Notes under the pieces: generated by a model
Database searches by the model: none
The model's input: only the letters and a program-made list of their open reading frames with translations
What the model was told of the DNA's origin: nothing
Shown here: piece by piece, positions 1 through 53,196 of the stretch
Layout of the letters: each line of letters starts with the position of its first letter
Position numbering within the stretch: position 1 is the first letter of the stretch
Program-made: the position numbers and the translations under genes
DNA from: a virus
Length of the DNA stretch: 53,196 bases
Direction: 5' to 3' (one strand)
IMG/VR virus record: IMGVR_UViG_3300042558_001779
Location: 1 to 53,196 of that record

Positions 1-1
1 C

Positions 2-73
2 ACAATTTCACAAATCGGTTCCTCATACGCTGGAAAAGACCTCACAGTTGCTTTCACAGTAACCGAAGGCTAA
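2..73 (+). CDS. C-terminal end of an unidentified protein (partial)
   Basis: An open frame enters from the left edge and stops at the TAA at 71-73, giving the last 23 residues of a protein whose start lies outside the window. The visible end is rich in Ser, Thr and Val and finishes in alternating polar and hydrophobic residues (TVAFTVTEG), as in the last beta strand of an Ig-like or other beta-sandwich phage protein. That is only an impression. A strong terminator follows 25 bp downstream, so this is the last gene of its transcription unit. Confidence 0.5.
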   Translation, partial: TISQIGSSYAGKDLTVAFTVTEG

Positions 74-98
74 ATCCAAAGCCTTAAAACTTGATTAG

Positions 99-125
99 AG
101 CGCCTCCTTCGGGGGGCGCTTTTTT
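99..125 (+). terminator. Rho-independent terminator
   Basis: A 9-bp GC-rich stem (99-107 with 112-120, one G-T pair) closes on a TTCG tetraloop and runs directly into six T residues. This is a textbook intrinsic terminator for the partial gene on its left. The next start codon is only 18 bp past the T run. Confidence 0.9.
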
Positions 126-142
126 CATGCAATAATGTATGT

Positions 143-442
143 ATGAGCCAGTACAACAACCCCGAGTATTTATTTGATGGCATTAGCATCGTCCGCGCAG
201 ATAGACAGCCATGTCCAGTGTGTGGACATCCAACTGGTGACTGCGCAACAAAAAACTCAGAACCGCATCATGTTATTGGTATGGGAATTTTTAAGACAAT
301 CGACCAAAAACTTACATTTACCGTAGAGGAAAATGTTTATGAAGAACGCCAAATAAACCCTTTCTATAAAGCAAAGGTCATCCTTGCCCGCAAAGGACAA
401 AAAATATCTGTGGATAAAGCACGAGAATTAGGTCTTCTCTAA
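143..442 (+). CDS. Small protein with a zinc-ribbon-like knuckle
   Basis: This 99-aa protein is of unknown function. Residues 24-34 hold a CPVCGHPTGDC motif, a likely zinc knuckle, and a His pair follows at about 42-43. The rest is a soluble alpha/beta-looking chain with a Lys-rich C-terminus. No signal peptide or membrane segment is visible. It lies between a terminator and the ribonucleotide reductase gene. No ribosome-binding site precedes the ATG at 143, and the gene begins 18 bp after the terminator T-run, so it may be translated from a nearly leaderless transcript or from read-through. No other in-frame start gives a sensible protein. Function unknown. Confidence 0.65.
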   Translation: MSQYNNPEYLFDGISIVRADRQPCPVCGHPTGDCATKNSEPHHVIGMGIFKTIDQKLTFTVEENVYEERQINPFYKAKVILARKGQKISVDKARELGLL

Positions 443-516
443 ACACTTTCTGTATTCACCTCTTGTGTATGATGGTTGTTCCTACAACTTGAGTACCTAA
501 ATAAAAGGGGAATACA
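443..516 (+). promoter_or_regulatory. Leader of the reductase gene: weak -10-like element, small hairpin, RBS
   Basis: The gap before the reductase holds TATGAT at about 467-472 (5 of 6 matches to a -10 box, no convincing -35 box). It also holds a small hairpin, GTTGT-TCCT-ACAAC at about 475-488, and a purine-rich AAAAGGGG ribosome-binding site just before the ATG at 517. I see no cobalamin-riboswitch-like structure, and the gap is far too short for one. Confidence 0.3.
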
Positions 517-2442
517 ATGCCAATCCTAGAACAGTCATTTGTTGATTCATACAAGACAAAGACACCTCCGTGGGGCTTTGGTGGACTCGGAGAGATTGTT
601 TATCTCCGCACCTATAGCCGTCCAGTGGAAGGTTTAAACCGTAATGAAACATGGGTTGAAACAATCCAGCGCGTCATTGAAGGCGCAGTTGAAATCGGTG
701 TTCCGTACACCAAACAGCAAGCAGAACTTTTGTTTGACCATATGTTTTATTTGCGTTGTTCAATGTCTGGACGCGCACTGTGGCAACTTGGAACCCCGCT
801 CGTAAAGCAGTTCAATGGAACATCGCTTAATAACTGCTACTTCACAAACATTGAAACAGTTGAAGACTTCGAACTTTTGTTTGATTACCTCATGCTCGGT
901 GGCGGTGTTGGATTCTCCGTTGAGCGTTCAAAAATTCATGACCTTCCAAAAGTCAAGGCTGGTGTTTCAATCACTCATGAGCGCTCAAATGATGCAGACA
1001 TCATTGTTCCAGACTCCCGTCAAGGCTGGCGCAGACTGTTGCATTCAGTTCTCAAGTCATACTTTGAAACAGGCAAGTCATTCACATACTCAACAATTTT
1101 GATTCGCGAGTTCGGTGCAAAGTTGAAAACATTTGGGGGAACAGCCTCTGGTCCTGGCGCACTAATTGACGGTATTGAAGATATTTGTAAGGTTCTTGAT
1201 AACCGTGCAGGAAAGAAACTTCGTTCAATCGATGTTTTGGACATCTGCAACATTATTGGGCGCATTGTTGTCTCTGGTTCGTCACGACGCTCAGCACAAA
1301 TTGCAATCGGTGACCCTGACGATGTTCTTTTCCTTCGTGCAAAGAACTGGGGCGGTGGCAATATCCCAGCATGGCGTGCAAACTCAAACAACAGTATCTA
1401 TGCCGACTACTACGACCATATTCTTCCAGAACTTTGGAAGGGTTATAACGGCTCGGGAGAACCATACGGTTTGTTGAATCGTCGTCTTGCACGCAAGTTT
1501 GGACGCACAGGCGAACATCGTCCTGACCCAACAATCGAAGGCTTCAACCCATGTGCTGAAATTGCACTTGGTGACGGAGAGTCTTGCAACCTTGCAACAT
1601 TGTTCCTTCCAAATATTGAATCATATGAACAGTTCCTCGAAGTGTCTGAACTTTTGTACATCACACAGAAGCAAATTACACGCATGGATTACCCATATGA
1701 AAAGACGACAAACATTGTTCGCAAGAACTCCCGTCTTGGACAGTCAATCACTGGAATTCTTCAAGCAACAGAAGAGCAGGTTTCATGGCTCAAGCCAGCA
1801 TATGAGGCTCTTGATATCCTTGATAAGGAATACTCGGCAAAGAACAATATTCCAGTATCTGTACGCCTCACAACCGTTCAACCATCTGGAACGCTCTCTC
1901 TGCTTCCTGGCGTAACCCCAGGCATTCACCCAGCGTTCGCTCGTTTTTATACGCGCCGTGTCCGTTTCAACGCCGCTGACCCACTTGTAGATGCATGCCG
2001 TAAGCGTGGATACAAGATTCAATGGGAAGTCGGTCTTGATGGTCGTGAAGACCACACAAAGTATGTAGTTGAATTCCCATGTAAGTCACCAGACAATTCA
2101 GTTCTTGCAAAAGACATGACTGCTGTTGAGCAACTTGAATGGGTAGCAACAATGCAACGAGACTGGGCAGACAACGCAGTTTCTGTAACTGTGTACTACC
2201 GCAAGGAAGAACTTGACCAAATCCGTGAATGGCTTTCACAGCATTACGACACAAGCATCAAGTCAGTATCTTTCCTTCTTCATGCAGACCACAACTTCCC
2301 GCTTCCTCCATACGAGGAAATCACGGAAGAGGAATACAACAAGACAATCGCAAAGATTGACTTGACTATCCCAATGCAGTCAGTTGGAACAGACACAATC
2401 GACCTTGATGATTGCGCAACAGGAGCCTGCCCTGTAAAGTAA
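517..2442 (+). CDS. nrdJ: Adenosylcobalamin-dependent ribonucleoside-triphosphate reductase (class II)
   Basis: It makes deoxyribonucleotides from ribonucleoside triphosphates by a B12-generated thiyl radical. The key cysteines match the Lactobacillus leichmannii enzyme in spacing. Cys346 in the NPCAEI motif is the expected thiyl-radical residue. Cys357 (CNL), 11 residues later, and Cys107 (LNNC) form the substrate-reducing pair. Cys633 and Cys638 in the extreme C-terminus (CATGAC) form the shuttle pair that is re-reduced by thioredoxin. At 641 aa it is shorter than the 739-aa Lactobacillus enzyme, as is common in phages. Motifs QPSGTLSLL (about 455) and CGP-free loops agree with class II. 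A GGGG-rich RBS precedes the ATG. The phage thioredoxin at 21280-21600 is a plausible reductant. The next gene starts 4 bp downstream. Confidence 0.95.
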   Translation: MPILEQSFVDSYKTKTPPWGFGGLGEIVYLRTYSRPVEGLNRNETWVETIQRVIEGAVEIGVPYTKQQAELLFDHMFYLRCSMSGRALWQLGTPLVKQFNGTSLNNCYFTNIETVEDFELLFDYLMLGGGVGFSVERSKIHDLPKVKAGVSITHERSNDADIIVPDSRQGWRRLLHSVLKSYFETGKSFTYSTILIREFGAKLKTFGGTASGPGALIDGIEDICKVLDNRAGKKLRSIDVLDICNIIGRIVVSGSSRRSAQIAIGDPDDVLFLRAKNWGGGNIPAWRANSNNSIYADYYDHILPELWKGYNGSGEPYGLLNRRLARKFGRTGEHRPDPTIEGFNPCAEIALGDGESCNLATLFLPNIESYEQFLEVSELLYITQKQITRMDYPYEKTTNIVRKNSRLGQSITGILQATEEQVSWLKPAYEALDILDKEYSAKNNIPVSVRLTTVQPSGTLSLLPGVTPGIHPAFARFYTRRVRFNAADPLVDACRKRGYKIQWEVGLDGREDHTKYVVEFPCKSPDNSVLAKDMTAVEQLEWVATMQRDWADNAVSVTVYYRKEELDQIREWLSQHYDTSIKSVSFLLHADHNFPLPPYEEITEEEYNKTIAKIDLTIPMQSVGTDTIDLDDCATGACPVK

Positions 2443-2446
2443 GGGT

Positions 2447-2809
2447 ATGTCCCTATCTTATCTTGGCGCTCTTGGAGCAATAGATACTCTGCGGTCCGCG
2501 GGTGGCGAAGTTGCTGCTCGCGGATTTGCACATCTAATGCCATGCGACCCTTATTCTGGCAATATCAACGCTGTAGGTGCTTTGGCCCTTGCATGTGGTG
2601 CTAAAGATAAAGAATTGAAGGCATGGTCAGGAGACCTAGAATTTGTTCCAATTCCAGATATTAAACATGGAATCTTTATGGAACTTCTTGGCTTCGTTGA
2701 ATCGATTATTGACGAAGATATTGATGTTTGGTGTGAGGAAGCAACTCAGGAAGAGTGCATCAAGTTGTTTGAACGCTCAGCAACCCGTATTGAGATAGCG
2801 GTTATCTAA
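2447..2809 (+). CDS. Hypothetical protein, possibly DUF6197-like
   Basis: This 120-aa protein follows the reductase by 4 bp and is presumably co-transcribed with it. Its layout is an N-terminal helix, a Cys-containing turn leading into an NAVGALALACG segment (about 40-50), and a C-terminal helix with a WCEEATQEECIKLFERSA pattern. It recalls the small actinobacterial and actinophage DUF6197 family, which has a central AVGAL motif and a C-terminal helix ending in an ER(A/S)A stretch. This is recall, not a search. The stop overlaps by 4 bp the stop of the convergent head operon, so the two transcription units meet tail to tail. A GGG lies only 1-2 nt before the ATG, so the start is less certain than the frame. 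Confidence 0.6.
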   Translation: MSLSYLGALGAIDTLRSAGGEVAARGFAHLMPCDPYSGNINAVGALALACGAKDKELKAWSGDLEFVPIPDIKHGIFMELLGFVESIIDEDIDVWCEEATQEECIKLFERSATRIEIAVI

Positions 2810-3015
2810 CTCGCTAAAGCACATGTGGCTGAACAGTAGAACTTTTCTGCCTTCATACGAACCATTCCACGAACTGTACGCTTCCCGCATTTTCCGCATA
2901 CACATGCCGCGTCTTTTGAGCCATAGAAAAGGATTAGTGAACCGTGAGTGGCAGGGTCTTGGACTGTTTGCTTGCTTTGTCCTGCCATTGGCTTTGCTGG
3001 TTTTTTGCTTGCCAT
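2806..3015 (-). CDS. Small zinc-ribbon protein, last gene of the head operon
   Basis: This 69-aa basic protein has two cysteine pairs, CGKCG at about 40-44 and CSATC at about 61-65, which would bind one zinc. The N-terminus is Lys/Pro-rich and probably disordered. It starts 1 bp after the stop of the upstream 355-aa gene, with a GAAGG ribosome-binding site inside that gene's end, so it is the terminal cistron of the long minus-strand operon. Its stop overlaps the convergent gene at 2447-2809. Function unknown. Small zinc ribbons of this type are common in phages as DNA- or protein-binding factors. Confidence 0.65.
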   Translation of the reverse strand: MASKKPAKPMAGQSKQTVQDPATHGSLILFYGSKDAACVCGKCGKRTVRGMVRMKAEKFYCSATCALAS

Positions 3016-3016
3016 G

Positions 3017-4084
3017 TCAGCCTTCTTTCAAAAGGTCTTTGCGGATAATCCACAACTTACAGATTGCTTCTGGTTCAATTTCTCCAGTGACAACTTCACA
3101 GCGTCCACCACCTTGGAAGAATGAACAGTTAATGCACTTCATACCATCTTTACCGAAGGGGTTTTCTTCTGCGTAGTGTGCTCCGTCTGGACCAGTGTCT
3201 TGTGACCACTTGCCCATCTTCTTTGCAATCAGTTCATAGAACTCGTACATGATGCGTTGGCGCGGTTCAAGTTCTGCGTCTTCATCTTTCATAATTCGCA
3301 AATTGTTAGGGATTGAACTGTGCATGTGTTCATTGTTCATGTTCATCATATTTTCTTCTTCTGCATAACCTGACTTGCCTCTACTGTAAGGCATTATCGC
3401 TTCATCTCGATTTCTATCAAGCGGAGCGTTCGGTATTGGTCTTGCGGGTATATCTCTTCCCTGCAGTGGGGCGTTCGGTATCGGCCTTATAGGGGTATTT
3501 CTTCCCTTAGGTTTTTTGGGCAGATACTGTGCAGCCTGGTCCTTGTGTAAATTTTCTGCGTAGACATCTGCATCTTCGATACTGGAAAACTTTCCGAGAT
3601 GTTCTCCAGTCCTTTGATAGTGCCGCCATGCTTCTCTATCGCTAACAATCTTTCCAGTACCATCTGGATTCCTAATAACAGTAGGAATCAAAACTGTTTC
3701 TTTTCCTTCAGTCATGCTAATTGAACGAACAGTGCTGATTGAGCCGTCGCTGTTCTTGACTATAGGACGATTGTTGAGGTTGATGTTACCTTTTACCACC
3801 TGTCCCTTGGGCTGATTTTTTGGTTTTGGCGGACCAACTCCGTCTCCAGGTACTGGGCGTTCATCCCTGTTTTGGTCTCTTGACGGAGCAGGTACTGGGC
3901 GTTCATCTCGTTTTTTCTTTTTAACTGGCTTCTCGTCTTCTGTGCCATCATTTATAACACCGTCGCCATCTCTGTCAACGCCATCCCTTCGCTGTTCTGA
4001 TTGAGAAGTGCCGCCGATTGTGGCTCCTAGTGCTTTCTCGTCAGTTACGAATTCAATTTTTTTGGGAATTGTATTGCCGCTCAT
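3017..4084 (-). CDS. Head-operon protein with phage virion motif and C-terminal four-Cys cluster
   Basis: This 355-aa protein has three parts. Residues 1-95 are low-complexity, with an Asp-rich DGVDRDGDGV run that looks like an EF-hand-type calcium loop, then two DERPVP repeats. Residues about 98-185 match a module seen in many phage virion and internal proteins: LNNRPIVKN...GSISTVRSIS...LIPTV...HYQRTGEHLG...YAENLH. Two RPIPNAPL repeats follow at about 200-220. Residues about 316-342 form a C-x2-C ... C ... C cluster (CINCSFF, GRCEVV, ICKLW) of the kind found beside phage capsid genes, which could bind iron-sulfur or zinc. It lies downstream of the capsid gene. I infer a structural or capsid-associated role. 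The module recall is from memory. Confidence 0.7.
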   Translation of the reverse strand: MSGNTIPKKIEFVTDEKALGATIGGTSQSEQRRDGVDRDGDGVINDGTEDEKPVKKKKRDERPVPAPSRDQNRDERPVPGDGVGPPKPKNQPKGQVVKGNINLNNRPIVKNSDGSISTVRSISMTEGKETVLIPTVIRNPDGTGKIVSDREAWRHYQRTGEHLGKFSSIEDADVYAENLHKDQAAQYLPKKPKGRNTPIRPIPNAPLQGRDIPARPIPNAPLDRNRDEAIMPYSRGKSGYAEEENMMNMNNEHMHSSIPNNLRIMKDEDAELEPRQRIMYEFYELIAKKMGKWSQDTGPDGAHYAEENPFGKDGMKCINCSFFQGGGRCEVVTGEIEPEAICKLWIIRKDLLKEG

Positions 4085-4089
4085 ATTTT

Positions 4090-4461
4090 TTAGTCCTGTG
4101 TCTTTTTGTATTTTTCAAGAAGTGAGCGACCTTTAGCCGCAAGTTTTGCTGCGTCTTCTGCTGTTTCTGGTACTGGTTCGCCCCATGCTGCTGCGGAAAG
4201 AGCCAAACGAGTTGGTCTTCCTTTTTCGTCTTTCAGGGGCCCACTGAGGTTTGTGAAAAACCTTGTCAAGAAAGAACCTTTGCGCCGCATCTTGTCTGGC
4301 GTATCTGCTGCTCCTCGTACACCAGGCTTCAGGTTTGAACCTTCTGTACGGTTGAAGTAAGCACGACCTGCAGCAGTTAAGCCACCTTTGGGGTCTTTGA
4401 GTGGTTTGTCCGCTTTTGCTTCAATAAAAACCACAAATGGAATGATGCTGTCTTCGTTCAT
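4090..4461 (-). CDS. DUF6321-like small basic protein
   Basis: This 123-aa protein carries a distinctive block at about 25-95: KGGLTAAGRAYFNR, then GSNLKPGV, ADTPDKMRRKGSFLTRFF, KGRPTRLALSAAAWGEPVP. This matches what I remember of DUF6321, a short domain found widely in phages and some bacteria and of unknown function. It is basic and lacks membrane segments. It lies about 110 bp downstream of the capsid gene, beyond a terminator-like hairpin, with an AGAGAG ribosome-binding site. It is a good candidate for a capsid-associated or DNA-binding accessory protein, by position only. Confidence 0.75.
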   Translation of the reverse strand: MNEDSIIPFVVFIEAKADKPLKDPKGGLTAAGRAYFNRTEGSNLKPGVRGAADTPDKMRRKGSFLTRFFTNLSGPLKDEKGRPTRLALSAAAWGEPVPETAEDAAKLAAKGRSLLEKYKKTQD

Positions 4462-4499
4462 AATAAGTCTCTCTTGGATATAGATATTTTACGCTATAT

Positions 4500-4546
4500 A
4501 AGCCCGTAAATAGAAGAACCCCCCGCCATTTCTGACGAGGGGTTCT
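4500..4546 (-). terminator. Terminator-like hairpin behind the capsid gene
   Basis: The inverted repeat AGAACCCC/GGGGTTCT (4515-4522 with 4539-4546) follows the capsid gene stop in the direction of transcription. The run after it is only moderately T-rich (TTCTATTT), so it may be a partial terminator. That would reduce expression of the accessory genes below the very highly expressed capsid gene. Confidence 0.55.
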
Positions 4547-4573
4547 CCAGTGCCTAAGGTAGGCGGATTGTTA

Positions 4574-5869
4574 TCAGGCAGGTGCGTTGTCGAAGGTAAC
4601 TGCGACGAAAGCCTCTGGACGCTTGACTGCAAGAGCGAGACGCTGCTCAGCAAGTACAACGATTGCGTTGCGGACGAAGAAGTCTGCGTGCTGTTCGCTG
4701 ATACGGATGCTTGCTTGCTCACGGTCATACAACTGTGCGCCTGTACCGAATGCTCCGACGAGAGCGGTGCCCTCGGTCATTGCTGGGGTATCGACGACAG
4801 GGATTCTCCACAAGCGTGGCTCGCCACCAAGTGCGACAGAGACAGCAACGAGGTACTGACCATTGTCGTCCTTTGACAATTCAATGTCTTCCCAATCATT
4901 AGGGTGCAACACGATGCCTGTTGGCTCGTAGTAAGCGAGGAACGAAAGGGTTGCTGCACGACGAAGTGCGTCAGCCTTGTTGTCCTTCGTTACACCGTCT
5001 GACCAGTTGTAGGTCTGTGGGTCTGAGTTCATGATGCCTGTGAGGTTTTCGCCAACACCATTACCGTTGAGGATTTGCTCATCTTCTTGCAAACGAAGAC
5101 CGTAAAGGAGTTCGTTGTCAATGATTGAACGCAACTGTGGCTCGTCGGCAAGCACATTGCGGTGTGCTGCTTCCCAGTGAGCGAGTGTGCGAACAGGAGC
5201 CTGCTCACCAACGAAGGTGAAGCCTGACTGTGGCTTCGCAGCAAATGCTGAACCGTCGCGCTCTGCGACTGAACCTGCATTGTTGGTGAAACCAGTCATG
5301 CGGAAGTACTCAACCACTGCGGCAGTCGTGGTGCGGCTTGGGAACAAGTCACGAACACGACGGGTACGCATTGGAGGAACAACGATTGGGTCGCGCTGGA
5401 TTGAACCAAACGAGCCAGGTGTACCTGATGGCATTGAGGAGAAAACATCCTTGGTTCCCCAAAGACCAGTGACATCGCCACGGTTCAATTGGAAAGGTGA
5501 AGGCATGTTTGCGCCGTTCTTGCCGCCTTGAAGGGACTTGAACTCAGGTGAGTCAAGGAACATTGCACCAAGCGACTTCGCTTGTGGCTGTTGTGTCCAT
5601 TGACCTTGAGCAGCAGCAGCAGATGCTACTGAATCGCTTGCAGGACGGTCGCCCCACTGCTCAACATCGCGCATTCCTTCAATACCCTCGATGAGGCTCT
5701 TGATTTCGCGGATGTCACGCATGTTGTTATCGAATGCTGACTTTTGTTCAGCACCAACGATGACGGTGCCATCTTCGATTTTGAATGAGTCTGCAATTGT
5801 TTTGTTGTCCGCCATCTTGGCACGCAAGGCACCTTGTAGTTCGCGGAGACGGGATTCGTCGAATGACAT
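4574..5869 (-). CDS. Major capsid protein, HK97 fold
   Basis: This 431-aa protein builds the head shell. The first 110 or so residues form a helical, charged delta-like region, expected to act as internal scaffold and be cut by the prohead protease. The body shows the HK97 order: an N-arm and E-loop region around 150-230 (IVVPPMRTRRVRDLFPSRTT, then EYFRMT), a spine-helix region LADEPQLRSIIDNELLYGLRLQEDEQILNG split over about 245-275, then the P and A domains (LRRAATLSFLAYYEPTGIVLHPNDWEDI) and a C-terminal FVRNAIVVLAEQRLALAVKRPEAF. A strong AAGGAG RBS and its own 125-nt leader suit high expression. It is about 14 kb from the portal and protease genes, unusually far. Confidence 0.93.
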   Translation of the reverse strand: MSFDESRLRELQGALRAKMADNKTIADSFKIEDGTVIVGAEQKSAFDNNMRDIREIKSLIEGIEGMRDVEQWGDRPASDSVASAAAAQGQWTQQPQAKSLGAMFLDSPEFKSLQGGKNGANMPSPFQLNRGDVTGLWGTKDVFSSMPSGTPGSFGSIQRDPIVVPPMRTRRVRDLFPSRTTTAAVVEYFRMTGFTNNAGSVAERDGSAFAAKPQSGFTFVGEQAPVRTLAHWEAAHRNVLADEPQLRSIIDNELLYGLRLQEDEQILNGNGVGENLTGIMNSDPQTYNWSDGVTKDNKADALRRAATLSFLAYYEPTGIVLHPNDWEDIELSKDDNGQYLVAVSVALGGEPRLWRIPVVDTPAMTEGTALVGAFGTGAQLYDREQASIRISEQHADFFVRNAIVVLAEQRLALAVKRPEAFVAVTFDNAPA

Positions 5870-5994
5870 TGTTCACTCCTTAGTGAAAGTAATTTTGTTT
5901 TGCCAGACTAACGGCTCAGGTAAGCACCCACCCATAAGGTCTTATAAACGAGAATAACACCGTAGAGTATCTACGGTATGTAACTATGTGTATT
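5870..5994 (-). promoter_or_regulatory. Leader of the capsid gene with perfect hairpin
   Basis: This is the longest untranslated gap in the head operon. It contains a perfect 8-bp inverted repeat, ACCGTAGA/TCTACGGT (5959-5966 with 5970-5977), with a 3-nt loop. On the minus strand a moderately T-rich stretch follows it. Further on comes the AAGGAG ribosome-binding site of the capsid gene at about 5877-5882. The hairpin could be a terminator for the upstream genes, an mRNA processing site, or a 5' stabiliser. A separate capsid promoter is likely here, but I could not pick convincing -35 and -10 boxes. Confidence 0.5.
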
Positions 5995-7242
5995 TTATTG
6001 AAGTTTTTCTTGACTGTCATCTTCTAAGGGAATGATGACATAACGCGTCTTTTTCCCTTTTGCATCAACCGTTTGGTCAATAGGTTCTGCAAGGTATTCA
6101 TCTCCGTCAATAAACAGCGATTTGCTACCTAATCCACGCTTTTTCCAAGGGTGTCCTTTAGGAAGAAGGTCGTTGTCTGTTACATAAGAAGCCTTAGCGC
6201 TTCCAGACATAAGCAGTCTCAGGAAGGCGTTTACTCTTCCCATTGCCCACTGGTTGCGGGTCATTCCTGGTCTGTGGCTGACACTGAATGCTCCAGCACC
6301 ACGGCGGTATACAGCCTTGAGTGCGCGAAGGTTGGTCTTTGACCATTCATTCTTGTCATTTTTCTTTACAGAAGCGTTATGTTCTCTTACCTTTGAAGAA
6401 AGAGTACGAACGATTGTTTCATCCATAGCAATAGAACCAGCAGAGCCAACAGAACCAGCAGAGCCAATACGGTTATTTCTAGAACCAATAACGCGGTCTT
6501 TCTTAGGTGCTGGAGTTTTAGCCAAAGACTTTTCTTCACAGCCACAATCCTCTTTTTTCTTTTGCTTCTTTGGGCGACCATCAGGACGAATATTCATCAC
6601 TCTGTTGTAATCAGGGGTCGCAGTACATGGAAGATAAACTCTTTTCCCATCACTTGCTGTGTAGGAGCGAATACCAATACATCCAAGTTGACGCGCACGA
6701 ACACGAGCAGAATCTGGGTTTGTGTAAACATCGGGGTCTGTTGAACGGCTTACATAATTAACAAAACCTTTTGCATCAATCGGCGTGATGTCTTCGTTTT
6801 TTCCAGAAACAAGAGAGCCGTCAGGGAGAGTGTCGATTGAAATGATTCCACCTTCGTTAAGTGGCTCCCAATCGCTCTTAGAAGGCTTTATCATCCCAGT
6901 GTTTTCTGGTCTGCCGTTATTCTTTGGCATACAGGCGGCATACATCGTTCCACCATTAATTCTGACTACACGAACTCTTGCGCAACCATTCCTTTTAGAG
7001 GCAGCAAGTGCTTGCTCTCTGGTCGGGTATAAGGATTTACTAATAGATGCGTGCCTAGCGGTTTTGCTTTCAATTAGTGAAATCTTTTCACCTTTTTTTG
7101 CTGGCAGTTTTTCACCACGAGAGACAGCAATAAATGTCTCTTCATCTTTGCATGGCAGCCAAGAGCCGTCCTCTGCCTGGTGTGCGCCATAGCATCCAAG
7201 GCGTTGAGCAATCTTCAAAGCCTGTTCCCGTGTTGATTTCAT
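5995..7242 (-). CDS. Head-operon protein with three Gly-Cys repeats
   Basis: This 415-aa protein just upstream of the capsid gene has three related Cys repeats. They lie at about 5-31 (TREQAL...LGCYGAH...WLPC), 70-105 (TREQAL...NGCARVR...AACMP) and 184-212 (ARVRARQLGCIGIR...VYLPC). Each has A-x4-G-C and then a second Cys about 14-20 residues later. A CGC cluster lies near 236. A separate module at about 305-360 (RRGAGAFSVSHRPGMTR, WAMGRVNAFLRLL, TDNDLLPKGHP) is common in large phage head proteins. The ATG at 7242 overlaps the previous stop (TGATG). An in-frame GTG one codon earlier is the alternative. A structural role is inferred from position. Confidence 0.72.
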   Translation of the reverse strand: MKSTREQALKIAQRLGCYGAHQAEDGSWLPCKDEETFIAVSRGEKLPAKKGEKISLIESKTARHASISKSLYPTREQALAASKRNGCARVRVVRINGGTMYAACMPKNNGRPENTGMIKPSKSDWEPLNEGGIISIDTLPDGSLVSGKNEDITPIDAKGFVNYVSRSTDPDVYTNPDSARVRARQLGCIGIRSYTASDGKRVYLPCTATPDYNRVMNIRPDGRPKKQKKKEDCGCEEKSLAKTPAPKKDRVIGSRNNRIGSAGSVGSAGSIAMDETIVRTLSSKVREHNASVKKNDKNEWSKTNLRALKAVYRRGAGAFSVSHRPGMTRNQWAMGRVNAFLRLLMSGSAKASYVTDNDLLPKGHPWKKRGLGSKSLFIDGDEYLAEPIDQTVDAKGKKTRYVIIPLEDDSQEKLQ

Positions 7243-7532
7243 CACTTCTTGTCTTTAACGATTTTAATTTTTGAAGGAACGCCAGGCTTTTTGCCTTCTT
7301 TTTCATCAACATTTTGAAAATCGATGTTGTTGTTTGCAACATCTTTGAAGACACTGTCTAACTCTTTACGGTTTTCTTTTTTTGAAAAATACCAAACAAG
7401 AGAGTGAAGCGTTTCTTCATCGCCGTCAGAAAGACTTTCAGAAACGATAGTTATCTTTCTGCGGACATCAACACCCAACTTAAAGTACTGCTCTTTAATG
7501 AATGAGATATTTCCCTCGGTCAACTTAGACAT
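7242..7532 (-). CDS. Hypothetical helical protein in head operon
   Basis: This 96-aa, predominantly helical, charged protein ends in a Lys-rich tail (KIKIVKDKK). The first 60 residues (helix with FIKEQYFKLG, then SDGDEETLHSLVWYF) recall short phage regulatory or clamp-like helical bundles, but I recognise no family. A good AAAGGGA ribosome-binding site precedes the ATG. Its stop overlaps the next gene's start, so translation is probably coupled to the 415-aa gene. Function unknown. Confidence 0.6.
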   Translation of the reverse strand: MSKLTEGNISFIKEQYFKLGVDVRRKITIVSESLSDGDEETLHSLVWYFSKKENRKELDSVFKDVANNNIDFQNVDEKEGKKPGVPSKIKIVKDKK

Positions 7533-7534
7533 AT

Positions 7535-10153
7535 CTATTCCCTTTCATCTCTTGGGTCTGCTGAAATTTCATTCTTCTCCAGGTAAAAGGCACCGCTGCT
7601 AAATGGCATATTAGTAAGGAACCAATCTTTGATTTCTTGTTCCCTATCTTTTTTGGCTTGTCCTACTTCATTATTGCTCAAAGCATAGATGAAGTCCATG
7701 TGACGAACAGAGTTAGGGTCTGCTTGCTGTTTGCGAATTAGGTATTCAATCAACTTTGCATCATCTTCATTTTTGATAATGCTTTGTCTTCCACCCCTAA
7801 AGGCTGCTAGTTGTCTTTCCATTCGGCTAATTCTTGCTCCAAGATTGCCTGGGTCTTCAAAGCCCATTCTTCCCCAAACATATGGACCATCATCAACAGC
7901 ACTAACACTAACTTTTTCAAATCCAGCAGCACGGGCATACATCCATGAGTGCTGGTTGTAGATTGTTGCAATGCCAGAGTTTTTATGCTTGGCACCTCTA
8001 ATAAACATAGTGTTGTGATAAATGCGGTCACTTCCCGCATAAATCGTTCTTCCACTGCTGCCTACTGTTTCCCAACTACCATCATTTTTTTTGTGCTCAA
8101 TGCGAAGTCCGATAGAAATTTGTCCATCTCTTTCCACATAGGGAGGATTTTCTAGAACAATTCTATATGTTCTTCCATTTGTGCCCTTAATCTCATCATG
8201 GGTATACATTGCTGTAGCCCATTCGCGTAATTGACGCTCAGCATCCAGTTTTTCTTCAGGCGTGCCGTTTCTGAGTTTTTGAACAAGTTCCAGTCTGCGC
8301 TCTTGGGTCATTTCCTTCCAAGGAGCGTTACCTTTTCCATATCGTTCGTCGAGATATTTAGAAAGAACCTTTTTTCTGTTTTTGATGGCATCCTTAACTC
8401 GTTTGTTTGCTGCTGCAGCAACATCTGGCGCAAGGTCCTCAGGCACTGCGGCAGCAGGCTTATTAACAGCATCTTGATTATTAAGCAACGCTACAGCACG
8501 GTCAGCAAAAACATCGCGACGCATTGCTGCATCTTTCAAATTAGCGTTAATATTGTAGATTTCTCGTGCAATTCGCTTTCTTTCAGCAGCATCTGGTTCG
8601 TTTTCAAAACGAAGCATTGCTTCTCTTAACGCTTTTCGATATTCCTGCTTTCGGTCATTAAATTCGTTGGCATTTTGAATAACATTTTCGCGAGGAGAAT
8701 TTGCAATTTCATTAAACCGTACCAACGCATCTCGCTCATAAATTAGGCGATTTTCTCTGTCTCTTGGTGTCATGGCCCAATCTTCATTGCGGTAAAGGTC
8801 ACCCAATACGCCATCAAGTTCATTCCAATCAATGCCGTCGCCAACATTAAGTCTTCCAAATGCTTCCCAATCTGGCTGGTCTTTACCACCTGCGGCTCCA
8901 GCCTTTGGTGCTTTGTCACCAGAAAGTTCTTCTAAACGATTCTTAAATGCGTTACGCCGATTAAGAGCCATCGCATAGTCTCTGTTCTTCTGCAGAATCT
9001 TTATCTGCATAACCTCAAAGTCGTTATTGTTTGCATCTGGACCATCCGCTCTCATCTTGTCAAGAGCATCTTGGAGTTCCCTCTTAGCCTCTTTTACATA
9101 ACGGTCCTGATTTTCAATGTTTCCGCGAAGTTCAGCAAGGTTCTCTTTACCCCACGCATTCATATCTCTCAAAACATTTTTGCGAGCAACCTCAATTTCG
9201 TTCTGTGCTTCTTCAATATCATTCTTGCTTAAACCAGCAAACCGTGAAAGTTCATCAGCATTAAGAGGTTCATCACCAACACCAATAAATCCAGCGGCAC
9301 GAATCTTTTCACGCACAGGATTTTCTGCCTCTGGCTTGACGGCTGGTTTTTTAGGCTTTGCCACCAACTTAGGTGGTTCATCATTTCCACCAGCAGCAGG
9401 AGTGACACGACGAGCAGCAGCCTTCTTGGCAGGTGCCTTCTTCTTGACTGCCTTCTTCTTTGCTGCAGCCTTTTTGACTGGAGCCTTCTTTGCAGGCGCT
9501 GGAGCCTCTGGAGCATCAACTTCGGGCTTTGGCTTCTCTCTTGTTACCTGTTGTGTAGCAGGTCGACGACGAGCAGCAGGGGCATTGGGTCGTGGACGAC
9601 GGGCAGGAGGAACATCGCCTTCACCAGTGCGAGGAGCGCCAGGCTGGTCAATTTCTCTCTCAATACGGCGCAACTCTGAATCACGGAAATTTGGCTTTCG
9701 GCTACGCTGAACTTTTCCACCACCGCGTCTAGTGCGTGGTGCTTTAGGTGCTTCTACTGTTTCTGTGCTGTCTAATGCGTTGGCAATACCTCGGGCTGCT
9801 CTTTCAAGTCTTCCGCCTTCTTGCATTCTCCGTACTACACGCTCGTTGCGACGATTCACACGACGACCGCGACGACGGTCTCCAATATTTTCAAGACGCT
9901 CGCCAAGGTCGGAAATTTCATTTGCTAATCGACGAGAAACACCCCAGCCACAGTTACGACCGAAACGGTCAGTGATTTGACCACCGTAACGAGTACCTGG
10001 CGGGCAACGCCAACCACCCCGACGATTAGTGCCAGGGATTGCAAGGCTGTCGTCAAATACGGCGCGTGTTCTTTTAACTTCGTAGGCAATTGATGATGTA
10101 TCACGCTCTGAAATAAAAGATTTTGCTCTGTATGTAGATATTTCACGGAGCAT
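7535..10153 (-). CDS. Large tagged protein with H1-like linker and C-terminal GNAT-like domain
   Basis: In this 872-aa protein, residues 1-110 carry the head-operon tag. The 20-residue module R49-C50 to C68 (RCPPG, QITD, NCG) sits in a block almost identical to one in the 980-aa protein. Residues about 110-250 are Arg/Pro-rich and then a Lys/Ala run (about 214-250, KKA repeats) resembling histone H1 tails. Residues about 270-620 are long charged helices, probably coiled coil. Residues about 640-780 look like a GNAT acyltransferase fold: SIGLRIEHK strand, NSGIATIYNQHSWMYARAAGF helix, SVSAVDDGPYVWGRMGFE strand. The classical Q/RxxGxG/A loop is poorly kept, so catalysis is uncertain. I infer a packaged DNA-bound effector or structural protein. 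Confidence 0.7.
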   Translation of the reverse strand: MLREISTYRAKSFISERDTSSIAYEVKRTRAVFDDSLAIPGTNRRGGWRCPPGTRYGGQITDRFGRNCGWGVSRRLANEISDLGERLENIGDRRRGRRVNRRNERVVRRMQEGGRLERAARGIANALDSTETVEAPKAPRTRRGGGKVQRSRKPNFRDSELRRIEREIDQPGAPRTGEGDVPPARRPRPNAPAARRRPATQQVTREKPKPEVDAPEAPAPAKKAPVKKAAAKKKAVKKKAPAKKAAARRVTPAAGGNDEPPKLVAKPKKPAVKPEAENPVREKIRAAGFIGVGDEPLNADELSRFAGLSKNDIEEAQNEIEVARKNVLRDMNAWGKENLAELRGNIENQDRYVKEAKRELQDALDKMRADGPDANNNDFEVMQIKILQKNRDYAMALNRRNAFKNRLEELSGDKAPKAGAAGGKDQPDWEAFGRLNVGDGIDWNELDGVLGDLYRNEDWAMTPRDRENRLIYERDALVRFNEIANSPRENVIQNANEFNDRKQEYRKALREAMLRFENEPDAAERKRIAREIYNINANLKDAAMRRDVFADRAVALLNNQDAVNKPAAAVPEDLAPDVAAAANKRVKDAIKNRKKVLSKYLDERYGKGNAPWKEMTQERRLELVQKLRNGTPEEKLDAERQLREWATAMYTHDEIKGTNGRTYRIVLENPPYVERDGQISIGLRIEHKKNDGSWETVGSSGRTIYAGSDRIYHNTMFIRGAKHKNSGIATIYNQHSWMYARAAGFEKVSVSAVDDGPYVWGRMGFEDPGNLGARISRMERQLAAFRGGRQSIIKNEDDAKLIEYLIRKQQADPNSVRHMDFIYALSNNEVGQAKKDREQEIKDWFLTNMPFSSGAFYLEKNEISADPRDERE
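9850..10100. repeat. Duplicated tag-coding segment, copy 1
   Basis: This DNA codes for the first 100 or so residues of the 872-aa protein. It is clearly related at the nucleotide level to 12690-12970 in the 980-aa gene. Long stretches match base for base (for example CGAAACGGTCAGT and CTGGCGGGCAACGCCA), and the differences fall mostly at third codon positions. The two copies are direct repeats about 2.85 kb apart. Confidence 0.8.
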
Positions 10154-10436
10154 CGTAACCGTATTCCTTTAAGAGTTTGTCGACTTTTTCTTTTGCAGCG
10201 CCAGAGTATTCCCCTTTTTCTACAGAAGATGTGTCGCTAACGGAAGCGACTCTTTCCATTTTTAGTTCTTCTTTTGAAGGGTTTTCTTTTTTAAGGTTTT
10301 CGTACCATGTGTTGAACCATGTGTCGTAATTCTTTGACTTTGAATATTGTTTTACTGTGTCGCCAAAGTCAATATAAATCAATACGCCATCTGCTTCCAC
10401 ATCTGGCATTTTTTCTTCTGCAATCATGTATTTCAT
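10143..10436 (-). CDS. Hypothetical small protein between the two tagged genes
   Basis: This 97-aa charged protein has a short beta segment (DGVLIYIDFGDTVKQY, about 15-30), an aromatic helix (NYDTWFNTWYENLKKE) and a Lys-rich C-terminus ending in a KLLKEYGYDAP helix. The start is placed at the ATG at 10436, which has an AAAGGA ribosome-binding site. The longer open frame back to 10484 would overlap the previous gene by 38 bp and has no such site. The stop overlaps the start of the 872-aa gene by 11 bp. Its partner could be either neighbour, perhaps as a chaperone. Function unknown. Confidence 0.6.
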   Translation of the reverse strand: MKYMIAEEKMPDVEADGVLIYIDFGDTVKQYSKSKNYDTWFNTWYENLKKENPSKEELKMERVASVSDTSSVEKGEYSGAAKEKVDKLLKEYGYDAP

Positions 10437-10446
10437 TATTTTTCCT

Positions 10447-13389
10447 TTAACTTCCGATGATGAGGTCTGCAATTGATGATGCACTTAGCGAAAGGAAGAA
10501 ATCAATTCGTTGCTGAGGCTCGTCAATAAGTTTTCTTTGTTCGGTGTTTCCGACAACATGTCTTTGTGCGCCACGAGCAAATTCATCAAATTTCAAATCT
10601 CTCTGGCTACGACGCATATTATCTTGCATATCTTGTACTACGCGAGCAATTTCATCGCGTGTTACTTGATTTCTTTGTACTGACTGACGGAGACGGGCAA
10701 GCATGTCATTTCTCCCACCACCGCGATGGCTTTCGAGGAATGCTGCCAGACCTGCTCTGTCTGCCATTGCGCCATTCCAGTTTGCATACACCTCAGCATT
10801 GAAGCCTAAAGATGGGTCAATTGGAACAAACCTGTTTTCCCCATTTTGTTCGGCAACGAAGTAGTTGCCCGCATGTCTGTCGACATTAACAATAAGGTAG
10901 TCAAGAATTGTGGCGCGAACTTTATCTTCGTTAGATACTTCACCGCCATTTCGTGGAGATTTGATATCCCCCTCAATGTAGTTGCCAGCATGTTCGAACA
11001 AGATTGGTCTTAAAGCGCCGTGCCTGTCATTCTTTAGCGGACCAGCGAATCTAAATTCTCCAACGGGGAAGCCGAGTCTTGCTGCCATGTTGTTACCGAG
11101 GATTTCGCGAATGTCTTCACCTTTTGCAGCACGACCATTTTCATACTTTGTATAGTATTTTTTACCGTTTGTACTATCTTCAAATAGGAACATGTTGTCT
11201 GCAATTTGACCATTTACTCCTCCGCCAGCGGCTTCGCGTTTGAAACGCTTGCCTGGACCAGAGTTGTCATGCAGTGCTTTAAGCACGAAATCGTCTGGGA
11301 CATCAGCAATGTCACCGCCATTAGCAACATGGAGAATTGCGTCAGCCTCAGTGTTCATTCCCTTGTTTCCGACTGGAACGCCACCCCATCCAGGGAAACC
11401 ATCTTCGCCAATTGGGCCAAGTTTTCTGTCGCCTCTCTTGGAGCGAAGGAATCCTCGTGCCGCCTGAGCAATTTTTGCCCCTCGTCTTGTCTTTGCTTGC
11501 GCTGGTGGAGACGGAGGTGTAATTGCTGCTGGAGATGGGGTGTCGGTGAGAACAGGGGGGACTTGAGAACGACGAGGACCAGGGCGTGGTGGTTCATTGT
11601 GAACATCGAGATTTGCACCATTAGCGTTCGCTCTGTCGACTTCTGCCTTTGACACGACATAGTATTTGCCGTTGTGCTTAACGATTTTGTAATCACCGCG
11701 TTGTGCAGGATTTTCTTGTTCAATAAATTCGCGCTTGCGCCGTGCTGCCGCTAGGTCGTTTACGCCACGCTGACCAGGAGCGTTGAATGGCTTGCGCTGA
11801 CGACGGGCAGGTTGGTTTGCGTCTGGGGCATCGGCAGGCTTTGGACGGCGTGTTGCTGTACGGGCTGCACCAGCATCTGTTGCTGTGCGGCGAGCGCCAC
11901 GACCTGCGTTTCTCTGCTGGGCACGATTCCAGTTTTCTTCAACTGCTGGTCCGTGGAACTGGTCCCATTCTTCGCGTCTTAAAAATCCAGCGTTGCCGCC
12001 TGCTTCGTTAATTTCGCGCACACGCTGTTGGTGTTCGTTGAATTTGCGTGTCTTGTATTGTTCAAGTGTTTCGCCTGCTCGTGGTGCGCCAGCAGGTACT
12101 GGGGTTCCGCTTACATTGTCAACTTGTGGTCGACGGGGTTTGCGTGGTTGGCGCTCAGGGACGATATCTCCTGGGCGAGGGCGAACGCCTTGTCCGCCAC
12201 CATCTAGACCATTTGGGTATCTTCCACCAGGAGGGATTACACCCTGACCGCCGTTTGGCAGAATGTCTGGTCGACGGGGTTGGCGGGGTTGGCGTGGCTT
12301 AGCAGGGCGAGCCTGTGGAGCCTTCGGTCTCTTTGGTGAGGGCGTAACTTCACCAGGAAGTTTTGGGTCGCGGATTCCACGACCGCCACCATCAAGACCT
12401 CGTGGTCTACGAGGGCTAGGCGTTCCGTTTGGCACTGTTTCTTCGCCGTTCCATCCTTCTCTGAAACCTTCGATGAATGCACCTACAGCGCCACCTCTAT
12501 TGCCTCTACGGCGACGACGACCGCCATTGTTGTCTGAGTCCAAAGCGTCTCCAACACGACGGGCAGCACGCTCAAGGAGACCAGTACCACGAGGCTTTGA
12601 AGAATCAGGGGTATCTACACCTGGTCTGTTTGTTACATCAAGTACATCTGCAACTCCACGGGCTGCTCTCTCAAGACGACCACCTTGTGCTAAACGACGA
12701 CCAACGCGCTCATTGCGGCGAGATACTCGGCGTTCACGACGCTTGTCTCCGATGTTTTCTGCACGCTCACCGAGGTCAGAGATTTCATTAGCCAAACGAC
12801 GGGCTACACCCCAGCCACAGTTACGACCGAAACGGTCAGTAATTTGTCCACCGTAGCGAGTTCCTGGCGGGCAACGCCAGCCGCCTCTACGATTTGTACC
12901 TGGAATAGCAAGACTGTCGTCAAAAACAGCACGAGTACGCTTCACTTCATAAGCAAATGTTGATTTATTTACATCAGCAATAAAAGATTTTGCTTTGAAC
13001 TGAACAGCATTGCGCCATTCGCTATTTTCAAGATAGTCAAGACGGGCATCCATCAAAGAAATGACTGGCACAAGTTCGGCAGATTTTTCTTCTTTTGCTG
13101 ACTCGACTGGTTCAACTTCTTGAGTTTTCTTAGACTTGGCAATTAACTCGTCAATCTTTGCTTTGTTTGCACGATTTGCTACGACTGGACCTTCAACATC
13201 CATTGAGTTATCAAGAGTTGCGGATAGTTCCTGTTTTGTTATTGTACGAGCAGCGTATTCATCTTTCATCCATGATGCCCATGTCGTGGATGATTCAGCA
13301 AGTGGGTAGAACTCTGTTCCTCCAGCAAGAAGCGCAACTACTGCGTATGGCTTCCCTGTCTTGTCTTTGATAATGAACGCTGATTTCAT
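10447..13389 (-). CDS. Large tagged protein with intact kinase-like C-terminal domain
   Basis: This 980-aa protein begins with a compact domain of about 100 residues, an acidic linker and the tag module (R172, C173 to C191). A very long basic Pro/Gly/Arg-rich, presumably disordered stretch follows (about 230-680). From about 690 the kinase-like region starts: an ADAILHVANGGDIADVPDDF segment, a glycine loop GGGVNG near 723, a YYTKY lysine, the catalytic loop D837-R-H-A-G-N842, and the metal-binding IDPSLGF with Asp858. This order and the DRHxGN...IDxS signature are those of the HipA/PI3-kinase-like branch of the protein-kinase fold. The substrate is unknown. The start is the ATG at 13389. A TTG four codons upstream is open but overlaps the preceding gene. 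Confidence 0.75.
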   Translation of the reverse strand: MKSAFIIKDKTGKPYAVVALLAGGTEFYPLAESSTTWASWMKDEYAARTITKQELSATLDNSMDVEGPVVANRANKAKIDELIAKSKKTQEVEPVESAKEEKSAELVPVISLMDARLDYLENSEWRNAVQFKAKSFIADVNKSTFAYEVKRTRAVFDDSLAIPGTNRRGGWRCPPGTRYGGQITDRFGRNCGWGVARRLANEISDLGERAENIGDKRRERRVSRRNERVGRRLAQGGRLERAARGVADVLDVTNRPGVDTPDSSKPRGTGLLERAARRVGDALDSDNNGGRRRRRGNRGGAVGAFIEGFREGWNGEETVPNGTPSPRRPRGLDGGGRGIRDPKLPGEVTPSPKRPKAPQARPAKPRQPRQPRRPDILPNGGQGVIPPGGRYPNGLDGGGQGVRPRPGDIVPERQPRKPRRPQVDNVSGTPVPAGAPRAGETLEQYKTRKFNEHQQRVREINEAGGNAGFLRREEWDQFHGPAVEENWNRAQQRNAGRGARRTATDAGAARTATRRPKPADAPDANQPARRQRKPFNAPGQRGVNDLAAARRKREFIEQENPAQRGDYKIVKHNGKYYVVSKAEVDRANANGANLDVHNEPPRPGPRRSQVPPVLTDTPSPAAITPPSPPAQAKTRRGAKIAQAARGFLRSKRGDRKLGPIGEDGFPGWGGVPVGNKGMNTEADAILHVANGGDIADVPDDFVLKALHDNSGPGKRFKREAAGGGVNGQIADNMFLFEDSTNGKKYYTKYENGRAAKGEDIREILGNNMAARLGFPVGEFRFAGPLKNDRHGALRPILFEHAGNYIEGDIKSPRNGGEVSNEDKVRATILDYLIVNVDRHAGNYFVAEQNGENRFVPIDPSLGFNAEVYANWNGAMADRAGLAAFLESHRGGGRNDMLARLRQSVQRNQVTRDEIARVVQDMQDNMRRSQRDLKFDEFARGAQRHVVGNTEQRKLIDEPQQRIDFFLSLSASSIADLIIGS
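12690..12970. repeat. Duplicated tag-coding segment, copy 2
   Basis: This is the second copy of the tag-coding block, in the 980-aa gene (about residues 140-235). It corresponds to 9850-10100 in the same orientation. The encoded segment KRTRAVFDDSLAIPGTNRR and the tag that follows are identical in both proteins, while the DNA has drifted mainly at silent positions. That points to an older duplication kept by selection on the protein. Confidence 0.8.
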
Positions 13390-13390
13390 A

Positions 13391-15598
13391 TTAGATTCCA
13401 AGCAATTTTATTGTCTGCTGTTTTCCACGGACAAGCCTGTCAAGGCGTAATGTAAACAGTTTTTTGAGAATTTCTAGGTGAGCCTGTTCTGAGCGGGAGA
13501 GGTTTCCATCTGCCGAGAGACGACTTGCGTATTCGTCCCATTTAAATTTCTGTGCTCTATCGATAAGGGTATCATAAATACCAAGTAGTTCATTTCTCTC
13601 TTTGGGAGAAAGAGAGCCGAATCTGTCTTTGTAAATTTTGCTACTGCGATTTTCAATATATGTTGGCAGGTCGATTTTGAATCGCTCAGCAATGTCTTCG
13701 GCACTCAGACCAGAGAGCGCTGAAAGTTCATTTCCTGATGGGACGACAATAAGTTTTTGCTGTGTGCGCACTGGACGCAGTGTTGCTGGGGAACGGTCAC
13801 GAGCATCTGTCAAGTAATCTGCCATAAATACGCGAAGCATGTCTTCTGCGGAAACCTTGCTGAAAGGTTGGTCAAAATCAATACGGTTGCCATCGTTAGC
13901 GACATCGCCAATAAATGATTCACGCGAACCATCTTTGCCAATAAACCTAACTGCTGGTGTCGGAATACCTAACTGTGAAGCAACATCTGAATAGTATCTC
14001 TCTGCGATGGAGCCATTCTTTTTAGTTTCAGGAACTTGGTAATAAGTCTTGCCAGAACCATCTGAATACTCAGTAACTCCAGTACCCAACTTGCGAGATT
14101 GATACTTCTTGCTACGACGCATAGCATCAGACAAAAATTCAGGAGAAATATCAAACGGGTCTCCGCCGTTATCAATCAACTCAACAGCGTCAGCAAGGTT
14201 CTCTGGAGCATCAGAAACATTAGCCCCATCCTCACGAAGAGTTTCTTTCTCCACGCGGGCAGAAAGTTTACCAGTCTTGCCGCTGTCCTTCATGAAGGTT
14301 TCATAAACCCAACGGCGAACTTCTTTTTTATTGCCATTAGCATCTTCAACTTCAATCAAATCAAGAGGCTTGGGAACATTGGGAAACTTCTCTGAATATT
14401 TGAAAGCACCGCCAGAACCATTAGCAAAATCACGAATGTTATTACCGACATCATATTGGTCACTGGCAGCAGCAACATTGTTCAACTGGCGACCGAACTT
14501 ACGGCGCTCACCAACAGTTAAATCACGCTGACGCTCAATTGAAAGAACGGAACCATTTGGTGTTACATAAGCAACTTGACGAATTGCTGGACCAGATAAT
14601 AGAGCAAGGTCATCACCAACGATGTCGGTTGGCTTTGCAATAGAGCGAACAAAAACGCCATTTTCCATGTCAGGGTTGCCGCCAAAGTTACGCAAAACAG
14701 AAGAAGGGACAAGAGACCTCAGGATGACTCCATCCTTACGGATTAGGCGTGACTCTCCAGCGGGGGAGCCAGTAATACCTGAAATAACCTTAGCCACATT
14801 GGCAGCCCGAACTGTAGGATTTTCAACAGCACTACGGGGAACCTTCGCCATACGCATAATCTGAATTGCACGACTTTGTTCTGGAGTCGTACCCTCTACA
14901 ACCTCTGAAACATCCTCAGCCCGTGCTCTAGCAATTGCGGGCTTATCTCCGCGCAAAGAGTTAACCGCGGCATTGAGTGCAAGTTCAAACAACTGTGCTC
15001 CACAGGTGCTGTAGTTTCTGTCTGTAAATCTACCGCCATGCTGGAAACCTGCTGGACAGCGATATCCGCGTTCACCGTTTGGGCGAGGAATTCTACGGCC
15101 TCCACCGCCACCAGGAACCAGTGCTGAATAAATGCGCGAACGGATAGGGCTGCGAATTCCTGAAATGTCGCCAGGTATTGCAGCAGTTCCAGCCGCTTGT
15201 GCTGCTTGACCAAGGCGGCTCTGTGAACCAATCAACCCAACTTTTACCTGAATTTCTTCGCTTGTTTGTTTTACTTGGACATCTGCGCCGATTCGTGGCT
15301 TTGTTGTGCGAGTAAATGCTGCAGCCTTAAAGTTGAGAGCGTTCTTATTGTTTTGTAGTTCTACTTGATTGCGAAGAATTGCTGACTTTGAACGGATGTA
15401 GGGTTCAAGCGGTCGCTTGATTGCTGTTTCGCCATTGACAAAATGACGGGTGCTTTTCGACTTTTGACGGCTTGGGTAAAAATCAATTGTGCGATAGTTG
15501 TCTACTGCAACTGTACGGCGTACTACTGCGTCTTTGAGCATGGTCGGACGATGATGACGCAAGAGGGAATTAATTGAACCATTGGAGTTATTTATCAT
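13391..15598 (-). CDS. Large tagged protein with degenerate kinase-like domain (pseudokinase)
   Basis: This 735-aa protein has a basic N-terminus, then the tag module (R180, C181 to C199). A middle domain of about 270 residues (220-480) has no recognised family. The C-terminal half aligns with the two intact kinases: ADAVELIDNGGDPFDISPEF (about 475), then LGTGVTEYSDG in place of the glycine loop (about 508), YYQV in place of the lysine strand, D601-RSPAT in place of DRHxGN, and VPSG in place of PID exactly 21 residues after D601. The catalytic loop keeps only the first Asp-Arg and loses His, Asn and the metal Asp. I infer a catalytically dead paralogue, perhaps a regulator or structural partner. 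Confidence 0.72.
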   Translation of the reverse strand: MINNSNGSINSLLRHHRPTMLKDAVVRRTVAVDNYRTIDFYPSRQKSKSTRHFVNGETAIKRPLEPYIRSKSAILRNQVELQNNKNALNFKAAAFTRTTKPRIGADVQVKQTSEEIQVKVGLIGSQSRLGQAAQAAGTAAIPGDISGIRSPIRSRIYSALVPGGGGGRRIPRPNGERGYRCPAGFQHGGRFTDRNYSTCGAQLFELALNAAVNSLRGDKPAIARARAEDVSEVVEGTTPEQSRAIQIMRMAKVPRSAVENPTVRAANVAKVISGITGSPAGESRLIRKDGVILRSLVPSSVLRNFGGNPDMENGVFVRSIAKPTDIVGDDLALLSGPAIRQVAYVTPNGSVLSIERQRDLTVGERRKFGRQLNNVAAASDQYDVGNNIRDFANGSGGAFKYSEKFPNVPKPLDLIEVEDANGNKKEVRRWVYETFMKDSGKTGKLSARVEKETLREDGANVSDAPENLADAVELIDNGGDPFDISPEFLSDAMRRSKKYQSRKLGTGVTEYSDGSGKTYYQVPETKKNGSIAERYYSDVASQLGIPTPAVRFIGKDGSRESFIGDVANDGNRIDFDQPFSKVSAEDMLRVFMADYLTDARDRSPATLRPVRTQQKLIVVPSGNELSALSGLSAEDIAERFKIDLPTYIENRSSKIYKDRFGSLSPKERNELLGIYDTLIDRAQKFKWDEYASRLSADGNLSRSEQAHLEILKKLFTLRLDRLVRGKQQTIKLLGI

Positions 15599-15962
15599 TT
15601 TTTTGAGTTCCCATATTTTTGTCCATTTCCATAAGCACTATGTCTATTGGTGACATTTGGCGTTGAGCATCAAGTTCTAGTTCCTCTTGACGGTTGCTTT
15701 CATCTTGTCGGCTAATTTGAGCGCGAACTGTGTTCAACATAGATTCTATATCAAGAGTGACTTCCCCAATTTGACTATCTTGATAGGGGAAGCGATTTGA
15801 AATTCTTTCTAAAGTGCTGTATGCGTCACGCTTTAATAATTCTTTCATCTCTTTACGGATTTTTATGTTATTGCTTACAACTTCGATACTGCCATTATCG
15901 TCTACAAAAACAATTGGCGCAAAGGGGGTTGTTCCATCTGAACTGACTAGTAAAAATCTCAT
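15588..15962 (-). CDS. Hypothetical protein between kinase-like genes
   Basis: This 124-aa protein begins with a beta-rich stretch (RFLLVSSDGT, APIVFVDDNGSIEVV, about 1-35). Two charged helices follow, with ERISNRFPYQDSQIG near 53-67, and a Met-rich acidic end. No motifs are recognised. The start is the ATG at 15962, 7 bp after the stop of the kinase-like gene, with a GAGG upstream. An in-frame TTG two codons earlier would overlap that stop. Its own stop overlaps the pseudokinase start by 11 bp. Each large tagged protein is followed or preceded by a small protein like this one, which may be a specific chaperone. That is inference. Confidence 0.6.
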   Translation of the reverse strand: MRFLLVSSDGTTPFAPIVFVDDNGSIEVVSNNIKIRKEMKELLKRDAYSTLERISNRFPYQDSQIGEVTLDIESMLNTVRAQISRQDESNRQEELELDAQRQMSPIDIVLMEMDKNMGTQKNDK

Positions 15963-15968
15963 TACCAA

Positions 15969-17438
15969 CTATGCCTCACTGCTGACTACTGGCATTTTTT
16001 CTCTATCAAATTCATTAATTTTTTCTTTACCTATGATTTCGGTAAATAAATCTTGAGCGCTTATAGACCTTGCGTATTCAAGACGCAAAATTGAATCTTC
16101 GATTTGTTTTCTTTTAGAAACAGCATTGAAATCATCAAACGCTCCCACATCTCTTTGTGTTTGCATTTGCTCAAAAACAGCAATTAACTCATCTGCCTTT
16201 CTGCGTAATTCATCCGTATTTATTTCTTTTAGTCGCGTTTGTATGTTCCTAAGCGTTTCGAGCGCCTCGTCGTTTGCTACATCTTCAAAATACGCTTGTT
16301 TAAATACTTCAACCATTATATCTGGTCTATACATGTCGTCAAAAAGAGCATCGTTCCTTGCATTTGAATCAAATCCAAGCGAGTTGTCGATGGGCACCAT
16401 GTAACTAACTCCGCCGTCTGTTTCAAGCAAAAAGTTTCCAGTATGCCTATCTCCATTGACCATAATTGAATCAAATAATGCAGTTGTCCATAAAGACTCT
16501 TTGTCAATATTTTCTGGTGTTTTAGTAATAGTGTAAGGTCCAAAATTCCTTTCAACACTATGGATTTTACCAGACCTGCGATTATGCACTAGTTCTGACA
16601 CAAGAGTAACGCCATTGTATTCTGCTGGAACAATACGCATCGGTATTGGTTCAAAACCTAGCGCTTGAGAAAAGTGCTCACCCATTACTTCGTTTAATGG
16701 TTCTGCAATATGAAACGATGGTGCTTCTTTATATTTATAGCCAATCATGTTCCCCGTAATCGTGTCTTCGAGGCGTGTCATTCCATTTACACCACCACCC
16801 GAACCAATGACTTTAAAACGCGGTTTACGACCAAAAAGTCCTATTCTCCCAGAGTTTGAAACAATCGCAGCCATTAGGTATTCATCTGGAATATCAGACA
16901 ATGAACCACCGTCTCCAATATGTTTAATTGCATCAGCAGAGGACTCAATAACTTTTGACTCCCCAGTTTTGGGGTCTTTAATTATTGCGCCAGAAGGAAC
17001 TGGTTTAATTTCAAGACGACCAGCAGCATCAGAAAATCCGACACCAGAATCAACAATTTGTTTTTCATCTTTACTTGATTTAGGTCTCAAAAATCCTCTA
17101 TTGAAACCGCCAGCCAACTTTTTTAACCCATCAGCGGCAGCACGCGCAGCCTCATTTGCTGCTGTTTGTGCGCTTGGAACCATACAGTTAGACATATTTA
17201 TGTCTGTGAACTGATTGGCATTAGGGGTTCCTGCTGGGCATCGCATCTTGCCGTTTTCGTCAACAATAACGCCTGCACGCCGAGCAGAAGTTACACCTAC
17301 AGAAGGAACACTATTGTCTTCCCGCAATGACCGTCCAAGAAAACCTTTTGTGCGGATGCCGTCGCCTACAGACTTAAATGCTGCTGCAGCCTTCACTACC
17401 CTCTGAGTGGGGTCAAATGGTTGTTCGTAGACAGCCAC
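15969..17438 (-). CDS. Tagged protein with intact kinase-like domain (shortest member)
   Basis: This 489-aa protein is the most compact of the tagged set. The tag module is R66, C67 to C85 (RCPAG, QFTD, SNC). After a linker come SADAIKHIGDGGSLSDIPDEY (about 163-183), the glycine loop GGGVNG near 216, a GYKYK lysine strand, the catalytic loop D330-R-H-T-G-N335 and the metal-binding PIDNSLGF with Asp351. The spacing between the two Asp residues is 21, as in the 980-aa protein. The C-terminal 110 residues are helical. The start is a GTG with an AGAGG ribosome-binding site 8 bp upstream. It is a kinase-like protein of the HipA/PI3K-like type, with target unknown, probably virion-associated by position. 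Confidence 0.75.
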   Translation of the reverse strand: MAVYEQPFDPTQRVVKAAAAFKSVGDGIRTKGFLGRSLREDNSVPSVGVTSARRAGVIVDENGKMRCPAGTPNANQFTDINMSNCMVPSAQTAANEAARAAADGLKKLAGGFNRGFLRPKSSKDEKQIVDSGVGFSDAAGRLEIKPVPSGAIIKDPKTGESKVIESSADAIKHIGDGGSLSDIPDEYLMAAIVSNSGRIGLFGRKPRFKVIGSGGGVNGMTRLEDTITGNMIGYKYKEAPSFHIAEPLNEVMGEHFSQALGFEPIPMRIVPAEYNGVTLVSELVHNRRSGKIHSVERNFGPYTITKTPENIDKESLWTTALFDSIMVNGDRHTGNFLLETDGGVSYMVPIDNSLGFDSNARNDALFDDMYRPDIMVEVFKQAYFEDVANDEALETLRNIQTRLKEINTDELRRKADELIAVFEQMQTQRDVGAFDDFNAVSKRKQIEDSILRLEYARSISAQDLFTEIIGKEKINEFDREKMPVVSSEA

Positions 17439-17456
17439 CAGAAACCTCTGGTGAAC

Positions 17457-17708
17457 TTACTCTGTTGGCTCTGAAGCAGGCTCTTCAGCAGGTGCTTCTT
17501 CAGCAACTACTACTGTCTCTTCGACAACTGGAGCAGGCTCAGACTCAACGACTGGCTCAGACTTCTTCTTAGACTTCTTGTCGGCAGCCTTAGGCTCTTC
17601 AGCCTCAACTACTTCAACGACTTCAGTCTTTGATTGAACTGGCTCAACAGCCTTGTTTTCAACTTGGATAAACCCAGTTGTGCTTGGTTGAACTTTTTTC
17701 GGTGCCAT
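17457..17708 (-). CDS. Acidic Glu/Val/Pro-rich small protein
   Basis: This 83-aa, almost entirely low-complexity protein has a short ordered-looking N-terminus (TTGFIQVEN) followed by Glu/Val/Ala/Pro repeats interrupted by one Lys cluster (KKSKKKS, about 44-50). Its start overlaps the previous stop (TAATG), so translation is coupled. It lies between the DUF6582-like gene and the first tagged kinase. Such small acidic proteins next to head genes can be decoration proteins, scaffold helpers or neutralisers of basic partners. I cannot choose. Its composition could make it a charge partner of the very basic linkers of the tagged proteins. Confidence 0.55.
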   Translation of the reverse strand: MAPKKVQPSTTGFIQVENKAVEPVQSKTEVVEVVEAEEPKAADKKSKKKSEPVVESEPAPVVEETVVVAEEAPAEEPASEPTE

Positions 17709-19114
17709 TATTGTTCCTCAATTCCTGTCTCAACAGCGAGCATTTCAAATTCCATAAGGTCTGCAAGGAACTTCGTTGCTTCAGCATCGTCGCTCTTCTC
17801 GCCTTCGGTCATGTCCTCTTCAGGCTTGACCATTTCCTCGGATTCCTCTTCGTCGTCTTCCATGTCCTCGGACTTTTCGGACCATTCTTCTGGAATCATG
17901 TCTTCCTTGCCAAGTTCTGCTGCGCGCTTCATGATATGAGCCTTTGCTGCTTCCTTGTCTCCTGCGCGACCGTATGCTTGGATTGCGTTCTTGAGGTCGT
18001 CTTCATCCTTGATTGGGAATGAACCGTCAGGAAGTGCTTCTCCAGCCTCTGCCATTGCGTTGCGAGCCTCTTCGTCATACATGCGCTTGAGGGCGAGGTC
18101 TGCAACTTCTGCATCGATGTCTGCTGCTTCGTCTGCTTCGTACTCATCCCATCCAAGGACTTCTCCGTCCAAGGAAACGAATACATCGTATGACTTGCCA
18201 TCAAGACCGTCAATTTCAACTGCGAAAGCGTCGTAGCCTTCAAACATGTCTGCATCAACGCTGATTACATCGCCTTCAACTGACTTTGTAGCGAGGATTG
18301 CTGCTTCGTTGAACGAGATAACTTTTGTGCCGTTAATTTCTGCAACTTCGCCAATGACGCTTTCGTTGAGAAGGTGCCAGCCCATGCATTCACCAGTTGA
18401 ACCATCAAAGAATGCTTCAATTGGCTTGCCATCTTTGCGCTGAACATCAACAACATAAATGTCTGTTTCATCTGAATAGCCAGAGTCAAGAACTTTTCCT
18501 GAGAACATGTCCTCAGCAACGCCTTCAACTTCAAGAAGTGACGGCATGTCTTGTTCTGCTGCACAACCACCTGGGCATTGTGCGCAAACTGTTGCACCAC
18601 CAGGGAGCATCTTGCGTTCAAACGCGCAAACAAATGCGTCGTCGTCGAAATCTGCTGACTTAACGCCCATTGTGTCCATGCGCTTTGCACGAGCCTTCTT
18701 GCGCTTTGCCATTGGAGATTCGTCCATCAACTCTTCTTCGACACCTTCGACCATGTTGGACATAGGCGAACCGCCCTTGGTGTCCATGTCGTCTACGGTG
18801 ACCCAGCCATCTTCTTCGATGTCTGACTTAACGGAAACTGCTGCTGCGCCGCATTTGCCGCACACCTTGTCTCCGACCTTGTATCCGCATTCTGAGAGTT
18901 CAAGACCCTTTGCGCATGAAATGCTGCCGTCTGCGCTCAACTTGACTGTGGGCTTGTCTGCCATGTCTTCTGTCTCCTTGTATTGCATGGTTGATGAAAT
19001 ACAACCCTTAGGATTGGTACATCCAGAACATGGGTTCATTCGCTTTTCGCCTGAAACCATGCAATGAAATTTTGCTGTTGTTTTTGGTAAACCGTTCTGA
19101 GAAGTATAACTCAT
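17708..19114 (-). CDS. Cys-rich head-operon protein with PepSY-like repeats and a DUF6582-like end
   Basis: In this 468-aa protein, N-terminal residues 18-38 hold C18, C29, C32 and C38 (PCSGCTNPKGC). More cysteines follow at about 67-85 (VCGKCG) and 163-185 (CAQCPGGC), enough for two or three metal sites. Residues about 200-325 contain two PepSY-like beta repeats (DGKPIEAFFDGSTGECMG; DGKSYDVFVSLDGEVLG). Residues about 350-410 (ALPDGSFPI, DLKNAIQAYGRAGD, HIMKRAAELG, IPEEW) match the phage DUF6582 module as I remember it. The C-terminus is very acidic. An internal ATG at 18964 (residue 51) has a better ribosome-binding site (AAGGAG) than the ATG at 19114 (AGAGGG), so a shorter form without the first Cys knuckle is possible. 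It lies between protease and kinase genes. A head role is inferred. Confidence 0.7.
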   Translation of the reverse strand: MSYTSQNGLPKTTAKFHCMVSGEKRMNPCSGCTNPKGCISSTMQYKETEDMADKPTVKLSADGSISCAKGLELSECGYKVGDKVCGKCGAAAVSVKSDIEEDGWVTVDDMDTKGGSPMSNMVEGVEEELMDESPMAKRKKARAKRMDTMGVKSADFDDDAFVCAFERKMLPGGATVCAQCPGGCAAEQDMPSLLEVEGVAEDMFSGKVLDSGYSDETDIYVVDVQRKDGKPIEAFFDGSTGECMGWHLLNESVIGEVAEINGTKVISFNEAAILATKSVEGDVISVDADMFEGYDAFAVEIDGLDGKSYDVFVSLDGEVLGWDEYEADEAADIDAEVADLALKRMYDEEARNAMAEAGEALPDGSFPIKDEDDLKNAIQAYGRAGDKEAAKAHIMKRAAELGKEDMIPEEWSEKSEDMEDDEEESEEMVKPEEDMTEGEKSDDAEATKFLADLMEFEMLAVETGIEEQ

Positions 19115-19129
19115 CTGAGTATGTCCCTC

Positions 19130-21163
19130 TTAGTGGTTTTCCTTGTTGTGCAATTCTTTATACGCGCTTAACGCATTAATCATTGCACTCTTTGCTTCTG
19201 ACGAAACACTACTACCAAAGTAGATTCCTGTCTCGTCAACTTGCGAATCAATTTCGTGGAACTCAAGGATTGGGTCAATGAGTGCTTTCACGCTGAAAAG
19301 CGAGGCAATAGGTGCAGTAATTCTCATTTCACCATTTGACTTAACTTGTACGACTGGTTCTTTTGATGGCGCTGATGCAGCGACAACTTCTTGAAGGATT
19401 TCCATAGCCTGCTGAAGTTTCTGCAGGTTGCGATTGCTAATCATGCGACCAGCCTTCGTCTGCATTTCTTCGTCAATAGACTTACCAAGTTGTGAAAGGA
19501 TTGACATAAGTGCCGAAACTGGCTTTGGCTTATCTTTTCCTCCGCAACCACAACCACAGTCATCCTTGTCTTCCTCGGTGTCCATACCCATTCCGTCACC
19601 CATATTGCGACGGTGAATGACAATCATTCCCTTTTCGTCATCGCCAGCATGTTCCCAGTTATTTTTGTCTTCAACAAACTTGGCAAATTCTGGTTGCTCA
19701 GCAAGGAATGCTTTAAGCATTTCTGCTGCTTTACCTTCAATTTGACCAGGAGTCATGGATGACATATCTTCGTCTTCCATCATGTCCATTCCCTTTTCGG
19801 CACCTGACGGGATGCGACTAAGACGGTCGTTCCACTCGCGGTCATTCCAGATAGAACCGTTAGAAACTCCACGAATCTTGTTGCGGCAGTTCTTCATGCC
19901 AGGATGGTGACATCCTTCGTTAGGCCAAAGACCAGTAGTTTCATGATGCAACCATGCGCAAATACGCTCAAGTGGGTACAACTCTGGGTGGTCAGCAAGA
20001 ATTACTCTGCAACGACGGAATCCGCCTTCGCGCTTCATGATTGGACGCCAGTATTTCAGCAATGCTTCAAGGTTTCCGCGACGAGGACCGCGACCTTGGA
20101 GGACATCTCCAGTGAAGTTTTCCTGAGGAATACCCACAGCCTCGGGTGCTTTTACAGATGGCTCATTGAGAGGAATGTCAACTGACTCGCTTCCGCCACC
20201 CGAGCATGATGCGCACTTGCAAATCTTTGGCTTAACGCCTTCTGGCAGTCCTGGATATTCTTCCATTTCGCGCTGGTATTGACGCATTACGGGATTGCCA
20301 TTTCTTTGAGGCATCTCTTCTTCGTTGTCATCATTTTCGGCATTTAAGTAAACAGTCTCTGGCTTTACCTTTACTGCGCTGCCAAACATGAACTCATCGC
20401 CATCAAAATGGTAGGTGACGCGCAATGTCTGCTTGTTTCCATCTTTGTCCATATGGTCGAAGATGACCATGTTTTTATCTGATGTGCGGAGGCGTACTGC
20501 ACCACCAAAACGCATAGCAAGTGCTTTTGCCAGGTTTGCTTGGCGACCCATTGCTGGATTTGCTGCTGGAACTCCGCCATCTTCGCCGCGTGGACCAGTG
20601 TAATCTGCATCATCATCTTGCTCACGGAGAGATTCATCTGACTTGATTGAAATGGTGCTTGTAAGTTGGTTTGCGCCGTGGAGAACTGGTGAAACTTCGT
20701 AAAGTTCTACTTCACGGAGGAGGTTTGCTTGACGCTGTGAGTCATAGTCGGCATTAAGGGTTTTGTAACCGATTGACCATTCCTGTTCTTCTCCAAAGAA
20801 TGCAACATCAGCAAATGCTTGACGACCACGCTCAGATTTAAGGTTGAACTGAACTCGTGCGTAGAGTCCGCCGATGCCAGCACGCTTCATCTTCATTGGG
20901 AGACGAGGGTCATTTGGTCCAACTTCGTAGATTTCAATGACTTTCCCGATTGGTTCGTTCCAGTTATGCCCCCAAACAACGCGAGGCTTGCGGCGCTTGA
21001 GGCTTTCAGTAAAGCAACCAGGGAGACAGATGTCGCCAACGCTGTCTTTATTTCCAAGACCTGCTACGAAGCACTCAATGATGCCTTCTGCCTCGTCAAT
21101 GTTGACTTGCCCTTGCATCGCTTTGTATTCGGTACCAGACAGTGCGGCATTATCATGAGGCAT
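19130..21163 (-). CDS. Prohead protease (HK97 gp4-like) fused to a long Cys-rich scaffold-like region
   Basis: The first 190 of 677 residues form the HK97-type prohead serine protease: catalytic His66 in VVWGHNWNEP and Ser130 in EWSIGYK, the same places as His65 and Ser112 in HK97. It would cut the capsid delta domain and itself during maturation. The rest is unusual. A module at about 375-430 (RRCRVILADHPEL, ICAWLHHETTG, CHHPGMKNC) is rich in Cys and His. An acidic linker and a CGCGCGG cluster follow near 537, then a helical end (about 555-590) like a scaffold. The ATG has a GGAG site 8 bp upstream. A protease-scaffold fusion is plausible because no separate scaffold gene is visible. Confidence 0.88.
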   Translation of the reverse strand: MPHDNAALSGTEYKAMQGQVNIDEAEGIIECFVAGLGNKDSVGDICLPGCFTESLKRRKPRVVWGHNWNEPIGKVIEIYEVGPNDPRLPMKMKRAGIGGLYARVQFNLKSERGRQAFADVAFFGEEQEWSIGYKTLNADYDSQRQANLLREVELYEVSPVLHGANQLTSTISIKSDESLREQDDDADYTGPRGEDGGVPAANPAMGRQANLAKALAMRFGGAVRLRTSDKNMVIFDHMDKDGNKQTLRVTYHFDGDEFMFGSAVKVKPETVYLNAENDDNEEEMPQRNGNPVMRQYQREMEEYPGLPEGVKPKICKCASCSGGGSESVDIPLNEPSVKAPEAVGIPQENFTGDVLQGRGPRRGNLEALLKYWRPIMKREGGFRRCRVILADHPELYPLERICAWLHHETTGLWPNEGCHHPGMKNCRNKIRGVSNGSIWNDREWNDRLSRIPSGAEKGMDMMEDEDMSSMTPGQIEGKAAEMLKAFLAEQPEFAKFVEDKNNWEHAGDDEKGMIVIHRRNMGDGMGMDTEEDKDDCGCGCGGKDKPKPVSALMSILSQLGKSIDEEMQTKAGRMISNRNLQKLQQAMEILQEVVAASAPSKEPVVQVKSNGEMRITAPIASLFSVKALIDPILEFHEIDSQVDETGIYFGSSVSSEAKSAMINALSAYKELHNKENH

Positions 21164-21279
21164 AAAACAACTCCAAAAGCATGTGTTTCTTCAACAATAA
21201 ACCATTGAGGGTTGTGTTTACTGCAACAATGAAAACTTTATTGGCCTGCTTTTAGTAAAGTAAGCCAGGTTTACTTAAA

Positions 21280-21600
21280 CTATTTGTAGTGCTTCTCTAG
21301 AATCTTGGTAAGAGATTGCTTGCTTGTAGCACCAATAACCCTGTCGACTTCTTTGCCATTGACATAAACAATCATCGTAGGGATGCTCATAATCTCCATA
21401 GATTCTCCAAGAGAAGTGTTCTTGTCAACATTTACAGCAGCAAAAGAAACTTCACCCGATAAATCAAATGAAATATCCTCAAGAATTGGTGCCATCATCT
21501 TGCATGGTCCACACCATTCAGCCCAAAAGTCAACAACAGCAACGGAGTTGTTGTTGATGAAGTCATCGTAAATGGATTGTGTAAGTTCTGGAAGAGCCAT
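21280..21600 (-). CDS. trxA: Thioredoxin
   Basis: This 106-aa protein has the full thioredoxin fold signature: DFWAEWCGPCK with redox Cys30 and Cys33, buried Asp24, and the cis-proline at Pro74 (SIPT). It is a cytoplasmic disulfide reductase. Its start overlaps the portal gene stop (TAATG), so it is translated with the head proteins, between portal and protease. Two partners are likely. One is the phage class II ribonucleotide reductase, whose C-terminal Cys pair needs a thiol donor. The other is the many Cys-cluster proteins of this operon. Both are inference. About 115 bp follow before the protease gene, without a clear terminator. Confidence 0.95.
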   Translation of the reverse strand: MALPELTQSIYDDFINNNSVAVVDFWAEWCGPCKMMAPILEDISFDLSGEVSFAAVNVDKNTSLGESMEIMSIPTMIVYVNGKEVDRVIGATSKQSLTKILEKHYK

Positions 21601-23798
21601 TAGTCAAACTTCAATCTGCATCGACAGTTAATCGTCAAATTAATAGGAGCAAGCGGGTCGCCAGGGAAACGAAGAGTTGCATCGCTCACTGGGAATCCAT
21701 CTTTAATGTCAACGGTTTTGCCGTGGAGGAGAATATGTTCTCCACGAACTCGTGAATCGCGACGGGTAACCCATGTTTTTGTTGCGCCGCCCATTCTAAT
21801 CCCACCAAAGTATGTTCCAGCGTTATATGAAGTTTGCGACTCTTGCTCTGCAATTGTGCGCTTACGCTTTCCGAGAAGGTTTGCAAAGATTGCCCCAATG
21901 GCAGCCTTCAGCATGCTCAACCTGTCTTCGTCTTCATCAAGAGCCATAGCAATCAGAATTGCTGCAATGATTTCCTCTTTGGTTGTTGTATTTGCCTTTT
22001 GCACACGAGCAATCTGGTCATCTACAACCTTTTCAACTTCTGCTTCTTCAACATCTGGTGGCATACCTGTTCTTTGACCAGCGAGAGCAATAGCATCTGT
22101 TGCAATTGATTTGAGCATCGGGCGAACATCTTCGTCTAATTGCTTTGCCCAAACCTCTGTGTCAAAGATTGCATCAACTTCTAAAGTCTTTGATGCCAGC
22201 GCCTTGCGAGCCTTGGCACCAAAAGCCTTCTCTGTTACAACCCTTTGTTGACGCTCAAAGTATCGCTCAAGGTTACGGTCAAGAATTTCTGTCCATCTAT
22301 CAGAGTCTTGCTCTGCCTTAACATCCCACTCATCATCGGCAACAAAAGCACTCTTGTACTCAATTCCACCAAACTCTGCGCTCAAAGCACCTTCAGGCGT
22401 CGGAGCAACGGTCGTTTCAAGACTTGTTGGTGCTGTTTCTGGCGTTGGAGGAATACCAGCGGCTGCCAACTCCTCTGGTGAAACCTCTGGAGAATTCATC
22501 GGGAGCCCTTGAGGGCCAGCAGGTGCAGCAGCGCCTGCAGCCATATCAACAGGCTGTTGCTCTTCTGGCTTAAACGGCTTCTCTGTATTGGCAATTGGTG
22601 TTTGGTTAGGATTCTGAAGAAGACTGTCTGCAAGTTCAGAGTCAACCTTTTTCTTCCCAGTGCCATCACGATACTCATTGACGCTAATAAGTCCCTGCTG
22701 GAACTCATCCATCAAATAACGCTGACGCTCCTGTTTTGCAACAATAAGAATTGGAACACTGCTTGTATCAAAATCAACATAGTATTTTTCGTCAAGGTCA
22801 TCCAATGCGCGAGCAAGAGAATCAAGGTGAGGAAGCATTGTTTCCATCCAGAAAACACGCAACTCTTCGCCAGCATTAGAAAAAGTACGACCAGCGGCAT
22901 TGCCAATAGCAGACTCTGGAACACCAAAAGCAGAAAGAATTTCTTCCTTAGTGATTTGACGCATTTGCGTATATGCGGCATCTCGTGGAGAAGCCGAAGT
23001 GTCTACGAAGTCAACGCCGTCGTCTGATGAAATGACTGTTGTCGCGCCAGTTCGTGAGAGGTTTCCACGGAAGCGGTTGCGCAATTCGTCCTTGTCGTCA
23101 TCGTCCATCTCTCCACGAACAACAAGAAGACCACCAGGGCGACCATCGTTGAGCAGGTAGTTGCGGTTGTACAACTTTGCCAAGTTTTCAATCTCGATGG
23201 CTACGCCAGCAGATTCCATTGGAGTGATTGAAAGATATGGGTCAAGAGGGTGTGGGCGACGAACCCAAATAACATCCTCTGGCTTGAGGATTACTTTTGT
23301 CCCATTGCGCATATCAACTTCAAAACCTGAAACAAACCTTTTAGGGTCTGGAATTGGCTTGGTGTGCTGTGGTGGCAGAAGATGAAGCCCAATAATACGA
23401 CCATCACGACCGCGCACTTTTTCGATAAATGCACCACGACTGCTCATCAAGAGTTGTGCGGAAAGGCGATAACGGAAAATAAATGAGTTTTCACCAGGGT
23501 TTGACTTTGAGTTCAGGATGTCAAGAAGCGAATCATTCTTGCCAACGATTGCACCCTGAGGAGAGTTGTCCTTCTTCAAGACCATTGGAAGACGGGCTTG
23601 GTTTCCAGCAATTGCGTCAATACAACGGAAGACCCAAGTTACCTTTTGGACGCCTTCACGGTATGCGCGTTCAATATCCCACGCATCGCTATATGGCCTC
23701 CCAGCAAAGGAAGGGTTGAAAGCAACGGGTGCGCCAGCATTAAGCACTGATTTTTCATCAAACCCGTTTAGCGACTTATTGGAACTGTTCCATGCCAT
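21600..23798 (-). CDS. Portal protein fused to a MuF-type head protein
   Basis: In this 732-aa protein, residues 1-400 are an HK97-family portal, the ring at the head vertex through which DNA passes: VFRCIDAIAGNQARLP near 56-72, LLPPQHTKPIPD, then the stem and crown with TKEEILSAFGVPESAIGN (about 285-303) and ERQRYLMDEFQQGLISVNEYR (about 375-395, split here by motif). After a Pro/Ala-rich linker, residues about 490-732 form a MuF/SPP1 gp7-like domain ending in the signature WVTRRDSRVRGEH (about 678) and NCRCRLKF at the very end. MuF proteins are normally separate minor head proteins, and the fusion puts one copy per portal subunit. The RBS is AGGAAACG. Confidence 0.92.
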   Translation of the reverse strand: MAWNSSNKSLNGFDEKSVLNAGAPVAFNPSFAGRPYSDAWDIERAYREGVQKVTWVFRCIDAIAGNQARLPMVLKKDNSPQGAIVGKNDSLLDILNSKSNPGENSFIFRYRLSAQLLMSSRGAFIEKVRGRDGRIIGLHLLPPQHTKPIPDPKRFVSGFEVDMRNGTKVILKPEDVIWVRRPHPLDPYLSITPMESAGVAIEIENLAKLYNRNYLLNDGRPGGLLVVRGEMDDDDKDELRNRFRGNLSRTGATTVISSDDGVDFVDTSASPRDAAYTQMRQITKEEILSAFGVPESAIGNAAGRTFSNAGEELRVFWMETMLPHLDSLARALDDLDEKYYVDFDTSSVPILIVAKQERQRYLMDEFQQGLISVNEYRDGTGKKKVDSELADSLLQNPNQTPIANTEKPFKPEEQQPVDMAAGAAAPAGPQGLPMNSPEVSPEELAAAGIPPTPETAPTSLETTVAPTPEGALSAEFGGIEYKSAFVADDEWDVKAEQDSDRWTEILDRNLERYFERQQRVVTEKAFGAKARKALASKTLEVDAIFDTEVWAKQLDEDVRPMLKSIATDAIALAGQRTGMPPDVEEAEVEKVVDDQIARVQKANTTTKEEIIAAILIAMALDEDEDRLSMLKAAIGAIFANLLGKRKRTIAEQESQTSYNAGTYFGGIRMGGATKTWVTRRDSRVRGEHILLHGKTVDIKDGFPVSDATLRFPGDPLAPINLTINCRCRLKFD

Positions 23799-23801
23799 GT
23801 G

Positions 23802-24032
23802 TTATTCGTTTCCTAACAAGTAGCCGTAGATGCCTGAGCAAACACCAGCAGTGATGAGACCGTATTGGGGCGCGATTATCCACGCACCGATAGTATTAAA
23901 TAATACAAAAAGAACCATGAATAGATGTGCAGCATTTGCTCTATTCGTAATCTTTCTGAGTTTTATTGCTACCGAGGCTGCTTTAATCTTCGTGCGTTTA
24001 AGTTTTGTTGGTAGGAATTTTTTGAATGCCAT
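23802..24032 (-). CDS. Small membrane protein, first gene of the head operon
   Basis: This 76-aa protein has a strongly basic N-terminus (about 1-32, many Lys/Arg) and two hydrophobic segments (about 35-52 and 56-73, with GLITAGVCSGIYGYLLG). It is probably a two-span inner-membrane protein with both ends in the cytoplasm. The ATG at 24032 has an AAGG 10 nt upstream. The in-frame ATG three codons earlier (24041) lacks room for a site. It is the promoter-proximal gene of the minus-strand operon, 3 bp from the portal start. Function unknown. Holin-like or membrane-anchoring roles are possible but not shown. Confidence 0.65.
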   Translation of the reverse strand: MAFKKFLPTKLKRTKIKAASVAIKLRKITNRANAAHLFMVLFVLFNTIGAWIIAPQYGLITAGVCSGIYGYLLGNE

Positions 24033-24097
24033 GCAGTTCATACCTTAGCGCAGTCAAACTCCATAGTACAGTAAAAAGCGATAGGAGTTTGCTTTAT
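24033..24097. promoter_or_regulatory. Divergent control region between head operon and terminase/tail operon
   Basis: These 65 bp separate the starts of the two long, oppositely read gene blocks, so promoters for both probably lie here or just inside the first genes. An AGGAG ribosome-binding site for the terminase is at 24083-24087. A TACTAT on the minus strand could be a -10 box for the head operon, but I see no convincing -35 partner. The short region makes overlapping, mutually affecting promoters likely. Confidence 0.4.
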
Positions 24098-25402
24098 ATG
24101 CCTGACTGGAACGCCGTTTACGAGTATCTGCAGCCGAAAGAACCATCTTTTTGCCCAGAAACACCATCAATCACACAGAAAGTGTTTTTACGCACATATG
24201 CCCTAGAGGGTCTTTTTGGTGGTGCGGCTGGTGGTGGTAAGTCGTCTGCACTCCTGATGTCTGCTCTTCAGTATGTTGATGTGCCTGGGTATTCAGCAAT
24301 CCTGTTTCGTCGCACATATGCCGACTTGGCGCTTCCTGGCGCTCTTATGGATAGATTTAAGTCGTGGATGGCTAACTACGACGACATTCACTGGAATGCC
24401 AACTCCTATGTTGCAACCTTCCCGTCTGGGGCGAGAGTCTCGTTTGGGTATCTGAACAACACGAACGACTACTTGAGATATAAGGGTTCTGAATTCCAGT
24501 TTATCGGAATGGACGAAGTTACAGAAATTCGTGAATCTGACTATAGATACATGTTCTCCCGTCTTCGTCGCCCTGCCAGTGGTCCGTTGTCTCAGGTTCC
24601 TCTTCGCATGAGGTCTGCTTCAAACCCTGCCCCCAACTGGGTCCGTCAGCGTTTTATTGTTGAGGGGCACAATACGGGAAGAATCTTTGTTCCCAGCCTT
24701 TTGACGGATAACCCAGGAATTGACGCTGATTCTTATCGTCAGGCTCTTTCTGCTCTTGACCCTGTTGAGCGTCGCCGCTTGGAGCAGGGTGACTGGTGGT
24801 CTACGAGTCTCGGAACTTTGTTCAATCGTGAAGATTTTGTCATTATTGACCCTCTGGATGTGCCTCAGGTCACATCTGCTGCTCGCGCTGTGAGGTTTTG
24901 GGACTTGGCGGCTACCGAGCCGCACTCAGGAAACCCAGACCCTGACTGGACCGTTGGTACATTAATGCTTTTTGACCAAGGAATTGCATATGTTATGGAT
25001 GTCCGTAAGATGAGGGCACGAGGCGAAAAAGTTGAACAACTAATCGCACAGACTGCAGCCGAAGACGGGCACATGGTTTCCATCAGAATTGAACAAGAAC
25101 CAGGCTCCAGCGGTAAAGCATTGATTGACCAGTACGCCCGCTATGTAGTCCCAGGGTACGACCTTATCGGTTTGCGCTCCTCTGGAGACAAAGTAACCCG
25201 TGCTCGGCCATTTGCTGCTGCTGTGGCTAACGGCAATGTTCGCCTTGTGCGCGGCTCATGGCTTACGGACTGGCTGGATGAATTTGCTTCATTCCCAGAG
25301 GCTTGCAATCACGACGACCAAGTTGACTCGGCAGTTGGGGCTTTTACATACCTTGCTGGTTTGGGGTTGCCTCAAAGGAAGAGAGCGGCTATCATCATCT
25401 AG
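24098..25402 (+). CDS. terL: Terminase large subunit
   Basis: This 434-aa ATPase-nuclease pumps DNA into the head and cuts it. Walker A is GGAAGGGKSS with Lys48. Walker B is FIGMDEVTE with Asp139 and catalytic Glu140. The RNase H-like nuclease has Asp269 in FWDLAAT and the C-terminal HDDQVDS acids (about 406-410). The ATG at 24098 has AGGAG 10 nt upstream. The frame is open 24 codons further but without a ribosome site. No separate small terminase is recognisable in the window. It starts the plus-strand block and faces away from the portal gene, which is an unusual arrangement. Confidence 0.95.
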   Translation: MPDWNAVYEYLQPKEPSFCPETPSITQKVFLRTYALEGLFGGAAGGGKSSALLMSALQYVDVPGYSAILFRRTYADLALPGALMDRFKSWMANYDDIHWNANSYVATFPSGARVSFGYLNNTNDYLRYKGSEFQFIGMDEVTEIRESDYRYMFSRLRRPASGPLSQVPLRMRSASNPAPNWVRQRFIVEGHNTGRIFVPSLLTDNPGIDADSYRQALSALDPVERRRLEQGDWWSTSLGTLFNREDFVIIDPLDVPQVTSAARAVRFWDLAATEPHSGNPDPDWTVGTLMLFDQGIAYVMDVRKMRARGEKVEQLIAQTAAEDGHMVSIRIEQEPGSSGKALIDQYARYVVPGYDLIGLRSSGDKVTRARPFAAAVANGNVRLVRGSWLTDWLDEFASFPEACNHDDQVDSAVGAFTYLAGLGLPQRKRAAIII

Positions 25403-25435
25403 GTATTAACTATTAATTATCTAGGAAGGTATTTA

Positions 25436-25933
25436 ATGTCTATAAATGAAGTCATCTCAAACTTGACGAAAGTCATCATGGATACAGAGGACGCCCTAAA
25501 CGAGTTTGTAGGGTCTGGTGCAGAAATTGATGAAATTGCTGAATCACTAATTCAACTTCACCAAATTAAAAACGGTTTTGGTGATGTCTACTCGATGTAT
25601 GCAGCAAAAGTAATGGCTATACTTCAATCTGCAAATATTGAAGACATGGATGTTGCTGGTGCAAAAATTGAGGTCCGTTCTGCTGCTGACCGTAAGAAGT
25701 GGAACCATGAGCAACTTGCTCATGCTGTAAGTAGAAAACTCATTGATTTATCAGTTGACATGGACACTGGTGAAGTGGTATTGTCCCCAGAGGACATCGC
25801 AAACAAGATGCTCAATTTTGTTCAGCCTTCATACTGGCGTGTGAAAGAACTGGCAAAAGTAGGAATCAACGCAGATAACTTCTGTGAAGTTGGCGACTAC
25901 AAAACAAACATAATTATTAGAAAGGCTAAGTAA
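25436..25933 (+). CDS. Hypothetical protein upstream of the Rad52-like gene
   Basis: This 165-aa protein is mostly helical, with an acidic N-terminal half. The second half has a RKKWNHEQLAHAVSR segment (about 85-100), a DMDTGEVVLSPED turn and SYWRVKELAKVGINADNFCE (about 133-151). I recall this RKxW...YWRV pattern from small actinophage proteins encoded beside recombination genes, but know no function. A strong AGGAAGG ribosome-binding site precedes it, and 2 bp separate its stop from the Rad52-like gene. A helper in recombination or replication is inferred from the operon only. Confidence 0.65.
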   Translation: MSINEVISNLTKVIMDTEDALNEFVGSGAEIDEIAESLIQLHQIKNGFGDVYSMYAAKVMAILQSANIEDMDVAGAKIEVRSAADRKKWNHEQLAHAVSRKLIDLSVDMDTGEVVLSPEDIANKMLNFVQPSYWRVKELAKVGINADNFCEVGDYKTNIIIRKAK

Positions 25934-25935
25934 AC

Positions 25936-26715
25936 ATGGCTACTACAAAGAAGACAGAAACAGAAGAAACCACTGTTGTAAACAATCTTGTTCAGCAAGA
26001 AATTGACTGGCAAGCAGTGCGTGAAAAGGAACGAAAGGCTCAGCGTGAAAAAACCGCTCAGTCGCAGTCTCTTTTTAATGAGCAGTTTCCTCAAGAAGTT
26101 GAGCGTCAACTCAAAAAAGGTGGAACATCTCTCACCTACATCCCTGTAAGTGAAGTCATAACTCGTCTTAATAAAGTCCTTGGTTTTGACGGATGGGCAT
26201 ACGAAATTGTTCGTTGCGAGCGTGACGCTCTTGACCCAGATTTCATCGTGGCTCATGTCCGTCTCAGCATCTACCCTGAAGGAGACAAGTTTGTCTCTGT
26301 CGTGAAAGATGGCTTTGGTGGTCAGAAAATTAAGCGCACAAAGAATGGCGACATTGTTGACCTTGGAGACGAATTCAAGGGTGCTGTTTCTGACGCTTTG
26401 AAAAAGGCTGCTCAGACACTTGGCATTGGTCTTTACCTCGCTCGCACTGAGGAAGCAATTGAAGCAGTCGAATCTGTTCCACCAGCACCAGAACCAGTGA
26501 TTGACCCGCAGATTGCTGAACTGTGGGATAACTTTGTTGGTCTTTCAAAAACCCTTGATGCAAACGGCAAGGCTGAACTCAATACATTCTGGTCAACCCA
26601 TGCTCATGGTCAACCAAAACCAACTAAGCAGACAGCAACAAGCGAAGACCTTGAAGCACTGATTGGCGAATGCGTTCGTATTTCATTTCAAGGAACAGAA
26701 GTAACTGGTGAGTGA
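25936..26715 (+). CDS. Rad52/Rad22-like single-strand annealing protein
   Basis: This 259-aa protein has its core at about 62-175: LTYIPVSEVITRLNKVLGFDGWAYEI (split motif), VRLSIYP, VKDGFGG, DLGDEFKGAVSDALKKAAQTLGIGLYL. This is the Rad52/Rad22 family order, with the DALKKAA...LGIGLYL helix typical of DNA-annealing phage recombinases. It would bind single-stranded DNA and anneal complementary strands. The C-terminal 80 residues are a looser tail. It pairs with the nuclease that follows and overlaps it by 8 bp, as annealing protein and exonuclease pairs usually do. Confidence 0.88.
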   Translation: MATTKKTETEETTVVNNLVQQEIDWQAVREKERKAQREKTAQSQSLFNEQFPQEVERQLKKGGTSLTYIPVSEVITRLNKVLGFDGWAYEIVRCERDALDPDFIVAHVRLSIYPEGDKFVSVVKDGFGGQKIKRTKNGDIVDLGDEFKGAVSDALKKAAQTLGIGLYLARTEEAIEAVESVPPAPEPVIDPQIAELWDNFVGLSKTLDANGKAELNTFWSTHAHGQPKPTKQTATSEDLEALIGECVRISFQGTEVTGE

Positions 26716-27478
26716 GTTCATTTTAGAACCACCGCCGTATCTTTCCCCGTCTTCAATATCCACATTCCAGCAATGTCCGCTGAAATACAAGTATTCACGA
26801 ATTGATGGTCTTCAAGACCCTCCAACAGAGGCAACTTTACGAGGAAACTTCGTTCACTCTGTCCTTGAAGAAATGTACTGCTTCCCAGCAGATACAAGAA
26901 CTCTTTCTACTGCAAAACAATTAGCAAAAGATTTATGGGAAAGTGAATACATGGAGCGTGTTGCTCCTTATGTTCGTGGAGAAGAAGCAATGAGACTCTT
27001 TAGATGGAGTTCATGGTGGTGCATTGAGAATCTGTTCTCGATGGAAGACCCAACATCTCTTCATTTTGACGGTATTGAAACAGAACTTAATGACACCATT
27101 GACGGTGTAGCAATTAAAGGGTTTATCGACCGATGGAGAAAAACTGACGATGGAATCATTGTTGGTGACTATAAAACTGGGAAGACACCATCTCCCCGTT
27201 TCCGTGACGATAAATACTTTCAATTACTTCTTTACGCTTATGTTTTAGAAAAACAGTTAAATCAAACCGTAAAAGAAATTGAGTTGCTTTTCATCAAAGA
27301 CTCAGTTCGTCTATCAAAAGAAGTAACAGACGAGGACAGAGAGAATGTCCGAACAACCGTTGTTCAGGTACGCAAAGACATCGACGAACGATGTGTATCT
27401 GGAGAATTTGAACCAATCAAACATAGGCTGTGCGATTGGTGTAACTACAAATCAATATGCCCAATATGGAGTAAATAA
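26708..27478 (+). CDS. Cas4/RecB-like PD-(D/E)XK nuclease with an iron-sulfur site
   Basis: This 256-aa nuclease has Cys23 (QQCPLKYKYSR), the nuclease motifs GFIDRW (about 138) and IIVGDYKTGK (about 154), and a C-terminal cluster Cys242, Cys245 and Cys251 (CDWCNYKSIC). One N-terminal and three C-terminal cysteines around a PD-(D/E)XK core is the Cas4/AddB pattern for a 4Fe-4S cluster. It probably resects DNA ends to give single strands for the Rad52-like protein. The start is a GTG overlapping the previous stop by 8 bp. Confidence 0.88.
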   Translation: MSEFILEPPPYLSPSSISTFQQCPLKYKYSRIDGLQDPPTEATLRGNFVHSVLEEMYCFPADTRTLSTAKQLAKDLWESEYMERVAPYVRGEEAMRLFRWSSWWCIENLFSMEDPTSLHFDGIETELNDTIDGVAIKGFIDRWRKTDDGIIVGDYKTGKTPSPRFRDDKYFQLLLYAYVLEKQLNQTVKEIELLFIKDSVRLSKEVTDEDRENVRTTVVQVRKDIDERCVSGEFEPIKHRLCDWCNYKSICPIWSK

Positions 27479-27479
27479 C

Positions 27480-27998
27480 ATGAACGATGATGCATTTGCG
27501 CGGTTAGTCGCAGAAGAAATTAAAAACCAAGTAACTATTGAACAACGAGATTATTTAAATCTTCCAGAGAACTGGGCACGATGGAAAAGGGCTGTAGAAG
27601 GTCTTGCCGACAACCTCGATTCTCAATTAGAGACAATCCAGCAGACAGAAGACCGCGAGGTCGAAAAGTACCGTGCCCTCGGTGAAGACGGAACGAAACT
27701 TCTTGCTGAAGTAACGGCAGAGTTTTCAAACCGTCGAAAGAAGATTGAGCGTTTTCGCTTTCATGTGATTACACGACTTGATGAAATCTCTCGCACTATT
27801 GCTATGGGTACAGAGGTTGTTGAGGAACGGATGAAAACAGTTGAGTTCCTCCGCAAAGCAATTGAACGACATCAGGAATTAATGCGTGAATATGAACTTG
27901 AACCAACTCAGATTGATATTGCCCTTTGGGATACCCTCAATGGTCGGTGGATATTTGAGGAAATTACAGAAGAAGATATTCTCAATCTTGATAACTAA
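27480..27998 (+). CDS. Coiled-coil hypothetical protein
   Basis: This 172-aa protein is largely helical and charged. A long stretch at about 35-140 has a coiled-coil look, with LADNLDSQLETIQQTEDREVE, then FSNRRKKIERFRFHV and FLRKAIERHQELMREYELE. No catalytic motif is seen. The ATG at 27480 has GGAG at 27467-27470. The frame runs open back to 27345, but that part only shadows the end of the nuclease gene. It sits 9 bp before the PAPS-reductase-like gene. I recognise the type from actinophages but not a function. Confidence 0.65.
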   Translation: MNDDAFARLVAEEIKNQVTIEQRDYLNLPENWARWKRAVEGLADNLDSQLETIQQTEDREVEKYRALGEDGTKLLAEVTAEFSNRRKKIERFRFHVITRLDEISRTIAMGTEVVEERMKTVEFLRKAIERHQELMREYELEPTQIDIALWDTLNGRWIFEEITEEDILNLDN

Positions 27999-28007
27999 GG
28001 AAACAAA

Positions 28008-29171
28008 ATGACACGCCAAAGAATGTTTCTAGACATATCATGCGTCGATGCTGCTCGGGAAAGAATCCGCCATGTCTATGATACTTTTGATACTGTTTGC
28101 GTTCAGTTTTCTGGAGGAAAAGACAGCACAGCGGTTCTTTACTTGGCTAAAGAAATTCATGAAGAACGAGGACTCGGACCAGTAAAAGTAATCTTCCGCG
28201 ATGAAGAAATGGTCAGTCCGTTCATTTATGAATTTATTAACAAGGTCAGAAACTATGACTGGGTTGATATGGAGTGGTATTGCCTTCCAGTTGGTCAAGA
28301 GGTATGGGTTTTGGGGCGTCGTGAATATGCGCTTCTGTGGTCCCCTGAACGCGCAAAGCGTGGTCGTCTAGTTAGAGAAATGCCACCTTGGGCTATTCGT
28401 GCAGAGCATTTTGGGATTGACCCAACACGGCCAATTCCAGAAACTATCGACTTTTATACCATGCAAGGGAAACAAGGAAGAACTGCATTTATTACGGGTG
28501 TTCGTGCCAACGAATCGATGATTCGTTATCGCTCGTGCGTTCAAAAACTCCACGAAAACTACATCAATATTCCTTACAAGATGAAGAAATCTGTCCCTTT
28601 GAGATTTGCAAAAATTATTTATGACTGGACAACAGATGATGTTTTGAAGTTCATCAATGAAGAACACAATGCTGAGTGGTGCGAATATTACGACATTGCT
28701 GCAATCACTGGAAGTAACACTCGCGTTGGAATCCCCCTCCACGCTATTGCTGCAAGACGAATTGGTGATGTTGTAGCCACAGAGCCTGGTTTCTTTGACG
28801 AGTTGTACCGTTGCTATCCGCATATTGATGCTCAACGGCGCTGGTGGTCTTCATTTGACATAGAAAGCCTTGTTGCTGATTATGTATCTAAAGGCTGGGG
28901 CGGGGTTAAGGACTGCATTGAGGACAACATGCTGACCCCTGGCTACCAGGCTGCCGCATACAAGTTTGCTGGCGAGTTCAGAAAAAAGCAAGCAACAGAC
29001 CCATACGGTTACCCGCTTGACTCCCTTATTAGAACGCTCCTTCTGAATGAATTCCAAGTAACTAGCCCGAACCCTGTAGGACCGAAAACTCGTGCCCACA
29101 CAATGAGAATGGCTGCGGCTCAACAAGAAGCAGACCTTAACGACCTTGATAGATTGGATGACAATATATGA
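28008..29171 (+). CDS. PAPS-reductase-fold protein, IbrA/DndC-like
   Basis: This 387-aa protein has the ATP-pyrophosphatase loop SGGKDST at 35-41, a VIFRDEEM strand (about 66), an FITGVRANES motif (about 164) and a long C-terminal helical part. True sulfate-assimilation PAPS reductases end in an ECGLH motif, which is absent here. The overall form and the ParB-like gene overlapping its stop (ATGA) match the IbrA/IbrB pair and related phage proteins, whose chemistry is unsettled. DndC-like adenylation of a substrate is possible. It has an AAGGAAA ribosome-binding site. It follows the recombination genes, so a DNA-related function is a fair guess. Confidence 0.8.
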   Translation: MTRQRMFLDISCVDAARERIRHVYDTFDTVCVQFSGGKDSTAVLYLAKEIHEERGLGPVKVIFRDEEMVSPFIYEFINKVRNYDWVDMEWYCLPVGQEVWVLGRREYALLWSPERAKRGRLVREMPPWAIRAEHFGIDPTRPIPETIDFYTMQGKQGRTAFITGVRANESMIRYRSCVQKLHENYINIPYKMKKSVPLRFAKIIYDWTTDDVLKFINEEHNAEWCEYYDIAAITGSNTRVGIPLHAIAARRIGDVVATEPGFFDELYRCYPHIDAQRRWWSSFDIESLVADYVSKGWGGVKDCIEDNMLTPGYQAAAYKFAGEFRKKQATDPYGYPLDSLIRTLLLNEFQVTSPNPVGPKTRAHTMRMAAAQQEADLNDLDRLDDNI

Positions 29172-29713
29172 AAATTGATTACAGACCTTTTGATTCTGTT
29201 AAACCAGCAGAGTGGCGAACTAATTATGTTTTAAAGCCAGACATGGATTTGCTTAGGATTTCGATGAGCGATTTTGGTTGGCTTCAGCCAATTATTGTCC
29301 GTGTTGAAGACCAGAAAATCATTGATGGTACGCATCGGTGGGTTATTGCTGGTGAGAAAGATTTTCAGCGTAAGCATGGGAAAGATATTCCTGTTGTGTT
29401 TGTTGACTGCGATGAAATTGATGCAATGGTTATGCATGTGAGGATGAACCGTGCCCGAGGGGATATTTTTGCTAAGCCATTTTCTAAATTGCTTAAAAAT
29501 ATTGTTCTTTCTGACAAGTATTTACCAGAAGAATTAGAAAGCCTGCTTGTCATGTCTCCCGATGAGGTTGACTTGATGCTGGCTGGAGGTCTTTTAAAGA
29601 AACGCAATATTCCCAATCATCAGTATTCTCGTGCATGGGTTCCAGTAGAGGCACCATCGGCAGATGCAGTGCAACAAGCATCTATCGAAAGACCCCCAAA
29701 TCCAGATAGATGA
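29168..29713 (+). CDS. ParB/Srx-fold protein, IbrB-like
   Basis: In this 181-aa protein, residues about 8-110 form the ParB N-terminal fold: GWLQPIIVR (about 37), IIDGTHRW (about 52), VVFVDCDE and a MHVRMNRARGD segment (about 90). The IDGxHR motif is the nucleotide-binding signature of ParB-fold enzymes. The C-terminal part is helical. The ATG overlaps the previous stop (ATGA), so the two are translated together. No DNA-binding helix-turn-helix of a true ParB is evident, and no ParA is nearby, so partitioning is unlikely. An IbrB-type partner is the best reading. Confidence 0.82.
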   Translation: MKIDYRPFDSVKPAEWRTNYVLKPDMDLLRISMSDFGWLQPIIVRVEDQKIIDGTHRWVIAGEKDFQRKHGKDIPVVFVDCDEIDAMVMHVRMNRARGDIFAKPFSKLLKNIVLSDKYLPEELESLLVMSPDEVDLMLAGGLLKKRNIPNHQYSRAWVPVEAPSADAVQQASIERPPNPDR

Positions 29714-29772
29714 CAAGCGTTTAGGCTTGATGTGGTAAAGTTTCAATAGTCTTATCTAGCGGAGGACTAAAG
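29714..29772 (+). promoter_or_regulatory. Candidate promoter of the connector/tail block
   Basis: This gap holds TGTGGTAAAGTT at 29731-29742, which reads as an extended -10 box (TGG then TAAAGT). The same 12 bases recur at 35028-35039, ahead of the tape measure gene. Alternatively TTGATG and TCTTAT, 17 bp apart, could be -35 and -10 boxes. A GGAGGA ribosome site ends the gap. It follows the IbrB-like gene and precedes the structural genes, a natural place for a late promoter. Confidence 0.35.
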
Positions 29773-30168
29773 ATGCCACCAACAAACTTAACAGAAGACA
29801 TCGAATTTCTAACAGATGTTGACACCCAGGGCGATGTTGTCCGCCGAGGCAGATTTATTCAGCGTCCTCGCCGTGTAAATGGTCGCACAGTTCCTGGTAA
29901 TGCTCGTTATTACCGTCGCCGTCAGAATGAACTTCTTTCTGCCCGTCGTGCCGCTCAGCGTGGCGGTGGTGCTGGTAGAGCAGCAAGCACGGCAGGTGGC
30001 GCTGCTTCAGCCCCAGCGCGTGCTCCGCGCCGTCCTGCTGCCCCTGCTTCGGGTCAGCGCCGTAGTGGCGGTGGTATCTTTTCTCGTGTCCGTCGCGCAG
30101 TCCGCAATGCAGCCCGCAATGTCGAGTCTCGTCAGCGTGACCGTAGGAACAACCGCAACCGTCGATAA
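29773..30168 (+). CDS. Very basic Arg/Ala-rich protein before the connector genes
   Basis: This 131-aa protein has a short acidic N-terminus (about 1-25), then a chain with dozens of Arg and almost no acidic residues. An Ala/Pro/Gly-rich middle lies at about 65-95, and the C-terminus (about 100-131) is almost half Arg. The extreme charge suggests nucleic acid binding or packing into the head. It opens the head-tail connector and tail block, after a GGAGGA ribosome-binding site. A transcription start may lie just upstream. No family recognised. Confidence 0.65.
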   Translation: MPPTNLTEDIEFLTDVDTQGDVVRRGRFIQRPRRVNGRTVPGNARYYRRRQNELLSARRAAQRGGGAGRAASTAGGAASAPARAPRRPAAPASGQRRSGGGIFSRVRRAVRNAARNVESRQRDRRNNRNRR

Positions 30169-30184
30169 TTGGAGGTGATTAGCG

Positions 30185-30811
30185 ATGCTAGTTACAGTCG
30201 CTGACCTCACAAAGTACATGGACATCAGGTTCTCTAACCGTCAGGAAGAGGCTGCTGAGTTTGTTCTTGAAGGTCTTCAAAGTGAACTTGAGGGTTATCT
30301 TCGTCGCCCAGTAGAACCTACTGAGTTTACAGAAACCTATATTATGGATTCCAACTTTGTTGGTGTTCCTACTTCTGCTTTCTTTTACAACGAAAGTCTC
30401 GATACAACTCTTAACACGAGCACATACTTGATGCCCCCAAATACAATTTATTTGCGGAATTCACCTGTTGTTGAAGTTACTTCAGTAACAATTCGTCAAC
30501 AAACCGAAACAACTGGCGTTGAACAGACTGAAGGAAATGACTATACGGTTCGCCGTTATGGTATCGACCTATATCGTGCTTATGCAAACGATGAAGTCAC
30601 CATCGAATATACCGCAGGGCTCAACGGCAACGAAATTAAAGTTTTTAAACTGCTAATCCTTCGTGCCGCGACAAGGGAGATGCAAAATATGCATGATGAT
30701 GTTGTCGGCATCAAAGACCTTGAAACACGCAATGTTGCTCCATTGGAAACTGGATTCACCGAAAGAGAACTTCTATCTGTAAAGAGATGGAAGCGCGTTA
30801 GGATTGCTTAA
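30185..30811 (+). CDS. Head-tail connector (gp6-like adaptor)
   Basis: This 208-aa protein has an N-terminal helical bundle typical of phage adaptor proteins: VADLTKYMDIRFSNRQEEAAEFVLEGLQSELEGYLRRPV as motif order over about 4-42. A beta middle follows (TIYLRNSPVVEVTSVTI; DEVTIEYTAGL) and then a C-terminal helix (LLILRAATREM). This is the layout of HK97 gp6/SPP1 gp15-type adaptors that dock under the portal. GGAGGTGAT is a near-perfect ribosome site. The stop overlaps the next start (TAATG). Confidence 0.8.
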   Translation: MLVTVADLTKYMDIRFSNRQEEAAEFVLEGLQSELEGYLRRPVEPTEFTETYIMDSNFVGVPTSAFFYNESLDTTLNTSTYLMPPNTIYLRNSPVVEVTSVTIRQQTETTGVEQTEGNDYTVRRYGIDLYRAYANDEVTIEYTAGLNGNEIKVFKLLILRAATREMQNMHDDVVGIKDLETRNVAPLETGFTERELLSVKRWKRVRIA

Positions 30812-31290
30812 TGTATCGCATTAAAATAAAATGCGACAACCGCCGTGCGATGCTTCGCCTCAAAGCGATGGAAGAAGCAGCACAAGACTTTCGCCCAGTA
30901 TTTGAATGGGCAAGACGCGAACTGGCTAAATCCTACAGGGACAACTTCACTGCATCTGGGCTCCCAGTTGGTGGATGGTCTCCCCTGAAGCCGCAGTATT
31001 CATCGTGGAAAGCACGAAACTTCCCAGGAGCACCAATCATGCAGCAAACAGGAAAACTCTTTAGAGACCTGTCATCCCTGCGTGGAGCAAATACCGAAAT
31101 CCGCAAAACAAAAGCAACATTCTCAACAACAGGGATTGAATACGCTAGTTTTCACCAATACGGCACAAGCCGCATGGCAAAGCGCATGGTCATCTTTGAA
31201 CCACCACTATTTGCTCAAAAATTAGCATTTGAAGCCGAAGAGCACATTACAGATGCTGCAAATGGCGTAATCAGAAGAGGTTTACCATGA
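30811..31290 (+). CDS. Tail completion / neck protein (Mu gpG-like)
   Basis: This 159-aa basic protein has WARRELAKSYRDNF (about 28-41), GGWSPLKPQYSSWKAR (about 52-67), MQQTGKLFRDL (about 76) and FHQYGTSRMAKRMVIFEPP (about 114-132). The TGxLxxSL and HQYGT-type motifs are those of the virion morphogenesis family (Mu gpG, P2 gpS), which finish the tail top or neck. It overlaps both neighbours by 1-4 bp. Confidence 0.8.
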   Translation: MYRIKIKCDNRRAMLRLKAMEEAAQDFRPVFEWARRELAKSYRDNFTASGLPVGGWSPLKPQYSSWKARNFPGAPIMQQTGKLFRDLSSLRGANTEIRKTKATFSTTGIEYASFHQYGTSRMAKRMVIFEPPLFAQKLAFEAEEHITDAANGVIRRGLP

Positions 31291-31871
31291 CAGACATCCT
31301 GATGCAGGGTCCGCAATTTGCAAAAGAATATGTGACAGACTTTTTGCAGCACGACATGCCAACAAGGCTTACCCGCTACCGCAACGGGTGGAATGTAGAC
31401 GACTACACCCTTCCAGACCCAGAGTTATATCTTACTTATGAACCGATTGCTTTAGACCACTGGCCGACAATCATTACGGTTGCCGTCTCAACCAGTTCAT
31501 TTGAGCGCCAAGGCTATCTCAGCGGAACTAACCCTATTTATCGAGTTACATACTCAATGAGAACATATGTGTGGGTCAAGACAGAAGGCTCTGAACAAGT
31601 TACAACTATGCGAGATAGGCTAACGACCGTTGCTCGTTCGGCTCTTCTTGATTATCCAAGTCTTGCGAAGTGTGATTCAACAGAGATGATTAATCCGATG
31701 ATTGATGAGTCAAGCCTTCGTGAAGAGTATTCAGATTTGACTCTAATTAAGGGTGACCGTGTATTGGCGGGGGCTTATTTGGGGTATGATTTAACATTGA
31801 ACGAAGTTGTTTATCGTCAGCCGATGTCTGGACTAGCAAGTACGGACCTTTCTGTTTCTAACTTGCGCTAG
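31287..31871 (+). CDS. Tail terminator-like neck protein
   Basis: This 194-aa alpha/beta protein has a helix start (FAKEYVTDFLQHDMPTRLTRYR), a strand-rich middle (TIITVAVSTSSFERQG; IYRVTYSMRTYVWVKTEG), a helix (TTMRDRLTTVARSALLDYPS) and further strands. This order (helix, strands, long helix, strand) is that of phage tail terminator and joining proteins such as lambda gpU or T4 gp15-like, and the position between neck and sheath fits. No sequence signature is strong enough to be sure. It overlaps the previous gene by 4 bp. Confidence 0.65.
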   Translation: MTDILMQGPQFAKEYVTDFLQHDMPTRLTRYRNGWNVDDYTLPDPELYLTYEPIALDHWPTIITVAVSTSSFERQGYLSGTNPIYRVTYSMRTYVWVKTEGSEQVTTMRDRLTTVARSALLDYPSLAKCDSTEMINPMIDESSLREEYSDLTLIKGDRVLAGAYLGYDLTLNEVVYRQPMSGLASTDLSVSNLR

Positions 31872-31879
31872 GAGTTATT

Positions 31880-32227
31880 ATGAGCAAAAATTTAGTTACT
31901 GCATGGAATGCTTCCCCTTCTGTTTTGAAAGTTGGCGAAGACAGGATTATTCTGAAGCCTGCCGAAACAATTGTCATTGAATTGGGAGAAGAAGTTAGGG
32001 AATTGGTTTACAGCGGAAAGTTGATTCTTATCCCAGCGGACGCAGAAAACAACTTTCCTTCGGTAAATATTGAGCCTCAAACTCGAAAAAAGAACAAAAA
32101 AGACATTGTTCAAGAAGACTTTACAGAAACTCAAGAAATTGAAGTTCTGGAAGAAGACAACAATCAATCATCGATTGAAGAGACAGAAGTTTCAGAAGAT
32201 TCAATACTTCCTGAAGAATCTGTTTGA
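31880..32227 (+). CDS. Hypothetical protein with acidic tail
   Basis: In this 115-aa protein, the first 60 residues form a small beta domain (VLKVGEDRIILKPAETIVIELGEEV, split motif). The rest is Glu-rich and probably disordered. An AGGAG ribosome site precedes the ATG. It lies between the terminator-like and sheath genes, a position often held by small connector or hypothetical proteins in myoviruses. Function unknown. Confidence 0.6.
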   Translation: MSKNLVTAWNASPSVLKVGEDRIILKPAETIVIELGEEVRELVYSGKLILIPADAENNFPSVNIEPQTRKKNKKDIVQEDFTETQEIEVLEEDNNQSSIEETEVSEDSILPEESV

Positions 32228-32294
32228 TTTCGGTATACTCACATATAGCGATTAGTAGTTACTGGTCGCATAGCAACACTACGGAGGGTCGCGA

Positions 32295-33779
32295 ATGCCT
32301 GGAGTAAGTATTTCAACAGCAGTCCGCACAGGTCCTGTCAACGCAGGACTTGCTCCTGCGTCAACTTTTTTCATTGTTGGCGAGACGGAGCGCGGTACTG
32401 ATTCTGTTGCTGTCGCAGTAGCAAGCCTTAGTGATTACGAGGCTTTTTTTGGCGGATACCAAGCAAACAAGTACACATATCAGCAGATTCGCACTTTCTT
32501 TGAAGAAGGTGGCTCACTTGCTTATGTTGCTCGTGTCTCGGCTGGTGTTGCGGCAAAAGCAGTGATTCAGGCAAACCCGTCCAACGCTCCTGGAATTACG
32601 CTGACCGCTGTTGGTCTTGGCGCATGGGGAAACAGTCTTCAGGTTCGCGTTGTCAACAACGAAGATGCAAACTTTGATGTTGCTATCTATTACGGTGGAA
32701 GCACTGAAGGTTTTCTTGTTGAAGAGTTAAATGGCCTGTTGACTCTTGATGCCGCTGTTGAAGCAATTAACAACAGCGTAGCGTTGAGCAGATACTGCAC
32801 AGCAGCATTGACTGCTCTTGCTGATGGTACAGCGAAACTGGAAGACCACGCAGTTGCAGCATTCACACTTGGAGAAGATACCACTCTTTCAGAATCAAAC
32901 TTCATTGCGGCGCTTAGCAAGTTTACTGAAGAACTTGGCGCAGGCTCTGTGGCTATCCCTGGTATCGCAGACGGAACCACCGACGCCACTCTCTACAATG
33001 CAATTAGAGCGCATTGTGTAGCAAACCGTCGCATTGGCCTTCTTTCCTTTCCAAATGGTTTGAATCCTGAAACAGCAGCAACCGCATCTGTTTCTTATGG
33101 CGCTGGCGACAACGCTAATCACGAATATCTTGCGATGTACTACCCTTGGGTGACAATTCCTTCTGGCTCTGGAACAACATTGACAATTCCGCCCGAAGCA
33201 TATGTTGCAGCAGCCCGTTCAAAAGCACATAACCGTGTTGGTTCTTGGCAGCCATTTGCTGGCGTTAACTCAGAATCAAAATTCGTCACTGGTGTTGCGA
33301 CAGGTATGAGCCGCACTCAAGCGCAATCACTTGATGACAGTCGCGTTAATGCAATCCGCATTATTGGCGGAACTGTTCGCATCTACGGCGCTCGTTCTCA
33401 CTCTCTGAACACTACGCAGTGGCGTTTTATTACACACCGAGACACAATGAACTACATCATTGAAGAGTGCGAATCCGCTCTTGAACCTCTTGTATTCTCT
33501 GTCATCAATGGTCGTAGGACTGTCTACGCTGACATCGCTACTACTTTGAAGGGTGTTTTGGAGCCAATCCGTATGGCTGGTGGATTATTTGAAGGTTTCG
33601 ACCTTTATGGTCGTCAGGTTGATTATGGATATACAGTTAGAGTTGATGATGGCATTAACCCTATTGCTCAACTTGAATCTGGTCTTGTTAAAGCGCAAAT
33701 TGGAGTTCGTATCTCCAGTATTGGCGACAAGATTGAAGTAACAGTTACCAAGTCAAACTTGACAGCAACTCTCGTTTAA
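32295..33779 (+). CDS. Tail sheath protein
   Basis: This 494-aa protein forms the contractile outer tail tube and marks the phage as a myovirus. The N-terminus is MPGVSISTAVRTGPVNAG. The first domain has FIVGETERG, SLSDYEAFFGGY and FFEEGGSLAYVARV (about 26-85). The C-terminal sheath core has HNRVGSWQPFAGVN, NAIRIIGGTVRIYGARS (about 355-372), WRFITHRDTMNYIIE and IGVRISSIGDKIEVTVTK (about 470-487). These are hallmarks of the sheath family. A GGAGGGT ribosome site and a 67-bp gap, with TATACT as a possible -10 box at about 32233, precede it. Confidence 0.95.
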   Translation: MPGVSISTAVRTGPVNAGLAPASTFFIVGETERGTDSVAVAVASLSDYEAFFGGYQANKYTYQQIRTFFEEGGSLAYVARVSAGVAAKAVIQANPSNAPGITLTAVGLGAWGNSLQVRVVNNEDANFDVAIYYGGSTEGFLVEELNGLLTLDAAVEAINNSVALSRYCTAALTALADGTAKLEDHAVAAFTLGEDTTLSESNFIAALSKFTEELGAGSVAIPGIADGTTDATLYNAIRAHCVANRRIGLLSFPNGLNPETAATASVSYGAGDNANHEYLAMYYPWVTIPSGSGTTLTIPPEAYVAAARSKAHNRVGSWQPFAGVNSESKFVTGVATGMSRTQAQSLDDSRVNAIRIIGGTVRIYGARSHSLNTTQWRFITHRDTMNYIIEECESALEPLVFSVINGRRTVYADIATTLKGVLEPIRMAGGLFEGFDLYGRQVDYGYTVRVDDGINPIAQLESGLVKAQIGVRISSIGDKIEVTVTKSNLTATLV

Positions 33780-33791
33780 CGGAGGAAAAAA

Positions 33792-34340
33792 ATGACAACA
33801 GCCCCAGCGATTAAAAAGTTTGCTTCTCAGCGGAGTATTCTAGCGAAAATTTCTTTGAACTCAGGACAGACAGTTACTGGCTTAGATGCCACTTCTTTCA
33901 GTGATGCGTTTGCCCAGGTTTCTGGCGGAGAAATTACTGCTTCTGTAGAAAAAATCTATAGAGGCGGAAGCACTTTTCCTGAAACTCTTTGTGCCCCATC
34001 GGAAATTGGTGACATCACTCTTACTGATTTCTTAGAGTATGAAGAGTCCCCTGCTGCTACTGGTAGTTTTTATGCCAAGATGCAAATTCTCCGCCAATAT
34101 GTTGGTCGTATCTATTTTGATATTTCTGTCATGACTTATGACTGTGATTTGGCTGTCCCTGGCTCTGAGCGTTTGTACACGAAGGCTCTTCTTGTTGGTT
34201 TGACTGAGGCTGATGGTGATGCTTCTTCGGGTGCCCCAGCAACATTCGCACTTACTTTCAGCATTTCCACGATTTCTCCATCAGTTACAGGTGCTGGCTC
34301 AACAACTACAACAACTACAACTACAACTACAACCGCATAA
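33792..34340 (+). CDS. Tail tube protein with poly-threonine end
   Basis: This 182-aa protein directly follows the sheath gene (12 bp, GGAGG site), as tube genes do. The core is beta-rich: ISLNSGQTV, FAQVSGGEITASVEKIYRGGSTFPETL, GDITLTDFLEY, RIYFDISVMTYDC and APATFALTFSISTI, read as separate motifs. This fits the gp19/tube fold. The C-terminus ends in a run of eleven Thr residues and an Ala, coded by an ACA/ACT repeat (about 34298-34334). The run length may vary between strains by replication slippage. Confidence 0.85.
   Translation: MTTAPAIKKFASQRSILAKISLNSGQTVTGLDATSFSDAFAQVSGGEITASVEKIYRGGSTFPETLCAPSEIGDITLTDFLEYEESPAATGSFYAKMQILRQYVGRIYFDISVMTYDCDLAVPGSERLYTKALLVGLTEADGDASSGAPATFALTFSISTISPSVTGAGSTTTTTTTTTTTA
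34298..34336 (+). repeat. ACA/ACT triplet repeat coding poly-Thr
   Basis: A run of ACA and ACT codons at the end of the tail tube gene makes eleven consecutive Thr. The pure triplet pattern is a microsatellite that can gain or lose whole codons without shifting the frame. Confidence 0.85.
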
Positions 34341-34341
34341 A

Positions 34342-34364
34342 TAGCAAAAGTTGCTAAATAGCAA
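34342..34364 (+). promoter_or_regulatory. Two mutually exclusive hairpins between tube and chaperone genes
   Basis: The order TAGCAA (34342-34347), TTGCTA (34351-34356), TAGCAA (34359-34364) lets the middle element pair with either flank, so only one of two 6-bp hairpins can form at a time. It lies in the 49-bp gap behind the highly expressed tube gene. No T run follows, so it may be a weak attenuator, a processing site or chance. Confidence 0.35.
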
Positions 34365-34389
34365 GTAGTGCTGTGCTAGTGTTTCGACC

Positions 34390-34920
34390 ATGAGCGATAC
34401 ACCTTCATCATTTACAGTCGTGTCAAACATTGACACACCATCTCCCGCACTTTCATCAATGGACAGCAACAATGTTCTGTCTCGTTTGAAGGATGTTGTA
34501 GGAAAGCGCGTTGAGCGCAAGACGGTTGAAATCAATGTTCCAGAAAGACAAGGGGTTTCAATCCTTGTTTCACCGAACATCACACAAAACCAGTTGAAAG
34601 CATGGCGTCGTAACGCTGGCGAAGACACCAAAAACGGTCTTGATACACTCAAGTTTGCATGTTCTGTTGTTGGACACACAACAAAATCAATCCTCATTGA
34701 CGGTGTAGTAGCAGTTGGCGAGAATGGTTACGAGTTGACCTTTGCTTCTCCAGAAATTCTTGAGATGACAAACACTACTCGTCCTCTTCCAGACTGTGTA
34801 CACGCGTTCTTTGGTACAGAGCCACATATCGAGGCTGCTGCTGTAGCCATCATGGAGGCCGCAGGGTACGGTGACACCGTTGATGCCGTGGACCCTACGC
34901 TGAACTCTACTACGAACTAG
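34390..34920 (+). CDS. Tail assembly chaperone, short form (zero frame)
   Basis: This 176-aa protein between tube and tape measure genes is in the usual place of the tail assembly chaperone that coats the tape measure during assembly. The core has VSILVSPNITQNQLKAWRR (about 56-74), LKFACSVVGHTTKSIL and YELTFASPEILEM. It ends at the TAG at 34918. A second open frame, -1 relative to it, overlaps the last codons and runs to 35084. The long form is expected from a ribosomal frameshift. No strong ribosome site is seen before the ATG. Confidence 0.8.
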   Translation: MSDTPSSFTVVSNIDTPSPALSSMDSNNVLSRLKDVVGKRVERKTVEINVPERQGVSILVSPNITQNQLKAWRRNAGEDTKNGLDTLKFACSVVGHTTKSILIDGVVAVGENGYELTFASPEILEMTNTTRPLPDCVHAFFGTEPHIEAAAVAIMEAAGYGDTVDAVDPTLNSTTN

Positions 34921-35084
34921 TAGAGGACACCAGAATCATCAGTGCTGCGAGGCTTGGTGAACTTTTTGGCACAGACCCAATTCAAATATTGAACTGTTCT
35001 GAAGAGGAATGGTTGATAAGGATGGCATGTGGTAAAGTTATTCAGGACGACCGTGAAGAACAGGCTAGGCAGTCTCGTCAATAA
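34884..35084 (+). CDS. Frameshift extension of the tail assembly chaperone (long form)
   Basis: This frame, -1 to the chaperone, has no usable start. It is closed upstream by a TGA at 34881-34883 and open from 34884 to the TAA at 35082-35084. It encodes about 65 residues with YYELVEDTRIISAARLGELF and EEEWLIRMACGKVIQDDREEQ, the typical acid-rich C-terminal extension of phage tail chaperones. Joined after residue 169 or so of the short form it would give a protein of about 231 aa. Shift window: 34884-34917. Confidence 0.8.
   Translation, partial: CRGPYAELYYELVEDTRIISAARLGELFGTDPIQILNCSEEEWLIRMACGKVIQDDREEQARQSRQ
34893..34925 (+). promoter_or_regulatory. Programmed -1 frameshift signal: slip site and hairpin
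   Basis: The likely slip site is C-CCT-ACG at 34893-34899, where the Pro tRNA on CCT can re-pair with CCC. Five bases later begins a perfect 8-bp hairpin, CTCTACTA with TAGTAGAG (34905-34912 with 34918-34925), with a 5-nt loop. The stem includes the zero-frame TAG. A slip site, a 5-nt spacer and a hairpin are the standard parts of a -1 signal, though the heptamer is not canonical in its second half. Confidence 0.6.
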
Positions 35085-35120
35085 TTGGTCTGATTCTGCA
35101 GTGTTTTAAGGACAAGTCGT

Positions 35121-38100
35121 ATGGCTGATGTCAAAATTACAATCGACATTGATGCTGATACAGCCGCAATAGATAGGGTACGCCAAAAACTGCGTCGTCT
35201 TTGTTCGGAAGTCGAAGATTGTTCTGACACGATGGACAAGCACAGTACCAGTCTTAGGGATTTAGGAAAAGCCCAAGACGACAACGGTAAAAAAAGCACT
35301 AAGAACGGCAGTATTTTTGGCAAACTTGGCAAATCAACAAAGTCCTTAACGAAGTTACTCGGTACTTTAGCGAAATTTGGTTGGAAGTTTCTTGCCATTG
35401 AGGCTGCTTTAGCCTTGGCTGTAATTGCTTCTGCTGGACCTTTGATGAAATTAGGAAGTTTGGCCACAAAGGGCTATCAAATTGCGCTAAGCGGTCTTGG
35501 ATATGCTTTTACTGCTGCCGCAGCAGCAGCAGCAGCGTTCCTTGCAGCCCAAAGACAGTTTCAATCTGTCCAGTTTGCTCCAGCATACTTTGAAGGAGCG
35601 CTAACCACCGAAGACCGTTTTGTTGCAGCATCTGGCGCAATGAAAATGTTTGTTGACAATGCAGACCTTGCTGTTATTGGAACAAAAGGTCTTAGTGCTG
35701 CTTTTAAAACACTTTCTGACCAGCAGCCTGTCACGGGTGAAACAGTGGCGGTTTATCGCGAACTAAGCAACTACACCGCAGGTATGGGTGGAGACATGGA
35801 AAAAGGTTCGCAAGCAATGGCGAAATTCCTTGCCCAGTTCCAAAAAGACAAGACCATGACAGCAGCGGTTAAAGAGGCTGGAAAAGAACTTGGACCAGGA
35901 TTTGCAAAGATTCTTAAAGAAGCAAACGCGCTTGGTTTAACAACATATGACAAATTTACCAAGGGTGCAATGTCTGGTGAACTTGGAGAAACATTTAAGA
36001 AATACGCGGGTCAACTTGATGCCGTAAACAACACTCTTATCGGAAGATTTAAACAGGCATTTGCTGGAATCAAGGCAACATTTATGGAAATGGGTGAGCC
36101 GCTTCTCGGTCCTATTTCTGAACAAATTCCACGAATTGCAAATATTATTGATGCGCTTCTTTTTAGAATTCGCGGAAGTGTAGTTGCTATTGGTAGCGGA
36201 AGTTTGCTTACTGGTCTTGTAAATGCTTTTGAGAAGGCAGCGATATTTATTGGAAATGTGGCTACCAACACTGGCGAGGCTGGAAAAATCATTGATGGAA
36301 TGAAAAAATCGTGGAATTTCATTCGAGATGCTTTTGAAAAAATACAGGATTATCTGCGTCCGTTGGTTGCTGCTTCCGAGGTTCTTGGTCGTATCGCTAT
36401 GGAATTGTTTAAAATTTTTGGCGGCGGTCTAGATAATAAGATTAAAGATTTCAGCACAATGTTGGTTGATAACGAACAAAAGTTCCAGGATTTTTTCAAA
36501 GGTTTGGGCGACCTTGTTGTCGGGTTTGGAAAATTTGGCGCTGTTGTTACAGATTTGTTTATTGAATTGTTGCCTGGTCTAGGGAAGACGCTTAGCCTTC
36601 TCGGGGATTTGTACGAGATGTTGGCAAAAATCATTTCACCGCTTAAATTTATATTTAAAATGATTATGGGTGTAGCAAAGGCTATCGACTTTGTTTTAAA
36701 TCCTATTTTGACTGTCGTTGAAAAAATGACTTTTGGGGTTGTTGCTTTCAAAGATGTTATTCAGGGTTTGACTGCTGCCGTTCTGGCTTTTGCTGCTGCA
36801 ATGCTTGTATCTAGTAAGGCGCGAGGCGCAGGGAAGAAATTGTTTTCTAATATGGCCGATGAGGCTATGGATGGTGGCGGCGGTAAAAAGGGAGGATTTA
36901 AAAAGGCAGGAAAATTTCTTGGCAAAGGAACTAAGGGTCTCGGCAAAGGGATAATGAGTTTCGGCAGGGGTCTTGGAAATGTTGGAACAAAGTTTGCAGG
37001 GAAGATTGGAATGGGCGGCGGAGGCGGAGGTCTCGGAGTTGGCGGTACGGGTGCTGCTGCTGCATTAGCACCACTTGCCATTGCTGCTGGTTCTGCATAC
37101 GCTGGTTCTAAGGTTGGAGGGTTTGCTAGCGACAAGTTATTCAATGATGACAGTGTTTTAAGTAAAACTGGTGGTGCGGCGGTCGGTGCAGTTTCTGGCG
37201 GTGCAACTGGAGCAATGATTGGTGCTGGAATTGGTTCTGTTTTTGGTGGCGTGGGCGCTGTTCCTGGTGCTGTTATTGGTGCTGCAGTTGGGGCAATCTT
37301 TGGTGGTATTAGCGGATGGATTAAGGCTGGTAAAGAAAAGAAAGAAGCCCGCAAAGCCGCCGACTCTATACTTAAAAATTATGGCGAGGGCATGGACAAG
37401 GCCATTGAAAATGGTGACATACAAGCACTTTTGGGTTCTAGAACAAAAGCAATGAAAGAACTAGAAGGTCTTGCTGGCTCTAACAAGTACGGTTCTAAAG
37501 AAGTCAAAAAGCGTCGTCAGGAAATTGAAAAACTTAACAAACAAGTTGATACCTATGTAGGAAATGCTGGAAATTTCAAACAGTTCGGCGGCATGGACGC
37601 TGATGGAATGAATAAAATGTTGTCGGAGCAGGGCATAGCAGCCGACGCAGCAAAAAATGAAATCTTAAATGTTTTTAAGATTATGCGTGAAGGTGGAATA
37701 GATGTTGGTCAAGCATGGGATACGACGATGGGGGAAATCAACCAGAAGATGCTTGAACTCAGGCTTGCCATGTTTCAACCCGTACAAAGTGAACTTACGG
37801 GTCTTATGGATGCTGTTGATGCCGCGCAGCAACAGGCGCTTGCAGAAAACGGAAGCGAAAAATCTGTTACCAAGTTCTTGGAGACAGCATACGAATTTGC
37901 TCTTGGACAGGCTGGTGGCGACGCTATTAAGGCAACAGCGATTATGCAAAAGACGCTCAATACCGCATATGGTCCTAATGGTGCTTTAAATAAAATTGCT
38001 GGAAAAGTTCAAGAACAAACAACTGCACTGAACTTGTTTGACCCTCAAACTCTTATTGACCAAATGAATCAAACTGGTCAACTTCAAACAGCAGGAAACG

Positions 38101-38534
38101 CTCTTGAATCAATGACTGGTGGACAGATGGGGTCTTCTGGTGAACTTCAAATGTTGATTCAAGAAAGAGTTATGAATGCTGGTGAGGGCGGCGCTGCGGA
38201 AATGGACAAAATTAACACTCTTTTGAGGGCTTCCGCAACAGGTGAAATTAGCGCCGACAGAGTTGCAATGATGCTTGCTGACAAGACTGGAACATTAACT
38301 CCAGATATTATGATTGGCCGTCTAAATCATATGCGCGCAAAGAACGCAGAAGCAGAGGCAGAAGGACGAGAAGCGCCTTTTAAGCCTGTAAATACACAAA
38401 CAATTGATGTTGGCGGTGTCAGTATTCAACTTTCTGGTTTCATTAATGATGACAAAACAGCCAAGAGGATTGCAAAAATGATTTCTGAAGAAGTTGCAGC
38501 ACAAACAGCAAGAAGAAATGGAACTGGTTCCTAA
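35121..38534 (+). CDS. Tape measure protein
   Basis: This 1137-aa protein sets tail length and is ejected ahead of the DNA. Its length would predict a tail of very roughly 170 nm by the usual 0.15 nm per residue rule. The N-terminus has VKITIDIDADTAAIDRVRQKL. Hydrophobic segments lie at about 93-150 (with a nine-Ala run) and about 545-570. A Gly-rich zipper stretch of GAxxG repeats (about 690-735) looks membrane-active. The rest is helical. It follows the chaperone by 36 bp with an AAGGAC site, and its stop overlaps the next start by 1 bp. Confidence 0.93.
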   Translation: MADVKITIDIDADTAAIDRVRQKLRRLCSEVEDCSDTMDKHSTSLRDLGKAQDDNGKKSTKNGSIFGKLGKSTKSLTKLLGTLAKFGWKFLAIEAALALAVIASAGPLMKLGSLATKGYQIALSGLGYAFTAAAAAAAAFLAAQRQFQSVQFAPAYFEGALTTEDRFVAASGAMKMFVDNADLAVIGTKGLSAAFKTLSDQQPVTGETVAVYRELSNYTAGMGGDMEKGSQAMAKFLAQFQKDKTMTAAVKEAGKELGPGFAKILKEANALGLTTYDKFTKGAMSGELGETFKKYAGQLDAVNNTLIGRFKQAFAGIKATFMEMGEPLLGPISEQIPRIANIIDALLFRIRGSVVAIGSGSLLTGLVNAFEKAAIFIGNVATNTGEAGKIIDGMKKSWNFIRDAFEKIQDYLRPLVAASEVLGRIAMELFKIFGGGLDNKIKDFSTMLVDNEQKFQDFFKGLGDLVVGFGKFGAVVTDLFIELLPGLGKTLSLLGDLYEMLAKIISPLKFIFKMIMGVAKAIDFVLNPILTVVEKMTFGVVAFKDVIQGLTAAVLAFAAAMLVSSKARGAGKKLFSNMADEAMDGGGGKKGGFKKAGKFLGKGTKGLGKGIMSFGRGLGNVGTKFAGKIGMGGGGGGLGVGGTGAAAALAPLAIAAGSAYAGSKVGGFASDKLFNDDSVLSKTGGAAVGAVSGGATGAMIGAGIGSVFGGVGAVPGAVIGAAVGAIFGGISGWIKAGKEKKEARKAADSILKNYGEGMDKAIENGDIQALLGSRTKAMKELEGLAGSNKYGSKEVKKRRQEIEKLNKQVDTYVGNAGNFKQFGGMDADGMNKMLSEQGIAADAAKNEILNVFKIMREGGIDVGQAWDTTMGEINQKMLELRLAMFQPVQSELTGLMDAVDAAQQQALAENGSEKSVTKFLETAYEFALGQAGGDAIKATAIMQKTLNTAYGPNGALNKIAGKVQEQTTALNLFDPQTLIDQMNQTGQLQTAGNALESMTGGQMGSSGELQMLIQERVMNAGEGGAAEMDKINTLLRASATGEISADRVAMMLADKTGTLTPDIMIGRLNHMRAKNAEAEAEGREAPFKPVNTQTIDVGGVSIQLSGFINDDKTAKRIAKMISEEVAAQTARRNGTGS

Positions 38535-39331
38535 TGCCAACTCAAGACAACAGAGAAATACTTAGATATAGAGGAATAGCGACACCTTCGACAACATTAG
38601 AAGCAACTCGCACTGCAGCGTTGGGAAGACTTGTCTTAAATGCTGAGGCTCTTAGTTCAAATATTAACGCAGAGTATATTACAACAACAAATCCTAACGG
38701 TGTAGTTGCTGTTAACAGTAATCCTTATATGAGACTTCTCCCGAATGTTGCGACCGACACAACATACGATTTTTATTTTCCGTTTGCTCCGCAGAGCATT
38801 TCTTACACTGATTTGTCTGATGAAGTTTCCGAAATCCCTCGTGCTGGAACAACGCCACTGGTTGTATTTACATCTCATAAATTATTGAAGATAAGTTTTG
38901 AATTTCTTCTTGCTGTTCCTTATGACGGAATGCAACTTAATATTGAATCAAGTATTGATTTGCTGCGTATTTTTTCGACATCTTCACATAGAAACATAAT
39001 TTTTTTCAATATGGATTCGACGATGACTTCTGCATGGCAATACCGTAGAGGACCGCTTGCTTCTACTCTTTATTTCACTATTACGGATATGACTTTTGAT
39101 GCTCGTATGAGAAATTCTTTTGGAAGAATTACGCAGGCTGTTGTCAATATGAGTCTTATTGAAAACCAGAACCCCACGATGACTGTTGTAAGGGTTCCTC
39201 CTTTTGAAAAAAAACCAAAACCTAAGCGTGGTGGCGGTCCTGGCACAAGCACGAATACAGAAAGAGCGCCTTCATTCGCTCAAACAGGTAGAGATGTTGT
39301 AGAAGCAACACCATCATTTAGGCTCCGATGA
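38534..39331 (+). CDS. Baseplate / tail hub-associated protein
   Basis: This 265-aa protein directly follows the tape measure. The core has YDFYFPFAPQSISYTDLSDE (about 77-96), a strand TPLVVFTSHKLLKISFEFLLA and an IIFFNMDSTMTSAWQYR region. It ends in a Lys/Pro/Gly-rich disordered tail. The pattern recalls proteins at the tube-baseplate junction of myoviruses that often carry or bind LysM domains. No clear LysM motif is seen here. It overlaps the tape measure stop by 1 bp and the next gene by 4 bp. Confidence 0.65.
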   Translation: MPTQDNREILRYRGIATPSTTLEATRTAALGRLVLNAEALSSNINAEYITTTNPNGVVAVNSNPYMRLLPNVATDTTYDFYFPFAPQSISYTDLSDEVSEIPRAGTTPLVVFTSHKLLKISFEFLLAVPYDGMQLNIESSIDLLRIFSTSSHRNIIFFNMDSTMTSAWQYRRGPLASTLYFTITDMTFDARMRNSFGRITQAVVNMSLIENQNPTMTVVRVPPFEKKPKPKRGGGPGTSTNTERAPSFAQTGRDVVEATPSFRLR

Positions 39332-40341
39332 GCGCTATACAGCCTGCTTTTCGTCCACAATTACTCCTTTCTTCAACAGATGGAGTAGTTCGAGACATTG
39401 GCGAAACCATTATTTCTACAAGCCTTAACTACACTATGGATGCGGGGGTTGAACTTAGGGTAGAGATTGTCGATGAATCGATGTCAATGTTAAAGGCTGG
39501 ATATTTTAGGCTTGGACAAAGATATGATTTTGTTCAATACAACAACCCGTCGGAAATTTTTGTGGGTTTAGGTTATGCTTCAGAAAGTTTTACGCTTGTG
39601 TCTCTTGATGTAAAACAGGGAAATGGCGAGATGGCTAATATTGCTTTGTCTTTTCAGGACACTAATTTTAGTGATTTAAAAAGAGATTTTAAACCGCAGG
39701 CGTATCGTGCTGCAAATGGATTTTCATACGCGCGCAATGTTGCAAAAAAATATAAGTTGAATTTTATTGGTGAAGAATTAAAAGGAAAACAAGAAACCAT
39801 CAAGGTAAAGGTAAGAAGAAACACTGAGTCGGTATGGTCCATTTTGCAAAAAAGTGCATCGGATAATCAGTTCCTTTGTTTTATAAGTAACGGAACTTTA
39901 TATTTTGCATCTCCAAAGTATTTGATTGGTAGATGGGGAATTGATGTGGTGAACTTTACCCCTGATGGGGAGAAAAAAGAACGCGCTTTTAGGTATATTC
40001 CCTTACAGTACCCTACTCCCGATAATGAGACACGATATTTTTTGACGGAATTGCCTCAGTTAAGAAAGTCTCTTGATTCGCCTAAGGTTGCCGAAGGAAG
40101 CGCAACTATTTTTGGTGGTTCTTCTCGCTATTTGCGCGCTGGAATGACAGCGATGTTGTACGGAGTCAACTTTCAATTTGATAATGCTTATCTTATTACA
40201 TCTGTTGACTATCAGGTGGATTCCAATGAACCCACCCAGATTACATTTGCCAACATCAGTAGCCTCGCGCCTGCAGATAAAGCAAGAGTTGATAAAAAAA
40301 TTGCCGAAGTTACGGTTATTTCAGGGACTGGTACATCATGA
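39328..40341 (+). CDS. Baseplate hub protein (gpD/gp27-like)
   Basis: This 337-aa beta-rich protein has strands near the start (LNYTMDAGVELRVEIVDES), then DFVQYNNPSEIFVGLGYASESF (split), an NVAKKYKLNFIGEEL helix (about 139-153), RNTESVWSILQKSASDNQFLCF, and a late YLRAGMTAMLYGVNF...AYLITSVDYQVD part. Phage hub proteins of the gpD/gp27 type have this repeated sandwich layout, and the OB-fold gene that follows is its usual partner. It overlaps both neighbours by 4 bp. Confidence 0.8.
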   Translation: MSAIQPAFRPQLLLSSTDGVVRDIGETIISTSLNYTMDAGVELRVEIVDESMSMLKAGYFRLGQRYDFVQYNNPSEIFVGLGYASESFTLVSLDVKQGNGEMANIALSFQDTNFSDLKRDFKPQAYRAANGFSYARNVAKKYKLNFIGEELKGKQETIKVKVRRNTESVWSILQKSASDNQFLCFISNGTLYFASPKYLIGRWGIDVVNFTPDGEKKERAFRYIPLQYPTPDNETRYFLTELPQLRKSLDSPKVAEGSATIFGGSSRYLRAGMTAMLYGVNFQFDNAYLITSVDYQVDSNEPTQITFANISSLAPADKARVDKKIAEVTVISGTGTS

Positions 40342-40631
40342 TGCTTGGCGGAGTTTACGACCCGTTTTCCAATATTGCTGGAAGCGAAGATATTGAAGAT
40401 GTTGTTTCCCCTGGTGTCCATGTTGGGATTGTAAAAAGATACATTAGTTCGACTCATTCGTGCATGGTGCTTATCCCATCTGTTAACGATACTGACTCAA
40501 TTGGCCCAGTAAGAATTATGAAGCCGTTGCAGGGGGGGACAGTCTCTGCTCCTGCCATCAACTCAAAAGTTGTTGTTGGTTTTCTTGATGGAAAATTCAA
40601 CAATGCTATTATTTTGGGCTATCTTGCATAG
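40338..40631 (+). CDS. Baseplate OB-fold protein (gpV/gp5-like, spike base)
   Basis: This 97-aa protein has GVHVGIVKRY (about 27-36), CMVLIPSV (about 42-49), GPVRIMKPLQGG and a VVVGFLDGKFNNAIILGYL end. This is the gp5 N-terminal OB-fold of baseplate assembly proteins that seat on the hub. It has only the OB domain and no needle or lysozyme domain, so the tip must be another gene or absent. Its start overlaps the hub stop (ATGATG). Confidence 0.82.
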   Translation: MMLGGVYDPFSNIAGSEDIEDVVSPGVHVGIVKRYISSTHSCMVLIPSVNDTDSIGPVRIMKPLQGGTVSAPAINSKVVVGFLDGKFNNAIILGYLA

Positions 40632-40651
40632 TTATATGGGAGAATAGAGCA

Positions 40652-40945
40652 GTGAATACCCTTTCTGTCCCTTTTAGATTTACGAATACTGGCTCTGTTG
40701 CGCAACACGCAGAAGGGTCTAGTTCCTATTACACTCATATTTTGTCAAATGTTCTTCAAACAGAACCTGGCGAATTAGCATTAGACGCATCTTTCGGTAC
40801 AGAAGACCCAACATTTGAAGCAATCAACCGTGCAACGCTCGTTGAGATGGCAGCAAAATATGTTCAAGAAATTAGAATTGATAACATTTCTACTTTTATC
40901 AACGATAACGGCAATGAACAAATTATCATTTCGTTTCAACTATAG
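40652..40945 (+). CDS. gp25/GPW-like baseplate wedge protein
   Basis: This 97-aa protein is of the T4 gp25/P2 gpW type, a wedge component that touches the sheath and starts its assembly. Motifs are LSVPFRFTNTGSVAQHAEG (about 4-22), QTEPGELALDASFG (about 36-49) with the expected EPGE-like segment, and an I-R-I-D-N strand followed by a terminal strand. The start is a GTG with a GGGAG site. Baseplate J follows 8 bp later, as usual for this gene pair. Confidence 0.85.
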   Translation: MNTLSVPFRFTNTGSVAQHAEGSSSYYTHILSNVLQTEPGELALDASFGTEDPTFEAINRATLVEMAAKYVQEIRIDNISTFINDNGNEQIIISFQL

Positions 40946-40953
40946 GAGACAAA

Positions 40954-42126
40954 ATGGCTTCCCCAGATTTTAGCAACTATGTAGACCTCACGGTCTACGA
41001 CCTTGACCCATTTCAGGTATACGACGATGCTATTACCTATGCTCGCACGACCCTTCCAGACTTTTCTCCACGAACAGGAACACTAGAAGACGCCATCATT
41101 CAGGCTATTGCATATAACACTGGATTGATATCTTCACAAATAAACCGCCTGCCAGATGGATTAATGGAAGGAATTGCTCGGCTTTCTGGGTTAATTAGAA
41201 GAGAAGCGACATTTTCTTCAGGAACAGTGGAAATTGAAGTTTTTGACAACAACGGCGTAACAATTCCTGCTGGCACAGTTGTGCAGTACGAAACAGTCAC
41301 TGACGATATTGTTGTTTCTTTCCCGTTTGAAACAGTCACAGACCTTGTTATTGCAGAGGGAGGAACAACAGGTTCCGTCGCAATCAAAGGTTTGTTCGCT
41401 GGAATTTATCCAGCACTTCTGAGTGGGCAATCATTAACGCTTGTTTCACCAGCACCTGCTGTCATCTCAATTGAGTTAACCTCTGTTCTTTCTGTTGGTA
41501 CAGACCCAGAAACAGATGTTCAGTATTTTGACCGAGCAGCGCAGCATTTTGCTTCGCTGTCTTCTGTTTTGACAACTAAATCTCAAATGGCTAACTACAT
41601 AAAATCGGTATATCCTAATGTTCCGTATTTTGGAGTCTTCGACCTGACGCAAAACACTGGAGGGGTGCTTTGGTCTGCCAGCGCCGCCCCTGGGTATGTC
41701 ACGGTAGTTGCAGCAACAGCAACTGGCGCTTCTCTCCCGACGGTGGACTCTGATGCATTGTTGGCAGATTTGCAGTCAAAGTGTGTTGCTGGATTAACAG
41801 TCGCCGTCACCGATGTAGACCCAGTAAATATTAGCGTTGCATGCAGTATTGCAATTCTCACTGGATTTACATCCTTGGAAGTAAGGCTTGCAGTTGATGA
41901 ATATTTAACAACAAAACTTTCATATGCGGGATACGACTTTTCTGGGACCATCCTTAAAAACGAACTCATTTCTGGGGTTGCAAATATCTCTGGTGTTAAA
42001 TATGTAAGCGACATCTCTTTTACTTGTTCTGATGCTGATTACTCATACAACTCTGTAACAAGTGTTATTTCATTTGCGTCTAAAAAGAATGTTCCCAATG
42101 CTGACACAACAGTGACGGTAGTTTAA
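40954..42126 (+). CDS. Baseplate J-like protein
   Basis: This 390-aa wedge protein has LPDFSPRTGTLEDAIIQAIAYNTGLISSQINRLP as motif order at about 33-66, then EVFDNNGVTIPAGTVVQYET (about 93-112). A central domain follows with a DRAAQHFASLSSVLTTKSQM segment (about 193-213) and a C-terminal domain with DVDPVNISVACSI and KNELISGVANISGVKYV. This is the baseplate J/T4 gp6 family. The next gene begins directly after its stop codon. Confidence 0.9.
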   Translation: MASPDFSNYVDLTVYDLDPFQVYDDAITYARTTLPDFSPRTGTLEDAIIQAIAYNTGLISSQINRLPDGLMEGIARLSGLIRREATFSSGTVEIEVFDNNGVTIPAGTVVQYETVTDDIVVSFPFETVTDLVIAEGGTTGSVAIKGLFAGIYPALLSGQSLTLVSPAPAVISIELTSVLSVGTDPETDVQYFDRAAQHFASLSSVLTTKSQMANYIKSVYPNVPYFGVFDLTQNTGGVLWSASAAPGYVTVVAATATGASLPTVDSDALLADLQSKCVAGLTVAVTDVDPVNISVACSIAILTGFTSLEVRLAVDEYLTTKLSYAGYDFSGTILKNELISGVANISGVKYVSDISFTCSDADYSYNSVTSVISFASKKNVPNADTTVTVV

Positions 42127-43374
42127 ATGGCAGGATATGTTTTAAATAGAATCCCATTGCTTGGGAGGACATTTTTCGAGGGAGTTTCTTCGTTGTGGAC
42201 TTCGACTGGGACAACGCTTGAAAAATCTGCTGTTGTTTCTCGTTTTGAGAATGCAGGTTCGCTTGTTGCTCAAGTATCAGACAATGATGTTATTTACTTT
42301 AATAAAAACAGTTCAACCAACCTGGCTGTAAGTAACTTGATAAGCAGTAACCCAGCAACAGAAGTGGGGGACTCTTTTGCTGTTGGCTTCTGGATTAAAT
42401 CAGACTCTGCATTGGCTTTTGATTTTACTGTTGAATTGTTGCTGCCGAATCAAAACGGTATTACTTTGCCAAAACAGAAAAAAACAGAAAACACAAGTAT
42501 TACTTCTGGGGAATGGTCGTTCATTCAACTTGAAGAACGGGTTGTAGTTCCCGACGATGAGTATGCATATCCGATTTCTTTTAACATCAAAATTACAGAT
42601 GTTATAGATTCGGCAACGGCAAACATAAACATTTCTCACCCGCTGATTACTGCCAGTCTTGACTTTGTTAACAATCCAATGCTTTTAGATGCTTATCGAA
42701 AAATTCCTGAGTTTTATCGAAATTTTGATTCTTTAGGCACAGAAGCGCCATACCCGTGGAGTCTCGCTCGTTTTCTTGAGATGTGTATGATTCACCAAGG
42801 GGAAATGAGGCAAGTTCTTGAAGATACAATTTATGCGGACATCTCAGAGGGTAAAAACTCTGCAGATGTAACGACATTAAGCACCCTTGTAGACCCAATT
42901 GTCGCTCCACGAAAAAACATATTTTGGTTGGCTCAGTTTTCTGGAACAAAAATAGTTAACCCAACTACGGGGGTGACTCCTTGGAATAACCTTCCAGTGA
43001 CATGGCAAGGAATCGACGACCTCGATGGAATTGATGTACCTGACGACGACATTGCTCCCTGGGATGTCGTTCAAGACTCAGACCCTGAACCTGCTGGATT
43101 GGATGAGTTTCTCCGCTGGCAAGTCCAGTACGGTTATTACGGCATAAATGCTGGCTCAAAAGAAGCGATTATTCAGTCAGTAAAGCGTGTCTTAACAGAA
43201 ACAAAAGAAGTTACATACACCACTCCAAGCGCATGGAATATTTTGGTTAAAACCAAAAAGACGGAAACCCCAGATTCTTCATTGCTTTCCCTCGGAGACC
43301 CAGTTCTTGAAATTCTTGAATTGATGGAATATACCCGTCCACTTGGGTGTGTTATTACCCATGAACTTATCTAA
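42127..43374 (+). CDS. Tail protein I-like baseplate protein with N-terminal jelly-roll
   Basis: This 415-aa protein follows baseplate J, where P2 gpI sits. The N-terminal 180 residues look like a carbohydrate-binding jelly-roll (VGFWIKSDSALAFDFTVEL, GEWSFIQLEERV, FNIKITDV). The C-terminal half carries gpI-like motifs (LPEFYR-type KIPEFYRNFD near 197; WSLARFLEMCMIHQGEMRQVLEDTIY; RWQVQYGYYGINAGSKEAI; ending in TRPLGCVITHEL). The added jelly-roll may bind sugars or anchor fibres. Confidence 0.8.
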   Translation: MAGYVLNRIPLLGRTFFEGVSSLWTSTGTTLEKSAVVSRFENAGSLVAQVSDNDVIYFNKNSSTNLAVSNLISSNPATEVGDSFAVGFWIKSDSALAFDFTVELLLPNQNGITLPKQKKTENTSITSGEWSFIQLEERVVVPDDEYAYPISFNIKITDVIDSATANINISHPLITASLDFVNNPMLLDAYRKIPEFYRNFDSLGTEAPYPWSLARFLEMCMIHQGEMRQVLEDTIYADISEGKNSADVTTLSTLVDPIVAPRKNIFWLAQFSGTKIVNPTTGVTPWNNLPVTWQGIDDLDGIDVPDDDIAPWDVVQDSDPEPAGLDEFLRWQVQYGYYGINAGSKEAIIQSVKRVLTETKEVTYTTPSAWNILVKTKKTETPDSSLLSLGDPVLEILELMEYTRPLGCVITHELI

Positions 43375-43416
43375 CATGAAATTGTTTGATACAATTGCTT
43401 AGTCGCGAGGTTAATT
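43375..43416 (+). promoter_or_regulatory. Candidate promoter before the fibre genes
   Basis: The 42-bp gap has TGATACAAT at about 43387-43395, an extended -10 box (TGA then TACAAT, 5 of 6 to consensus). No good -35 box is seen, as is allowed for extended -10 promoters. A GAGG ribosome site follows. It could add transcription for the fibre block. Confidence 0.35.
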
Positions 43417-44220
43417 ATGACTGTTACCAACACAACACGGTTTGAACTGACCCAATGGTCTTCAGGCGAAGATGAATTTTCTCGCGAACAATTGACGCTG
43501 GACAACGCCTCGCTAGGACTTGACGCAGCAATTTTCCTATCTGGAACATCAGCAACCCCGCCAACGGCTGCAGCGGCAAATACGCGCGCTTTTTACTGGG
43601 ATAAAACAAACAGTAAACTTTACTTTCGTGGAGATGTCGCAGGGGTGGACCCTGCAGCATGGACACAGGTTCACCCAGTTCTGCCTACTGGTCATGTGCA
43701 TACAGACCTTCAGCCACTTGATGCCGACCTGACTGCTCTTGCTGCTATTTCTACAAACGGATTAATTACCCGTACAGCAAGCAATACCTTCACAACTCGC
43801 TCTATTGTTGTTTCTGGCACTGGTTTGGCAATCACTCACGGCAATGGTGTCGATGGGAATATGACTATTTCTATCAATGCAACCAATGAGGCAACAGTTA
43901 GTACGGTTGTTTCGCGTGATGCGAGCGGAAATTTCAGGGCTGCATCTCCTTCAAACTCTGCCGATGTTGCAATTAAATCATATGTTGACACCGCTGATAA
44001 CCTAAAAGCGAATGCTGCCGATGTCTATTCAAAGACAGACATTCACGGCGCAAAACTATACCAATATGGGAACATCGCTGCTGGCGGAACAGACACCTCG
44101 GGGGCAAAGTTGCCAACATCGGGAACAAGAACAACACCCCGTATTTATGTTCAGTCAAACGACCCGTCAGCCGCTACGGGATATGTTGGCGTTACTGGCG
44201 ACATTTGGTTCCAGATATGA
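43417..44220 (+). CDS. Tail fibre protein
   Basis: This 267-aa protein begins FELTQWSSGEDEFSREQLTLDNASL, a start motif shared by fibre proteins. A short domain with AFYWDKTNSKLYFRGD (about 58-73) follows. Then comes a QPLDADLTALAAISTNGLITRT repeat unit (about 97-118), known from many phage fibres, and a VISRDASGNF-type unit with SADVAIKSYVDT (about 187-198) that marks fibre shafts. The C-terminus ends in a small globular TGYVGVTGDIWFQI. It probably forms a trimeric host-contact fibre. The stop overlaps the next start (ATGA). Confidence 0.78.
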   Translation: MTVTNTTRFELTQWSSGEDEFSREQLTLDNASLGLDAAIFLSGTSATPPTAAAANTRAFYWDKTNSKLYFRGDVAGVDPAAWTQVHPVLPTGHVHTDLQPLDADLTALAAISTNGLITRTASNTFTTRSIVVSGTGLAITHGNGVDGNMTISINATNEATVSTVVSRDASGNFRAASPSNSADVAIKSYVDTADNLKANAADVYSKTDIHGAKLYQYGNIAAGGTDTSGAKLPTSGTRTTPRIYVQSNDPSAATGYVGVTGDIWFQI

Positions 44221-44390
44221 ACGCTTTTGCCTTTATTGATGGGGACTGGAAGGCGATTAAGTCTGCTCATTGTTTCCACGAAGGCATTGGTTTTGTAAAA
44301 CTTTATTCAATTCGTGCCCACGATGGGGATGATTGGAAAGTTATTGAACTTGGTAAAGAACTACATCTTGTAGGTGCCTCACATGACTGA
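44217..44390 (+). CDS. Small hypothetical with repeated DGDxWK
   Basis: This 57-aa protein has IDGDWKAIKSAHCFHEG followed by a related HDGDDWKVIELGKELH, so it looks like two short beta-hairpin repeats. The ATG at 44217 overlaps the fibre stop (ATGA), and the frame upstream of it only shadows the fibre gene. The C-terminus overlaps the next gene by 8 bp. It may cap or decorate the fibre. Function unknown. Confidence 0.5.
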   Translation: MNAFAFIDGDWKAIKSAHCFHEGIGFVKLYSIRAHDGDDWKVIELGKELHLVGASHD

Positions 44391-44697
44391 TGCATCTATT
44401 TATCTTGCAATTTCCTCTCTGCTGGCAGCATTGATTTCTGCTTTTGTTGTTGTGCGCGGACAAAAGACATCTGCTTCTGTTGATGCGCGTAGGCACACAA
44501 ATGCGGAGGTTCAAACTATTTTTGATGGGTACGGCCAAATTGTTGAGGAACTTCGCATTGAAGTTGAAAGATTGATGACAACTATTGCTATTCTCCAAGA
44601 GGAGCAGGCGGCGTGTGATGAGCGTAATAATGCTCTGATTGATGAGGTTGAAGAACTGAAAGCCCGACTGTCCCAATTGGAGTCTAAAGATGGATGA
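44383..44697 (+). CDS. Membrane-anchored coiled-coil protein (holin- or spanin-like candidate)
   Basis: This 104-aa protein has one N-terminal membrane segment (about 4-25: IYLAISSLLAALISAFVVV), a short basic turn and then a long coiled coil to the end (VEELRIEVERLMTTIAILQEE; LIDEVEELKARLSQLES). The ATG at 44383 overlaps the previous stop. A GTG three codons earlier is possible but less likely. A single span plus coiled coil fits some holin-like or spanin-like lysis accessory proteins and also simple membrane scaffolds. No endolysin is visible nearby to support lysis. Confidence 0.6.
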   Translation: MTDASIYLAISSLLAALISAFVVVRGQKTSASVDARRHTNAEVQTIFDGYGQIVEELRIEVERLMTTIAILQEEQAACDERNNALIDEVEELKARLSQLESKDG

Positions 44698-44941
44698 CCA
44701 TAATAGCGAAGATTCAATTATCGCTACATTTATTGACATGATGCGGGATTCTATGCCCGAAAAAGTCATTACAAACTTTGTTTTTGTTGCAGAAGTTGTC
44801 GGAAACAAAGACAACGAACTGAGCATCATTACAAGCACTGGAATGACCCCGTGGCTGGCTCAAGGAATGTTGAAAGCAGCAGAAGACATGGTTATTTCTG
44901 GTGTTGACTCGTTTATAGACGAAAGTGATGATGACCAGTAG
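44690..44941 (+). CDS. Small acidic actinophage-type hypothetical
   Basis: This 83-aa protein has an acidic N-terminus, a KVITNFVFVAEVVG strand segment (about 25-38), an LSIITSTGMTPWLAQGMLKAAEDM part (about 44-67) and an Asp-rich end. The pattern of a strand with VAEV followed by MTPWxxxGML recalls a small family frequent in actinobacteriophages, without known function. It overlaps the previous gene by 8 bp. Confidence 0.6.
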   Translation: MDDHNSEDSIIATFIDMMRDSMPEKVITNFVFVAEVVGNKDNELSIITSTGMTPWLAQGMLKAAEDMVISGVDSFIDESDDDQ

Positions 44942-44995
44942 CCCATCAAACCCCTCTTAGTGGTCTAAAATCAATATAGTTCTCGGAGGATTGCC
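44942..44995 (+). promoter_or_regulatory. Candidate promoter before the second fibre group
   Basis: The 54-bp gap contains TAAAAT at about 44966-44971 as a possible -10 box, about 18 bp after a weak upstream box, and a strong CGGAGGA ribosome site. Together with 29714-29772 and 43375-43416 it is one of the few gaps in the plus-strand block long enough for a promoter. Confidence 0.3.
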
Positions 44996-45346
44996 ATGAT
45001 TGCTGGTATATACAATATTACATGTGAGCAAGGTGCAACTTTTAATCGTCGTTTCACTATCACACAACCAGACGGTACCCCATTTTTTTTGAATGGGTAC
45101 TCTGCCCGTATGCAGGTAAGAAGAGACATTGATTCGTCAACAGTTCTATTATCTATTACAAGCGCTACAACAAACATTGTTTTGTCAAATTCTCTTGGAA
45201 TAATCGATGTTTATTTGACCCCTACGCAAACAGCATCCTTAACTCGCAGCGGAGTATATGACTTAGAACTTATTCATACATCATCTGGCAATGTTTATCG
45301 TGTTGTAAAAGGCGCTTTCAGGCTTGACAAGGAAGTAACAAAATGA
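44996..45346 (+). CDS. Fibre/baseplate-associated beta protein
   Basis: This 116-aa protein is almost all beta: IYNITCEQGATFNRRFTI (about 5-22), GYSARMQVRRDIDS (about 34-47), GVYDLELIHTSSGNVYRVVKGAFRLDKEVT (about 87-116). The order GATFxR, Y-x-A-R-M-Q-V-R, YDLEL, V-x-R-V-x-x-G is that of a small phage structural family placed next to fibres and often described as a BppU-like or Ig-like domain. It overlaps the next gene by 4 bp. Confidence 0.68.
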   Translation: MIAGIYNITCEQGATFNRRFTITQPDGTPFFLNGYSARMQVRRDIDSSTVLLSITSATTNIVLSNSLGIIDVYLTPTQTASLTRSGVYDLELIHTSSGNVYRVVKGAFRLDKEVTK

Positions 45347-45537
45347 GTAATCCTCGCGAAGAGTTCAACGGATTTTATCCAAAGGTTACTGTAGAAGAAC
45401 TGAGAAATGTTGTATATGTTGACGAAACAGCGCCGAATAATGTAACGGTGTCCTTGGGTGGCGGAACTGGAACTGGTGCTGGATGGTCTTATGGCAGCGG
45501 TGCTCCGTGGACAATTGAAATAATCGTAGGAGAATAG
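45343..45537 (+). CDS. Small hypothetical with Gly-rich C-terminus
   Basis: This 64-aa protein has an ordered-looking N-terminal half (YPKVTVEELRNVVYVDET) followed by a Gly-rich stretch with GGGTGTGAGWSYGSG. It is translated with its overlapping upstream neighbour (ATGA). It ends 1 bp before the next start. It resembles small linker or plug proteins of fibre clusters in position only. Function unknown. Confidence 0.5.
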   Translation: MSNPREEFNGFYPKVTVEELRNVVYVDETAPNNVTVSLGGGTGTGAGWSYGSGAPWTIEIIVGE

Positions 45538-45538
45538 C

Positions 45539-45889
45539 GTGCCTGCCTTTATTCCAAGTGATTACGGAAATGTCGGTGACTTCTATATTGATGTTGCGAC
45601 TGGCGATTTCTATGGTCCAAAAACAACCGATGGCTGGCCCGATGAACCATTCTTTACTGCCCTTACGCAATTAAATGTTGATTTGCTCACAAACAATGAG
45701 CGTTACATTCACGCACAGCCCACTGCCTCTGCTACCTGGGTTATTACACACCCTCTGGGCGGGCATCCTTCTGTTACTGTTGTTGATTCTGCAGGCACAT
45801 CAGTGTTTGGTGAGGTAAAATATGACAGTACCACTCAAGTGACAATTTCGTTCACTGTTCCGTTTTCAGGGCTGGCATACCTCACCTAG
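45539..45889 (+). CDS. Short tail fibre protein with GDFYID/YGPK start and fibre-tip domain
   Basis: In this 116-aa protein, residues 10-30 hold NVGDFYIDVATGDFYGPKT, the common 'G-D-x-Y-I-D ... tG-x-x-Y-G-P-K' start of fibre modules. Residues about 58-116 (ATWVITHPLGGHPSVTVVDSAG, then GEVKYD and FSGLAYLT) form a small beta domain found at the ends of many fibre proteins. The start is a GTG with an AGGAG site. Confidence 0.7.
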   Translation: MPAFIPSDYGNVGDFYIDVATGDFYGPKTTDGWPDEPFFTALTQLNVDLLTNNERYIHAQPTASATWVITHPLGGHPSVTVVDSAGTSVFGEVKYDSTTQVTISFTVPFSGLAYLT

Positions 45890-45901
45890 GAGAGACAAAA
45901 G

Positions 45902-47230
45902 ATGGCAAGTAAGTTTCTTACAAATATTGACCTTAATGGCAATCAGGTTATCAACGCCACTTTTGAGGTTCTCGGCTTAGCCCCAACAACAAACCTCTTT
46001 GATGGTCGTATGTACTTTGATAGCGCCAGTGGTGTTATCAGAATCTATGACGCTACTGCTTCTGCGTGGAGAAAGGTAGTTGCTGGCTACGAGGAAACTG
46101 CTGGTGTCATCTCGGGCGGAACGCATTCTGCTGCCCTGACAATCACAGAGTCAAACGGTCAAATTACTGTTACGCCAAGTCTTGCAACTTCAAGCAACGC
46201 TGGTCTTTTGTCGTCAACTTTTTATGATGACCTCAATACTGCGACTTCGGATGCAACTGCTTCCAAGTTGGCTAAAAGAGACGCAAATGGAAATATCAAG
46301 GTTGCTACCCCAACAGATGCCGCTCATGCTGCTACTAAGGGCTATGTAGATTCTGCCCGTCAGGGTCTTGATGTCAAGCAATCAGTTCGCGCCGCTACTA
46401 CTGGTCCAGTCACTCTTGCTACTGACCTTGAGGCTGGCGACACTCTTGATACGACAGTAACTCTTGTTGCTGGCAACCGAATCTTGGTAAAAAACCAAGC
46501 GACAGCATCACAAAATGGTATTTATGTTGTTCAGGCTACTGGCGCACCAGTCCGTGCAGCCGATGCTAACGGAACAGCAGATACTGGAGAAGTATCGGGC
46601 GGAACATTCGTATTCGTTGAAGAAGGTACTTTAAACGCCGATTCTGGGTTCGTAGTATCAAGCAACGGAACAATTGCCGTTGGAACCGACCCAATGAACT
46701 GGGTTCAGTTCTCTGGTGCAGGAGCATTTACTGCTGGGGATGGTCTCACTCAGGATGGAACCACAATCAACGCAGTTGGTACTACTGACAGAATCGCTGT
46801 ATCGGCTAACGCTATTGACATTTCAGCCAACTATGTTGGTCAATCATCAATTACAACGCTGGGCACAATCACTGCTGGCACATGGAACGGCACGGATATT
46901 GCCGTTACCGATGGTGGTACTGGCGCTTCAACGGCAGCAGACGCTCGTACAAACCTTGGTATCAAAACAACTTCAGGTGCAGTAACCACTAGTACCTCTG
47001 TTCTTGCTCGTACCGCCCATCAAGCATGTGCCGCTTCTAGTGGACCTACATCGGTAACAACAGTTACGCACAATTTCAACACAAAAAATGTTATTGTTCA
47101 GGTTTATCAAGTATCAACTGGCGAAACCGTTACAACCGATGTAGTTCGCGGAACAGTTGACTCGCTTACAGTGACAATCAATGGTTCAACAATCGCCTCC
47201 GATGATTACCACATCGTAGTAACAGGCTGA
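45902..47230 (+). CDS. Tail fibre protein
   Basis: This 442-aa protein begins LTNIDLNGNQVINATFEVL, with a typical 'LNG-N-x-I-x-N' fibre start, then a GRMYFDSASGVIRIYD unit. The shaft unit ANGNIKVATPTDAAHAATKGYVD (about 125-150) is a known fibre motif. Residues about 152-285 hold a 'RILVKNQ...NGIYVV...FVFVEEGT' module that also occurs in the 1597-aa fibre. Then come a GLTQDGTTINAV strand repeat and a C-terminal domain. It makes a second fibre beside the first. A GGAGAGAC site precedes it. Confidence 0.8.
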   Translation: MASKFLTNIDLNGNQVINATFEVLGLAPTTNLFDGRMYFDSASGVIRIYDATASAWRKVVAGYEETAGVISGGTHSAALTITESNGQITVTPSLATSSNAGLLSSTFYDDLNTATSDATASKLAKRDANGNIKVATPTDAAHAATKGYVDSARQGLDVKQSVRAATTGPVTLATDLEAGDTLDTTVTLVAGNRILVKNQATASQNGIYVVQATGAPVRAADANGTADTGEVSGGTFVFVEEGTLNADSGFVVSSNGTIAVGTDPMNWVQFSGAGAFTAGDGLTQDGTTINAVGTTDRIAVSANAIDISANYVGQSSITTLGTITAGTWNGTDIAVTDGGTGASTAADARTNLGIKTTSGAVTTSTSVLARTAHQACAASSGPTSVTTVTHNFNTKNVIVQVYQVSTGETVTTDVVRGTVDSLTVTINGSTIASDDYHIVVTG

Positions 47231-52067
<4,837 letters not shown>

Positions 52068-52069
52068 GC

Positions 52070-52420
52070 ATGTTGATTCAACTTTATTACTGGCCTCTTG
52101 ACACAATTCAAAAAGCAGCAACAACACAAGAAGAACTTCTAATGGCATTGCGTGAGATGCGTGATGTTCTTTTGAAAGAGTCAGACTGGACTCAAATGTC
52201 AGATTGTCCATTATCTGAAGAAATTAAGAATGACTGGCGCATTTGGAGACAAGAAATGAGAGATATTACTTCTCTTGTGTCTTTACCTCTGCAGAATACG
52301 ATTCAATTGCCGATTCCGCCAGTGGCAGGTCGCCCTTCCTCGTGGGACAACTGGGATTTAAATGCTGGAGCAACTCCTTGGGAAGCGCCTCACCATCATG
52401 AAGAAGAGGATGGAGAATAA
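52070..52420 (+). CDS. Tail fibre assembly chaperone-like protein
   Basis: In this 116-aa protein, residues about 30-70 (REMRDVLLKESDWTQMSDC, then LSEEIKNDWRIWRQEMRDI) match the 'R-x-x-x-L-x-x-[ST]-D-W-T-Q ... W-x-x-[YW]-R-Q-x-[LM]-R-D' pattern of phage tail assembly chaperone/fibre chaperone families, which help a neighbouring fibre trimerise. It sits between the collagen fibre and the collar fibre, so either may be its client. The C-terminus ends in an HHHEEE charged tail. Confidence 0.75.
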   Translation: MLIQLYYWPLDTIQKAATTQEELLMALREMRDVLLKESDWTQMSDCPLSEEIKNDWRIWRQEMRDITSLVSLPLQNTIQLPIPPVAGRPSSWDNWDLNAGATPWEAPHHHEEEDGE

Positions 52421-52422
52421 AA

Positions 52423-53196
52423 ATGGCAAGAACAAGATTTACAGTCAAAGAAGGAATTTCTGTTGCTGACGACAACGCTGTTGGCGGCTACCCATTAATT
52501 CCTGTTGGTGCATTGATGCCATACGCTGGTTCTACTGCCCCAGACGGCTGGTTGCTGTGTAATGGTCAAACACCGAGCAGGACAACATATGCAAATCTTT
52601 TTGCAGTAATAGGAACTACATACGGTGCTGGAGACGGTTCTACTTTTGGTCTTCCTGACCCGATGGGTAGAGCAATTATTGGAGTGGGTAGTGGCTCGGG
52701 GTTAACTGCACGAGCACTCGCTGCTAAAAGTGGTGCTGAAACGGTAGTTATTGCTTCTGGGAATCTTCCAACACATCAACACACCCTTAGCGCACATACA
52801 CATGCTCTTGGTAGCCATACTCATACTCTTAGCGACCACACGCATGCCATAACAGTTAATGGAAACAACTTTGATACTGGGACGGTGTCAGCAGACCATA
52901 GCCACTCTGGTACAACGGGATTCACAAGCGGGGACCACGCGCATAACCTTCCTCGTTCGTTGATTGCGACTGCTGGAACAAACAGAGCGGTTGTTTCATC
53001 TACTTCAAACCAGGCAACACTTTTTGTTGACGGCCAAAACGCAAACCACACCCACGGATTTAGTACTGGTGGCATTTCGGCAAACCACTCACATAACGCA
53101 AATCACGGGCACACTGCTGGTTCTGGTGGGCCTTCCAACAATACCTCGGGTGGGCCTTCAGCAGGCTCAAACGGACCCAGCACTGACGCTACTGGC
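52423..53196 (+). CDS. Tail collar fibre protein with His-rich tip (runs off the window)
   Basis: At least 258 aa are visible, with no stop before the edge. Residues about 25-85 form the phage tail collar domain: PVGALMPYAGSTAPDGWLLCNGQ (split motif), ANLFAVIGTTYGAGDGSTFGLPDP, GR. Then H-x-H pairs repeat (HQH, HTH, HTH, HTH, HSH, HAH, HTH, HSH, HGH; about 114-231) with the spacing seen in metal-bound fibre tips of the T4 gp37 and gp12 type, which chelate iron or zinc along the trimer axis. The 3' end is missing. It is probably the receptor-binding fibre. Confidence 0.85.
   Translation, partial: MARTRFTVKEGISVADDNAVGGYPLIPVGALMPYAGSTAPDGWLLCNGQTPSRTTYANLFAVIGTTYGAGDGSTFGLPDPMGRAIIGVGSGSGLTARALAAKSGAETVVIASGNLPTHQHTLSAHTHALGSHTHTLSDHTHAITVNGNNFDTGTVSADHSHSGTTGFTSGDHAHNLPRSLIATAGTNRAVVSSTSNQATLFVDGQNANHTHGFSTGGISANHSHNANHGHTAGSGGPSNNTSGGPSAGSNGPSTDATG

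What the first reader, a model, noticed from the sequence alone, without database searches (positions are those of the whole stretch)
13391..15598. A pseudokinase next to two intact kinase-like paralogues
The 735-aa protein keeps the order of the kinase region, but each catalytic element is changed. The glycine loop is disrupted, the lysine strand reads YYQV, DRHxGN has become DRSPAT, and the metal-binding Asp has become Gly at exactly the same spacing (21 residues after the Asp of the loop). This looks like a retained, catalytically dead copy and not random decay, since the 735-codon frame is intact.
Basis: partly seen in the sequence, partly recalled or inferred. Interest (0 to 1): 0.72.

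Follow-up and report, generated by a model that had tools for sequence, protein, structure and literature searches.

The report
Conserved pseudokinase in phage head-gene cluster
An uncultured tailed phage, and at least eight relatives, keep a kinase-shaped domain that has lost its key catalytic residues but is tightly preserved by selection, encoded directly beside intact-looking kinases that are swapped between phages, which points to a non-phosphorylating helper in a set of proteins probably carried in the virus particle.

Summary
The 735-aa gene (13391-15598, minus) ends in a domain (aa ~465-735) homologous to the kinase domains of the 489-aa and 984-aa neighbours (profile-profile P 97%, E 4e-11). 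AlphaFold gives it the same atypical-kinase fold, matching CotH, PI4KII, HipA, CtkA and Fam20. All 22 related kinases aligned keep the catalytic Lys, Glu, Asp, His, Asn and metal Asp; all 9 orthologues of the finding lack Lys, His, Asn and metal Asp. They form one clade, are strongly conserved (dN/dS 0.05 in the one unsaturated pair), and have new invariant residues clustered in the former active site. So it is an old, selected pseudokinase, not decay and not a recent copy. It lies between prohead protease and capsid genes, directly before a kinase gene. The kinase domain is swapped even between close relatives (L016/L017) while the pseudokinase stays. Most likely it is a non-catalytic docking or regulatory domain in a virion-packaged effector set resembling 'polyvalent proteins'. 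Packaging, binding and function are inferred, not shown. Novelty: new variant of a known kind.

The parts
13391..15598 (-). 735-aa protein of the finding (slot B): N-terminal region, CP-x-G motif, conserved core, C-terminal pseudokinase
13394..14206 (-). pseudokinase domain, aa ~465-735
13781..13798 (-). DRSPAT, former catalytic loop (aa 601-606)
13721..13741 (-). PSGNELS (aa 620-626), replaces the metal-Asp strand (VPIDNSL); P, N, E, L, S invariant in 9 orthologues
14033..14044 (-). YYQV (aa 519-522), strand that carries the ATP-binding Lys in the kinases
14282..15268 (-). conserved core of the 735-aa protein (aa ~111-439), also found in 2300-3070-aa giant proteins of distant relatives that lack the pseudokinase
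15002..15061 (-). RCPAGFQHGGRFTDRNYSTC motif (aa 180-199), a form of which is present in the slot A-D proteins of the relatives
10447..13401 (-). 984-aa protein (slot C): CP-x-G module plus intact kinase domain (DRHAGN). Listed start TTG 13401 overlaps the 735 gene; an ATG at 13389 follows its stop by 1 nt
15969..17438 (-). 489-aa protein (slot A): RCPAGTPNANQFTD motif plus intact kinase domain (DRHTGN)
7535..10153 (-). 872-aa protein (slot D): CP-x-G module nearly identical to that of the 984-aa protein; C-terminus looks like an acetyltransferase (by eye only)
15588..15968 (-). 126-aa protein between slot A and slot B; overlaps the start of the 735 gene
19130..21163 (-). prohead serine protease (Peptidase_S78, E 8.5e-12)
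21600..23798 (-). portal protein with C-terminal MuF domain
4574..5869 (-). major capsid protein (HK97 type)

Best explanation
The 735-aa protein is a conserved component of a head-gene cassette. Its C-terminal domain is a kinase of the HipA/CtkA/CotH/PI4KII/Fam20-like atypical fold that lost phosphotransfer chemistry, most simply once in the ancestor of this phage lineage, and was then kept for a non-catalytic job. Shown here: homology, predicted fold, loss of four catalytic positions in every orthologue, one clade, purifying selection, new invariant residues in the old active site, fixed gene order (protease - slot A - pseudokinase - kinase - slot D - capsid), close spacing to the next gene, and swapping of the neighbouring kinase domain. 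Inferred: the cassette proteins are built into the virion and delivered with the DNA, like polyvalent or MuF-type effectors; the pseudokinase works as a docking or regulatory module that holds or positions the cassette's kinase activity, or their common target, through a feature shared by the interchangeable kinases or by the constant N-terminal module of slot C, and not as a partner fitted to one kinase. Confidence in 'selected pseudokinase' is about 0.95; in 'virion or effector cassette' about 0.75; the stated confidence is for the docking/regulatory mechanism.
For: Homology and fold. Catalytic residues: 22 of 22 kinases keep D, K, E, D, H, N, metal D (R in 21); 0 of 9 orthologues keep K, H, N or metal D; pseudokinase clade 100/100. 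Selection: L014/L015 dS 0.88, dN 0.044, omega 0.050 in the pseudokinase against 0.082 in the core. Site re-use: 9 of 26 invariant residues fall in 23 of 271 positions of the old active-site loops, hypergeometric p 6e-5. Context: S78 protease, portal-MuF and capsid genes around it, same order in relatives. Slot C is a kinase in 7 of 7 genomes where it is readable to the end, in several lineages, and starts within about 20 nt of the pseudokinase stop. Swap: L016/L017 core 86%, pseudokinase 75%, slot-C motif module 95%, slot-C kinase 32%. Precedent for packaged multi-enzyme effectors beside virion genes: PMC5512222.
Against: No evidence of binding to any kinase. Distant relatives have the core and a kinase in one giant protein without any pseudokinase, so kinase function in the family does not need it. 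Virion packaging is not shown; no cultured relative of the 735-aa or 489-aa protein was found. The domain could equally bind a capsid or host factor unrelated to the kinases.
Confidence: 0.45

Rival explanations
1. Dedicated allosteric activator of the next-door kinase, as pseudokinase Fam20A is for Fam20C in the same fold group.
For: Pseudokinase gene always directly followed by a kinase gene where readable; Fam20A binds and activates Fam20C (PMC4421793); 5yh2 (Fam20C1-Fam20A complex) is among the fold matches.
Against: The slot C kinase is replaced by distant lineages while the pseudokinase stays (several kinase clades); giant relatives carry kinases without it.
Confidence: 0.2
2. A re-made active site: the domain binds a ligand or catalyses another reaction (as kinase-fold proteins SelO and SidJ do, from general knowledge), using the new invariant residues.
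For: Invariant D594, D598, R602, S603, N623, E624, S626 cluster in the old active site, p 6e-5; strong purifying selection.
Against: Lys, Asn and the metal Asp are gone; the loop Asp601 itself varies (G, S, N in three orthologues). Conserved residues could equally form a binding surface.
Confidence: 0.17
3. A purely structural domain of a minor head protein, the kinase fold kept only as a building block.
For: Conserved together with the core and located among head genes, unlike the exchanged slot A and C domains.
Against: Does not explain why invariance concentrates in the old active site or why a kinase gene always follows.
Confidence: 0.12
4. Keeper or inhibitor that silences the kinase in the producing cell or inside the capsid.
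For: Adjacent, closely spaced gene order, as in toxin-antitoxin logic.
Against: The same kinase swapping as for the activator; both proteins carry the same motif type, as if routed alike. No direct evidence.
Confidence: 0.05
5. Random decay, assembly error or chance resemblance.
For: None beyond the loss of motifs itself.
Against: Nine orthologous lineages, omega 0.05, one clade, fold match.
Confidence: 0.01

Closest known systems
Polyvalent proteins of phages and conjugative elements (Iyer et al. 2017, PMC5512222)
   Same: Large proteins with disparate enzymatic domains encoded next to virion genes and proposed to be packaged and injected; include peptidases, kinases, GNATs, ParB-like domains; cassette-like variability; an inactive domain (PBECR in Mu gp30) is also reported there.
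   Different: In the window the domains are split over separate genes sharing a CP-x-G motif; the kinases are of the HipA/PI4KII/Fam20-like type, not the truncated Ser/Thr/Tyr kinase described there; no pseudokinase turned up in the passages read.
Fam20A/Fam20C pseudokinase-kinase pair (PMC4421793, PMC5865150)
   Same: Pseudokinase and kinase paralogues of the same fold group.
   Different: Animal secretory pathway; Fam20A keeps the ion pair, catalytic Asp and metal Asp and lacks a Glu, whereas here Lys, His, Asn and metal Asp are all lost; no binding shown.
HipA / HipT toxin kinases and CtkA of Helicobacter pylori
   Same: Fold and DRHxxN...D catalytic pattern of the active neighbours.
   Different: Pfam HipA_2 score below cut-off; the pseudokinase lacks the pattern.
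MuF-linked polymorphic toxins (PMC3482391)
   Same: Variable enzymatic C-termini attached to a constant head-associated N-terminal part (general knowledge of the family; paper listed, not read).
   Different: The constant part here is a CP-x-G module on separate proteins, not the MuF domain.

Membership tests
Pseudokinase (kinase-fold domain lacking catalytic motifs) | Kinase fold | tested here: met
   AF2 model, aa 468-734, Z 13.9 to CotH, 12.5 to PI4KIIalpha, 11.4 to HipA and CtkA
Pseudokinase (kinase-fold domain lacking catalytic motifs) | One or more conserved catalytic motifs lost | tested here: met
   Lys, His, Asn and metal Asp absent in 9 of 9
Pseudokinase (kinase-fold domain lacking catalytic motifs) | No phosphotransfer activity | not testable with these tools
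   Needs an enzyme assay
HipA family kinase (active neighbours) | Pfam HipA_2 gathering score | tested here: not met
   16.4 and 18.0 bits against a cut-off of 27
HipA family kinase (active neighbours) | Catalytic Lys, DRHxxN, metal Asp | tested here: met
   Both window kinases keep all of them
HipA family kinase (active neighbours) | HipB-type HTH partner gene | not tested
   The adjacent 126-aa protein was read, not scanned against a library
Polyvalent protein | Several disparate enzymatic domains in one polypeptide | tested here: inconclusive
   One effector domain per window protein; fused in relatives: NUDIX plus kinase in L045 (Pfam), GNAT-like (by eye) plus kinase in L026
Polyvalent protein | Encoded with virion components | tested here: met
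   Between S78 protease and capsid genes in the window; same order in relatives
Polyvalent protein | Packaged and injected with DNA | not testable with these tools
   Needs virion proteomics
Fam20A/Fam20C-type pair | Pseudokinase binds and activates the paralogous kinase | not testable with these tools
   Only single-chain prediction was on hand
Fam20A/Fam20C-type pair | Pseudokinase and kinase paralogues encoded in the same genome | tested here: met
   Every contig where the next gene is readable to its end (7 of 7) has a kinase there

The most novel reading that the evidence does not exclude
A phage lineage carries in its virion a constant pseudokinase that serves as a universal adaptor or regulator for interchangeable injected kinases: a pseudokinase-kinase system of phages in which the active partner is a swappable cassette and the old active site has become a binding site.
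Probability: 0.22. Interest if true: 0.85.

Novelty: new variant of a known kind. Interest (0 to 1): 0.58.

Why it matters
Pseudokinases are known mostly as regulators in eukaryotes; the literature searches here found no pseudokinase described in a phage head-gene cluster. This one has nine natural variants, adjacent intact kinases, a known fold and clear candidate residues, so the question whether a pseudokinase controls kinases it did not co-evolve with can be tested directly. It also adds HipA/PI4KII/Fam20-like kinases to the domains of proposed phage-delivered effectors.

Tried and rejected
Decay or artefact: rejected by the orthologues and omega. Recent duplication of the neighbours: rejected, as the pseudokinases form a separate clade with a long stem (the root is not known, so 'one loss' is the simplest reading). 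A protease cleavage signature K[SA]..F as proof of virion processing: rejected as unspecific; the pattern also occurs repeatedly in the tail genes. Sequence kinship with the 4624-aa protein of Streptomyces phage Gilgamesh in the same genomic slot: no match to the kinase or core profiles. Matches in cultured phages for the 735-aa and 489-aa proteins: none. Relatives of the 735-aa protein in bacterial genomes: none (a scan limited to two peptide patterns). PDB sequence profile of the pseudokinase: no relevant hit, while the kinase profile finds CtkA, Fam20 and HipA. A literature search for pseudokinase + phage + virion + HipA gave no paper. Complex prediction could not be run (single-chain tool, two jobs). 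The fold of the core domain (aa 111-439) was not identified; its model was only searched together with the pseudokinase, which filled the list.

Full report
What is there. The window is a 53-kb virus record. It encodes a portal with a MuF domain, an S78 prohead protease and an HK97-type capsid protein on the minus strand. Between protease and capsid lie large proteins without library annotation, among them the 735-aa protein of the finding, a 489-aa and a 984-aa kinase-like protein and an 872-aa protein. All four carry a motif of the form RCPxGxxxxxx(F/I)TDxxxxxC.

Check of the observation. The reading frame is open. The C-terminal domain of the 735-aa protein aligns with that of the 984-aa one at 28% identity, E 3e-07; profile against profile the match covers 254 columns, P 97.2%, E 4.2e-11. 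DRHxGN is DRSPAT, the metal Asp is Gly622 and the Lys strand reads YYQV, as stated. The kinase profile alone finds the 735-aa protein at E 7e-06.

Conservation. Scans of IMG/VR gave eight further distinct orthologues (L014, L015, L016, L017, L019, L020, L023, L024; near-duplicates set aside), 41-65% identical overall and 37-58% in the domain; a scan with the domain alone found the same lineages. Every one lacks Lys, His, Asn and metal Asp, while all 22 kinases aligned keep D, K, E, D, H, N and D; one kinase (L035) has Asn for the Arg of DRH. The pseudokinases are one side of a branch with 100/100 support and a stem of about 2 changes per column. For L014/L015, the pair with the least saturated silent sites, dN/dS is 0.050 in this domain; other pairs are saturated or nearly so and were not relied on. 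Nine of the 26 invariant residues lie in 23 of 271 positions that form the old catalytic and metal loops (p 6e-5); these windows were chosen from the kinase anatomy after the alignment had been seen, so the p value is indicative. The chemistry appears gone, but the site is still among the most constrained parts.

Fold. The model of the 984-aa kinase domain (pLDDT 84, pTM 0.87) matches PI4KII (Z 14.6), CotH 13.9, CtkA 13.4 and HipA 10.7. In the model of the 735-aa protein (mean pLDDT 65; about 70-90 in most of aa 465-735) that domain matches CotH (Z 13.9, rmsd 3.5 A, 233 residues), PI4KII alpha 12.5, HipA 11.4, CtkA 11.4 and Fam20 11.2, well above the other kinases at about 5. The order of helices and strands is the same in the two models, except for two short strands. 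The N-terminal 180 residues are modelled with low confidence.

Surroundings and evolution. The order protease - 468-aa protein - slot A - small gene - pseudokinase - slot C - slot D recurs in the relatives, as far as the contigs reach and with variation in the small gene. Slot A is a kinase in the window, L014, L015, L023 and L024; the kinase profile does not find one in L016, L017, L019 and L020, and the L019 protein shows HEXXH and ParB-like motifs by eye. Slot C is a kinase in all seven genomes where it is readable to its end, starting a few bases after, or overlapping, the pseudokinase stop. Its kinase domain comes from several clades. L016 and L017 have cores 86% and pseudokinases 75% identical, slot-C motif modules 95% identical, but slot-C kinases only 32% identical: the active domain was exchanged and the pseudokinase was not. 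In more distant phages (L026-L045) the core stands, in most, in proteins of 2300-3070 aa that also hold the second CP-x-G motif and, in most, a kinase domain, but no pseudokinase; L043 has the core in a separate 568-aa gene.

Mechanism. Shown: homology, loss, selection, predicted fold, synteny, swapping. Inferred: packaging and delivery, by position and by likeness to polyvalent proteins (PMC5512222). The constant presence of a kinase after the pseudokinase speaks for a functional link; the exchange of that kinase speaks against a partner fitted to one kinase; the constraint on the old active site speaks for a binding or other site there. A docking or regulatory role that tolerates different kinases fits all three, but is not shown. 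A Fam20A-like dedicated activator (PMC4421793), a new activity, a structural block or a keeper remain possible.

Host. The portal's nearest cultured relatives are actinobacterial phages at about 40-44% identity; a contig binned as an Acidimicrobiia MAG has a portal 69% identical. An actinobacterial host is likely but not shown.

Novelty. No Pfam, PHROGs or NCBIfam family covers the 735-aa protein, cultured phages give no match and no paper on such a protein was found in the library searched. Related proteins exist unannotated in public data: the BFVD hit A0A6J5RTP4, 'uncharacterized', is 42% identical over 430 columns. Pseudokinases, atypical kinases and phage effectors are all known kinds; this is a new variant.

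Noticed in passing
L026:9575-17965, L027, L028, L031, L033, L036, L037, L045: Distant relatives encode 2300-3070-aa proteins fusing the conserved core, a second CP-x-G module and a kinase domain (L045 also a NUDIX domain, E 3.5e-12; L026 a GNAT-like stretch by eye). Gene fission or fusion relative to the window.
   Followed up: partly
window 19130-21163 (C-terminal half) and N-termini of the giant proteins (e.g. L026:9575-9900): The stretch RGPRRGNLE.LLKYWRPIMK...RICAWLHHE.TG.WPNEG sits in the C-terminal half of the prohead protease in the window but at the N-terminus of the giant proteins: a shifted gene boundary.
   Followed up: no
L046:16682-30277 / L047:479-14353 (Streptomyces phage Gilgamesh gene 48): A cultured phage has a 4624-aa hypothetical protein between its portal-MuF gene and capsid gene, the same slot, without sequence match to the kinase or core profiles.
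   Followed up: partly
window 15588-15968: 126-aa protein between slot A and the pseudokinase; by eye resembles the N-terminus of the 984-aa protein; a different small protein stands there in L016, L017 and L020, tracking the slot A type.
   Followed up: partly
window 7535-10153 and 10447-13401: The CP-x-G modules of the 872-aa and 984-aa proteins are nearly identical while their C-termini differ, as expected of recombining cassettes.
   Followed up: no
L019:6868-9651: Slot A protein of 927 aa with HELFH (zincin-like) and DGYVIDGHHRW (ParB-like) motifs by eye; no Pfam match.
   Followed up: no
window 47274-52067: 1597-aa protein with long collagen-like GxT/GPT repeats in the tail region.
   Followed up: no
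window 4574-5869, aa ~97: QAKSLGxMFLDSPEFKSL in the capsid protein, conserved in relatives, looks like a prohead protease cut site (from general knowledge of HK97-type capsids).
   Followed up: partly
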